This document shows, in pieces, positions 1 to 64,000 of a DNA stretch of 64,000 nucleotides; the first letter of the stretch is position 1; each line of letters opens with the position of its first letter. The notes under the pieces are model-generated. The model did not search any database. It had not been told where the DNA came from and worked only from the letters and a program-made list of their open reading frames with translations. The position numbers and the translations under genes were made by a program. The stretch is from Dipteronia dyeriana. Lineage: Eukaryota; Streptophyta; Magnoliopsida; Sapindales; Sapindaceae. The stretch spans positions 80,504,154 to 80,568,153 of the forward strand of contig CM065298.1 of NCBI GenBank assembly GCA_032871835.1. Reading direction: 5' to 3'.

Positions 1-1170
1 TTTTGATGTTTGCAGATAGATCATAAAAAAAAAGACTACAGATTTTGGTTTTGGCTTGACATTGGGTTAATACATTAGAAGATCATGTTGTATTGATTCG
101 ATATAAAGCTTTATGGTTGCTAGCAAACTAAGTAAAATTTTTATGGGTCGACTTTGCTTTTCATTTTAAAATTATATCATGTATTCCTCTTTCATGGAGG
201 TTACTTTTGGTTCTAAAATTAGATCATGTACTCATTTTAGACTATTTAAAGATTTTTTAAAAGTATTTTTAAAAGATCTTAGAAAATGAATTTATCCACT
301 CTTGTTTGAATGTTTATGCATCTCCCCTGCCTATTTGAGATGGGGTTCAACTTTGGAGTTCCATTCACCCTTGTGTTGTGGGGTTATTTCACTTATAGTG
401 CTTGATATCGAAAGATTTTAATAGGCCTTAATCCGGCCACAAAACAAACAAAAACACTGAAGAAAAAAATAATAAACAATCAAGGAGACTTCTTCTTCCA
501 TGTGTATATTGTGTTGCATGTTTTTTACTAGACACACACACATATAATGTTCTTTTACTAATTATAGATTTCTCAATAATTTGACCTAATTGTAGTCGTA
601 TACACTTATATATCCTAAATAAGGTTAAAAATTAAAAAAAAAATATTGATTTCAAGGGAAATTTTTATCAGTAGAATTTAGTAAGTTATATTTGTAATTG
701 TATATTTTTTTTCTTAAGCTGACCAAGTCTTGGTCAAGTTTTGCCAGACCTCTAAGATAAAACGTCCAATAAAATGTCCAAGATAAATACGACCCTAGGT
801 TCAGGTCAGGTTCTATTAAGACTTATATATTAAATTAACTGATTAAGCGTGGTTTATAAGCTTCTCTTGTGAAGAAGAAAGGTCTCCCCTCCCGTCTCCC
901 GATCACAAAAGTGAAAGCTAAAATTCTTACAATCATGTATAACACAAACCTTCGATATGGGATAAGCTAGTCCATGTAAACACACATATAAAGGGAAAAA
1001 ATTGATGAGAAAATTACATATTTTGCCAACTAACAATAACTCCTACAACAACAAAAGTTATATTACAGAGAGTTAATAAAAAAATGAAATTATAATATAA
1101 ACTTCACTTTCACCATGTAAAGATAAAAAAACAAAACAAAACTCTAATAGATACTTCACTTTCAGCTGAA
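1..1170. other. AT-rich intergenic DNA, no gene seen
   Basis: No open frame here shows a recognisable domain, and no RNA gene could be seen. The longest minus-strand frame (854-1036) is 60 codons of low-complexity hydrophobic sequence and looks like chance. There are short CA and AT runs around 531-548. Confidence 0.6.
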
Positions 1171-1171
1171 T

Positions 1172-2538
1172 AAGATTACTGGAGCCGTAAACAAGGTTAC
1201 CATTGCCGTGAAAATGTTACAAGTCAAAATTTCAAAATGTAAAAGGTGGTTACCAAAGCCGTAAAATGGTTACTGGAGCCGTGAAAAATGTTACAATACC
1301 GTAAAAATGGTTACAACTCAAAATATCACAAATTAAAAAGTGGTTACCAAAACTGTAAAATGGTTACCGTCGCCATGGAAATGGTAACAAGTCAAAATAT
1401 CAAAAATTAAAAAGTGGTTACTAGAGCTTGAAAATGGTTACTGAAGCGGTGGAAATAGTTACCATCGCCGTGGAAATGGTTACAAGTCAAAATATCAAAA
1501 ATTAAAAAGTGATTACTGGAGCCTGGAAATGGTTACGATCGTCGTGGAAATGGTTATCATCGCTGTGGAAATGGTTACAAGTCAAAATATCAAAAATTAA
1601 AAGTGGTTACTAGACCTGTAAAGTGGTTACTGGAAATGGTTATCATCGCTGTGGAAATGGTTACAAGTCAAAATATCAAAAATTAAAAAGTGGTTACTAG
1701 GCCCGTAAAATGGTTACTGGAGTCGTGGAAATGACTACCATCATCGTGAAAATGGTTACAAGTCAAAATTTGAAAAAAAAAATAAAAGGTGGTTACCATA
1801 GCAGTAAAATGGTTACCAAATCCGTGAATGTGGTTACCATTGCCGTGAAAATGATTACAAGTCAAATTTTGAACAAATAAAAGGTGGTTACCATGGCAGT
1901 AAAATGATTACCAAATCCGTGAATATGGTTACCGCTGCTGTAAAAATGGTTACAAATCAAAATTTTAAAAAATGAAAAGTGGTTACCACAACCGTAAAAT
2001 GGTTACCATATCCGTTAAAGTGGTTACCAATACCGTGAAAATGGTTACAAGTCAAAATTTTAAAAATTAAAAAGTGGTTACCAGAGCCGTAAACTGGTTA
2101 CTAGAGCCGTGAAAATGGTTACAATCCAATATTTGGAAAAATATAAAATGATTACCAAAGCGGTAAAATGGTTACCATTGCCATGAAAATGATTACAAGT
2201 CAAATTTTGAACAAATAAAAGATGGTTACCAGGGCAGTAAAATGATTACCAAATCCGTGAATGTGGTTACCACTGCCGTGAAAATGGTTACAAATCAAAA
2301 TTTTAAAAAATAAAAAGTGGTTACCACAGCCGTAAAATGGTTACCATATCCGTTAAAGTGGTTACCAATACCATGAAAATGGTTACAAGTCAAAATTTTA
2401 AAAATTAAAAAGTGATTATTAGAGCTGTAAAATGGTTACTAGAGCCGTGAAAATGGTTACAATCCAATATTTGAAAAAATATAAAGTGGTTACCAAAGCC
2501 GTAAAATGGTTACTGGAGCAATGAAAATGATTACAAGT

Positions 2539-2584
<46 letters not shown>

Positions 2585-3138
2585 GGTTACCAAAGATGTA
2601 CAAATGGTTACTGGAACCGTGAAATAGTTACCATTGCCGTGAAAATGGTTACAAGTAAAAATTTTAAAAAATAAAAAGTGTTTACCACGGCCGTAAAATG
2701 GTTACCATATCCGTGAAAGTGGTTACCAATGCCGTGAAAATGGTTACAAGTCAAAATTTTAAAAATTAAAAAATGGTTACCAGAGCCGTAAAATGGTTAC
2801 TAGAGCCTTAAAAATGGTTATCATCGCAGTGAAAATGGTTACATTCCAATATTTGAAAAAAAAAATAAAAAATAGTTACCAAAGCCTTAAAATGGTTACT
2901 GGTGTCATGAAAGTGGTTATCAATACCGTGAAATTGGTTACAAGTTAAAATTTTAAATATTTAAATTGGTTACCAAAGCTGTAAAATAGTTACTAGATCC
3001 TGGAAAATTGTTACCATCGCCGTGAAAATGGTTACAGGTCAAAATTCCAAAATTGAACAATGGTTACTAAAGCCGTAAAAATTGTTAACACAACCGTGAT
3101 GGTAGTTACCAAAGCTGTGAAAATGGTTACAAGTTAAG
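1172..3138. repeat. Two-kb GGTTAC minisatellite array
   Basis: This is a dense degenerate array built on a roughly 20-bp unit, TGGTTACCAnnGCCGTnAAAA. After every few units there is a spacer reading close to ACAAGTCAAAATTTTAAAAA. Together they form a higher-order repeat. GGTTAC or GATTAC recurs dozens of times over about 2 kb on the + strand. Minus-strand translation gives a pseudo-repetitive peptide (GNHFHG-like), but it is broken by many stops, so I treat the array as non-coding. A pure TA microsatellite interrupts it. Confidence 0.9.
2540..2581. repeat. (TA)n microsatellite
   Basis: An uninterrupted run of about 20 TA dinucleotides lies inside the GGTTAC minisatellite. It is probably length-variable. 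Confidence 0.95.
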
Positions 3139-3347
3139 ATTTCAAAATCATATGAAAATATATAGTTAATTAATTAATCTTAATTAATATAATTTTTAAT
3201 TATAAAACTTATTTTTTTAGGTTTCGTTTTAATTTTTAAAATTTTATAATTATAAATTTAAAGGAGTTGGAAAATTTATTTATTTATTTTTTGGCAACCG
3301 GTTGGAAACTGGCTACCCCATTCCATTTTATATAATTAATTTGTCAT

Positions 3348-4068
3348 TGTTCATGGCTATATGATACAGCCAGTTGTACAGTAGCCAACCCCGTTTTGTT
3401 ATCTGATGCAATCAGATGAGGCTGAGTTAGGATTTCTTTAACGACTTGGCATGTGGTGACTGGCCTCATTGCTTGGTTAGACTTTATCCAATAAGAGATA
3501 TAAAAGCTGAAGCGAAGAAGATAGAAATAATTATATGATTTTCTCTTGGGTTTTAGTGTTTCTCGGATCTCATTTTTCACTCTATTTTGTTCTTGGTGTT
3601 CATCTTGAATATTTGGGTTCTCTGCTTTGAATTTAGAGTTGCAAATAAAATAGAGAGATAAGAGTGTTATGATTTTGTTGATGTAACTGTTGAGCAATTT
3701 TGTTGTTGTAATCACTATTTGTAAGTTTAAATTAGGTCTGTTGGTTGAGTGGAAATAGATCTAGGTTTTTGGGCTCCTTTTGAGGGCTTCTGTGTTTGGT
3801 TTCTGGGTAGATCAAGGTTGTAAAGAATATTACTATAGTTAGAGAGTCTCTCCAAAGAGGCTCATGGCATCTGTACCAAGCTAAATGTGTTGTGTTCTTT
3901 CTTTTACTTTCTTGCTCTGTAATATTTGTTCTTGCATGTGTTAGTTTTAGATCTATGTCTCTTGTTGGTATTATTGTTTGTCTTTTCTTATTTGTAAGTG
4001 TATCTTGCAGATGTTTGTGTAAAGAAAAGTCTCGTTAAGGTTTTGTGTGTATACCAAAACCCTTAACA
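3348..4068 (+). mobile_element. LTR of an LTR retrotransposon (5' LTR type)
   Basis: The segment begins TGTTCATGG and ends CCCTTAACA, giving short TG...CA ends. It contains a CCAAT box and a TATAAAAG box (3499-3506) about 150 bp from the left end. One base later comes TTGTATCAAAGCC (4070-4082), which resembles the tRNA-iMet primer-binding site TGGTATCAGAGCC. The order LTR then primer-binding site means a + strand 5' LTR. No gag or pol follows, so the element is truncated just downstream. The left boundary is the least certain part, and no target duplication could be found. A 123-codon minus-strand frame lying over it (3344-3715) is not a gene. Confidence 0.6.
3499..3506 (+). promoter_or_regulatory. 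TATA box inside the LTR
   Basis: TATAAAAG lies just downstream of CCAATAAG within the putative LTR, in the place expected for an LTR U3 promoter. Confidence 0.5.
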
Positions 4069-4069
4069 G

Positions 4070-4082
4070 TTGTATCAAAGCC
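4070..4082 (+). other. Primer-binding-site remnant
   Basis: TTGTATCAAAGCC matches the canonical plant Copia/Gypsy primer-binding site TGGTATCAGAGCC at 11 of 13 positions. It sits one base after the LTR end. Confidence 0.55.
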
Positions 4083-4083
4083 T

Positions 4084-5294
4084 CCAATTAGTAGTAACAA
4101 AGGTCGTTTTTATTGTAAAGTTAGTTTGTCAAAAGAATTTATAAAGACCCCAACTGTTCTCAAAATGTTTTCTTGTTCATACACGATTAGTGGACATTCC
4201 AATCTTTGAAAACCAATTTGATCTATTTATGTTCAATCTACCTAGAAGTGTGGTTGTAAAACCACTTACTCCTCATCTACAACCCCACCATTAGAATGCT
4301 GAATTGAGTGTAGAGAAGAGTCTCATTAAGCTCGGGTAGATTAATTAATTAGCCGAGATGGTTTGGATTGGAGTGCTCACAATCCAACCCTTCCATTCAA
4401 CTGAGCTTGTTTAAAAATCACCTTAAGTGTATGTGATTAAAAAATCATTAATAAATAAACATCTAACATGGGTTATGAGTTGCAGTGCCTACTCAATTCA
4501 AGAGTATCAAATGCATTATAAGATCAAATCCAACCTCTATATGGATTAAAAGTTGGAGTACTTACTTAATCCAAGAAGAATAACAATTATAAGTTAAAAA
4601 ACTCAAAAAAGTTCAACATCAATCATGAATCAAGAGTTGGATTGTCTACTTAATTCTAAAAAATATTACACATAATTAAGCATAATGAATGGAACTAATT
4701 AATATCAAATACTCAAAATGTGGTGAAAAGCCCACAATCCATACATTATTACATTAACTCCTACATATGGGGTTCAGTTACTCATAGTTTGAAGACAATG
4801 GGAAATTAAGGAAAAAAGAGTCGAGAAAGAATCCATTGAAGTGTTGAGATTCCTCTTTTTTAAAGTCTTTTCCTCCTCCAAAGTTTGCAAATTCGAAGCT
4901 CTTTAAGTAGGCAATAGGGTTTTGGTAAAATGGAGGTAAAATGGAGGTCAAATGGGTAATGTAGAGATTGAATTGGTGAAAGAAGTAATGTAGAGTGGGG
5001 GTGGGGGTGGGGGGTAATTCCTAGATCTATATGATGTAAGGGTCTAAAAAAATGTGTTATAAGGGCGTTTGAGTGATTTCAGAAAATAACATATTTATAC
5101 CCTTGCCAAAAATAGGTTTAAAATGCTGATGTAAGTGAATTGGTGCAGTTCGCAACCAGATTTGTGTTGGTAGTTCGTAGGTAGGGACTCGTACAGTGGA
5201 TCCACGCATATCCAAAATTGGCTTTTCTTCCCTCAATGCGCTGGTAAGGACCCGCGAATTGAGCACTTTCTTAAATTCTTCATTTTCTCGACGC
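4084..5294. other. Non-coding DNA between LTR remnants
   Basis: No gene or domain is visible. It contains imperfect recurrences of a phrase like GAGTTGGATTGTCTACTTAAT and a G-rich tract at 4996-5013. The short frames on both strands around 5057-5393 have no recognisable content. It ends with GACGC, which may be one copy of the target duplication of the next LTR. Confidence 0.5.
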
Positions 5295-7243
5295 TGTTGG
5301 GGTTTATGCCCTAAGCATGTAATTTGTAAATGGATTTATGAAGTAAATAAAAGGAAAGGTTCAATTCCTTCTGTTATGTTATTTATTTTATAAACTTGTG
5401 TATTTATTAACATCCTAGATTGCCGGATGTAATCTCGAACTGTGTATATGAGTGTCATATACTAATGGATACAGTAAGAGATGTGCAATCTATAGAGTTC
5501 ATAGATATCAAATAAAGCTGGGTACTTTATTTGTGGTTAATCTATAGTTACGGTCCATTCCGTAATGTACAGTGGTTCTATCCTGAATCATTCATATGAG
5601 ATATGGGAATGGAGGCACCTTGTATGATGTGATCATATAGGACTGAGTCATGATCTATATGAATCTCACACTAAGATCCGTTTACCGATGAGATTCATAT
5701 ATATCAACTAATGATGGCTATATACGGGTGATCTTAATACTGAGTGTCTTATCGACCTTTAGGTTAGATCGTGGTCTTTGATATACTATGGGTGAGGTCG
5801 GATGTAGTTCCTGATCAATATACTTCGTATGTTGGGATTGCGGTTTGCTCGTGGCTGGAAAGGTTTGTACACAATAGTGGAATCCACTCCTTCTTGTGAG
5901 AAGTAGATGGTAGTTCCCTTAAGGGTTGATTCGCGACTTAGACAATATGAGCGCTCTCCTAATTTCGTGAGAAAATAGGATTTATTGTCTATTAGAGAAT
6001 CAATGGTACTTAAAGGATATATGTAATTAGAGGGGTATAACGGATATTATGACCCAGATCTAATTATGAACTATTGTGGAGGATCACACCATATGTAATA
6101 GCTATATCGATGGACACTGAGTTGTATCGGTCTGTGTAAAAATATCTGCAGTTGAGAGAGTGCAGCTTCGGGTTTTTAGTGGAATAACACCGGAGTTAAT
6201 AATCAAGGAATATTAATTAAAGAGTTTAATTAATGATTCTGAAGATTATTGGAGCTCAAAATACTGTGGGTCCATTAGGTCCCCTTGCTAGCCCAATCGA
6301 TTTAGGTAACAAGGGTCACGGTTAATTAATTGGATTGTTCAATTAATTGTGTTACGAAAGTGACACGTATTTATTCGGGAATTAATTGAATAATGAGATT
6401 ATTTAATTAATAGATAATGGTGATTAAATAACTTAAATAATGAGATTATTTAATTATGTTATTAATCACTAAATGGAGGGTGTATGCTGATATTTATTTT
6501 TGAATAAAATAAGATAATATGATTATTTTATTTTATTAAATTAAATATTTTATTTTTGAATTTAAATAGTTTGAATTCAAAATTAAAATCAAATAAAAGA
6601 TATGAGATATTTTTTATTTGAAAGTTTTTAAAAATCAAATATAGATTTGATCTAATGTTTAAATATTATATGTGTGATATATATTATTTTAAAAAAAGGT
6701 GTTGTGCTTGTCACGCACAGCACACTTATATATATATTGACAAAAGAAAAAGGTTGGATTTTGGTCAAACACATAAGATAGGTGTGAGTCTTTTTTAAGA
6801 AAGAAAAGTGTGCTTGTGTGCATAAAAAAATACACCAAAAAGAGATAAAAGTGTGCAAGTGTTGTATACTTATATCAAAAGAAAGAGTTTCTTCTTCTTC
6901 TCTCTTTTACATCCTCCATTCTACTTCCTGAGTTCGTGACGCGCCCACACGCAGTTACCAGTCCCGGGAGATAACGAGGAAGATCAGTGGTACAGACCAG
7001 GAGCATATCGAAAAAGTAAAGGAGCCTCGAAACATTGGTATGGTTCTTTTAATATTCATTTTTATTATTGATTACAATTTCCTGTATTTACATATATATA
7101 TTATTAGTGTAATAATTAGTATATGTATTTGTTCCAAAAATAAATACGATCACAAGTTCACTGGTCCCAGATACAGATTACGATCTGTATAAAAAAAATT
7201 AAAACTCATTTCAGCTGCGTGACCGGTGAACGGGGTTCCAACA
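5295..7243 (+). mobile_element. Solo Copia LTR A
   Basis: The 1,949-bp unit begins TGTTGGGGTTTATGCCCTAA and ends CGGGGTTCCAACA. Its six-base ends TGTTGG/CCAACA are perfect inverted repeats. It is homologous along its whole length to LTRs B (9363-11307) and C (16706-26812). No primer-binding site follows and no polypurine tract precedes, so this is a solo LTR. The flanks are GACGC on the left and GACGT on the right, a 5-bp target duplication with one change. Solo LTRs normally arise by recombination between the two LTRs of one element. Confidence 0.85.
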
Positions 7244-8174
7244 GACGTACGGTTGGTGCGCTGGTTGGAACTTGCTCCAGTCCCAAGATCTGGGAACTCT
7301 TGGTCACTTAGAGAGGTTTTGGCTTTCGGTTAACGTGCCATTATGCTAGTATGGATCAGTAAACTGCTATGGAGGTCTTGAAAGTGCGTAAGTAAGGTTA
7401 CTCTCATAGTACCCCTATAGTAGACCATGGAATCCTTTGAACTTTTGTACACGAGTGTGCCTGCTTCCTGCGTGGGTATGAACCCGTGATGGGACCCACG
7501 CACTGGGCCATCTTCCGTGATCTTTGACTTGTTTCTTGCCCGAAAATCCTGATTTGCATCTCTAATACTTGAAATACATTATATGTTTGCAATTGACTAG
7601 AAAAGAGCCATTAGATACAAAACACACTCGAAAACAAGCCAATGATATGGATTTAAGGGCCAAAATATGACACAATGTTGGCACGATCAAGTACCAACGG
7701 TGGACGAAGGGAATCAGGATCCTCTAATGGTGGAGTTTTCAAACTTCGAAGACTCATTTGGAGGACAAGAATGAACCAACTCAAAATTATTAGGCGGCTT
7801 TTGATTTTAATATGCAATTTATATTTGCAGTCGTAAGTTGGGAAGACACCGCTTATGATTCTAGAATATTCGAAAAGTTAAAACCGTGAAAAAAATTAGA
7901 TGTTATTTTATTTAATATTAATTCGATATTTTTTAAAATAATTTATTTATTTAAAATTTATTTAATTTAATGTTATATTAATCAATTTCACATAGTATTA
8001 AATATATGATAAATTATTTTTTTATACAATCTCATGTTACACCAAACAAGAGATATGACTATTTTAATCCAATCTCATACAGTACCAAACACATCACATT
8101 ACTAATTTTAGTCCAATCATATCACATCCAATTAAATTCAATCTAATTCCATGAAAGTAATCATATCCTATCTT
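7244..8174. other. Non-coding DNA, no gene seen
   Basis: No domain is recognisable. A 62-codon minus-strand frame (7404-7592) resembles nothing known to me. The right part (about 7900-8170) is very AT-rich, with several TCCAATC/CAATCTCA phrases of the kind seen in MITE-like sequence, but I could not define ends. Confidence 0.45.
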
Positions 8175-9317
8175 CAGTGGCGTAGTCAGGAATTCTGACT
8201 TAGGGGGGCTAGACTGAAAACTTAATTAAATATTTATAAGATTAATGATCAAATGAGTACACATAGTAGGGGAGACCAGAGCCTTACCCTTCAAAATGAA
8301 ATGCTATAAAAAAATATAAACCGAAAATAAATAACAAAAACATAAAAATTACCTATAATACAAGTGCATCACTATTCCGTTTGAGCGATACCCTACGAGG
8401 ACCCACATCACAGAATTCATAAGTTATCATATTTGGATCAATGATATCAAAAAATTCTCTTTCAATATGTATCACCATGCAACTTGCAAGTAACTCATCA
8501 TCCATCTTATTACGAAGTGCTGTTTTAATAAGCTTCATGACTGAAAATGCTCGTTCTGTTGTTGTAGTTGATACAGGAAGAGTCAACACAAGACGAATTA
8601 AACGATCAATAAAGTGGAAGTGTTTTGACCTTATAGTTTCATATAACTTAGGACACAATTTCGAAAGTGAGGAAATATTTTGAAACTGTGAATCATTAGG
8701 TACATCAAGCTCATAATGCTTCAACTATCTTTTCAAAGTGTCAATCTCTGATCCACTGAAATCTTGAGGATAAAATTTCTCAGCAGGATTGCAAATATTA
8801 TCAATATGAAATGATTTGAACGAGTCAAAAGGATCCAAAGATTAACTAAGAATAAGAAGCTCCACTGTTCGCTCTGGAAAACTATCATCTAACTCCACAA
8901 TCTAAAAATCTATCACAACATTAAAAATACCAAAGTGGTAATAATGCTCAACCGTTATGCAATCATGTTGTTGGCAGTTCCTCCCTTATACTGTGCACTC
9001 AAATTTAGAATATCAATATGATGTTTATCATAAAATGATGTCACACTTTGAATAAAAGTGTCCCAACCGTCTTTGCGATGAGTTTTGATTTGTAAGGCTT
9101 AACAAAGCATATCGGTATACCCCATCACTTTGTTCATCGTAAGCAAAATAAACACAAATTCAAAGGATTTCATACCCATATAAGCTCATTTTGTCTCTCC
9201 TCGTATATTGTTGTTAAGTCCATTCTCAACCATGTTTTCAAGAACAGAAGAAGTTGCATCAAACATTTCAATCAACCTTGCAACATAATTAAAATAAGAA
9301 CTCCAACGAGTAGCTTC
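8175..9317 (-). mobile_element. Truncated hAT element (DUF4371/TTF type)
   Basis: The + strand left end is CAGTGGCGTAGTCAGGAATT followed by a G-run, the usual terminus of plant hAT elements that encode the zinc-finger MYM/TTF-type transposase. The transposase C-terminus lies just inside, on the minus strand. The other terminus is missing: the sequence changes abruptly at about 9317 into the last 45 bp of a Copia internal region. A target duplication therefore cannot be checked. Confidence 0.75.
8353..9310 (-). pseudogene. hAT transposase C-terminal part, degraded
   Basis: The best preserved part (8353-8724, 123 codons) carries the hAT C-terminal dimerisation block: LPVSTTTTERAFSVMKLIK, then an NKMDDELL motif. 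This is typical of hAT transposases with DUF4371. Upstream on the minus strand (8725-9310) the reading continues in fragments, including RWSSYFNYVARLIEMFDATS and a YDKHHIDILNLSAQY stretch. These are interrupted by many stops and small shifts. The DNA-binding zinc finger and the N-terminal half are absent. It is a dead remnant. Family membership is clear from the C-terminal motif; the exact subfamily is inferred. Confidence 0.8.
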
Positions 9318-9362
9318 AGGGTTACGAGACATGCATCACATGCTTTAGTGCAAGTGGGGGAT
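9318..9362 (+). other. Copia internal 3' end and polypurine tract stub
   Basis: This segment matches the end of the internal region at 16665-16705, including the polypurine tract AAGTGGGGGAT directly before LTR B. It is all that remains of an upstream copy of the same family. Confidence 0.8.
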
Positions 9363-11307
9363 TGTTGGGGTCTATCCCCTAAAGATGTAATTTGTAAATG
9401 GATTTATGAAATAAATAAAATAAAAAGTTAAATTCATTATTGTTGTGTTGTTTATTTTATAACTTGTGCATATATTTAACATCAAAGATTGCCGGATGTA
9501 ATCTCGATCTGTGTATATGAGTGTCATATACAGATGGATACAGTAAAAGACGTGCAATCTAAAGAGTCTGTGGATAGCAAATAAAGCTGAGTACTTTATT
9601 TGTGGTTAATCTATAGCTGCGGTCCAATCCGTAATACATGGTGATTCTATCCTGAATCATTCATATAAGATATGAGAATGAAGACACCTTGTATGATGTG
9701 ATCATATAGGACTGGGTCATGATCTATATGAATCTCTCATCAAGATCCGTTTACCGATGAGATTCATATATATCAACTAATGATGGTTATATATGGGTGA
9801 TCTTAATCCTGAGTGTCTTATCGACTCCTTCAGGTTAGATCGTGGTCTTTGATATACCATGGGTGAGGTCATATGCATTTCCTGATCAATATACTCTGTA
9901 TGTTGGGATTACGGTTTAGCTATTGGCTGGGAATGTTTGTACACAATAATGGAATCCACTTCTTTTTGTGAGAAGTAAATGGTAGTTCTCTTAATGGTTG
10001 ATTCGGGGGGTGGACAATATAAGCGCTCTCCTAATTCTGTAAGGAACTAGGATTTATTGTCCATTAGAGAATCAATGGTACTTAAAGGATATAGGTAATT
10101 AGAGGGGTATAACGGACATTATGATCCATCTCTAATTATGAACTACTGTGGAGGATCACACCATGTGTAATAGCTATATCGATGGACACCGAGTTGTATC
10201 GGTCTGTGTAAAAGCATCTGCAGTTGAGAGAGTGCAATTTCGGATTTTTAGTGGAATAACACCGGAGTTAATAATCAAGGAATATTAATTAAAGAGTTTG
10301 ATTAATGATTCCGATGATTATTGTAGCTCAAAATACTGTGGGTCCATTAGGTCGCCTTGCTAGCACGATTGATTTAGGTAACAAGGGTCATGGTTAATTA
10401 ATTGGATTGTCCAATTAATTGTATTGTCCAATTAATTGTATTACGAAAGTGACACGTATTTATTCAGAAATTAATTGAATAATGAGATTATTTAATTAAT
10501 GAATGTTAATAGTTAAGCTAATTAAATAATCAGATTATTTAATTATATTGCTAATTATGAATTATTAATTAACTATTAATTGGAGGGTGTTAGTTAATAT
10601 TTTGATTTAGGTGAAGATAAAATAATATGATTATTTTATTTTTACTAAATCATTTATCTAAATATTTAAATTTAAGTTTAAATTTAAAATACTTATTATC
10701 ACTTTTAATATTTAGATATATTTGAAAAGGATAATTAAAAAATATATACCAACTATTAACACAAGAGTTTGCATAGGATGCAAATTGGTGTGTGCATATG
10801 AAATAACACAACAAAAAAGAGTTTTGATATATATCAAAAAAGCAAGTTGGTGCGTGAAACAAAACGAAAAAAAACTATATATATATCTTGTTTCATGCTT
10901 TGTGTGTTTTTGAAACACATAGAAGAAAAAGTTTCTTCAATTCTCTCTACATCTTCCATTCAAGTTTCTGAGACCGTAACGCGCCCACACGCAGTTACCA
11001 GTCCTGGGAGATAGCGAGGAAGATCTAGTGGTTCAGATAGGAGCACACCGTACAGTGAATGAGTCTCCAAATGTTGGTAAGATTGGTTCAGACAAGAGAA
11101 TATCGTAAAATGAATGAGCCTCCAAACGTTGGTAATATTTTCTTCTTTTGGTTATATCGATTTCAATTTCCTGTGTATACATATTGTATGTATGAATTCC
11201 AAAAATAATTACAATCCCAAGTTCACTGGTCCCAGATACAGATTATGATATGTATAAAAAATTTAAAACTCATTTCCCTTGCGGTACTGGTGAACGGGAT
11301 TCTAACA
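9363..11307 (+). repeat. 5' LTR B of the Copia element
   Basis: It begins TGTTGGGGTC and ends GGGATTCTAACA, 1,945 bp, and is homologous to LTRs A and C. The change of the terminal CCAACA to CTAACA breaks the perfect terminal inverted repeat. It is preceded by a polypurine-tract stub and followed by a primer-binding site, so it served as 3' LTR of one copy and 5' LTR of the next. Confidence 0.9.
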
Positions 11308-11309
11308 AT

Positions 11310-11323
11310 TGGTATCAGATGCC
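11310..11323 (+). other. Primer-binding site of the Copia element
   Basis: TGGTATCAGATGCC lies two bases after LTR B. It matches the tRNA-iMet type site TGGTATCAGAGCC apart from one inserted base. Confidence 0.85.
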
Positions 11324-12846
11324 AATTTTATTTTCGGAACAGGATATTGTTTTCGATGCTCCTGTATGTATGATTGTGTAGGCACAATTTAAATTGATTG
11401 TATGATGTTTTTGTATGTATATTAAAAATTTTAATTTACAAAAACATGATTGATCGTTAATTATATGGTACTGTGGATTTAGGGTTTATGGGTTGTATTT
11501 TTTTTTTTTTACTGTTATTGTATTGTAAAAAAAAGGTAACCTATATTGAAAACCTGGAAAAATTGTGAAGTAGGATTCATGAGATGAATCGAAGTGACCT
11601 GAAGAGACTGAAAGACTCGAAAATTACAGGAAGACCAAGGAATGCCTTGGGGGTATTTTTGTAATTTTAGATTCCAATTTTTTTAAGTTAAATAATCTAC
11701 AGTACTCGGTCATTTCATGTATGCTTTATATTATATAACGATAAAAGCATTGTCATGCATACGTATGTCATTTAGATTAGAAGTGCTTACACAAATATAT
11801 TTGATATGTCATGCATGCATCATAGCCTGGTATTTTATGTATTTTTTTAATGTGATTAAAATGGGTAAATACATAAATTGGCTATGAAAATGAGATTAGT
11901 TTTTTAATGGTTAAAAAACTTGGTAATTCTCATTAATATTAATCTAGTTAATAAAGAGTTTAATAAGTTAGATTAATAGGGTCATTTATTATAATTAGGA
12001 TTATTTTGATTAATAACCTAATAATAAATTAACCGAACAAAGTGTTAGAGTTTTAATAGTTAAAACTTGGTAAACACTATCATAATAATCTGACCTTAGT
12101 AAAAAGTTTATAAATACTTAGATTACTCACTAATAAAATAGATTTTTAATTGTTAAAAATCATTAATAACTTATTATTTAATTAGAATTTGTTTCTAATT
12201 AGTTAATGCGCTAGATAACTTGATTAAAGTTAGTCGTTTAATCTTGTAGAGTCTAGGTGCATTAACGGTTAATAGAAAACCCTATTTTTAAAATAGTGAG
12301 TGGGAGGGAGATATATGATATATATCCCGCGGTCTCCATAATTAGTTCAACACCGTGAGATCCGAGTGGGGTCTCCTGACGGCTTTGCTTTCGTCCACCC
12401 TAAGGAGGATTTCCACAAAGGTCAATATCAAGGTTGACTTCTTAACGGATAGGATTTCTGAGGGTATTTCGGGATTGACCGACCCTAAGACGGCAATTCT
12501 CGAGTTAAGCTCGTGAGATATGAAATTGTGGGTTACACTCACGAAGGTTTTGATTAAGTTTGTTAATTAAAAACCTGACAGAATGAACGACGGTTGAATG
12601 ATATGGAATAAGAGTTATTTTAAAATATCATTTGATTGAGAATGTCTCGGTCCAACATGCAAAGACTTGACCGACCCTAAGACGGCACTTCTTTATGGTA
12701 TGTTGGATTGTCGTGGTATAGTAACTAGTTTTAGGGTAGTTCTAGTTCGTTAAACATGTGTATGCATCATGTTTAAATTTATGCCAAAGCACTCGCACTT
12801 GTTTTAAATAAATTACTGAAAGAATGTTTTATTTATTTCAGCAATA
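11324..12846 (+). other. Untranslated leader of the Copia element
   Basis: This 1.5-kb AT-rich leader lies between the primer-binding site and gag, without a credible open frame. A 19-bp phrase, GACCGACCCTAAGACGGCA, occurs twice about 195 bp apart (near 12477 and 12670). TTTTAATNGTTAAAA-like phrases recur between 11890 and 12170. Confidence 0.6.
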
Positions 12847-13690
12847 ATGTCTTCTGCATTACTTCAAATTCTCGCAAATGACATATTAACTGGTGATAAC
12901 TACACAACGTGGAAACTTAACATTAATGCAATTTTGGTCACCAAAGGCCTCAAGTTTGTGCTTACGGGGGAATGTCCTCCAGTGTCTGCTGCCAATGCCA
13001 CACGAACTGTTCGTGAGGCATACCAGGGTCTCATCTGATGAGAAGACCCGAACATATTTGTTGGCTTCAAAAACAAACGTGTTTGTCACAAAAAGCACGA
13101 AGCAATGACTTCAGCATTCAAAATCATGGAGTCATTGCAAGCTGTGTTCGGGCAGCCCTCCGAGCAAAAGCAACACGAAGTTGTTCGTTCCACTATGCTC
13201 GCTCGCATGAAAGAAGGTACGTCGGTTTGGGAACATGTCTTGAGCATGTTATCCTACTTCAGCACGACAGAAGTCAATGACGGGGCCATTGATGAACCCA
13301 GTCAAATGAGCATCATACTAACGACTCTTCCGAAGAGTTTCAATCAATTTAAGAGTCAATACGAGATGAACAAATTAAGGTTCAGTCTTACATAGTTGCT
13401 CAATGAGCTCACTACCTTTGAGTTCTTGACTAAGGACTACAAGGGCAAGACTGGTGAGGCAAATGTTGCCGAATCATCTTCCTCCAATAATAAGAAAAGG
13501 AAGAGGTATGATGGGAAGGCGGATGGGAAGGTGGATGGTAAGCCCAAACCCAAGAAAGCCCAAAACAAGAAGAAGTCCAAGAAAGGTAAATATTATTTAC
13601 TTGTTCTTGAGTCATGTTTAGTGGAAGATGATTCTTCACCCTGGATAGTTGATTCGGAGGCCACTAACCATGTTTGTTCTTCTTTGCAAT
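12847..13690 (+). pseudogene. Copia gag, broken
   Basis: It starts with an ATG at 12847 followed by LTGDNYTTWKLNINAIL, typical of the UBN2-type gag of plant Copia elements. Later come KTRTYLLASKTNVF, STMLARMKEGTSVWEHVLSM and LPKSFNQFKSQYEMNK, the usual gag core. The frame shifts near 13035 and again near 13105, and there is an in-frame TAG at 13393-13395. The lysine-rich tail (KPKPKKAQNKKKSKKGK) runs straight into the protease. The CCHC zinc knuckle expected there is missing, apparently deleted. It would package element RNA if intact, but it cannot be functional. Confidence 0.85.
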
Positions 13691-14900
13691 AAACTGATTC
13701 TTAGACACAGCTAGAAGAAGGAGTCTTCTCAATGTGAGTGGGGTCAGGGGATGTCGTGTCGGCACGAGCAGTGGGTGTAATTAGATTACGTTTTTGTAAT
13801 AATTATATATTGTTAGACAATGTATTTTATATTCATGGATATACACGGAATTTGATTTCCGTTTCTAAGTTGTTAAAACAAAAATATTCTGTTTCTTTTA
13901 ATAATAAGTCTGTTATTATTGGAAAGAATGGTCTGAATATTTATTCTGGAATTAATGAACACAATTTGAATGTGTTAAGACCGTTAATACATACTACACT
14001 ACTCAACACCGAAATGTTTAAGGTTGAAAAAATAAAAACTAAACGACATAAGATTTCTCTAGATAATGACACATATCTCTGGCATCTAAGGCTTGGTCAT
14101 ATCAACCTTGACAGGATAGACAGGATAGACAGACTAGTAAAAAGTGGACTTTTAAGTGAGTTAAAGATTAGCACCTTACCTGTCTGTGAATCTTGTCTAG
14201 AAGGTAAGATGACTAAGAGACCTTTTACTGGAAAAGGGCTTAGAGCTAAAGAACCGCTAGAGCTTATACATACAGATGTTTGTGGACCGATGAATGTTAA
14301 AGCTAGGGGTGGTTATGAGTATTAAGTCACCTTTATAGATGACTACTCAAGATAAGGATACGTCTGCCTAATGTAACGAAAGTCGAAAACATTTGAAATG
14401 TTCACAGAATTTCGAGCTGAAGTTGAGAATCAATTAGGTAAGACTATCAAGTCACTACGATCGGATCGTGGAGGTGAGTACCTTGACCAAGAGTTTGAAG
14501 ACTCGTTGTACACCCCAGTAAAATGGTGTAGCGGAGAGGAGAAATAGAACCCTAATGGAAATGGTGAGATCTATGATTAGTTTCTCATCATTACCGAATT
14601 CCTTCTAGGGATATGCGTTACAAACAGCGGCATACATTTTGAATGTGGTGTCATCCAAATCTGTTCTTAAGACTCCCCTAGAGTTGTGGAATGGTCGCAA
14701 AGCTAGTTTGCAACATTTCTACATATAAGTGTGTCTGCCACACGTGCTAAAGAACAGAAGTGGAAAGATAGACTCTAAGTCTGTGGTTTGCTTGTTTATA
14801 GGATACTCCAAGGAGACCATAGGTGGATACTTCTATAGTCCCGAAGATAACAGTATTTGTATCAACAAATGTAACGTTTCTTAAGGATAATTATATTAGT
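13640..14900 (+). pseudogene. Copia protease and integrase, broken
   Basis: The protease active-site region reads PWIVDSEATNHVCSS. The usual DSG triplet has become DSE, which should kill activity. The integrase zinc-binding part is preserved: WHLRLGHIN for the histidines and VCESCLEGKMTKRPF for the cysteines. Next comes the first core aspartate (ELIHTDVCGPM), then FIDDYSR followed by stops. SLRSDRGGEYL is readable at about 14450-14484. After it, sequence is missing around the catalytic glutamate, and the remainder to about 14900 is scattered frames. DRIDRIDRL reflects a small tandem duplication at 14112-14128. Confidence 0.8.
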
Positions 14901-15002
14901 GATCATAAACCTTGTTCTATGATTGTATTGAATGATTTGGAGTCTGGTAAGACTAGTGCTTCATCAATAAGAGTTGTTGATCCATAAACATCTGAGAGTC
15001 AG

Positions 15003-16600
15003 ATGGCTCCTGATCAGGATACACTACCAGCTAGACGTAGTAAGAGGGTTGTGAGACAACCTGAACGCTATTTAGGTATAGGTGAGGGAGAATGTGTTGT
15101 CTCTACTGATAATGTGGATGATCCATTGACATTTAAGAATGCAATGGAAGATCCTGATAAAGAGGAATGGCTTAAGGCCATGAATCTCGAGATGGAGTCT
15201 ATGTACTCTAACTCAGTCTGGGATCTTGTAGACTCATCGGATGGGGTAAAACCCATAGGGTGTAAGTAGATCTACAAGAGAAAGAGAGGAGTAGATGGGA
15301 AGGTAGAGACCTTCAAGGTAAGGCTAGCGGCTAAGTGTTATACCCAGAAAAAGGGTCAATATAAAGATACCTTCTCGCCAGTAGCCATGTTTAAGTCTAT
15401 TAGGATTCTCTTATCCATTGCTGCCTATTTCGATTATGAAATTTGGCAAATGGATATCAAGACTGCATTCTTGAATGACAATCTTGACTGAGCATTTATA
15501 TGATGCAACCAGAGGGATTCGTTTCTACAGATCAAAAGCAAAAGGTTTGCAAGCTGCAAAGGTCCATCTATGGACTTAAGCAAGCGTCTAGATCTTGGAA
15601 CATAAGGTTTGATGATGTGATCAAAACCTATGGCTTCATGCAGAAAGTCGATGAGCCTTGTGTCTACAAACGCATCATTGACAAGAAAGTAGTTGTCTTG
15701 GTCCTATACGTAGATGATATCCTACTCATTGAGAATGATGTGGGTGTGTTGTCTGATGTAAAGGGCTGGCTAGCTAGCTAATTCCAAATAAAAGATTTGG
15801 GAAAGGTAAGTTATGTTCTATGGATCTAACTTATAAGGGATCGTAAGAACAAACTCCTAGCACTGTCTTAGGCATCATATATCGACAAGATTCTTATGCG
15901 ATTTTTGATACAGAACTCCAAGAAAGGTAATTTACCTTCCAGGCATAGAGTTCACTTGTACAAGGAATAGTGTCCTAAGACACCACAAGAAGTTAAGGAT
16001 ATGAGACGTGTACCTTATGCATTAGCAGTAGGTAATCTCATGTATGTTATGTTATGCACGAGACCGGACATCTGCTATGCAATGGGAGTAGTCAGCAAAT
16101 ACCAGTCTAACCCAGGATTGGATCATTGGGTTGCTGTCAAGACTGTTCTCAAGTATCTTCAGAGAACGAGATTTTATATGCTAGTGTATTTCAGACAGGA
16201 TTTAATCCCGTAAGGATACACGGATTCTGATTTTCAGTCAGACAGATTCTAGGAAATCCACATCTAGATCAGTATTCACCCTAGGTGGTGGAGCCATTGT
16301 ATGAAGAAGTATTAATCAATCTTGCATTGCTGACTCCACCATGGAAGCCGAATATGTAGTTGCTTATGAAGCTGCTAAATAGGATGTTTGGCTTTGTAAG
16401 TTCTTGAGTGATCTGGAAATTATTCCAGATATGGATAAGTCCATCACACTTTATTGTGATAACAATGGTGATGTGGCTAATTCCAAAGAATCAAGAAGCC
16501 ACAAAATAGGGAAGCATATAGAGAGAAAGTATCATCTCATCAGAGAGATAATGCAGAGAGGAGATGTGATCGTAACTAAGATATCCTCATAAAACAATCA
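15003..16600 (+). pseudogene. Copia reverse transcriptase and RNase H, broken
   Basis: The reverse transcriptase begins with NAMEDPDKEEWLKAMNLEM and continues through VWDLVDSSDGVKPIGCK, then a stop. Further on are MDIKTAFLN, VCKLQRSIYGLKQASRSW and the catalytic YVDDILL (about 15706-15726), which is intact. The connection and RNase H part has VPYALAVGNLMYVMLCTRPD and, near the end, a YCDNNGDVANS stretch (16404-16592). Many stops (for example at 15267, 15489 and 15779) and shifts separate these pieces. All diagnostic Copia landmarks are present, but the frame is dead. Confidence 0.85.
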
Positions 16601-16690
16601 CTCTGATCCATTTACGAAGACCTTACCGGCTAAAGTGTTTTTGGGTCACCTAGATGGTCTAAGGTTACGAGACATGCCTCACATGCTTTA

Positions 16691-16705
16691 GTGCAAGTGG
16701 GAGAT
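16691..16705 (+). other. Polypurine tract before LTR C
   Basis: GTGCAAGTGGGAGAT directly precedes the TGTTGG start of LTR C, the place where plus-strand priming occurs in Copia elements. Confidence 0.8.
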
Positions 16706-17730
16706 TGTTGGGGTTTATGCCCTAAAGATGTAATTTGTAAATGGATTTATAAAATAAATAAAATGAAAAGTTCTATTCGTTATTGTTGTGTTGTTTATTT
16801 TATAACTTGTGCATATATTTAACATCCAAGATTGCCGGATGTAATCTCGATCTGTGTATATGAGCGTCATATACAGATGGATACAGTAAGAGACGTGCAA
16901 TCTAAAGAGTCCGTAGATAGCAAATAAAGCTGGGTACTTTAGTTGTGGTTAATTAGTTGCAATCCATTCCGTAATGTACTGTGATTCTATCCTGAATCAT
17001 TCATATGAGATATGGGAATGGAGGCACCTTGTATGATGTAATCATATAGGACTAGGTCATGATCTATATGAATTTCTCACCAAGATCCAATTACCAATAA
17101 GATTCATAAATATCAACTAATTATGGCTATATGTGGGTGATCTTAATCATGAGTGTCTTATGACTCTTTCAGGTTAGATCATGGCCTTTGATATACCGTG
17201 GGTGAGGTCATATGCATTTCCTTATCGATATACTCCGTATGTTGGGATTGTGTTTGGCTTGTGGCTAGGAAGGTTTGTACACAATAGTGGAATCCACTCA
17301 TTCTTGTGAGAAGTAGATGGTAATTCCCTTAAGGGTTGATTCGGGGCGTGGACCATATGAGCGCTCTTCTAATTCTGTAAGGAATTGGGATTTATTGTCC
17401 ATTAGAGAATCAATGGTACTTAAAGGATATATGTAATTAGAGGGGTATAACGGACATTATGACCCAGCTCTAGTTATGAACTACTGTGGAGGTTCACATC
17501 ATGTGTAATAACTATATCGATGGACACCGAGTTGTATCGGTTTATGTAAAAGCGTCTGCAGTTGAAAGAATATAACTTCGGGTTTTTCGTGGAATAACAC
17601 CGGAGTTAATAATCAAGGAATATTAATTAAAGAGTTTAATTAATGATTCCGAGGATTATTGAAGCTTAAAATATTGTGGGTCCATTAGGTCTCCTTGTTA
17701 GCCCGACCGATTTAGATAACAAAGGTCACG

Positions 17731-17739
17731 GTTAATTAA
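17731..17739. repeat. Target site duplication of the MULE, left copy
   Basis: GTTAATTAA is repeated exactly at 25773-25781. The undisturbed LTRs A and B contain this site once at the same place. Confidence 0.95.
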
Positions 17740-17793
17740 GGGATTTTAGTAAAAATACCCCATCTGAGGGCTTCTATTGCAAATATACCCTAT
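17740..17793 (+). repeat. MULE terminal inverted repeat, left
   Basis: These 54 bp match the reverse complement of 25719-25772 with two differences. Weaker similarity continues further inward. Confidence 0.92.
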
Positions 17794-17879
17794 AAAATAG
17801 AATTATAGCAAACATGCCCCTGAAAGATGAAATTACCCTTAATGAGAAATACCCTCAATTCATCCATGATTTTCCAATT

Positions 17880-18380
17880 GCCCTAACCTTCCATACCAGG
17901 CATCCCGATTGACTCGATACCCCCAATTCCTCCATCATCTCCGTGAAGCTGCTCTTCACCAGTAATCCGGCTCATTGACGTCGACATTCACGAATCGAGG
18001 AACCGTGGCATGGGCATCTGGCGGCTTCATTCATCATCCATCACCGTCCCGCTGCTTCGATCGTCACCCTCACCATCTCTCTGTCGTCGTTAATCCGGCT
18101 CATCGACGCGGCCTTCACGAAACAAGAAGGCATGGGCATCCTGCCACTTCGTTCATCATCCGTCACCATCCCGCAGGTCGTCACTCGTCGTCGCCACTTG
18201 CTAAATCGAAGCGCAAAGCTCGTTCTGCAATTGAATCTCCAGTCATCGTCGCCACTTGCAGGTCTTCACTCGTCGTCGTCGCCATTCACCACTCGTTGTC
18301 GGTCAACCGAAGAAGCTTAAAGCTTTCTCAGTTGAGACTTAAACCCAAGTACCCAACAAATCAGTTGAAATTTCAAGGTA
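17880..18380 (+). other. GC-rich leader segment of the MULE with internal duplication
   Basis: This block is much richer in GC than the rest of the element. It carries an imperfect tandem duplication with an offset of about 128 bp: TAATCCGGCTCATTGACG at 17963 and TAATCCGGCTCATCGACG at 18091. A 145-codon frame (17975-18412) crosses it but has no recognisable domain and is rich in His, Arg and Ser. It ends with a good splice donor, CAAG|GTAAAT (18375-18381). The next acceptor, TTGTAG, is near 18670. I read it as a 5' untranslated exon of the ULP gene. A captured host fragment is an alternative. Confidence 0.5.
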
Positions 18381-19024
18381 AATTACTCGAGCTAACAGTT
18401 GAAATCAGTTGAAATCAGTTGTTTTCCAATTGACTTCATTTTGTTTTCTGATTGATTGTCGTTGAACCTGATTTGCAAAATGTTGTGGTTTTTTGTTTCT
18501 CTACTGTCACGCCATTTGTTCAACTGGGTTTGCAAGATTGATTAATTGTTCAATTCGATTTGATTGATTGCAATTGTTGTAGATTGATTATTTCTTTGTA
18601 GCTTTTTGTTTGAATAGCTCCAATCAAAGAAAACTCAATTATGCTAGTTAAATTTTCTTTAACATTGTAGGATGAATGGTGACTATTTCTGGAAGGAGGA
18701 ATTTCGTCATTGTGTTAGATTAGTTGTGGATGCTGAGTATATGAGTATCTGAGATATGCATATTGTTTTATTTCCTGTAAAGTGATTTTAAGAGCTAATG
18801 TTGACTCTTTACGTGGGTTCTTGATAATTATCAAGTGAGTTGATTATATAATATCATTGATTATAATTAGTGCGTAATTAAATGTTTAGTGTTTGTGTGT
18901 GTGTTTGATTTGTATGTGTGTTTGAGTGTTTGTGTGTGTGTTTGATTTATGAAAGCTGATCGTATTTTGTGATTTGCGATCAGTTAGATATCGTCATAAG
19001 TGTTTTTCTTCCACGTTAAGCGGC

Positions 19025-22000
19025 ATGGGTCGAAAGAAACTACGTGAATCACTCAAAATTAAGGAACATGATCGATTTCCATCTCGAGTTAGTGGATAAT
19101 GCAATTGGGAGAGTATTAGACTTATTAAAGCAATTCTTTCACATAAACAACTGGATATGTTTAGAGTGACATGTTTAGGTTATTTTTTGGGTGTGAGTGA
19201 TATGGTATTGTCTTTGTCGTTTTGTCACCATATTTTGCTTTGGGAGTGTCATGTTAGGGATGTCGATGACACGACATCGACTTTGTGGTTCTATGTTGGA
19301 AATGAGGTGATAAGGTTTAGCGCGGTGGAGTTTTGTTTGGTTACTGGGCTTACCTTTGGAGATTCATGTGAATCACCATCGTACATCACCAAACATATGG
19401 ATAAAAGGATCCTCCGATCCTACTTTCGAGATGGTAAAGTTAATGTAAAAATGTTTGTTAATTGGTTTGGGAATCTTGGTCCTGATAATAATGTTAGTGA
19501 CGATGATATGGTGAAGTTGGCTTTAGTACTTTTTTGGAGATGACTTTGGTTGGCAAGGACGATAGGAATGCCATTATGTATTGGGCGCTACAGTTAGTGG
19601 ATGACTTAGATGCGTTTAATAGTTTTCCATGGGGAACATTCTTATACGGTAGGACATTTGACTCTCTTTCTATTTATGTTGTTGGTCGTGATGACAAGTA
19701 CAAGGAGCGTCTTGAGTCTCCAGCAAAGCGGAAAGCTGAGAAGTACAATGTTTATGGGTTTGTCACAGCTTTCCAGGTGATGTGTGATATTTTGTAATTT
19801 ATTTAATGCCATCATGCATGTGGTTGTGAAGCTACTATGAACTCATTTATTTCATTTTCAGGTATGGGCAATCGAAGCAATACCCAAATGGGCTATGCTT
19901 AGGTATGCATCAAGGGTAAATAATGTCACTCCTAGAATTTTGAATTGGAAATGCACAAGGATTCTCAGTTATGTAGAGTTATATGATAACATTTTCAAGT
20001 ATAGAAATGTAAGAATACCTTAGTGTTGTTCACGTTTAAATAAATTTATTTATGTTTGATTATAATTCTCATATATGTATATATATATATACTGCAGCTC
20101 ACTATCTTCAAATATCTAGTCCCCTCCGATGAAGAAATTAGGAAACCCTATTGGGCGAGTATCGATCAAAGCCAATTTCCAATTGATCCAATGATTGTAT
20201 CACCAGAGAAGTTTGATTGTGGTGTTAATGATGATGATTTTGAGATTGATGTTCAGAAGGATATTGACAATGTTGAGGGGGGTGCTGAAAAAAATATGAT
20301 GATTGTAAGGATGATATACAACATTCAAATGTTGGTAATGAGATGAAAAAAGAAGTTAATCCTACATCATTTAAAAAAGACCAAGGAGAAAGTAAGAAAG
20401 GATGGAAGAGATTGAAAGAGATGGATATACGATTGAAGAAGATGCAAACACAACAAGATGAATATTGGCAGAAAGTACGTGACAAGGTGACTTCTATGAA
20501 GAACGAGATGCGTACAGGATTTCTTCGTTTATCCGAGCTTATAAATTGTGATTAAACAATTTGTCTTAATTATTATTACTATTATTTAACAATTTTTTAT
20601 GAAATTCATTGCAGACAGGTCATAATGTGGATACTGATGTAATCAACTTGAGCCAAGATAACAACATACATTTTGAGCCATCTACATTTCACCGTGTTTT
20701 TCCGTCTCCTGAAATGACCAAAGGTAATTCTGAACCAAGCGACGATGTGAAGCAACTATCAAGGCCACCCAAGATTACCATCAAAGTAACTAGAGATCGA
20801 AAGCGGTCGGCCTATACCGTTAGCCCGTACATTGATCCTACAGCTAAGCGGCCTAGAAAACCCAAAATGCCAGAATTCGGAAAAAGATAGCCCGTTAGAT
20901 GAGGATGTTTTACGTTCAATGAACTCATGGATCAACGACAACAATATGAACACTAGGTATGTGTTATTATGCTACTATGAACTCATTGATCAAAGCTAGA
21001 AAAGTCATTTGAATTTCATGTTTATGTTGTTGAAACTTCATAGTATGCACACCGGTGTATTCGAAGCAAATCCTCATTGGTTTCAAATACTGCTATCGGA
21101 AATTGGATGGTTAGATGGAGATGTAAGTTATATACTTTAATTCATGTTTTATATCGTAAGGATCAACCATTTTGGTTACACACTTTTTTTTGACAGCATA
21201 TGGAGACATATTGTCATCTCATGTGGCGGCGTGCATTTTTCTTTCCTCAGTTATACAGCCACAACATTGTGTTACTAGATTACACATTCATGGTAATTGT
21301 ATCTACTTATATCATAATTTATATGAAATATAATCACTAATTCTAACCATAATTTATAAGTGTTGCAGACTAGAATTCAAGGTAGGTGGTCACTACTTGT
21401 GAAAAATAAAACACAGTTCAAGCATGAAACCTACAAATGGATAGTGAAATGACAGATTATGTGATCGGCAAGAAACCGTTTGAAGCGTGGGAACATTGGC
21501 GGAAAGTCAATCTTGTATGTAAATTTAGGCATGTTATACGAATCTAATATTATTCTACTACAAAGACTTACTTTATATAATGTTGATTTGATGCCATGTG
21601 CAGATTTTGTTTCCAGCCAACGTGAACAGAAATCATTGGATTGCAATTGCTGTCGACTTGAAAAAACGGGTCATTACAATCTATGATTCTTTACTAGAAA
21701 TCAATAGTGTATTGGAGATTACAAAGTGGATATCTTGCCTTAGAAAGATGTTGCCTTCTTTGTTGGTTCACACAATGCCGGATATCTATAATGATGCTTT
21801 GCCATTTGCTGTACAAAGACCCGAGCAAGACATTCCAAATCAAGGGAATGGGTATACCTCCAACTTTTGTCATCTAATACTATATTAAATAGTTTGATTG
21901 TCACTTACATTGGATATATTTATTTGTTTTGTATAAAATAGGTCGGACTGTGGGATATTTGCTCTCAAATTCTTTGAGTACTTGTGGGCTAGGAAACCAT

Positions 22001-22128
22001 TCTACTTTGAAGCAAAAGATGGACCAGCCTTTAGAGTTAAAATTGCAACTGAAATTTTTAAAATTTCTAAACAAGTACTTTGTAATAATATAGTTGAAGG
22101 TAGCTTAGTTGAAAAGGATTGTAATTAA
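19025..22128 (+). pseudogene. DUF1985/ULP1-like C48 peptidase gene of the MULE
   Basis: A spliced gene with nine recognisable exons: 19025-19776, 19862-20008, 20098-about 20554, 20615-20956, 21044-21122, 21197-21292, 21369-21514, 21604-21851 and 21952-22128. Nearly all junctions are GT-AG. The N-terminal part is the plant DUF1985 domain (LWFYVGNEVIRFSAVEF, then LVTGLTFG, later DDLDAFNSFPWG). A lysine-rich, coiled-coil-like linker follows. The C-terminal part is a ULP1-type cysteine protease domain with His (21634, NHWIAIAV), Asp (21685, IYDS), Gln (21841) and Cys (21959, SDCGIF) all present. Such enzymes would cut SUMO-like modifiers; the role in transposition is unknown. It is broken by a TAA near 19097 and frame breaks near 19530, 20290, 20885 and 21440. 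Confidence 0.88.
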
Positions 22129-22613
22129 CAGATTGTTTGTTTAATTACTGAGAATTCTGTTTGTATTTGTCGTGGTAGTAAATGTGTGTGAACTGAAATG
22201 TTAGGAGTTGAGAAGTGTTGTGGATATTGGAAGTGTCTTGTTTGCAGGTTTGCAGGTACAGAAAATGACATGGCTTTATTGAAAATACAAAGGAGACTCT
22301 GTCAAATTTTAGTAAATATGCACAAAATAATACTGCACAAAATAATAACCAAATTCTGAACTCACCAAAATCACTCAAATCACTCAAATCATACAAAGAG
22401 AAAAATAATAATCATTACTCAAATCACTCAAATCATCTCACTAGTACTCAAATCATTTAGTAAATCAACAACTCACTACACAAACTAACTGTACTTGATA
22501 CAATAAGAAAAATAATAAGCAAGTCATCATATCACTATACGAAATCATAAAAGAAAAAAAATGACCAAATCATCAACTCACTACACCAACACCACTCGCA
22601 CCAAATAGTAACA
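22129..22613. other. Convergent intergenic region inside the MULE
   Basis: This 485-bp spacer lies between the 3' ends of the ULP and MURA genes. It is AT-rich with a cluster of AAATCACTC/AAATCATC phrases (22365-22460). No gene is seen. Confidence 0.55.
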
Positions 22614-25015
22614 TTAAACATTGTGTGATCCGCTTCCCTCACCAACACCACTCATACTTGTTAATGGTCTAGACGATCTCGAGTATGTGCATGAATAACT
22701 GTTGTGACCATTACGATGACAAGTTGTACATCTTGATTGACTTACTCCCTCACCAAATGACAGAATACGGTTCTTTTTAGGTCTTCCTGGAAGGCGTCGG
22801 TCGACGGGTGGGAGAACAACTATTGATGCAATATCTTCTGGAACCAACCATTCAGGAGGGTGTCCAACTGGATGAATTTCCCTACTATATGTTGCAGCAA
22901 GAAATGAACTAAAGTAATAAGATGAACAATAATCTATATATGAAAATCGTCGGACCCTAATGCAAGCCAATGCATGTTCACATGGAAGTCCGTCCATGTC
23001 AAATTCTCTACAAGTACATGTTTTTGATGTCAAATCAACAATTCCATCCAAATCTCTATCCTTAACAAGAAATGAGTAATATGAGATCGGGTAAACCGTT
23101 AGATAACTTGCATTTTCGTCCTTCACACATATGCTTACATATGATTTGGTTGTCAATGTAGACTTAAGTTTACCTGCAGATGTCCGACGATCATAGAACC
23201 ACCGTTGGAGAACCCCTCTGATGCAGTCAATAACTCCGGTAATAGGCAATTCCCGACAAACTTTAATTGCATTATTCATGGCCTCTGCAATGTTGGATGA
23301 CGTTAGGTTGTACCTTTTCCTTGGAATGTATGCTTATGCCCACCGTTCAAATCCGACATCCGTGATATACATAGCTACTTCAGAATTTATATTTGCCAAT
23401 TGCTCCATACATCGTGTGAATTGATTTACCCGATAAACTTTAACTGCCTTTCTGAATATGTCTTTTAGTATCTTATTCTTCCCATAGCGTCCAAGCATAT
23501 TCCGTTCTAGATGTACCGCACATGTGCCATGGAATGATTTTGGAAACACTTTTTCCACACCGGTGATAATACTATTTTTCCTATCAGAAACAATAACCAA
23601 ATCATCAACTTCGCCAACGGCACGATGCAACCTAGTTAGAAACCATTCCCAAGCTTCATTTGTCTCTGAATCACCAACACCAAAAGCTAGAGAAAATATT
23701 TGGTCATTTCCATCCATACACACTGCCACAAATAAAACCCCTGCATGAGGGCCTTTCAAAAATGTTGCGTCAATAGCAATTACAAGTTTAATCGAAGACA
23801 GAAATCAGTCTATGCAGGCTTTGAGGCAAAAAAACATATACATGAACCTATTAGTCAAATTTGTGTGGAGGTCTGTAATAGTTCCAGAATTAGTTTGCTC
23901 CAACATGTACAAATATGATGGCAAAATTCGATATGACTCAACCGGTGTTCCTTGAACATCATCTAAGGCAATATGTTTGGATCGGTATGCTTTGTGGTAG
24001 TTATATGAGATGCCAAACTCTTTTTGTATGTCTTGTATAATTTCCTTAGGCTTGTATAAACGATGATCACGAAATTTCTCCTTTATGTGTTCCCCTATAA
24101 CCCGTGCACTTGCTTGTCTCTGATGCGGAAATCGTGCTTCGTTGGAACATGTGTACTCATGGTCAAATCTTCTAATTTGAAAATAATATGAATTAGCAAC
24201 CTTAACTGCACGCAATCGCCATTTGCATTCCTCAACAATGCACCGAACTTGATAACGTGTTGGGTCTAACTTCATCACCTTAATCTGGAACCGGTTGGCA
24301 AAGGCATACCTACCTAATTGTGATTGCAATTGCTGCTTACTTTCAAACAATTCAGCCACTGCAATACACATATCAACAGGTCTAGGAGCAACTTCACCAA
24401 AATTAATAGAATATGATGCAGATGGAGGTGGAACAAGCCTCTGGATATGGGTAAATTGATCATCAGAGCAAAAAGAAACTTGATCAGAAATAGAGTCAAA
24501 CTGTGGTTCTGATACCTCATGCACAGAAACATTTTCAATTTCTGTGGTATCATGGAAACCAAAATGACGATGAGGGGAATTACCGTTGTTGGCAGTTTCT
24601 GTAAATGAAGCAGAATTTTCATCCAGAATCATCCAAATGGGCATTTGTGTTAGGCATATCCGTGGTGTGCTGGAAATCATATTCAGTTGCATCGTGTGGG
24701 GGGTGAGGTGATTCTGGATGAAAATTCTGCTTCGCTTCTGGATGGTCATCATTGATTTGCTCAACACTTATACAAACTAGAGGGTCAACGTGCTCTCGGC
24801 GTAGTAACAATGCAACATCATCATCATCGATAATCTCAATACGCAAACTAGGACGAATGGTTATGCAACAGTCGTAAGAGTAACCCGATAATGATTTCTA
24901 TCAATTCCTATCACGCGGTACACCATATCTAATAGTGTATCATAATTTGCATTCCTTGGAAAATCAAATGCCCGTCATCTCTGACCGTCGTACCAATATA
25001 CACCGTGACCACTTT
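22614..25015 (-). pseudogene. MURA-type Mutator transposase, broken
   Basis: From N to C on the minus strand: an acidic N-terminal region (24620-25015), fragmented by shifts and stops, with RIEIIDDDDVALLL readable. Then a MuDR-type DNA-binding block (about 24080-24360; ESKQQLQSQLGRYAFANRF, RYQVRCIVEECKWRLRAV). Then the MULE catalytic domain (23334-23800) with AIDATFLKG and LVIVSDRKNS supplying two aspartates. Then a SWIM zinc finger (22974-23018, C-x-C-x9-C-x-H), a PGRPKK basic patch and a zinc knuckle CTTCHRNGHNSYSC (22689-22730). From 24767 down to 22614 the frame is continuous except for two stops: TGA at 23805-23807, where family members have Gly-Phe, and TAA at 23334-23336. It is a close but dead copy. 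Confidence 0.9.
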
Positions 25016-25149
25016 TCCATTCTCTCCCCCCCCCCCCAATTCAAAACCAATTGCACATTTGTCATCTTTAATCCTGGAAACATCAATTAAAATAAACTTT
25101 ATTACATCAAATATAAGGATTGTAAATTATTATTTAAAAAAAAACATTC

Positions 25150-25490
25150 TTCTTCGGGTCAATGGTGACCCGATCGAGTCAGTTGTGACATGATCGGGTC
25201 ACTCCTGACCCGAAGACCAATTTTAATGGCTTCGGGTTAGGGGCAACCCGAAGCCATTACAATTGGTCTTCGGGTCAATGGTGACCCGATCGGGTCACTC
25301 CTGACCCGAAGACCAATTTTATGGCTTCAGGTTGCCCCCTACCCGAAGCCATAAAATTGGTCTTCGGGTCAGGAGTGACCCGATCGGGTCACCATTGACC
25401 CGAAGACCAATTGTAATGGCTTTCGGGTTGCCCCTAACCCGAAGCCATTAAAATTGGTCTTCGGGTCACTATTGACCTGAAGACCAATTT
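25150..25490. repeat. Compound hairpin array inside the MULE
   Basis: The block is made of two phrases, CTTCGGGTCAnnnnTGACCC and ATGGCTTCGGGTT...CCC, each in both orientations. The whole forms a long inverted repeat centred at about 25336. Arms 25201-25320 and 25353-25473 are near-perfect complements with one extra T in the right arm. Each arm holds smaller palindromes such as CTTCGGGT...ACCCGAAG and GACCCGATCGGGTC. It is clearly richer in GC than its surroundings and has no open frame. Confidence 0.9.
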
Positions 25491-25718
25491 CATGAAACCC
25501 AAAAATAAAACTCACCTTATCAACACTATAATGCCTCAAAATGAATAGTTTTTTTCAAGAGCTCAATCTAAACAATATAAACAATGTTTAGTTTACTTCT
25601 TTTCTTTTCTTTTTTATTATTGGTTGGTTAAATGTAATAATTATAATAAATATGGTGTTTATAATTTAAGTTGGGGTATTTTTGGAAGTTTGGGGCATTT
25701 TTGCAACTTTTTGCCTAC

Positions 25719-25772
25719 ATAGGGTATATTTGCAATAGAGGCCCTCAGATGGGGCATTTTTACTAAAATCCC
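25719..25772 (-). repeat. MULE terminal inverted repeat, right
   Basis: This is the partner of 17740-17793. It ends ACTAAAATCCC, immediately before the right GTTAATTAA. Confidence 0.92.
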
Positions 25773-26812
25773 GTTAATTAATTGAAATTAATTGGATTGC
25801 CCAATTAATTGGAATTAATTGGATTGCCCAATTAATTGGAATTAATTGGATTGTCCAATTAATTGTATTACGAAAGTGACACGTATTTATTCAGGAATTA
25901 ATTGAATAATGAGATTATTTAATTAATGAATGTTAATAGTTAAGTTATTTAAATAATTAGATTATTTAATTATATTGATAATTATGAATTATTAATTAAC
26001 TATTAATTGGAGGGTGCTAGTTGATATTTTGATTTAAGTGAAGATAAAATAATAGGATTATTTTATTTTTACTAAATCATTTATCTAAGTATTTGAATTT
26101 AAGTTTAAATTTAAAATACTTATTATCACTTTTAATATATTAGATATATTTGAAAAGAATAATTAAAATATATATATCAACTATTAATACAAAAGTTTGC
26201 ATAAGATGCAAATTGATGTGTGTATATGAAATAAAAAGTCAAAAAAGAGTTTTGATATATATATATATCAAAATTAAAAACAAGTTGGTGCGTGAAACAA
26301 GTAGAAAGAAAAAAAGATATATTTATATCAAAAAAGCAAGTTGGTGCGTAAAACAAGACGAAAAAAAAACTCTATATATATATATATATATCTTGTTTCA
26401 TGCTTTGTGTGTTTTTGAAACACATAGAAGAAAGAATTTTTTCAATTTTCTCTACATCCTCCATTCAAGTTTCTAAGACTGTGACTCACCCACATGCAGT
26501 TACCAGTCCCGAGAGATAGCGAGAAAGATCGAGTGGTTCAGATAAGAGCACATCGTAATGTGAAGGAGTCTCCAAATGTATATAAGATTGGTTCAGACAG
26601 AAGCATATCGTAAAGTGAAAGAGCCTCCAAACATTGGTAAGATTTTCTTCTTCTGATTATATCGATTTCAATTTCCTGTGTATACATATTGTATGTATGA
26701 GTTCCAAAAATAATTACGATCCCAAGTTCATTGGTCCCATATACAGATTATGATCTGTATAAAAATTTTAAAACTCATTTCCGCTGCGTTACCGGTGAAC
26801 GGGGTTCCAACA

Positions 26813-27545
26813 CGTTATACCCCTCTGATTATATCTTTTCCATTAATTACCATTGATTCTCTAATGAACAATAAATCCTAACTTCCTTTACGGAAGTAGG
26901 AGAACGCTTATATTGTTCAAGCTCCGAATCAATCCTTAAGAGAATTACTATTTACTTATCGTAAGAAAGAGTGGATTCCATTATTGTATACTTTCTAGCC
27001 ACAGGCCAAACCGCGATTCCAACATACGAAGTTATTGACCGAGAATGCAACCCTGATCTCACCCATGATCTAACCTGAATGAGTCGACAAGACACTTAGG
27101 ATTTAGATCACCAATATATAGTCATCATTTGTTGATATATATAAATCTCATCTTGTAACGGATCTTGGTAAGAGATTCATATAGATCATGGTCCAGTCCT
27201 ATATAATCACATTATATAATGTGCCTCCATTCTCATATCACCATATGAATAGTCTAGGTTAAGACCACCGTACATTACGGAATGGACCACAACTATAGAT
27301 TAACCTCAAACAAAGTACCCATCTCTATTTGCTATCTACGGACTCTTGAGATTGCTCATCTCAAACTGAATTTCTCTGTATATGACACTCATATATTCAG
27401 TTAGACATTACATCTAATAATCTTAGATGTTAAGTATACATGATATAAATGTATGAGACAAATTAATAGAATGAATAAATCACTTCTTTTATTAATGTTT
27501 CATTCACATTTATAAATTACAAGCTTTAGGGTATAAATCCTAACA
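26813..27545 (-). mobile_element. Partial inverted LTR D, related to LTRs A-C
   Basis: Read on the minus strand it begins TGTTAGGATTTATACCCTAA at 27545. It aligns with the first third of LTRs A-C: the stretches with TCATATGAG, TTGATATATATAAATCTCAT and the ATTAGAGAATCAATGG block. It stops at 26813 within CAGAGGGGTATAACG, exactly where LTR C ends. It is clearly more diverged than A-C are from each other, so it represents a sister family. The rest of its LTR is not found in the window. Confidence 0.8.
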
Positions 27546-27866
27546 CTATATATAATTAAAATAATTGTTTTACCCTTAAGATAGTCACAAATTATAATTA
27601 AAATATTTTAAATAAATCAAAAATCAAAATAAAATAAAAATCAACACACCAAACACAAACACCCATGATCCACTTGAAACCCATAAAAAAAACAAAAATC
27701 AACACACAAAAAAAAAATCCCTCAATACCCAATACAAACACTCATCACTCACTAGAAACGCAATAAAAAAATAAAAAATAAATAAAAACACACATAAACA
27801 CAAATGATTCACCACAAACCTGACAAAAAAATAAAATAAAAAACACAACCCCCTCAAACCGATCTA
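27546..27866. other. A-rich low-complexity spacer
   Basis: This is a string of short CACAAACACC, AATAAAAAA and similar phrases. No gene or element end is recognisable. Confidence 0.5.
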
Positions 27867-28436
27867 TGTAAGGAATTCGATTAATACAAATCAACATGCA
27901 TATGCACATAATTAATCCGAATCGTAACCTAAATATGTTTATATATCATGATTAATCAAACCCTAATATACATATTACTAACCCATATCAATTTCAGAGA
28001 AACCAATATCAATTCAAGAGAAAAGTGAAGATAATCGATAGTGGAAGTGTGCCTGAATCTATCGCCGGAGGTTGGTGGATAGGTTGGTCTACCAAATTAT
28101 CATGACTTTTTTTAACCCTACAGTGTGCTATTTTGCTTTGTTGATGGGGATACAGACAAAACAAAAGTATCATGTAATTTGGGGACCATAACCCTAATAC
28201 ATATAATAAACATATAATTATATGTTTTGCTATTTCTAATTCGGTCCCTCATCAAATTAGAAATAGCACTTTGGTATCTACACATTAATTCCATGACAAT
28301 TATACCCTTAAGCCTTAATACTTAAAATCTTAACTAGATCACTTTAATTTAGGCTTAACCCAAAAGATAGCATAACACATTTAATATTTACATGTGTGGC
28401 CAAATATGATGGAATTGTTTCCAACAATCTCCCACT
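27867..28436 (-). repeat. 3' LTR of Copia element 1
   Basis: On the minus strand it runs from TGTTGGAAACAATTCC to CGAATTCCTTACA. It aligns along its length with the 538-bp LTRs at 36031 and 42010. Confidence 0.8.
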
Positions 28437-28848
28437 AGGCCACATATGTAACTTTACAAATGTGTTTGACTTTATGAGCTCTAAAATTTTGCTATCACAA
28501 CTTTAGGGTATATCCGAACAATCTCGTCCATTGATTATGCCGACATAGGATCAAAGCGGCTTTCGTCACTTTTAGTGTGACTAAATCCATCAATGGTCAC
28601 GTATACCAACATAACCAAATGACATAGATCAATCATGGATGTGTAGCATGGAAATTACATGCAATGTGATATATACATGTCTATTCCAACAAGTCCTATT
28701 TTATTCCTTAGTAAGATCAATACTTAACACAATGAAACAGAGTGAAATGAACTGAATACTTTATATTTCAGATCAGAAAAATATCCAAATATATAAATGC
28801 ATAAATATGTCCATAAAGCAATAAAATACAAAATGATACAAAGTCCTG

Positions 28849-31088
28849 CTATAATGTGATATCCTCACACAAAATAAAACCTATATAAGTAGTGTGCTCA
28901 TGAAAGACCTTGAGTGGTAATCTTTTTATAAGCGGATCCGTTATCATGGAGTTTGTTCCAATGTGCTCTATGGATATATGTCTACTCCACACTATTTCCT
29001 TCACAACTAGGAACTTGATGTCAATATGCATTGACCTAGATGAGCTCTTATCGTTGTTAGAATATAGCATTGTTGACTTATTATTAGGGGTGGGCAAAAA
29101 ACCAATGAACCGAACCGAACCGAACCGAACCAGTGGATCAAACTGGTCCAATTGGTTTTTTACTGGTTTTGATTGGGTGATCGGTTCGGTTCGGTTCTAA
29201 TTTAAAAAAAAAACCGGTTGGATCGGTTTTTGTCCGGTTTAGTTTCAAAAATCGGATAACCGAACCGGTACCCGACTATAAATTACAAAAAAAACTAATT
29301 CTAACTTCCATTCTTCACTCTTCAATTATTAGGTATATTTTATTGGATTTTAAAATGTAATTTGAGTTTGTTTGGTATTGACTATTGTATTAGCTATCAA
29401 CAAAAAATTTGGCAGACATGTATTTTGAAATATGTTTACTATTTTGTATTGGATTTTATAGTTTTTTAATATGTTTTTATTGTGATGTAAATAAATTTGG
29501 CACAATAGATTCAAAAAAATGAAATAAATATGTAATAAATGAAATTTAGAATTTTGGCTCATCAGGTCCAAAACCAAAAAAACCGAACCGAACCGAACAG
29601 GTCTAATTCGGTTGGTAAATGTCAATTTGATTGGATCGGTTCACTTTTTTAAAAATCGGATTTTATCGGTTTTTATCGGTTCTATGAAAAACCGAACCGG
29701 TCCAATCAACGCCCACCCCTACTTATTAGCACAATATAGTCTGAGTGGTCTTTCAACACCCTCAAGAATGCGTAACCAAGTGACAAAATTCTGCAGCCAT
29801 ATTTCATGGTTGGATACCTCATAGCATGCTACAAACTCTACGGCTATGGTGGGAGAAGTTATGAGTGCCTGTTTGACACTTCTCTAAGAAATAGCTCCAC
29901 CAGCCAGCAAGTATATGTAGCCTGATGTGGATCTCTTACTGTCTTGGCATCGAACATAATCAAAGTCGGAATACTCTATGATCTCAAACTAATCCGATCT
30001 CCTATATGTGAGCATGTAATCTTTTGTTCTCTTCAAATACCTTATAACTCGATTGGTTGTTTTCCAATGATCCGTCCCAGGGTTACTTAAATATCTGCCT
30101 AACATACCAATAATGTATGCAATATTCGAACGCGTACACACCTGAGCATACATTAAACTCCTTACAATTGATGCATATGGAATCTTCTGCATTTCCTTAA
30201 CTTCTAGGTTACTATTAGGGCACTAATTGAGACTGAACTTGTCTCCCTTAGCGATAGGGATGTCACCTGGTTTGCTGTCCTGCATGCCAAACCTTTTAAG
30301 CACTGTATCAATATAACTCCTTTATGATAATCCAAGAATACCCCGAGAGCGATCTCATTATATCTGGATCCCTAATACCAAGGAGGTGTCACCAAGATCT
30401 TTCATCTCAAAATTCTTTGATAGAAATCTCTTGGTTTCGTGTAACATGCTATATCATTTGTGGCAAGCAGTATGTCCACGACATATAAAACCAGTAATAT
30501 GTGCTTACTCCCACTGAATTTGTGATACACACAATTATCAATAGCATTTATCTCAAAACCAAACGAGATAATAACTTAATGAAACTTATGGTACCACTAA
30601 CGGAAAGGTTGCTTGAGTCCATAGATGGATTTTATCAATTTGCAAACCATATTCTTTGGGTCTCTCAACTCAAAGTTTTCTGGTTGCACTATATAAATTG
30701 TTTCATCAATGTCACAATTGAGAAACGTCGTCTTAACATCCATTTGATGAAACTCAAGGTTAAAATGTCCAACAAATGCCATGATCGTTATAAAAGAGTC
30801 TTTCTTTGAAACTAGAGAGAAAGTCTCTTTAAAGTCAATCCCTTTATTTTGGGTAAAGCTTTTAGTTACAATACAAGCCTTATACCTCTCCACATTACCT
30901 TTCAAATCCTTTTTGGTTTTAAATATCCATTTACAACCAATGGGCTTCGCATCTTCTGGTAATGGGACAAGTTCCCAAACCTTATTGTTTTGCATAGGCT
31001 TGTACTCCTCATTCATGTCAGCAATCCACTTTTGAGAGTTGGAACCCTGCATGGCTTGATGGAAGTTGATTGGATCATTTTCCATCAT
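28849..31088 (-). pseudogene. Copia element 1 reverse transcriptase/RNase H, broken
   Basis: Reading on the minus strand from 31088: NFHQAMQGSNSQKWIADMNE, then VWELVPLPEDAKPIGCKWIF, MDVKTTFLN and KSIYGLKQ. The catalytic motif near 30465-30494 reads YVVD instead of YVDD, so one catalytic aspartate is lost. PYASIVRSLMYAQVCTRSN (29989-30192) belongs to the connection region. The RNase H end (28849-29080) reads IEHIGTNSMITDPLIKRLP. A 637-bp hAT-like insertion splits the RNase H part. Stops and shifts occur throughout. Confidence 0.85.
29084..29720. mobile_element. Non-autonomous hAT-like element (637 bp)
   Basis: The ends AGGGGTGGGC and GCCCACCCCT are inverted, and an exact 8-bp target duplication ACTTATTA flanks the insert (29076-29083 and 29721-29728). 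An 8-bp duplication and this terminus fit the hAT superfamily. Both subterminal regions are packed with AACCGAACCGAACC/GGTTCGGTTCGG motifs, likely transposase-binding repeats. The centre is AT-rich and codes for nothing. It sits inside the RNase H region of Copia element 1, so it arrived later. Confidence 0.88.
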
Positions 31089-31435
31089 TCCAATGTCTTC
31101 CTCATGTTTTTTAAGAAATACGTAAAAATCGTTTAGAATAACATTTCTTCTTGAAATTCCCTAGAAAGTGTGTATATATAACCTAGAGGGGGGGTGAATA
31201 GGTTTTAATTCGATAGATTACCATATTTTGCGAATTAATCAATATTAATAATTCTACCCCATTCTACTTAAATGCTCAATTAAATGACAACAAACATAAA
31301 ACAATAACAACACGGAAAATATACGTGGAAACCCTCCAAATGGGAAAAACCACGGGCTATTTAGAGCGTCACCCTCGATCCTCAAAATCCACTATTTAGT
31401 AAAAGTTTACAACATAGGTTGACCTCCTGTCTAAT

Positions 31436-32973
31436 TGAAATTCCTTAGAAAGTGTGTATCTATAACCTAGAGAAGGGGGGGGGGGGGGGGGCGCGAGGGC
31501 GGTGAATAAGTTTTAATTCGATAGGTTACCAATTTTACGAATTAATCAATATTAACAATTCTACCACATTCTACTTAAATGCTCAATTAAATGACAACAA
31601 ACATAAAACAATAACAACATGAAAAATATACGTGGAAACCATCCAAATGGGAAAAACCACGGGCTATTTAGAGCGCCACCCTCGATCCTCAAAATCCACT
31701 ATTGAGTAAAAGTTTACAACTTGGGTTGACCTCCCGTCTAACCCTCTAATTACTAACCCTTTCACTCTACCCAACGGGCCTTAATAACGATTTTGGATCA
31801 CTAGCCTTGTGCACTAACCACTTAGCCACAAGATAAAACAACAATGATGGCAACCTAAGTGAATATGCAAGAATATTCAATATACAAGAATGTTAGGTCA
31901 ATACATTCATGCTTATCTAGGATTAATAATGACAATTAAATCAAATCCTAGATATCAATGTTCTAAATGCAAAGGCAAGAAGAATTAGCTAGAAGGGAAA
32001 AATCGTCATAAATGCTAGCTATCACCAATTAATGCATCTCAACCGTCAATCAACACACAAGCATATCATAAAAACTACTAAACAACCAAGCAAGCAATTA
32101 ATATGCAATAAAGACTAAAACCCTAGGTATACATGTCTTAGTAATGAAACATAGAGATTAGAACATATAGAGAATACCTAGTCATGAACAAACAAGAAAC
32201 CCATGCTTGAAAGATGCTTGATGCTTTGGATTTTAAGGATGGTTGAGTAAAAATGCCTTTTTGAAGCTTCTCTCTCTAAGGACCTTATCTCACTCTTAAA
32301 ATTAGGTTTGAAAGCTCACAAAACGAATTGGGAAGAAGATGATGTATATATATGAAACTTAAGGTGAAACTGCATCATTTTTGGCAAAACGCAACCAAAA
32401 TACGTCAAGATCGCTGGCTGTATCGTGGTCCAGGTAAGTGTCCAGATCGCGGCATAGAAAGCGGTGTATTGTCTGGACAACGCCGCTCTGAAAGTCGGTG
32501 TACAAGCAGTGTGCACAGACCGCGGTCTGAACAGCGTGCCTCCTCTGTGAAACTCCGCTTGGGAGACTGTGGCGTAGGCAACAATCACAGACCGCGGTAG
32601 ACACCGCGCGTATCCTCTGCCAAACACTCTTGTGCAGGCCGCGGCGGGGGTACTGCACAGACCGCGGTCTAGACCGTGGCATAGAGGAAAAAGAACCCTC
32701 TCTTTAAGGCACAATCATACATTCAACACTCAAATTAAAAATAAGACACACAAGGCACACAAAATGGCAAATAAGCATGCAAGCAAGATGATTAAAATAA
32801 AATGCATGAGTGTGAGTGTGTGCACTAAATCTCTTCAATGAAGTTAAGCAAGTGATTTTACCTTTGATGCTTGAGCTTGGTTACAAACAATGAAGCCCTA
32901 AACTACCCTTACATATTGATCCCAAAATGTGGTTGTCAACAAAATAAGCCAATAAAAAACCGAGGAACTTACA
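31436..32973 (-). mobile_element. Inner sibling solo LTR inserted in the outer LTR
   Basis: This 1,538-bp unit starts TGTAAGTTCCTCGG at 32973 and ends GGAATTTCA at 31436 (minus strand). It is homologous to the outer LTR on both sides of the core. Flanking bases on the minus strand are GTTAG before and ATTAG after, a 5-bp target duplication with one change. No internal region remains, so it is a solo LTR. Its GC-rich core (about 32403-32690) is built on AGACCGCGGTCT-like phrases and does not resemble the core of the outer LTR. A (G)17 run lies near its end (31476-31492). Confidence 0.75.
32403..32690 (-). repeat. GC-rich U3 core of the inner LTR
   Basis: Four imperfect copies of a palindromic GACCGCGGTC-like phrase lie in about 290 bp, far richer in GC than the LTR around it. 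On the minus strand it ends about 50 bp upstream of a TATATATA box (32345-32353). The frames across it have no known domain. Confidence 0.75.
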
Positions 32974-33654
32974 CTAACCCTCCAGTTACTAACCATTTCA
33001 CTCTACCTAACGGGTCTTAATAACAATTTTGGATCACTAGCCTTGTGCACTAACCACTTAGCCATAAGCTAAAACAACAATGAAGAGATAATGGAAACCT
33101 AAGTGAATATGCAAGAATATTCAATATGCAAAAAATGCTAAGTCAATACATTCATGCTTATCTAGGATTAATAATGACAATTAAAGCAAATCCTAGATAT
33201 CAATGTTCTAAATGCAAAGGCAAGAAGAATTAGCTAGAAGGGCAAAATCGTCCTAAATGCCAGCTATCACAAATTAATGCATCTCAACCAACAATCAATA
33301 CACAAGCATGTCATAAAAGCAATTAAACATTCAAACAAGCATTTAATATGCAATAAAGATTAAAACCCTAGGCATACATGTCTTCGTAATGAAAAACATA
33401 AAGCTTAGAACATGTAGAGAATACCTAGTCATGCACACATAAGAAACCCATGCTTGGAAGATGCTTGATGATTTGGATATTAAGTATGGTTGAGTAAAAA
33501 TGCCTTCTTGGAGCTTCTCTCTCTAAAGAACTTTGTCACTCTCTAAAAAATAGGTTGGGAAGCTCTAAAAATGAATTGAGAAGAAGATGATATATTTATA
33601 TGAAGCCCAAAGTGAAGCTACATCGTTTTGGCAAAAACAGGCCAAAAGACGCGA

Positions 33655-33895
33655 TGTGTGCTGGTGCTTGTGCGCTGGTCGAGTAACGCACGACCAACGA
33701 TAACCCATTGGACAAGTTGCGCTAATGAGGTGCGCATGGCGACCAACGCACCACCAGCGACAAACCACTGGTATGTTTGTGCTGGTGTTGGCGCGCATGA
33801 CGACCAACGCACCACCAGCGCCACACCACTAGAAAGCTGCGCTGGTGTTGGCACTGGTGAGGGCGCTGCTCAAGTGGCGCCCAGCTCACCACCTT
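33655..33895 (-). repeat. GC-rich U3 core of the outer LTR
   Basis: About three imperfect copies of a roughly 64-bp unit contain CGACCAACGCACCACCAGCG and GCTGGTGTTGG phrases. A (CA)n run follows at 33895-33914. It occupies the same place in the LTR as the core at 32403-32690 but shares no motif with it. Confidence 0.75.
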
Positions 33896-34244
33896 CACAC
33901 ACACACACACACACAATACATGCAAGAGAAATGAGGTGAAGGGAATGCATCCTAATGCCTAACATGACATGACATTTTAATCATAAGAAGCAATCAATTC
34001 AACCAAGCAAGAGATAATAACATTAGGCACATAATCAAGACAATAAGCACAAATGCAAAGTGATCAAAACATGCATGAGAGTGAGTGTATGCTCTAAACC
34101 TCTTCAAAGAAGATAAGCAAGTAGTTTTACCTTTGATGCTTGAGAAAAAGGCTTGAGCAATGAAGACCTAAACTACCCTTACATATTGATCCCAAAATAT
34201 GGTTTGTCAACGAAATAAGCCAATCAAAAACTGAGAAACTTACA

Positions 34245-34620
34245 ATCTCCCCATTTGGCTATTTCGTGACAAAACCACTCACTCACAATGTATCCTCACA
34301 ACAAATAACAAGAAACAACAAGAGGTCAACAAAAAGAAACATTCTACATTACAAGAGATGCCTAAAGGTAAATCTTCAAATCTTTCATCACTTGTAGAAT
34401 GATCATCCCTACAAAAACAGAGAACTACACTTCTCAAGACAAGTGTATGAGAGGGATCAAGATAAATAGCATGAAATAGAAACAAGTAACATGCAATCAA
34501 CAATGCACAAAGCAAATGCTCCTCCTGGGTCAATCTCCCCTTAAAACATGCCAATATCAACTCCCCCTAAATCTAACACTACTCCCCTCTTTTTGTCACA
34601 AGATAGGCAAATGGGTATTC
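34245..34620 (-). other. Polypurine-tract-rich 3' internal region of the SIRE-like element
   Basis: On the minus strand, several purine blocks precede the LTR: GGGGAATACCC, AGAGGGGAGTAG, TTAGGGGGAGTTG, TTAAGGGGAGATTG and finally AAATGGGGAGAT at the LTR boundary. Repeated polypurine tracts are described for SIRE-type elements. The 93-codon frame at 34279-34560 has no recognisable domain. Confidence 0.6.
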
Positions 34621-35600
34621 CCCAACCGGGATGCCGTAGCAAAGCGAGGTATTTGCAATGTAAATGCATAATCATATACAACAACGTTATGCAAAATAAT
34701 TAAGAGAGAGAGAAGTTCAAGGAAGTTTTATTGATTTGAATATGTGCGAAAGATTTACCTTGAGTGAAATACATGCAACATCAACTTCCAAAAGCATGGT
34801 ATTTGGCAAAGGAAAAAAAAACACATGAGGTTCCAAGAGAAGTCAAACCAATTTGCACCAAATTGCCAGTGGAAAACAAGATTTAGAATAACAAAAAAAA
34901 TTGAGCAACTATCAAACTTTACAAGTTGAACAAGCCATGAGCGACTATTGCGCCCTATTAGATTTTTCCGGACAAGATACCGGTATGATATTAGCCTTGT
35001 TCAAAAGTAAAAAGAGAGAGACTATTGGATTGTGAAATCCTTGAAATGGATACAATATCCTTATTGAATGAAGTCTCAAAAGTCACTTGCAAATATATTT
35101 GCAATCATTTTGAAAGCATTCAATAAATTCACCATGCATGACACTTGAAGCATGGCAAGATCAAGTTTTTACAAACATGGAGATAAACTTTGGGTCAATC
35201 AAATGTACTTCCCAATCAAATTTCCAATTCCAAAAATACATGTTTGAACACAAATGAGACATGCATTTCAAATAAGGCAAAAATGCATTTCAAGATCAAG
35301 TTTAAAAATGAAGTTACATGTCGGTTCATTTAATCACTACATTTGGAAGATTGATTTCATTCACAATTCCAGTAATGTTACATGCTAGAAGCTACATGCT
35401 AGTTGATACTGAAGTTATATGCTAGTTAAAAATGAAGTTACATGCCAGTTCATTTAATCACCACATTTGGAAGATTGATTTCTTTCACAATTCCAGTAAT
35501 GTTACATGCCAGAAGTTACATGCCAGTTGATACCGAAGTTACATAATATTAAAAAATGAAGTTACATACATGCTCATTACATTATATTGAACTAAAGAGT
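34621..35600. other. Probable further SIRE-like 3' internal sequence, no gene
   Basis: There is no open frame of note. A short inverted repeat, TTCCGGACAAGATACCGG, lies near 34964-34982. The stretch ends in a tandem duplication listed separately. Assignment to the SIRE-like element rests only on adjacency. Confidence 0.4.
35301..35555. repeat. Tandem duplication, unit about 124 bp
   Basis: AAAATGAAGTTACATG followed by GTTCATTTAATCAC and CATTTGGAAGATTGATTT occurs at 35305 and again at 35429. The rest of the unit is also conserved, with scattered changes. ATGTTACATGC(T/C)AGAAG phrases recur within each unit. Confidence 0.85.
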
Positions 35601-35865
35601 CACAATGAGAGAAGAATATATACAAAAGCAATGTGAATGTTTTTTTTCTTCACATAATCAGATACTACTATGTGTATATACATTATTACATTAAACTCGT
35701 TTAGATTCAGAAGAAGCAATCTTAGAAATGGAAAAAATGAAGTAAATCCAACAAGAACATTACATACTTGTGTTGTGTAAAAATTCATAAAAGTTATATA
35801 AACAAAAAATTGAAACCCGACTACGATTAATGCCATCAAACTTGTAGTGCCCCATAAATCCAATA

Positions 35866-35943
35866 CTAAAACTTCTTCTGATCCAATCCACCATCGCCTT
35901 TTTGCATCATTGCCACAAATTTACTGTAATCTATTAGACTGTC
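35866..35943 (-). pseudogene. Last exon of a calcium-dependent protein kinase (EF-hand 4 end)
   Basis: On the minus strand, a strong acceptor TTTTGGTTTTCAG (35944-35956) precedes a 78-bp exon. It encodes DSLIDYSKFVAMMQKGDGG and a short tail ending in a TAG stop. This is the exit part of the fourth EF hand and the C-terminal tail of plant CDPKs, where an intron commonly precedes the IDYxEFVAMM block. The usual glutamate of the EF loop (position 12) is lysine here (YSKF), which would weaken calcium binding. I found no kinase domain or other EF hand in the window. Copia element 2 is inserted 83 bp upstream of the exon. It is therefore a gene fragment, possibly one carried by a transposon, or the ruined end of a gene. 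Confidence 0.7.
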
Positions 35944-36030
35944 CTGAAAACCAAAATCAAATACAATTCTAAATTAGTGCACTGTCAAATTGTTTCAAAC
36001 AAACTTTTCCTACAACTTCAAAGGTTTGAT

Positions 36031-36568
36031 TGTTAGGATTTCGATTAACACAAAACTATAACATGCTTAGGCATAAAATTAATCTGAATGTTTAACCTAA
36101 ACATATTTTCATACATACTTAATCAAACCCTAAACAATATAACATAACCCATATCAATTCTAGAAAAAATACGTAAATCTAGAAAGCGGAAGCGTATCTG
36201 AATCCATTGTTGAAGATATGTGAACCGGTTGTGATCTTCCAAATTATCACGACCTTTATGAACCCTACTGTGTTCTATTTGCTCTGTTGATGGGATATAG
36301 AGAAAACTAAAGTATCGTGTAATTTGAGGACCATAACCCTAAATATATATAATAATCAAATTATTATATGTTGGCTATTTCTAATTCGGCCCCTCAACAA
36401 ATTAGAAATAGCACTCTGATATCTACACATTAGTTCCATGACAATTATACCCTTAAGCCTTAATTCTTTAAATCTTAATTAGATCACTTTAATTTAGGCT
36501 TAACCAAAAGATAGCACAACACATTTAATATTCACATGTGTGGCCCCATATGATGGAATTTTCCAACA
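36031..36568 (-). repeat. 3' LTR of Copia element 2
   Basis: It runs from TGTTAGGATTTCG to TTTTCCAACA on the + strand, 538 bp. It pairs with 42010-42547. Confidence 0.95.
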
Positions 36569-37001
36569 ATCTCCCATTGGGCCACATATGTAACTTTACA
36601 AATGTGTATGACTTTATGAGCTCCAAAATTTTGCTATCACAATTTTAGGGTATATCCGAACAATCTCGTCCATTGATTATGCCAACATAGGATTAAAGTG
36701 GCTTTTGTCACATTTAGCGTGACTAAACCCATCAATGGTCACGTATACCAACATAACCAAATGACATAGATCAATCATGGATGCGTAGCGTGGAAATTAC
36801 ATGCAATGTGATCTATACATGTCTATTCCAACTGGTCCTACTTTATTCCTTAGTAAGATCAAAACTTAACACAATGTAACAGAGTGTAATTAACAGAATA
36901 CTTTATTTCTGATCAGAAAAATATCCAAATACATAAATGAATAAAAATATATCCAAAATAAAAATATAGAGCAATACAATACAAAATTATACAAACTCCC
37001 A

Positions 37002-38821
37002 CTATAATGTGATATCCTCACATAAAATAACACCCATATGAGCAGTGTGCTTATGAAATACCTTGAGTGGTAATCCTTTTGCAAGCGGATCCGCTATCAT
37101 GGAGTTTGTCCCAATGTGCTCTATGGATATATGTTCACTCTGAACTCTTTCCTTCACAACTAGGAACCTAGTGTCAATATGCTTTGACCTAGATGAGTTC
37201 CTGTTGTTATTAGAATATATCACTGTTGACTTATTGCCATAATATAGTTTGAGTGATCTTTCAACACCCTCAAGAATGCACAGCCCAGTGACAAAATTCC
37301 ACAACCATATTTCATGGTTGAATGCCTCATAACATGATACAAACTCTGTTGCCATGGTGGAAGAAGCTATGAGTGTCTATTTGGCACTCCTCCAAGATAT
37401 AGCTTCACCAGCCAACAAGTATTTGTAGCCTGATGTGGATCTCCTACTGTCTTGGCATCCAGCATAATCAGAGTCGGAATACTTTATGATCTCAAACTGA
37501 TCTGATCTCCTATATGTGAGCATGTAATATTTTTTTCTCTTCAAATACTTTATAACCTGATTGGCTGCTTTCCAATGATCCATCATAGAGTTACTTAAAT
37601 ATCTGCTTAACATACCAACAATGTACGCAATATCCAGACACGTACATACATGAGCATACATTAGGCTCCTTACAGCTGATGCATAGGAAATCTTATGTAT
37701 TTCCTTAACTTCGAGGTTACTTTTAGGATACTGATTGAGATTGAACTTGCCTCCCTTAGCGACAGGGGTGTCACCTGGTTTGCTGTCCTGCATGCCAAAC
37801 CTTTTGAGCACTGTATCGATATAGCTCCTTTGTGATAATCCAAGAATACCCCAAGAGCAATCTCGTTGTATTTGGATCCCTAATACAAAGGAGACGTCAC
37901 CAATATCTTTTATCTCAAAATTATTTGATAGAAATCTCTTGGTTTCATGCAACATGCCTATATCGTTTGTGGCAAGCAGTATGTCATCGATATATAAAAC
38001 CAGGAATATGTGCTTACTCCCACTGAATTTGTGATACACACAATTATCAACAACGTTTATCTCAAAACCAAATGAGATAATCACTTGATGAAACTTATGG
38101 TACCACTAACGGGAAGCTTGCTTGAGTCCATAAATGGATTCTGTCAATTTGCAAACCATATTCTTTGGGTCTCCCGACTCAAAGTTTTCTGGTTGCACCA
38201 TATAAATTGTTTCGTCAATGTTACCATTGAGAAACGCCGTCTTGACATCCATCTGATGAAGCTCAAGGTCAAAATATGCAACAAATGTCATGATTGTCCT
38301 AAAAGAGTCTTTCGTTGAAAACTGAAGAGAAAGTCTCTTTATAGTCAATCTCTTTCTTTTGGGTAAAGCCTTGAGTTACAAGACGAGCTTTATACCTCTC
38401 CATATTACCTTTCGAATCCCTTTGGTTTTAAATATCCATTCACAACCAATAGGCTTCGCACCTTTTGGTGATGGGACAAGTACCCAAACCTTATTGTCTT
38501 GCATAGACTTATACTCCTCATTCATGGCATCAATCCACTTTTGAGAGTTGGAACCCTGCATGGCTTGATGGAAATTAATTGGATCATTTTCCATCATTCC
38601 AATGTTTTCCTCATGATCCTGGAGAAATACGTAAAAAAAAAACCGTCTGGAATAACATTTCTCCTTTCTCTAGTGGATCGCCTTAATGACATTGGTTCTT
38701 GAGGTTGTTGAGTTTGTTCCTCAGGAACAATTACCACATCTTGAATGGGGGGTTGTTCAACATTGTCTGGTTGAGGATCCAAATTCGATTCTTGATCAAT
38801 GACAGGTATAGAAGCCTGCAC
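37002..38821 (-). pseudogene. Copia element 2 reverse transcriptase and RNase H
   Basis: On the minus strand from 38821: SLRRSTRERRNVIPDGF, then NFHQAMQGSNSQKWIDAMNE, MDVKTAFLNGNIDETIYMVQ and ESIYGLKQASR. Then a stop, then a long frame (37377-38084, 235 codons) with the intact catalytic YIDDILLA, KDIGDVSFVLGIQIQRD and the RNase H start (DSDYAGCQDSRRSTSGY). The RNase H end (37002-37355) carries VIYSNNNRNSSRSKHIDTRF and IEHIGTNSMIADPLAKGLP. It is much better preserved than in element 1, but at least three breaks (38376-38348, 38105-38085 and 37376-37356) remain. Confidence 0.88.
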
Positions 38822-39150
38822 ATTGTCAAAAACGATAGTAGGAATCGAAACCGATTATTCCTCAAAGACAATGTCTCTAACCTTATTTCTCCCCCCAAAC
38901 TCAACATCCCCAAAAATGTTACAGTTTCCGTTTCAAATATTGACCAAAGTGTGGGATCATAAAACTTATAGCCCTTTGATCGCTCAGAGTAGCCAATGAA
39001 GTAGTTACTCACAGTTTTGGAGTCCAATTTCTTTTCATGTGGACTGTAAGGCCTTGCCTCAGCTGGACATCCCCAAATGTGAAAATGCTTTAGATTAGGC
39101 TTTTATGCTTGTCCAAAGCTCATAAGGTGTTTAACAGCTTCATTATTCTT
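38822..39150 (-). pseudogene. Integrase C-terminal fragment fused behind gag
   Basis: HIWGCPAEARPYSPHEKKLD and NYFIGYSERSKGYKFYDPT are the usual end of the Copia integrase region. Upstream the sequence passes directly into gag at about 39150. Protease, the zinc-binding domain and the catalytic core of integrase have been deleted. Confidence 0.8.
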
Positions 39151-39826
39151 CCTCTATTTGCCCTTATCCTTATAGGTGCTAGCCAAATGAGCACTTTCGG
39201 TCATGTCTCGCTTTAGTCTCTCTTCCTCTTGCATACAGTAAGAAATTAGCTCATTAAGAGTCAATTTCTCCTTTTGACAGTTGTAACTGACCTTAAACTG
39301 GTTGTATTATGCAGGAAGTGATATTAATACCAAATGCACGAGCAAGTCGTCAGGCAGCTCGAGCTTTAGTGCCTTAAGCTTAGAAGAAATATGAGACATT
39401 TCCATAATGTACTCCCTAATGTTCCCTTTGCCTTTGTACTTCATAGAAATCAAGCTTTGCAAATGCGTGCTTGTTTCTACCTTATCGTTTTTAACAAAAC
39501 GCTTTTCAATTTATACTAGGAACTCCTTGGCTTTGGTTATCTTTTCAGATACCGCACCCCTAAATGCCGCGCTTGATGATCATAAGACTCATGCTATTTG
39601 AACAATCTCACTTCTCAAAGTTCTTCCTATTATCAGGAGAACTTGCATCCGTAAGAGAAGCGGGTTGCTCAACCTGAAATGCAAGGTCCAGATCCATGCA
39701 GCCGAGAACAATGAGTATGTTTTCCTTCCAAAACCTTAAAGTTGATCCCATGAAGCACGAGTATATAGTTGGTATTAGCAGATATAGTACAACATTAGCT
39801 TGAAAGAGAACAAAACAAACACACAA
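39150..39826 (-). pseudogene. Copia element 2 gag, broken
   Basis: Reading on the minus strand: ENILIVLGCMDLDLAFQVEQ, ASLTDASSPDNRK, then (after stops) EKRFVKNDKVETSTHLQSLI, MKYKGKGNIREYIMEMSHIS and LKALKLELPDDLLVHLVLIS. Then YNQFKVSYNCQKEKLTLNEL and CMQEEERLKRDMTESAHLAS. This is the UBN2 gag domain typical of Copia. At least four stops interrupt it. No zinc knuckle remains, because the deletion junction lies just after the gag core. Confidence 0.82.
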
Positions 39827-39869
39827 ACATGCTCACATTAATAACCAAATACAATAATCAACAAATTCA

Positions 39870-40860
39870 AATAATGGTAAATCTCATCTCAAGATACCTA
39901 GCACAACATTAATATCAAGTCTTTGGACAGTAATATTAATTGTAAGTGGTACTCTTGTTGTAGCGATCAAACATTGACAATAATTAATGTCAAATAATAA
40001 ATTTATCTTTGGATCGACTTATTATTCACATGTCCAACCTTATAATCGTCACATATTTATCACCACAGGTGTGTGTGTAATTCGGCCAAGTATTAACCTT
40101 CCTTTGGGCCGACTAATACTCGCATGAATTTACATGCACACAAACATCCAACATCCCTCATGAATAATCTACACAAGAAAGGTCACTTTGGTGACATCTT
40201 GCTTCAATTAGCCCATTTAGAATGATAGATCAATTTATTTAACCATAAAAGATATACCAAATAATGGCCGGTCCCATCTTAAGATACCCAGTACAACATT
40301 AATATCAAGTCTTTAGACAATAATATTAATTGTAAGTGGTATTCTTGTTGTAGTGATCAAACATTGACAATAATTTATGTTAAATAATAAATCTATCTTT
40401 GGATCGACTTATTATTCACATGTAAAACCTTATAATCATCACATGTTTATCACCACAAATGTGTGTATAATTCGGCCAAGTATTAACCTTCCTTTGGGCC
40501 GGCTAATACCCGCATGATATACACACACGTGGTACTCCTTTAGTAGTGATCAAACATTGATAATAATTTATGTTAAATAATAAATCTATCTTTTGATCGA
40601 CTTATTATTCACATGTAAAACCTTATAATCGTCACATGTTTACCACCACAGATGTGTGTACAATTCGGTCAAGTATTAACCTTCCTTTGGGCCGGTAAAT
40701 ACCCATATGAATTTACACACACATGAATATCCAACATCCCTCATGAACAATCTATATAAGAGAGGTCACTTTGGTGACATCTTGTTTCAATTAGCCCATT
40801 TAGAATGATGGATTACTTTATTTAACCATAAAAAGGTATATTACCAAATATTTGAATTTA
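39870..40860 (-). repeat. Long tandem repeats in the leader of Copia element 2
   Basis: A block containing AAACATTGACAATAATT, GATCGACTTATTATTCACATG and CCTTCCTTTGGGCCG occurs three times (near 39967, 40368 and 40548). The first two units are about 390 bp apart. The third joins after a shorter second unit (about 275 bp). A second phrase, CATCCCTCATGAA...GGTCACTTTGGTGACATC, closes units one and three. Confidence 0.88.
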
Positions 40861-40889
40861 AGTTGATCTTTATAATAAAATGAAAATAA

Positions 40890-41200
40890 ATAAAAAAATT
40901 ATTTCATTTTATCAAAATTACAAAAATGTCCCTTATTTTTTAAAATTATAGAAAGGTCCCTTAAGTTTTTATAATTAAAATTTGGCACAAAACTTTTGAA
41001 AATTACAAATTGACCCCGTAACGTTTCAATAATTAAAATTTGGCCCCAAACTTTTGCAAATTACAAAGTGACCCCGTAAATTTTTGATAATTATAAATCT
41101 TCTCAAAACGTTTTCTTAATTGCAAATAGATCCTGTAAGTTTTGGAAATTATAAATTGACCCCGAACTTTATCGAAATCACACAATGGCCCAAATAATTT
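40890..41200 (-). repeat. Degenerate short tandem repeats in the leader
   Basis: Phrases like AATTACAAANTGACCCCGTAA and AATTAAAATTTGGCCCC alternate about every 40-60 bp. They carry no open frame. Confidence 0.65.
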
Positions 41201-41259
41201 GTAAAACAGTCCCTCAAGAATTTCGAATTTTCAAAAAAAGGGCCTAACACAAAAAACAA

Positions 41260-41994
41260 CTGAAAACCTGATTCTTTGCCGTTAACCGCTCTAAAGGCCA
41301 CCACGTCGTCGCCTAAAGGCAACGACGCACAGCGGAGCAACGAACGACGACACACAGACTCAGATCGGCAATCAACGAAGGCCAACACCGATCCAAACCT
41401 GATCGAGCAACCGACGGCTGGAGGAGGTGATGGATCCCCCGATCTGGACCTGCGGCGTGATCGACCCCCGTCCATCTGTATCTTAGCCGTAATCGTACGG
41501 TTTTGATCCCAAAACTCGTCGGAAAATCAGAACTGAATGGTGTTGACCGAGAGCGAGAGAACTGGTTTTGGGCGAGAGAAAATGGGGTTGGCTGGGATAT
41601 GGTGGCATTGATTGAGTTGGATCTGAATCCACAGAGGAAACCTGGTCAGATGATCTGATTCCAAATTCCTTAATCAGAACAAAACGAGATCTGAATATCC
41701 AACTCCAGACCTTCGACCTCATATTCGCATAACTACGATCTGAATCCAACCCCATCTCCATGTTCACCCACCAAGCAAATCCAGAATCCACAAAAACAAA
41801 CATAAACAAAACAAAATATAATCATGGATTTAACATATATATTAGACAATAAATATGTTTCAGAAGCAAAACAAATCCATAATATATTTTTGTTCAATGG
41901 ATCAGACATCAAAACTAATGCAAATGAACAATAAAATTCAAAATTTCATAAAACCTAAAATCTAAATCTCAATTCTCAAGAATCGATTATGGGT
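41260..41994 (-). other. GC-richer 5' leader segment of Copia element 2
   Basis: The part at 41270-41560 is GC-rich compared with the rest. It has overlapping frames on both strands (for example 41149-41475) without a known domain. It lies between the primer-binding site and the leader repeats, so it is leader sequence and not a host gene. Confidence 0.5.
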
Positions 41995-42007
41995 GGCTCT
42001 GATACCA
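41995..42007 (-). other. Primer-binding site of Copia element 2
   Basis: Read on the minus strand it is exactly TGGTATCAGAGCC, complementary to the 3' end of plant initiator tRNA-Met, two bases after the LTR. Confidence 0.9.
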
Positions 42008-42009
42008 CT

Positions 42010-42547
42010 TGTTAGGATTTCGATTAACACAAAACTATAACATGCTTAGGCATAAAATTAATCTGAATGTTTAACCTAAACATATTTTTATACATACTTA
42101 ATCAAACCCTAAACAATATAACATAACCCATATCAATTCTAGAGAAAATACGTAAATCTAGAAAACGGAAGCGTAACTGAATCCATTGCTGAAGATATGT
42201 GAACCGGTTGTGATTTTCTAAATTATCACGACCTTTATGAGCCCTACTGTGTTCTATTTGCTCTGTTGATGGGATATAGAGAAAACTAAAGTATCGTGTA
42301 ATTTGGGGACCATAACCCTAAATATATATAATAATCAAATTATTATATGTTGGCTATTTCTAATTCGGCCCCTCAACAAATTAGAAATAGCACTCTGATA
42401 TCTACACATTAATTCCATGACAATTATACCATTAAGCCTTAATTCTTTAAATCTTAATTAGATCACTTTAATTTAGGCTTAACCAAAAGATAGCACAACA
42501 CATTTAATATTCACATGTGTGGCCCCATATGATGGAATTTTCCAACA
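42010..42547 (-). repeat. 5' LTR of Copia element 2
   Basis: 538 bp, about 98% identical by eye to the LTR at 36031. On the minus strand it is followed by TGGTATCAGAGCC. Confidence 0.95.
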
Positions 42548-42552
42548 TTGAT

Positions 42553-43380
42553 CACTTTACTAATGACAACATTACCAGAACCATATGATTTGAGAAGATA
42601 AAAAAACATATATATTGTTTCCTTTTGCCACAACTCTCCGAGAAGCATACCAACATCAGAACTAGCAAGCTCAAAAGGACAATTCAACTTGCTGATCCCA
42701 TTAATTCCATAAAGGATTTAGATATATAATACATACAAAGCCCAAGAACACAATTAAAATTTTGCTATTATAGCAATTGAAATATATAGTTTCAAACTTT
42801 CTTCCCAGGTCAAAACTCAGAAGATATCAATAAGCTAAATAAATATAAAAACTTTGCAATTTATAAGCAGACATAACCAACTTCTTCACTTTTCCCATAT
42901 ATAGTTTTGGTATGGGAACCCAAACAAGGAATCAATCCATGTTACATGTTACAAATAAAAAATAAACACATTTCACCATTAACAATAACAAAATCAAATC
43001 TCATCAAAATAATAAGAACAACAGCAGTTCAAGCAATTCAAATGTCCCCAAGCAGTTATTGAATCAAATCTCACCCAATCCAACACCATTTTTTTATTAT
43101 ATTTTTATTTTTGAACATAGAAGTTATTTTCATTTTGAACACATAACATATTTTTCTTTCAAATTGTATTATGTAAAAACTCACCAGAAGATCAAAAAGC
43201 ATAGAAATCCTGAAAAGAAAATAGAAACAAAGAAAACAAATTCTTAAAATTTTGAAATATAAAATCTAATTAATTTAAAAAAACAAACAATATACACAAA
43301 TAGAAATAAAAAAACACAAATTCATTACCCAATATACGCCATTGAAGGAAATGTAGAAATCCAAGAAAAGAAACAAAGAA
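42553..43380. other. Old sequence split from 35600-36025 by Copia element 2
   Basis: This continues the sequence interrupted at 36030. A minus-strand open stretch (about 42545-42712) includes LASSDVGMLLGELWQKETIY. I do not recognise it. Further right is AT-rich, with a tandem duplication of about 150-bp offset: ACAAAGAAAACAAATTC at 43215 and 43374. Confidence 0.4.
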
Positions 43381-43902
43381 AACAAATTCCTAAAATTTTG
43401 AAATATAAAATCTAATTAATTTCTCTAGACATGGAATCACACATAGCAAAAAGAAATCATGACAGTGGAGTTGTCGACAAGAGAAACAACGGGAGAAATC
43501 ATGACAGTGAAGTCGTTGACAGACAATAGCAAAACAAAAAAATACAGTACCTGAAGACGGCGTCGACGACCGAGGGAAACAGCGTAGACGAGCGAGTGTG
43601 ATAGCACCAACGGCAAGAGCAACGGCTTCGAAGAACGTGGGTAGCAGCAACAACAACGGCTTCAGTGTCAACAATCTTTTTTTTTTCTCTTTATTTCTTT
43701 TTCTCTGTTTGTTGATCGATGAAAACAAACAAACCCTAACAAAACAAAACTTATTTTACTTCCACCTTTTTTTAATAGTTTAATTTCAATTTAAGGGTAA
43801 TTTTGTCTAAAAGTGATCAAAAATGATAAAAACAATCAAATATAAATTGGTGGCTAAAATTAGTAAACCCATATTTTTTTTGGCTCTTTATGAATTCACC
43901 CC
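43380..43902 (-). mobile_element. Possible Mutator-type end with a leader-like exon
   Basis: Read on the minus strand from 43902: AGGGGTGAATTCATAAAGAG, then an AT-rich part with GGGTAA-like phrases. A GC-rich stretch then ends in a good splice donor, CTTCAG|GTACTG (near 43553). This order is the same as at the left end of the MULE at 17740. A 112-codon frame (43390-43728) has no domain. No opposite end was found, so the call is tentative. Confidence 0.35.
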
Positions 43903-44110
43903 TATAATATATATTACCATATATAAATATTATATAAAATATTATATATTATAATATGATTATAAAATATAATAATATAATATATTATATATTTATAATA
44001 ACAAATATATAATATATATGTAATAATATTTAATATATATTTTATATATTATATTAAGATAATATATACAATTATATTTTTTATTATATAATAATATATA
44101 TATTATAATT
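43903..44110. repeat. TATA-rich low-complexity tract
   Basis: About 200 bp are almost entirely A and T, in TATATT/ATATAA runs. Confidence 0.8.
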
Positions 44111-45840
44111 ATTTATTTATAATTTAGAGTTTAGTTTTGATTAATTCATTTTTTGATATGTTTTTTTAATTAATTTTTGATGTGTTACTTTTGTTTAATT
44201 TAAAAATTACAATACAAAAATTATATTGGTTAATTATTTAATCAATTTGTTTATAGTTGTAATAATATTAAACAAAATGTCAAAATTGATATTTCAATTT
44301 TTTGATATTTTTCGGTTAACCTACCGGACGCGGTTTTTTCGTTTTTATTTTCAAAATACAGCTTTCACTATATGCTGCTAGATACGTTTTCAGAATTCGA
44401 AACTGAAACAAAAAATACTGTTTTCATTTTCATTTTTATTTTTAAAAAACATCAATTGAAAAACGCTTACATGACGGACCCTTATATTTTCATTTTTAAC
44501 CTACATATGCAAGTTTAACTTTTAATAAAAAATATTTATTAGAAATTATCCAAATATCATTGTATAAAAACCTTTCCCAAATTGTCACTCCTCCCTTCTC
44601 TCTTCTGTCATCTCTGCCACATATCCCACCTTTGTCGGAAATGGTGCCACCTGACACAAGCGGCAGTGATGGTGCACTGTTTGGGCAGCGTGCACTTAGG
44701 CATGGCAATAGTGCCACAAGCCCACAGATGCAACCCCTTTCCAGTGGTGCTAAAGAAAGAGAATAAAGGAAACAAAACCTAAATAGAGGAAAAATTATAG
44801 ATACACCAATTTGGATTGTACTCTTTAAAAAAGCAAAAAAAAAAAAAATCCACATAATTTTAGAGTGAATTTTTTGATTCATCTATAAAATTTGTTAAGA
44901 CAAGATGATGTTGGTTCACCACTCACACCCATATCATGAGATTATGGTTTTGAGTTTATTATCCTCCCATAAAAACCCTGAATTATTTTAATATTTCATA
45001 AAAAAATCTATACAATTTTTTAAGATTGAAAGTTTTATCCAAGATTTTACGTTTTTTTTTCAAGATTTTTTTTCTTAAGATTTCACATTTTGTAATCCAA
45101 AAATTGAAAAAAAAGATACAAGGGAATTTTCGTAATTTGTGGTTAGGACAACTTGTTTGGTTGAACTTTCTGCTTCCTTAAAAGGTTTATTTAAGTTCTT
45201 TAGAGTTGTTTGGTTGAACTTTTGAGATCTTCTATTTTAAATTGAGTATATACTAGTATAGTTTAAATCTCTACCAGATAAAAGCCCACAGAGTGATACT
45301 TCTCTCTCTCTATATATATATATATTTTAGTGCAAATAGATCTTCCTCTACCACAGGTTTTTCAAAAGCCAACTAAGACTCCGTTTGAGTGAGCTTCTTC
45401 AAGTAGTTCATTTATGAGTAGATCTTTTAGGAGTAAATCTTTAAAAGTAGACCTTTTACAAATAGAACTTTTAATTGGAAGATGTTGATCATTTGATTGT
45501 CAATTAGAAAAAACTTTTTTAAATGGTAAGATTACTAAAATATTCAAAAGCTTTTTTAAATGGTAAAATTACCAAAATATTCAAAAACTATTTTAAATGA
45601 TAAGATTATATTTGAATTTGTAGGGTTATTAACAAAACTCAAAAAAATTTAATTAAAAAAATCTAAAATTTGAATTTATCGGTTTAGATGTAAAACAATA
45701 TTTTTAATACAAACAAATGACACAATATTTAGGAAAATGAGTTTTTTTTTTAAAAATTAAAAAAGGCCGTCTCTTTTTTTAATTAGAAAAAAAGCTGTTT
45801 TAGTCGATAGACACTTTAGACAGCTTTTTACTTTCGTTTC
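44111..45840. other. Upstream intergenic region of MED8
   Basis: No gene is recognised. Around 44580-44760 there is a GC-richer patch with frames on both strands (for example 44496-44882 minus) that lack known motifs. AT-rich runs and partial duplications occur at 45520-45600 (AAATGGTAAGATTACTAAAAT, twice). A (CT)n(TA)n tract lies at 45300-45327 and could be part of the promoter region. Confidence 0.45.
45300..45327. repeat. (CT)n(TA)n tract upstream of MED8
   Basis: CTCTCTCTCTA followed by TATATATATA, about 590 bp before the MED8 start codon. CT-rich tracts are common near plant promoters; a role here is only inferred. Confidence 0.6.
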
Positions 45841-45916
45841 ATGTATCTCATGATATGTGAAACTATAGAATCCGTTGTGTGCTCAGTTGAACCATCGCTG
45901 TCTTGGTTTTCCAACG

Positions 45917-48900
45917 ATGGATGGAGTGGTGATTCAAGACCAGTCCCAGCAGCAACAGCAGCAACCGCCGCCGGTGGAGAGGCTGAACCAGGCGGTGGTA
46001 CATCAGCTGAATCTAGAGTCCTTGAAGACCCGGGCCATCAGCCTCATCAAGGCCATTTCTCGCATCCTTGAAGACTTCGACGCCTATGGCCGCACCAATA
46101 CTACCCCCAAATGGTATTTCATATTTGTCTTCTAAAGCTCAATAATTCGTGAACACGATATGAATATGAAGCCATTTTAGCTCGTTAGGTTTGAGTGTTG
46201 ACTGTTGAGGGGTAATGATTAAGGGTTAATGGTTAAATACAGTTATGGGTGTTGACATGATTAATTAAACAACGATCAAGTTGATACACACGATAGAGGG
46301 TTGAATATCAAGGGTTTCTGATACAATTAAACAGGGTTCAGGTTGACATGAACATGATAAGGGTTTGAGGTTAAGGGATCTAACATGATTAATTTAACAG
46401 GGTTCAATTTGATACAAACATGATTAAAGGGTTGAAGGTTAAGGGTTTTCTGTCACAATTAAACAGGGTTTACGTTGACACGAACATGACAGTGGGGTGA
46501 GGGTTAAGGGACTAACACGATTAATCGAACAAGGTTCAAGTTGACAAGAACACCATAGGGGTTTGTGGGTTAAGGGTTCTGCCATAATTGATGAAACAGG
46601 GTTTGGGTTGACATGAACACGAGTACTATGGACACTTTTTTACACAACCCACGAACATTACAAAATATGAAGCAATTAGCGGGTTAGGGTTGTGGATTTT
46701 GAAACAGTTAATTACATTGATGCAAGCATGACATGATGGCACAAATTGTGAAATTTTTATTGGATTTGATTAAATGGCTGCTAGTTTTGGGAAATTTGGA
46801 GATGAGAAAAGTTCAAAGATGGGAAATTGTTAGTTTAAGTGCTGTTTTTTGCTTTTGCGTTGATTGGGGTTGTGTGTGTTTCAGGCAGGATATTTTGGGG
46901 CAGTATTCAATGGTGAATCTTGAGCTTTTCAACATTATGGATGAGATAAAGAAGGTTTCCAAGGCTTTTGTGGTTCATCCGAAGAATGTCCATGCGGAGA
47001 ATGCTACAAGTATGCTTATCTTTCTTTGTATCAGGCATATAATCTATATTGATTGTATAATGTTTTGCCTTCCGTTTGTAGTTTTTTTCATTGTTATAAT
47101 GTATGCATAATATATGTAGTTTTGTGGTTTAACACTTTTCGCAGACTTGATTGCCATTTATACTAGATTTCTTGAATATGCATTTGATTGATTATAGTTT
47201 GTCAAATGTAAGGACCAGGAACGTGATTTGTTTCTCTGTTATGGTGAAGTGAGCTGTACTCATTGCACTATTGTTAAAGGGTAAATTAAAATTTCTCTAT
47301 ATCAAAAATATAATATGAAATATCAATTTTTTTACTATTGTAATGTGTTGTTGGAAAAGTTTTTATTTAGTGGTGGGAGGCTGACAACAGCAGTTTTAGA
47401 CTTAGGAGATGCTGTCTATCCCAATTAGGTCGATGTTCTACTTGTACATCATTGTTCCCTCACCGGCGCATCCTCCCTAAGCCAAATATAGAATAAGATG
47501 AAATGTGGAACTAAGTCTGCTGTTCATGTTATGGATTTTCAATGAAATTGTCATAATTTCTAATTAGGAGGTCAAATTTTAATGGCAAGCTAATGGGACG
47601 TTCGGTGGTAACAGTATTACCTGTTATGTTGTCCTCAAAGTTACTGCCGGAGATGGAAATGGATGACAACTCCTTGAGAGAACAGTTACTTCAGGGAATG
47701 CAACACCTGCCAATACTCCAACAGATTGAGAAATTGAAGGTGATTTAGAGTTCATTGAGACTACTGTATGTAATTTTCTTGCTTGGTATAAGCTTTTCAA
47801 ATTTTACAGACTAGAATTGACATGATTGGAGCGGCTTGTGAAAGTGCTGAAAAAGTGCTAGCTGATACCCGCAAAGCCTATTGTTTCGGTACCCGTCAAG
47901 GGCCAGCAATTCTGCCAACTTTAGACAAGGGTCAGGCTATGAAAATTCAAGAACAAGAGAATTTACTGCGTGCTGCTGTTAATAATGGTGAAGGTAATTC
48001 TCTTTACAACCCTGTATTCATACAAACACACTCGCACGAGGCTCTTTCTGCCTCACTAGGCCTGCATTTTATTGTAATCAATGTTATTTGTGTCATTTGC
48101 ATTGAGAGCAAATTTGCATCAATCTAGATTTTAGGTCTGCATTCTATCATGTATAATCAATTTATTAATCTTTTTATACAAAATCTTACTGATCTAGATC
48201 ATTTATCCCAGTAGAAATACTTGTGATACTTTGGTTAGTTTTGGTCAAATAAGAAACATAGAAATTAACAGAAGCACCCATGTGGACTATGGACACAAAA
48301 ATTTGATGATTTTTTTTTTTCAAGTTGCATTTCTCCCATTCAATGCATAAATTCTTCATGTTGGTTCCCTTAGTGCCTTACCACAAAGAAGTTCCATCTC
48401 ATCAAGTTTGGCTGCATGCACATTACAGTAAAAACAGTAGTAAGTGAAAAAGTAAAATGAGAAGACTATAAAGTTGTCTCACTTTAAGTCCTGTGTTATT
48501 AGGAACTATTTTTCTTGACTGATCCAGTAATACTGGTCATCTCATAATTATAATTTATTCTGTCTGTTTCTCTGATCTAGGTCAATTAAAGTTCTGAATT
48601 TGTAGTCACTTGATGCACTAGGTCATTGCATGTGTGCTAATTTTACGTTGTGCCTTATTGAGCTCGTAATTTGTAGGGACAGCCACCAATTTAATATTGA
48701 ATTATAATTTGAGGTTCATCTGTTCGTTCTTGCTTCCATGATAGAAGTGCCTGTTCAATTGAATTTTGGGACAGCTTTCCTGTGTCAAAATAATGTCTTT
48801 TATACATATGTAGCATTAATCTTGAAGTTTTTGCTATAGCATTTAAGTTGTGCAATAAGAGCTTGTTTACCTGATAAGTGCACGTGTATCAATAATTCAT

Positions 48901-51900
48901 TTATGCAGGTCTACGGATTCCTGTAGACCAGAGGCAGATCACAACTGCACTTCCAATGCATCTGGTTGATTTACTGACTGTAGGTGATGGAGTGCATACA
49001 TTTTCAGATACTTCTGGTAATACTTAATTTTTTATTTTACAAACATGAATACCCTTTATTAATATTAGATTGTGTACCAAGTGTATTAAAGCATTTTTCA
49101 AAACTAACAGGCATGTACATGAAGAATACACCACCGTTGTCGTCAAACAACCTTGCTAGTCAGGGGAATCTGTTGCAGGTAAAACATTGTCTTTTATTTA
49201 AAGATTCATTGCCAAACTTCTGTATATTTTATGTCTGGTGAGTGCTCGGTGCATGTGTGAAAGTAGGAAGTGAAGAGAGGCATTGTGCTATAAGTCATTT
49301 GCTTGCAGTTGCTGTCCTATGTTTCTGTCTTCTTGTGAATCCTTTTCTGTAAGTAAATTAATTGTTTCTAGGGAAAAGAGTCATATCTTTCTGGTGCTTC
49401 ACTCTTTTTCCACCTTTTTTTTGCTGCCAATATAAGTTTCAAGAAAAGGTGGAAAGCAGTAGTAAACCTATTTATTTATCTTTGCTACTTGATTCCGATT
49501 AGTTTTCTCATAGCTTTAAATGTGGATGCTCTATATATTACAAAGTTACCTTTTCAAGGATGATAGAGACAATCTTTTACTTGACTGAATGGTTCTTTTT
49601 ATAATCTTTTGGTGGCTATTGGTGCAAATCTTGCAAAATTTGTGTTTGTTTATTTTCCTACCAAAGTTGCAAGGGAGAGTTGGATTATCTTACTTATAAC
49701 ATTACTCTTCATAGGTTTTCCCCTTTAGGCTGTGAGCCCACATGTAACTTGATATTGCACTGTTATGGCTGAATTTTAACTTTTGGCTTTCCTGGAACCA
49801 GCCTGACATCCTTTTTATTGTCATCTCAGTCCAGGTTGTTTTCGTTTGGTATTTCAGACTGTCCCTAGCTGATTGCAGAAGCTTTCTTTCGAACTATGTT
49901 TGTATCTATTATGTTTTAGATCAGGACATCAAGTATGTCATTTTTAGATCAGGACATCAAGTATGTCATTGTTATTTGGTTTCATTCTGTTTTTTTTTTT
50001 GAAATGTTATTTGTACTTTTAGGTCAACTGCTGGTTCACATTTTTTGTGAAACATTCTTGAGATTTAATAATTTGTTTTTTCTACTACAAAAAAAGTGTT
50101 TATATTATTCCCATGATCCCATCCAGTCGGTGCTTATGAAACTAATTTGGCTGTTTTATGTGATCTTTCTGAATATCTAGGTCCTAGTTGCAGATTCTTC
50201 ATGCCATATCCTTTATGATTCTACTTCAGTGCTTGTACACTGCTAAACCTGGGAGAGTGACATCTTTTGTAATCATTTTATTAGATTTGAACCGTGAAGC
50301 TATAACTGTGTGGTAGGTCTGGATAGAGACCATCCTACCAACTTCCTCATGTTGGTTTTCTGTTGAATCCTTGTGCAATCTGATTTGAAACCCAAGCCTC
50401 TTGTGATGCTTGCTTGACATTCTTGTTGTGACTTGATCTCTCATACTTCTTAATGAGAACCCTTACGAGTTGTTTAAATTATCTCTCAATCTTGTGAATA
50501 ATAATTAGTTATAAGTGGCATAACTGTTATCTCTTACTGTAATTCTCAAACAGGGTTCTGGATTGTTTAAATTATTTCTCTCATCTTGTGAATAATAATT
50601 AGTAATAATTAGTTATAAGTGGCATAACTGTTATCTCTTACTGTAATTCTCAAACAGGGTTCTGGAGCACAACTTATGGGGAGATCTGCTGCATCACCCT
50701 CTGGTGCTACAGGTGCTAATTCATTTGATAACACAGCTGCATCTCCATTGCAGTATGCCAACTCACCTAGGTCTGGCACGACCATGATGAATACTCCATC
50801 CCCTCAGCAACAAACCCAGCAACAACAGCAGCAGCAGCAGCAACAGCAGCAGCAGGTGCAAAGGCAGAAAATGATGCAATTACCTCAGCATCAACAGCAA
50901 CTTCTTGCTCAGCAACAGTTCAGGCAGTCTTCAATGCAAGGACTGGGACAGGTGTAGTTTGCTGACGCCTGACAGTTCAGTTTAATAATAATGAGTGATT
51001 AGTATTGGTTAGCCTTATGTTTGTTAGACTGGCTCTTGTATCCATTATTTTTTTTAAAGCTTCCCTTACATCTAAAATGGAAAATATATATGGCATATTT
51101 CATATTTGACATGCAATATATGTGTGTGTTAATGCCTCATTTTTAATTTTAATTTTATTAATTTTGTAAAGGGAAAGGAGGTTTTATGGTGGAAAGTGAA
51201 AACACAGAAACTTGTGAATTTCAGATATTTTGATATGGATTTTATTCTGTGATCAATGCTTTGTTTGTACTCCAATGATTTGATGTCCTGGTTTTGTATA
51301 GGGTTAACGAGTCACATCTTTGACATTGTACAGCTATATCTCCCAACTTTTTTTTTTTTTCTGAAAGTTGGCTAAAAAATTCTTTCTTGAGCGGTATAAA
51401 GTAGTAACTTAGGTTGACTGTCTTTTATTATATTCACTTGTAGAATAATCTTTGGTTCAGCTGTTTGACATTTTACATTTAACTGCTATATTCTTGCCCA
51501 GAGCCAGCTGCCACAGCTGCATGATTTACAAGGCCAGACACAACAGAAGTTTCAGCAGGTAATCTAGTATTTAGATTGTTTTATTTTATTTTTCTTCCTT
51601 TTCTCTCTTATTATTTTGTATTGTGCATACATGTTTACAAGTAAACTCACATTAAACTCCGCTATTTCTTATTCATATCCTTTAGAATTCTATGAATTGA
51701 ATTTTCTCAATACTCGGTCGTTGGTCTTAGTCTATTCAATTCTAAGCAATGTATATAAAGTGATACCAATGAGAGAATGTGAGTTGATTCTATGTGATGG
51801 GTAATTTGAGATGTTTCTTCTGACTCTTATGTTACATATTTTGTGCATGATTAAGCAATTATACTTACGTTTTTCATGCTCTACCAGTTACACGGCCAAC

Positions 51901-54900
51901 ATCAGATGCAGTTTTCTCAGCCACTGGGACATCAGCAATTTCAGGGTAGACAGCTTGGCATTGGTCAAAGCCAACTTGGGCAAGGAAATCAGATGAATCG
52001 CCATATAAGCCAGTTTTCTAGTGCTGCTAATAGTGCATTGTTTAATGCTGCCCAGGGAACATCAAATACCCAGATGGTATGATTTATAGCTTTTATATCT
52101 GTCTTCACAACATGATAATATTAGCTTCTTGAAATACTATGGTGTAATTGGGTCAGCCATTTTAAATTTAGTTGCGTAGTTTTAATATTAAATGAAGGTA
52201 CTAACCTGTTATTGGTCATAACATCATTTATATTTGATTTTATGTTGGTAATTCTATGGTTTTAAGGAGCAGCTTCTTGTGTTTTTGGCTCATCAAAACC
52301 CAAGTCAATGCTTAATAAGGAACCCTATTTGGATAAGGAGAAAATAAAGTGTGCACATAATTTCCTATAAGGATTAGGAAATTAGATTTTCTCAACAATC
52401 CAAATCAACTAGGATAAGGAAATAAGTTAGCTTTTCTTATTCTATGAGGATTTAAGAGTCCTATTCTAGCAAGGATTGTAACCCAAGTCCTATACGTATA
52501 AATAGGGCTACTGTGAGCTTATTTTTAACACAAAAATCAACAGGCATAAAGGGGTTGAGGGCAAGAGTGATAGAGAGGTTCTAGCAAGGTTTTGGGAAAT
52601 TAGATAAGGGGTTTCAATAAGTTTCTTGTAACCAAGCGTTTTTTCTCCATAGTGCTAGTGATTTCTTAAGAGAGATCATAGGAGGATGTAGACAAAGTTA
52701 GCCGAACCTCGGTAAATTCTTTGTGTTTGAGTGTTGTGTGTTTTCTTTATCGTTCATATTTTATTCTGCATATTCGCATATCATTATCTTACAAGTTTAT
52801 CATCGTAGTCTATCGAGAAAACACGATCAATAAGGGAGTTTAAAATCAACACAACTATCATAGGTTTTCTCGAAATTTCCACACCAAAGATTGTGGGCAT
52901 TTCATTCTTCTTGGGGATCTGTATCAGTTTTATATGCTGCTTAGCAATTAGCTGAATTCTAAAGCAATATTCAGCTGTGTTAATTTTTTGTTTCAGGTTC
53001 CTGTTTCTATTTTGCTCAAACTGTAACTTGGTTGCATAACTTGCATTTATGAGTTTAGGGTAAAGAGTTTTGGGTTTCGGAACCAAAGGGTTGAATAGTC
53101 TGTTCGTCTGTTTGGTGTTCGAGCATTAGAGATATAGAAAAACCTAGAAGAATGAAATGCTATGTAGAAACCCTAGAACAGGAAGAAAGACAGTTTATGA
53201 ATCGAGAACCTAAAAAAGAGAAATAGCCGAAACAAGTGATCGTACAATGCTAAAATGAGTGATGCTATTGACTAATGGTGTAAAACTGGAGTGGCCCGAC
53301 CCATTAGGCATGGCCTGCCGAGGCCCGGTTTTGAAAACAGGTCGGGGCTTGGGCCGGTGCTTGTGCGTGCCGGACCAGCCCGACTCGTTTTCGAAAACGG
53401 TGGCACGGCATGGCAAGCCTGCCTGCCTGCCTCAGGCGGGCCGTTCCGGGCCAGTCCACTGACCGCTCCATAATCATTTTCGAATCCGATTTTTAAAAAT
53501 TAAGTTTGTTTGGATTTTGGGTTTTGGGTTTTGGGTTTTGGGTTTAGGGTTTAGGGTTTAGGAGTTAGGATTTACGGAAAATACAGTAATACACAAAAAA
53601 ATTGCTTGTTCTATCAATTTAACAATTCAATTATATAAATGTAATTTTCAAATTAATTTGTTTATCTTTTGAAATAATTTATATGAAAAATAATAATCAA
53701 TTCCAATTGTATTAGTTTAGTTTGGTAGATCATAGATTTAATATTCATGATAATTCCAAAAATGAATAAAGAAAAAGTAATACACAAAAAATAAAAATAG
53801 ATGTTATTACAAAAATATGAAATGAACAATTATTTATTTATTTAATTATTTTTCACTTATGGAATTCAATATTACATTTTTACATGATTACTTTATTAAA
53901 AACCTTACCAAGAAAAACCCAGTGGGATAAAAACTTGGTAAGGGAAAAAGAGTGCAATCGTATTACAACTTACAAGTAAATACACATGTAAAAATATAAC
54001 CTATTTCTGGTCCTGACCACTACCGGAAGACTCATCAATATATAGATTGTTGAAATTTAGAATAAGTTCTTTATCAACCGTTTGATTTTGCAACCTGTTT
54101 TTAGCATGCTTCCAATCTCGAAGGCATGTTAATACCTCCACCATCTCTGGAGACAAACAGGTTCTTCTTGGTTCAATTATGCGTCCACTGTTGCTAAAAG
54201 CTTGTTTTGAAGACACCTTTGACATGGGGATAACCAGTACGTCACGTGCTAGGTGTGATAAAACTGGATACCTGTACATATAGGTCTTCCACCATAACAA
54301 CAAATCAAACTCTTCCTTGTCTTCAACAACATTGAACCGTGCTTCAAGGTACCTAATCAGTTCGGTACAATAAGATGGGTCAGATCTTTGCCTTGAAGAA
54401 GTACTTGCTGATTTGTTATTTTTTCGCCGTTTGAGAAAGCTCCCAGTCTCTGGTTATGTTGATTGTTGGGGGGTGGGGGGCATGTTGCCAAACCTGCTCT
54501 CATAAATACGAAAAATCTCGAACAACTTGGTTCGAATGTCAGTAATTTGTTTTGAATAATCTATTGACAAATTAGTACTAATAAACTCAATTAAAACTTC
54601 TAAACCAGATAATTTAACCCTAGAATCTACTATAAGACTTAAGGAATAAAGTAGAGGAATGTTAGCCCAATATTTTTTCAACTTTATCTTCAGGGGAACA
54701 ACTGCAGTGCCTAAATGTTCATCTTCTCTATAACTGTTTAACACTTCAGACATTTCTACTATCTGATGGATTGCCTAGGAAGATGTGGGGTAATAGATCC
54801 CGGAAAGAGTTACAGTGGTATTGTAAAAAATCTTTAAAAATTGAACAAAAACCCTTGCCACATACCAATTGTCTGTGGTAAGTGCTTTTGTTTCAGGACG

Positions 54901-57900
54901 ACCAGTTTCGGCCAATTTCATGTTATAAAAGCATATAATGGTTGTATCATAATCCAAACAATTTTCCAGCATTAAGTAGAGTTTCACCTTACCGGAATAT
55001 CAATTTGGAATCGTCAGGGTTTGAGACCGTTTAATTTACAGTCTCTTGAATTCACTGAATCTAGGATTAGTACTGCAAATCCAAAAAATGACATCTTTGA
55101 TGCGATCTATTTGGTCTCTTATTTGCTTTAAACTAGCCTGTACAACTAAATTTATAATATGACATGCACATCATTGATGGAAGATATAACCTCCATCTAG
55201 TGGGATATTTCTTGCAACAAACAATGCAATAGAGCTAGTATTTGTAGATGCATTATCTAATGTGATAGAAATGATGTCATGCGTGATTTCATAAGTTTCT
55301 AAAACAGAAAGAATGACATTTAAAATATTTTCTGCTGTATGTGCAAAATCCATAGGACGAAAACCAAGAATTCTTTTTGTTATTCTCCATTCAGAATCTA
55401 AATAGTGTCCTATGACACATAAATAGTCTTGTTTGGAACATGTATTCAAAATATCAGAAGTTAATGCAAAAAAGACACTTAAATGTTGTATATCAGCAAT
55501 CAAGTCATCTATTTGGGTTTCAAACAATCTTCTCATATCATTTCTAGTGGTGGTTCTATAAACAGGTTCAAATTGGGGGCTGTATGCAGATGTGATTAAT
55601 TCTTCAAAAAATGGACTGTCACCAACACTGATCGGTTGATCGGTTTGTGCAATGTATCGTGCCAAGCACTCTCTTGCGTCTATGGCGTCGAACCGCCACG
55701 TCATAATGGACCCGTCTCGGTGCCGTTGTAGTTGTGTTTGGGTTGTAGTGTTTACTTGTCCATGTGCAGGCATACATTTCTGCATATGCCTTTTCAAATG
55801 CCCGGTTCCCCTCCTACTTGTGGCATAATCCTTATGACAAAACTTACATTTAGCTCTGAGCCTGGTCGTCCCGTCCGGGAGTGTTATTTCGACTAAGTTG
55901 AAACACTGCCACACATCTGATGTTAATCTTTTGGGACGTGATGGTGTAACGGCGGAACCAGAAGGTCCCGCTTGAGTATGGGTCGGCTTCGAAATATGAA
56001 AGTCATCGTTGAGCATGTTCAAACCGTCCGGAAAATAAGGCTGTTCGTTATGATCCATTTCCTGAATTACAAATATGAACACTATAGTCACTAGCAAAAA
56101 ATATTAAATTCACTAATACAAATAAATTGATAAATTTATCAACAACAAATATTAAATTTAATACTACACTTAAAAATCTTAATTTACTAACAAAACGTAT
56201 TAAAATTAACCACTACACTTAAAATTCATAATATACTAACACAAAATATTAAAATGTTTCTACTACACTTAAAATTCATAATTTACTAACAAAAAACATT
56301 AAATTCACTAATACAAATTAAATTAATAAATTTACTAACAACAAATATTAAATTTAATTCTACACTTAAAAATCTCAATTTACTAACAAAACATATTAAA
56401 ATTAACCACTACACTTTAAATTCAAAATATTCTAACACAAAATATTAAAATGTTTCTACTACACTTAAAATTCATAATTTACTAACAAAAAATATTAAAT
56501 TCATTAATACAAATTAAATTCATAATTAACTTATTAAAAAAATTAGATTCAATAATACAAATTAAATTTCTAAATTTACTAACAACAAATATCAAAATTA
56601 ATACTAACCTTAAAAATTTTAATATACTAAACAATAAAATTAAAATTAACTAAGTATGCACAAAAATTGACAAACTAACTAACTAAATAAAAATGTTATC
56701 ATTTAATAACTAAAGTTTAAACATAAAATTATAAATTTACTATCAAAAAATGTTTCAACAAAAGTATTAAGAAAATTGTACTTTTAAACTTTGGTGTGTT
56801 GGTGGAAAATTTAGAGAATAAGATAGGAAATTAGTATTAAATTTTTTGTAGAGAGTAATAATGAAATTGAATGAAAAAGTGTAGAGAATTGGAGAATGTA
56901 GAGATTGAGATATGAAAGAATGAGAGATGAGAGAATGATAGAGAGAGTGAATCGAAAATGAAATGGATGGAAGTATTTATAGAAAAATTTGAATTGTGGG
57001 TTAAAATTAAAATTATAGGACTTTAGGGGTTTTTTTGTAATTTTTTAAGCCTCCAACGGCTGGAATTCAAAATACAGCTGTTGAAGGGAATATATATATA
57101 TATACAAACGGTCGAATTGGCAGGCCAGCGTGCCGGTCCACCGGTCCGGTCCGGCGTGCTGGTCCAGGGGCGTAGCACGTAGGCTTCGTGTGCCTGGCGG
57201 GCTGGCCCGCCGGACCTGACCCCTGAGGCCCGACACGCGCGTTGCGGGCTTGGCTTGGCCTGCCTCCTACACGGGCTGTGCTTGGCACGGCCCGTTTTCC
57301 TTCGCGGATCACATGGCCTGTCTCGATCCGGTCCATATTTACACCACTAATATTGACATATCACCTAATGCCTTTTAGCAGTCCATTTTATGCTTTTCCT
57401 TTAATGTCAGGGTTAACCTCAATGGAAATTTACTAAAAAAGACAAGATTCTAAACCCACACAGATAATATTTAATATAACTGTTTTCTTAGCAATTATTT
57501 TGCTAATTAATCCTTATTTCATTTGAGTTTCTCTCATGTAAGAATACAACTTCTGTTTCTTGCTGTCTCCCACTCTTTGTCAGTCCAAAATCACGAAGTT
57601 GGGCCATTTCTCCAAAATACTGGAAAATGTAAGGAATAAGGACAACCATGAAGATTGTTGAAATTCTTTCTCTTTCTAAAGAGAATAAGAATCGGTGAAG
57701 TCCACCCATCTGCAAATTTTACTGCTATTTTTGGCATCCAAAATCACCAAATGGATTATTGTTACTGATTTCAGGTTTCTTAACTTTACCAAGAAGGCTA
57801 ACCTGAAAGCTCCTTTGTCAATAATTGAGCCTCTTACTAAGATATCCGGTGAGGTTTATCCGTTTATGGAAGCATAATATTAAAATGTAAAATAAGAAAA

Positions 57901-60900
57901 TATTAGAAAGATATGTTTGTACAACACAAGAAATTCTCTTTTTATCATTATTATTAATATTTGGTTTGGATGTGTAAAGATTGGTAAGATAATTGAAGGG
58001 TGATATTGTAATACAATGAGTGTCAACTGAAATTCTATAAGTTTAAGATTTTCCAGTGGAATGCTAAAAGAAAAAGATGGTTTGCAAATAGAAAATCTCT
58101 AGCAAAAAATGTAAAAGATAAAAAAATGAAATTCTGAAAGAATTATATAATACATGTGGTAAAATTATATCATAGACATATAAAGAAAGTGAAGACTATA
58201 TTAGTGTTTTAAAGGAAATAATAGGATTTAGAAGTGAGAGCATGTGGACCATCTGGATTAGTTTCTTGAAGTTTCAATAAGAAAATAATAATAGCAATAA
58301 ATAATATTAGACATCCAAAAAACACTTAGGGAGTTAGGTGGGTAGTATCTCTTATTAGAATTTATAATTTAACTTAATGTTGGTCTTAGTTTTGTATCTA
58401 TTTGATCACACCCGAAAGATACTAGTCTAGTAAGTTGTGGGTCCAATTAACCAGTGTTTTAAAACACGTTTTCAGTATTGAGGCGATTTCCTCTACAGAG
58501 GCGAGGCGTAAGCCTCAATGCGTATTGAGGCTTAAGCCTCATTAGGAAGAGATAAAAACTTAAAATACATAAAACAATCAATAAGTTTATAATTCATCAT
58601 TTATAAAACAAGTAAACAACCAATAAGATCATAATTTCATATTATATAAAACAACAATTAAGGCAATAAGTTCATAATTCAAATGGTAACCAACTAACCA
58701 TATAAAATAACAAGTTCATAACGTTTTTTGGAATTTCGTTATTGAGGCGGGCTTATGAGGCGTATTGAGGCGGGCTTATGAGGCGTATTGAGGCGGACTT
58801 ATGAGGTGTATCGAGGCGTAAATTGAGGCGTAAGCTTCATTGACCAGTTATGAGGCGTAAGCCTCATAACGTTATTTCAAAAAAACGTGATACCTTTTAG
58901 ATGTGGGGATTTGTTCCCTTTTTTCTTCATTTAGCTCATATATTGATTTCCAAAATCCATATGTACCAAAGCTTTAAGCGGTACACAACTTTACGCAAGA
59001 ACATGTAGGATTCTCTAGCCATCTAACTGAAGTTCCATTCACTATTTTTTCTACTTAACAAAACAATATTAAAATATCTGAAAAACTAGAGTTCCTTGAT
59101 TGAAGATAAATCAGAAAATATACAAACATAATAGACAGTCTAAATAAAAAATATGGAAATAAATAACATTGTTGAGAAATTAGAAAATATATCTCTAGAA
59201 GTGAAGAAAGATTAAAGAATAGATTTATTTGAAATTTATATTAATTTGCCCATTTTATAAGAGAAGAAACGAAGAATCTTTAAGAATAAGGGATCATTGA
59301 AACTGTAGTGCAAACAATAAAAGGAAAAGATATTAGGCGCAGAAGATTTGTAATAGGTTTTACTTTTGAAGAAAAAAGAATATATTAAACAGAAAGAAAT
59401 TTACAAAGTAGGGGGGGCAGCAGCTCGCAGCTTTCAAAAACGCGCAAGGACCTCCAGAAATATAAGAGGCCTAGAAAATAGAAGCCCACACAGAAGCCTA
59501 AGTAGAAACAAACCCTCTGAAAGCTATAATTTTTAGGTAACTAAACTTTTGGAGTGTTATGTACTACTGTAACAAGAAGTCTAATAATATGCACCTGATT
59601 TTTTATTTTTTATTGGTCGGTTGTAGTATATTGTATGTTCTTGTATTTCTATTTCAGAGTTCTGTTCACCTTGTACATTTGGTGGTCTGTTGGTTCACTT
59701 TTTGTACTTGTTTTCATTTATTCATTAATTAAATTTCTGTTTATTATACAAAAAAAAAATTCTAGAATTTTTTTACCTAGAAATGAATATTAAATATTTT
59801 GGTCTTATTCTTATCCCATTCAATTTCACTAAATACACATAATACCGTATGTGTATTTAGTGAAATTTGTTAAAAATGACAACCTATAATATATGCAATT
59901 TGTTTTTAACCACATACAAAGTTTTAATTGTTAATGATCACCTTATAATATTTTTTTCGATCCATAATCACAAATTACTGAAATAGCTCTCCAATTTTTT
60001 TTTTCAATATAGATTTCAGAACATGATTCACGTTTCACTTTTTTTACATAAACAGAAAATTACCAAAACCCCCTCCAAAACCCTTTTATTAACTTTTTTT
60101 ACTTGAAAATTACTGAAATGTTTCACGTTTTCATTTTTTTTCCTTTTTTTTTTTTCTGGAACTCAACACCACGTCCCAATCAATATCTTCTCTAGAGTTG
60201 GACTACCACAGCTTTCAGAAACATAAACCAATCAATCAACATGTTTACTCTTCTTTTAGTTAGATTTTGGTAATCTTATTTTCTGAAAACAATGAAGTTA
60301 CTGTTCTGAGGTTGGCCTCAAAGCAGCCCAGGTGAAGGGACGGCCCAGCCAGTGCCCCCAAGTGGTGCCATCAACGGGCAGCTCATGACTCGCCCAGGCG
60401 CCGCCGCCGACGAGAGGGAGGTTGAGAGGGATGTATGGGTAATTTGAATAAAAACGTAGTTGCAAACAATTAATTTCTGTTTATGGTTAAAAACAAACTT
60501 CTAATGTTTCCTAAGGTTACTTTTGATTTTCTCCCTCGTATTTATTCAATTAGTAGTTTCATTACAAGCTTTGTTCTTATATTGGAATTTTTCCAGTCAT
60601 TTTCCAGTGTTATATGTACCTTTTAATTGATGTTATTTTCTTTGACTTGTGACATTATTGTTACCATAAATTCTTATTGCTTCAAATTTCATTTGTCTCA
60701 TTTTAGATTCCCAACATGTCAGCTACAATGCCATCCCAATCACTACTTCCGAGGATGCAGGTTAGTTGTGCTAGTTTTTGTGGTTTACCTGATTTTTGGT
60801 GGTGCTTTTTTTTTTCTTTTCCTTCCCTCTTCTTCGTTGGCAGTCAATGGTTGGGGGGTGGGAGGAAAAAAAAAGGGGCATATTATAGTGATGCATTATC

Positions 60901-62238
60901 AGTCTCACTTGCTGAGATCCTTTAAGTTTGGTTAAACGGTCTCCTGTAAATAGGGAAGCCGCTAAGAGTATGGTAGTAATTGTATAGAGTGGGAAACAAA
61001 TTTTCAGTTGAATGTTTTGTGTACTAATTCAACAAAATGTTTTTCTCTGAATTGATTGCGTTCATGCAAGCTGCGCCGAATTTTATTAGAACTGGTCATG
61101 TTTCACTGGTAGAAATGGCCAACATAGATTATGTTTCGACAATATCTTAGCGGTGAAAGTTGTGTATCCATCTGTTTGGACGATTTTGTACATGAAGCCA
61201 ACCACTATTTACCTCTGTTGTCTGTGCATAATCCTTTCTTAATTCTTTGTTACAAGATTATAATTATCTATAATGGATGTTGGGCTGCAAACTTATTCTA
61301 TTTCACATATTGGTTTATTTGTTTCAATAGAGGTGCAAATTTATCTTTATCCTTGACATGATTGGTGTCCAAGACTACAGAAGTGATATCTGCATCTGCT
61401 GAGCTTGCTATTAATGATCTTTCACTTAATCTGTATTACTGGGATCTTCAGGGTCGCATGTCTATGCATTTATATGGATACATTTATGTATGCAGTTATG
61501 TAATAAATTCATTATATTGTATCCATATAAATGCATAGACATGCGACCCTGAAGATCCCAGTAATACAGATTAAGTGAAAGATCATTAATAGCAAGCTCA
61601 GTAGATGCAGATATCACTTCTGTAGTCTTAGACACCAATCATGTCAAGGATAAAGATAAATTTGCACCTCTATTGAAACAAATAAACCAATATGTGAAAT
61701 AGAATAAGTTTGCAACCCAACATCCATTATAGATAATATATGGATACATTTATGTATGCAGTTATGTAATAAATTCATTATATTGTATTTGCTTTTCCTC
61801 CCACATTTCACATCTCATCAGCCCTTCCTCATGAAACTGTGATTTTGCAGTTTGGATTAACTGGTAACAATACCCAACGGAGTCATGCTTCTCAAATTTT
61901 GAGCGACCAAAGTACGGAATATCTCCATAAATTTCTATGTTTTTTTTTTTCTTTCAACATTTTAGAAAAGGATGGGAAACCATATGCATGCCCATTATGA
62001 TTATATATGAGGCTAAAATATAGTGGACCTTTTGCTTTCAGTGTTTAATATGGGAGCATCCAATCAGGGTACTATGATTCCCATGCAGCAGCAGCAGCAG
62101 CAGCAGCAGCATGGTTCGCAAGGTGCATTCAGTAATATGGCTCCAAATTCTCAAACTCTGCAGTCTAATATGGCGGCCCTTCAGAATTCACAAAATCAGA
62201 ATTTTGTACAACAGAGACAACAACAAAATCAACAGTGA
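45917..62238 (+). CDS. MED8: Mediator complex subunit 8 (MED8), 12 exons
   Basis: Exons: 45917-46113, 46885-47009, 47615-47739, 47810-47993, 48909-49016, 49111-49178, 50658-50951, 51502-51558, 51888-52076, 60707-60760, 61851-61911 and 62042-62238. All are GT-AG and the phases join to 552 residues plus a stop. The conserved MED8 head domain lies in residues 19-210, with VERLNQAV, TRAISLIKAISRILEDFDAY, ILGQYSMVNLELFNIMDEIK and LADTRKAYCFGTRQGP. The rest is glutamine-rich, with Q tracts at residues 11-16, in exon 7 (about 13) and in exon 12 (8). MED8 sits in the head module of Mediator, linking transcription factors to RNA polymerase II in the nucleus. In Arabidopsis it affects flowering, organ growth and defence. 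The length is close to Arabidopsis MED8. The ATG chosen gives MDGVVIQDQ; an upstream ATG in another frame is not used. Intron 9 is about 8.6 kb and full of transposons. Confidence 0.93.
49919..49971. repeat. 26-bp tandem duplication in MED8 intron 6
   Basis: The phrase GATCAGGACATCAAGTATGT plus CATT appears twice in immediate succession with minor difference. Confidence 0.85.
50470..50666 (+). repeat. Tandem duplication copying the MED8 intron 6 3' splice site
   Basis: The segment 50470-50561 is repeated at 50563-50666. Each copy runs from TTGTTTAAATTAT to CTCAAACAGGGTTCTGGA and so includes the acceptor AG and the first bases of exon 7. The second copy has a 10-bp internal expansion (TAATAATTAG). 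Use of the upstream acceptor (AG at 50552-50553) would read into a TAA within about 11 codons. Confidence 0.92.
52280..52935 (+). mobile_element. LTR-like fragment in MED8 intron 9
   Basis: It contains TATAAATAGGGC (52497-52508), then a purine-rich leader and the phrase CCGAACCTCGGTAAATTC, followed by a TTTATCGTTCATATT-type stretch. This arrangement is common in the R-U5 part of plant LTRs. Ends and target duplication were not resolved. Confidence 0.4.
53515..53562. repeat. Telomere-like (GGGTTTT/GGGTTTA)n stretch
   Basis: Four GGGTTTT units grade into three GGGTTTA units, the plant telomere repeat. It sits inside the hAT element near its left end and is too short to be more than a chance or filler sequence. 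Confidence 0.7.
54001..56058 (-). pseudogene. hAT transposase with a BED finger, five nonsense codons
   Basis: The start is taken as ATG 56058 (MDHNEQPYFPDG), directly after an acceptor-like TTTGTAATTCAG. Domains from N to C: a BED-type zinc finger (CKFCHKDYATSRRGTGHLKR plus HMQKC), the RNase H-like core with ISITLDNASTN, and LGFRPMDFAHTAENI. The C-terminal dimerisation block reads YPVLSHLARDVLVIPMSKVS followed by RIIEPRRTCLSPEMVEVL. The single frame from 56058 to 54001 is 686 codons, a normal hAT length, without one frameshift. It contains in-frame stops at 55171 (before CACHIINL, where Arg is usual), 55036, 55000, 54775 and 54454. It belongs to the Ac/DAYSLEEPER-like group and is inactive. 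Confidence 0.9.
56103..56690. repeat. 195-bp AT-rich tandem repeats inside the hAT element
   Basis: ATTAAATTCACTAATACAAA recurs at 56103, 56298 and 56493. Between the starts, the phrase CTACACTTAAAATTCATAAT appears several times. About three units lie upstream of the transposase start on the minus strand. Confidence 0.85.
58452..58893. repeat. TGAGGCG minisatellite / possible MITE
   Basis: Two clusters (58478-58545 and 58735-58870) of TTGAGGCG, TGAGGCGTA and CGTAAGCCTCA motifs occur in both orientations. They flank an AT-rich centre with ACAAGTTCATAA phrases. CACGTTTT occurs near the left end and its complement near the right end (AAAACGTG). It may be a foldback or hAT-type MITE, but no clean target duplication was found. 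Confidence 0.5.
59390..59760 (+). mobile_element. Possible LINE 3' tail
   Basis: A non-coding stretch ends in TTTGTACTTG, several T-rich phrases and a terminal A-run (59749-59758). This resembles the 3' untranslated end of plant LINEs. No reverse transcriptase is present. Confidence 0.25.
60305..60440. other. GC-rich island in MED8 intron 9
   Basis: About 135 bp including GGACGGCCCAGCCAG and GGCGCCGCCGCCGACGAG stand out from very AT-rich surroundings. It has no frame or motif I recognise. Confidence 0.5.
61263..61737. repeat. 219-bp near-perfect inverted repeat in MED8 intron 10
   Basis: Arm 61263-61481 is the reverse complement of arm 61519-61737 with about three mismatches. The 37-bp loop and the neighbouring bases (61473-61520) are then repeated directly at 61739-61787. 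It lies wholly within the intron between exons 10 and 11, so the pre-mRNA can fold into a long hairpin. Confidence 0.92.
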
Positions 62239-62450
62239 TCCTCAGACTGTCCTGTAGTTTTGTTTACCGGAAATCTCTTGTAAAGGACCAATACATTTAC
62301 TTAGTTTAAATTTCCAGCCTGTAGTTTCTCATTAGTTGATTAGTCTTTAGATGCATCTCTGAGAGTGCTTTTGAAGAATGCGCGTTTCAGCGTGAAATAA
62401 TAGATTTAGAATTCTTATATTCACAGCAATGTTGGGATTCAGCATAGTTA
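62239..62450 (+). other. MED8: MED8 3' untranslated region
   Basis: The sequence after the stop codon at 62236-62238 is AT-rich, with TTGTAA-type far-upstream elements (62278) and an AATAAT signal variant near 62396. The true cleavage site cannot be fixed from sequence alone. Confidence 0.5.
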
Positions 62451-63128
62451 TAAGATAAAAATTCCACCAGTTAATTGATAACAATTGTGAGGAAGTGAAG
62501 CGCATATCAATATAAAAAAAGAAAATAATCTTTCAATTCATCATCACAAGGAATTTGTGAATTTGGGTTGAAGAAACTCGTACAAATGTGTCCTAGTTAT
62601 CAATTGGTCTGTTGAGAGTTAGAATCACAAAGAGCTGGGGGTCAGAAAAATACTGTGCTCTCGACCTTAGCAGCGAGAGAAAAGCTTCAATGGGGCAGAT
62701 GTACGAAGCGGAAAACCTGCAGTGTTGAGAGTTTTTAATCTTTATGAATCTTGATGGATCTTTGACCAAGGATCTGGGTAGGCCAAGAAAAGCAACAGCA
62801 GCATCTTAGTAGAACCCAATCTAACCTGAGTTTTATTTTCATGAAGAAATAAAAGATTGCAAGTAACCATTAGAATTTCGTAAGAAATAATTTTTACTAT
62901 TTCATTTGGTTTTATAAGCGCTTTCAATAATTCAACGTCGTAAAAAATACAAGTAAATAATAAAAAATATTTATGGGTTTTATTGGTTTCTTGTCATGAC
63001 ATCAATTGAGTTGCACATTGTAAAAAATGGTTAAAAGTTAAAAGTTCGAATAAAAAATGGTTTTCATAAATCGCTTTGAAAGTACCAACACATTTTTTTT
63101 TATAAAAAAAATTAATGGTATATATTTA
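62451..63128. other. Downstream intergenic region, no gene seen
   Basis: The short minus-strand frame at 62742-62927 has no recognisable content. The rest is AT-rich. Confidence 0.5.
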
Positions 63129-64000
63129 GGGATATTCCTATTTTAGTCCCTCTAGTTTTCCCTACTATGCGTTCTAATCCCTCTAGTTTAAGTTTATGGT
63201 TGGTTAGGTCCCTACCGTCTAATTTCATTAGGTTTCCGTAAAAAAAGTGAGGGTGTAATAGTAAAAATACAAATTAAAATATTTTAATAAAAGATTAATA
63301 TTAAAAATAATTAAAAAGTAATATTAAAATAATTAAAAATTAAAACTAAATTAAAACTTAAAAAATTAAATTTGATAAATATATTTTTTAAAGAATAATG
63401 ACCTTAGTCTCTATCTCTAATCTTTCACATTCAGATCCAAACCCATTAATCTTATTTTCTATCTCTCACCACCACCACCACCACCACCATCGACCACTCA
63501 CTGTCAACCATCTGAAGCCTAGAAAAAAGAAGAAGAAGAAGAAGAAGAAGAAGAGAGAGATCGAGAAAGAAGAGATTGGCACTCGATCGGGCTTTCGGTC
63601 GTCGTCTTCCCTTCTGGTCACCGTCGCCGTCGTCGTTTCTTCTGGTTTGAGTGTGGGTGGGTTCAGATTTGGTTGAGACCACTATCTTCTCTCTCATCTC
63701 AATCTCTCACTCCGATATGATTGTATTTGTGCTTATGTGTGGGTGGGTTCCGGTTTGGTGGTGGTGGTGGTGGTGGTCGGGTTTTTGTATGGTTATGGAT
63801 GCATATGGTATGGCCAAAGTTGGAGGTGGTTGTTTGTTTGGGGTTAATGGTTGTGGGGTGATACAAAATTCAAGTTTCTTTTTTTTTTGGTGATGAAACA
63901 AATCTGTTTTTTTTTTGTAGGTTGTAAGATTCATCGGTATTTGTAAGATTTTGTTTTAGGTTCGAGTTTCAGTTTTAACTGATTATATTCTGGGTTTGTA
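63129..64000 (+). mobile_element. Possible left end of another Mutator-type element
   Basis: GGGATATTCCTATTTTAGTC, then TCCCTCTAGTTTTCCC and CCCTCTAGTTTAAG, followed by GGTCCCTACCG, are the kind of 'fixed-price' phrases seen in plant MULE termini. An AT-rich part follows, then a GC-rich leader-like stretch with (CAC)n at 63468-63489, (GAA)n at 63525-63554 and (GGT)n at 63758-63776. An intron-like TTTTTTGTAG acceptor lies at 63911-63920. The frames here encode only low-complexity residues. The partner end lies beyond the window. Confidence 0.35.

What the first reader, a model, noticed from the sequence alone, without database searches (positions are those of the whole stretch)
31152..34244. 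Two sibling LTRs carry unrelated GC-rich cores at the same place, just upstream of the TATA box
An inner solo LTR (31436-32973, flanks GTTAG/ATTAG) sits in an outer LTR of the same family. Outside the core the two align well on both sides. The cores (32403-32690 and 33655-33895) share no motif: one is built on GACCGCGGTC palindromes, the other on a unit of about 64 bp with CCAACGCACCACCAGCG. Both lie about 50 bp upstream of a TATA box read on the minus strand, i.e. in the U3 promoter. It looks as if the enhancer block is exchanged as a cassette between family members. Variable U3 regions are known for Tnt1 subfamilies; complete replacement by different GC-rich minisatellites would be a stronger form.
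Basis: partly seen in the sequence, partly recalled or inferred. Interest (0 to 1): 0.75.

Follow-up and report, generated by a model that had tools for sequence, protein, structure and literature searches.

The report
Retrotransposon family with two alternative promoter cores
One family of plant jumping genes occurs in two forms that share nearly all the sequence compared here except the GC-rich block in front of the promoter, which is unrelated in the two forms and looks swapped in as a block rather than changed bit by bit.

Summary
Inner LTR 31436-32973 and outer LTR 31152-34244 align on both sides (82.6% and 88.1%). Their cores align no better than shuffled sequence and end 49 and 53 bp before TATA. 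The elements carry Sirevirus marks. GC/CpG-rich palindromic blocks just upstream of TATA are a published Sirevirus feature (PMC2829016).

A core-neutral anchor occurs 164 times in the genome. Of 95 of the 100 listed copies, 67 have the inner core, 27 the outer, 1 neither; none of 97 copies matches both. Farther out the types are hardly distinct: between-type distances resemble within-type ones in U3 1-60, R-U5 beyond about column 240, the linker and the first internal 130 bp. Association with core type weakens with distance, unevenly.

Best reading: the core was replaced as a block and recombination then loosened it from the rest. One replacement suffices (1-2 tree changes beside the core). 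Repeated exchange, donor, further core types and enhancer function remain unshown. U3-defined subfamilies are known in Tnt1 and crapaud; this is a new variant of a known kind.

The parts
31152..34244 (-). outer LTR (3' LTR of an apparently truncated Sirevirus-type element), interrupted by the inner LTR
   Evidence: TG..CA ends; linker and PPT directly upstream on the minus strand; self-alignment
31436..32973 (-). inner solo LTR of the same family
   Evidence: outer-LTR sequence on both sides, no internal region
31431..31435 (.). target-site copy CTAAT
32974..32978 (.). target-site copy CTAAC (4 of 5 bases equal)
32403..32690 (-). inner ('IN') core: GC-rich, palindromes around CCGCGG (CAGACCGCGGTCTG and kin) and one CGGTCTAGACCG
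   Evidence: same core type in 67 of 95 anchor-sampled copies
33655..33895 (-). outer ('OUT') core: GC-rich, 60-bp unit with CCAACGCACCACCAGCG, strong predicted hairpins
   Evidence: same core type in 27 of 95 anchor-sampled copies
32341..32354 (-). TATA region of inner LTR, 49 bp after the core
33589..33602 (-). TATA region of outer LTR, 53 bp after the core
32770..32973 (-). inner U3 5' flank aligned with the outer one (82.6%)
34042..34244 (-). outer U3 5' flank aligned with the inner one
31738..32389 (-). inner TATA-R-U5 flank aligned with the outer one (88.1%)
32974..33636 (-). outer TATA-R-U5 flank aligned with the inner one
34245..34254 (-). terminal polypurine tract ATGGGGAGAT before the LTR TG
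34535..34588 (-). three further polypurine tracts (AGGGGAG, AGGGGGAG, AGGGGAG; 5' ends 34588, 34568, 34541)
34200..34277 (-). inverted repeat around the PPT/LTR junction (arms about 34255-34277 and 34200-34223)
   Evidence: arm ends read by eye from the sequence; short matches
31471..31505 (-). C-rich tract near the 3' end of the inner LTR, where Sireviruses have an integrase signal
   Evidence: alignment; outer counterpart about 31181-31193

Best explanation
Both LTRs belong to one large family with Sirevirus (Ty1/copia) marks. Its U3 carries, about 50 bp upstream of TATA, a GC/CpG-rich block rich in inverted repeats, in the place published for the Sirevirus repeated-motif (RM) block. In the sampled part of this genome the family exists with two non-homologous versions of that block. 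Shown here: the versions are discrete, the sequence farther out is one pool, and association with the core weakens away from it. Inferred: the block was replaced once, by recombination with another element's U3; both versions then amplified in overlapping periods; template switching between co-packaged RNAs (at R and in other homologous sequence) reassorted the rest around the two cores. The core probably works as a promoter-proximal regulatory array.
For: 97 unique copies: 67 IN, 29 OUT, 1 without a core, none matching both. Mean distance within IN / within OUT / between: U3 1-60 .085/.082/.087; U3 181-215 .081/.199/.446; core edge .194/.110/.635, falling to .121/.062/.140 at TATA; right columns 301-720 between-type values do not exceed the larger within-type value; linker similar within and between, 31 IN and 11 OUT; first 130 bp of the internal region .090/.074/.083, 24 IN and 11 OUT. 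Minimum changes of core type on trees: 1 and 2 beside the core, 4 (U3 61-160) and 5 (right 61-300) farther out, 14 in right 301-741 (shuffled mean 24.8), 17 in U3 1-60 (22.8); internal 130 bp 8 against 9.5. Four-combination sites with core type: 1 of 11 in U3 163-215, 11 of 13 in right columns 187-741. 17 of 17 credible, determinable same-element LTR pairs share the core type. LTR-pair divergences overlap: OUT .012-.054 (6), IN .019-.071 (11). Both core types fold better than shuffles: mean z -3.61 and -4.53 (14 copies each), left flanks +.38 and +.35; core CpG o/e .88 (65 copies) and .78 (28), flanks .36 and .36. Sirevirus marks.
Against: Copies are old (median LTR-pair divergence 4.2% against 8.3% between all copies) and short stretches resolve trees poorly: the partner LTR is the nearest row in only 8 of 38 cases in right columns 301-520 and 1 of 36 in U3 1-60. 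Part of the decay may be lost signal. Association never quite vanishes: 14 changes in right 301-741 are still below every shuffle (minimum 19), OUT nearest neighbours are of the same type in .66 of cases in columns 521-741 (chance .30) though .15 in 301-520, the linker tree needs 4 changes against 9.75 shuffled (minimum 6), and only 8 of 20 linker sites show four combinations (9 OUT rows). Mean r2 is uneven.66.37.28.00 leftward (the last from 1 site) but .22.38.20.17.12.02.12 rightward, bins of 1-11 sites. Near the core association is nearly complete over some 300 bp, so recombination there is rare. No donor was found; no function data.
Confidence: 0.61

Rival explanations
1. Two old subfamilies whose cores diverged in place by fast repeat turnover until no similarity was left, with the rest kept alike by slower change or gene conversion.
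For: Both cores are repeat-rich blocks of similar size at the same place; near flanks are somewhat differentiated (U3 61-180 and right columns 61-240); cores also vary within type, down to about 75% (OUT) and 72% (IN) identity to the window core.
Against: No intermediate in 97 copies; core similarity at shuffled level; U3 1-60, outer R-U5, linker and internal start show no excess divergence between types, so total loss by gradual change would need an extreme rate difference with a sharp edge within about 60 bp upstream of TATA.
Confidence: 0.15
2. One block replacement shortly before a star-like burst, with no later recombination between the types; the mixing on trees is only lack of signal.
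For: Beside the core 1-2 changes suffice; the partner LTR is often not the nearest row, and some association remains in outer R-U5 and linker.
Against: Right columns 301-741 have more columns than 61-300 yet need 14 changes against 5; 11 of 13 informative transversion sites in right columns 187-741 show all four combinations with core type; half of the distance between copies predates insertion (4.2% against 8.3%).
Confidence: 0.2
3. The core was converted after insertion, LTR by LTR, by ectopic gene conversion in the chromosome.
For: Gene conversion between LTR subfamilies is proposed for crapaud (PMC10787394, passages seen).
Against: Both LTRs of an element share the core type in 17 of 17 credible pairs, as expected if the core is copied in reverse transcription.
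Confidence: 0.04

Closest known systems
Sirevirus LTR repeated motifs (RM), Bousios et al. 2010, PMC2829016
   Same: Palindromic, CpG-island-forming array in the upper half of the LTR, shortly before TATA; RM sequence differs between elements; CGGTCTAGACCG in the inner core is close to the published CGGTCTGACCG and CGGTCGACCG.
   Different: There the compared elements have almost no LTR identity (3.9% on average). Here two unrelated blocks alternate inside one family with LTR flanks mostly about 90% alike; the outer core lacks the CGG-CCG signature and the window's inner core has fewer palindromes than the eight or more copies reported.
crapaud of Podospora, PMC10787394
   Same: Variation mostly limited to U3 before TATA, R-U5 conserved, 14 distinct but connected subfamilies, recombinants reported.
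   Different: Fungal element; no GC-rich inverted-repeat core with shared architecture in the passages seen.
Tnt1 / Retrolyc1 / Retrosol subfamilies, PMC1838419
   Same: Subfamilies of copia elements defined by U3; the authors speak of modular evolution.
   Different: Other lineage; in the passages seen the differences are U3 substitutions and indels, not replacement of a bounded core.
ONSEN recombination, PMC5668417
   Same: Experimental evidence in a plant LTR retrotransposon for the exchange route inferred here: hybrid LTRs, most consistent with template switching in R, one junction in U3.
   Different: Parents are members with similar LTR sequences; no alternative cores in the passages seen.

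Membership tests
Sirevirus (Ty1/copia) | Several polypurine tracts near the 3' LTR, terminal one AGGGGGAG | tested here: met
   Window: terminal ATGGGGAG plus three upstream tracts, one exactly AGGGGGAG. Relative L021: three AGGGGGAG, terminal one included. Terminal AGGGGGAG in 27 of 42 3' copies, variants in 15.
Sirevirus (Ty1/copia) | AT/TG attachment site and inverted repeat around the PPT/3' LTR junction | tested here: met
   AT stands before the LTR in 42 of 42 3' copies (copies were chosen by similarity to the window linker). Inverted repeat seen in the window and L021.
Sirevirus (Ty1/copia) | CA/ATTGG TATCAGAGC at the 5' LTR/PBS junction | tested here: met
   16 of 37 5' copies have ATTGGTATCAGAGC exactly, the other 21 are variants (copies chosen by similarity to L022).
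Sirevirus (Ty1/copia) | C-rich integrase signal near the LTR 3' end | tested here: met
   Both window LTRs and L022, by eye; not scored against the published motif.
Sirevirus (Ty1/copia) | TATA box shortly after a CpG-rich LTR block | tested here: met
   49 and 53 bp; core CpG o/e .88 and .78.
Sirevirus (Ty1/copia) | Palindromic RM with CGG-CCG signature in at least eight copies (12 of the 21 elements in the paper have such an RM) | tested here: inconclusive
   Window inner core: one CGGTCTAGACCG and four CCGCGG-centred palindromes; outer core: no CGG-CCG signature. The paper states that elements without RM may carry other CG-rich repeats.
Sirevirus (Ty1/copia) | Reverse transcriptase within the Sirevirus clade | not tested
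   RVT_2 found in relative L021, but no reference set was aligned.
   Several PPTs and at least 540 bp of linker-like sequence before the 3' LTR. Tnt1-clade RT was not tested.

The most novel reading that the evidence does not exclude
The U3 core is an exchangeable regulatory module: a Sirevirus family keeps two unrelated but functionally equivalent inverted-repeat arrays as alternative alleles of its promoter and shuffles them against the rest of the element by recombination, perhaps because a rare core escapes small RNAs aimed at the common one.
Probability: 0.17. Interest if true: 0.8.

Novelty: new variant of a known kind. Interest (0 to 1): 0.55.

Why it matters
It gives a natural promoter-swap series: many copies of one retrotransposon that differ in the core while the sequence farther out is shared. 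Expression, methylation and small-RNA targeting could then be attributed to the core, which would test whether Sirevirus inverted-repeat arrays are enhancers, silencing triggers or both.

Tried and rejected
Rejected: in-place divergence as main account; post-insertion gene conversion; Tnt1 as the nearest relative; a shared motif between cores (no 9-mer shared among those held by at least half of each type; three shared 8-mers). Copy L085 lacks a core because the family sequence breaks off just upstream of TATA.

Limits. Five of the 100 listed anchors were not fetched and 64 of 164 were not listed. The sample requires an exact 21-bp anchor common to both window LTRs, so core types beside other anchors would be missed. 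Two rows (L002, L011) of the 97 were picked by a query containing the outer core; without them and with one LTR per element the divergence pattern is alike. Rows dropped: L085 (no core) from all flank work; L033, L038 and L068 from the left flank for poor starts; L011 and L020 from the internal 130 bp as too short. Of 20 candidate pairs, L074/L075 (26% apart) and L049/L050 (40%) were set aside as doubtful and L085/L086 as undeterminable. The internal region was also compared over about 600 bp in only 12 loci (7 IN, 5 OUT).114/.079/.095, 3 changes against 4.1, too few to weigh. In the window's outer row the last part of the right-flank alignment runs into the inner LTR (my reckoning, under 100 bp). 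PMC4728375 (palindromes and small RNAs in maize Sireviruses) is not held; I know it only as cited in PMC10760457. On re-checking I lowered the main confidence from .68 to .61: the remaining association far from the core and the 8 of 20 linker sites weigh against full reassortment.

Full report
What is in the window. The window is C4:80504154-80568153 of a 914-Mb genome in 78 contigs. On the minus strand the outer LTR runs from 34244 (TG) to 31152 (CA); the inner LTR (32973 to 31436) is inserted in it with a five-base target copy that differs in one base. The two LTRs align at 88.1% over 664 columns from TATA into U5, at 86.7% over the LTR end and at 82.6% over the U3 start. Between these lie two blocks, 32403-32690 and 33655-33895, whose mutual alignment score is no better than that of shuffled sequence. 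They are rich in GC and CpG in an AT-rich LTR, and end 49 and 53 bp before TATA.

What kind of element. Next to the outer LTR stands ATGGGGAGAT, preceded by one arm of an inverted repeat whose other arm is in the LTR; three more polypurine tracts follow within 350 bp. A relative on C2 has AAAGGGGGAGAT before TG, three AGGGGGAG tracts with the terminal one, and a reverse transcriptase of Pfam RVT_2. Of 37 5' copies, 16 carry ATTGGTATCAGAGC exactly and the others variants, and the LTR ends with a C-rich tract. These are the Sirevirus marks of Bousios et al. 2010 (PMC2829016; abstract, Results and the first part of the Discussion read). An RT tree was not made. That paper also describes palindromic repeated motifs that form CpG islands, with TATA on average 37 bp after the island. 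The cores here are in that place. The window's inner core has one CGGTCTAGACCG and four CCGCGG-centred palindromes; the outer has no CGG-CCG signature but a 60-bp unit and strong predicted hairpins.

Two types in the genome sample. A 21-bp anchor downstream of TATA, identical in both window LTRs, has 164 exact copies and none in the reversed control. I examined 95 of the 100 listed: 67 have the inner core, 27 the outer, 1 neither. With two further copies from an outer-type query the set is 97: 67, 29 and 1; no copy has a BLAST match to both cores. An anchor at the U3 start has 390 exact copies, so the sample is only part of the family and other core types may exist.

One family farther out. 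Mean distances within IN, within OUT and between types are .085.082.087 in the first 60 bp of U3.115.135.191 in 61-120.050.083.110 in 121-180; and .081.199.446 in 181-215, where the block begins (66 IN, 27 OUT). On the other side the between-type distance falls from .635 in the core through .465 and .326 to .140 at TATA. In right columns 61-240 it is slightly above both within-type values, from about 241 on it is close to or between them (67 IN, 29 OUT). The 540 bp before the 3' LTR (31 IN, 11 OUT) and the first 130 bp of the internal region (24 IN, 11 OUT) are not clearly differentiated. Gradual divergence of the core alone does not easily give this, so I conclude that a block was replaced.

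Recombination. On trees of separate stretches the minimum number of core-type changes is 1 (right 1-60) and 2 (U3 161-215) beside the core, 4 (U3 61-160) and 5 (right 61-300) farther out, 14 in right 301-741 and 17 in U3 1-60, against shuffled means of 22.8-25.5; right 61-741 as one block needs 7. Whole flanks gave 1 (left 215 bp) and 4 (right). For the internal 130 bp it is 8 against 9.5, for the linker 4 against 9.75. Informative transversion sites that show all four combinations with core type are 1 of 11 in U3 163-215, 0 of 2 and 6 of 9 in the next two bins, 1 of 1 at the U3 start; 3 of 9 and 2 of 4 in right 1-186, 11 of 13 in right 187-741, and 8 of 20 in the linker. Mean r2 falls from .66 to .00 leftward; rightward it is uneven (.22.38.20.17, then .12.02.12), and .07-.12 in the linker. 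Against full mixing: 14 changes is still below every one of 200 shuffles (minimum 19), linker and right 521-741 keep some association, and signal far out is weak, since a copy's own partner LTR is the nearest row in only 8 of 38 cases in right 301-520. Tight association near the core, and 1-2 changes there, mean that a single replacement suffices.

Timing and inheritance. Of 20 candidate LTR pairs, 17 are credible and determinable, and all 17 share one core type. LTR-pair divergence is .012-.054 for six OUT and .019-.071 for eleven IN elements, so the two forms were active in overlapping periods.

How it may work. RNA folding of 14 cores of each type gives mean z of -3.61 and -4.53, against +.38 and +.35 for the left flanks, and core CpG o/e is .88 and .78 against .36. 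For the window's own inner core the z is only -1.44 (17 of 200 shuffles fold as well), for the outer -5.50 (0 of 200). Shared architecture without shared sequence fits a regulatory array in which inverted repeats and CpG matter more than letters. In maize Sireviruses, palindromic regions of strong predicted structure attract an excess of small RNAs (Bousios et al. 2016 as cited in PMC10760457, passages seen). Enhancer or silencing roles are inference here. The likely exchange route is template switching between co-packaged RNAs, supported for ONSEN, mostly in R and once in U3 (PMC5668417, passages seen).

What is known. U3-defined subfamilies with the rest conserved are known in Tnt1 relatives (PMC1838419, passages seen) and in crapaud (PMC10787394, passages seen). 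My searches for Sirevirus with palindromes, U3, tandem repeats or subfamilies, and for U3 recombination in general (listings seen, few papers opened) showed no report of alternative repeated-motif cores inside one Sirevirus family. They cover only the open-licence library. I therefore rate it a new variant of a known kind.

Noticed in passing
window 36031-42547: A copia element of another family with LTRs 36031-36568 and 42009-42547, 98% identical, and target copies TTGAT on both sides.
   Followed up: partly
window 35800-36000: Minus-strand reading DSLIDYSKFVAMMQKGDGGLDQKK resembles the last EF-hand of a calcium-dependent protein kinase; the likeness is recalled, not searched. The copia element at 36031-42547 may sit in this gene.
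   Followed up: partly
window 31151/31152: The outer LTR abuts an RVT_2 reading frame of a different copia element that stops at the junction (30600-31160 minus). No further coding part of either element was recognised to the right in the stop-to-stop readings; a deletion after nested insertion is possible.
   Followed up: no
window 25151-25481: 96-bp tandem unit made of TCGGGTCA..TGACCCGA inverted repeats, another GC-rich palindromic array, not in an LTR recognised here.
   Followed up: no
window 1167-3148: About 2 kb array of degenerate AAAATGGTTACCAAAGCCGTG-like units with higher periods of 74, 95 and 338 bp.
   Followed up: no
window 22617-24767: Minus-strand frames 22617-23333, 23337-23804 and 23808-24767 look like a MULE/MuDR-type transposase (impression from the translation; not searched).
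   Followed up: no
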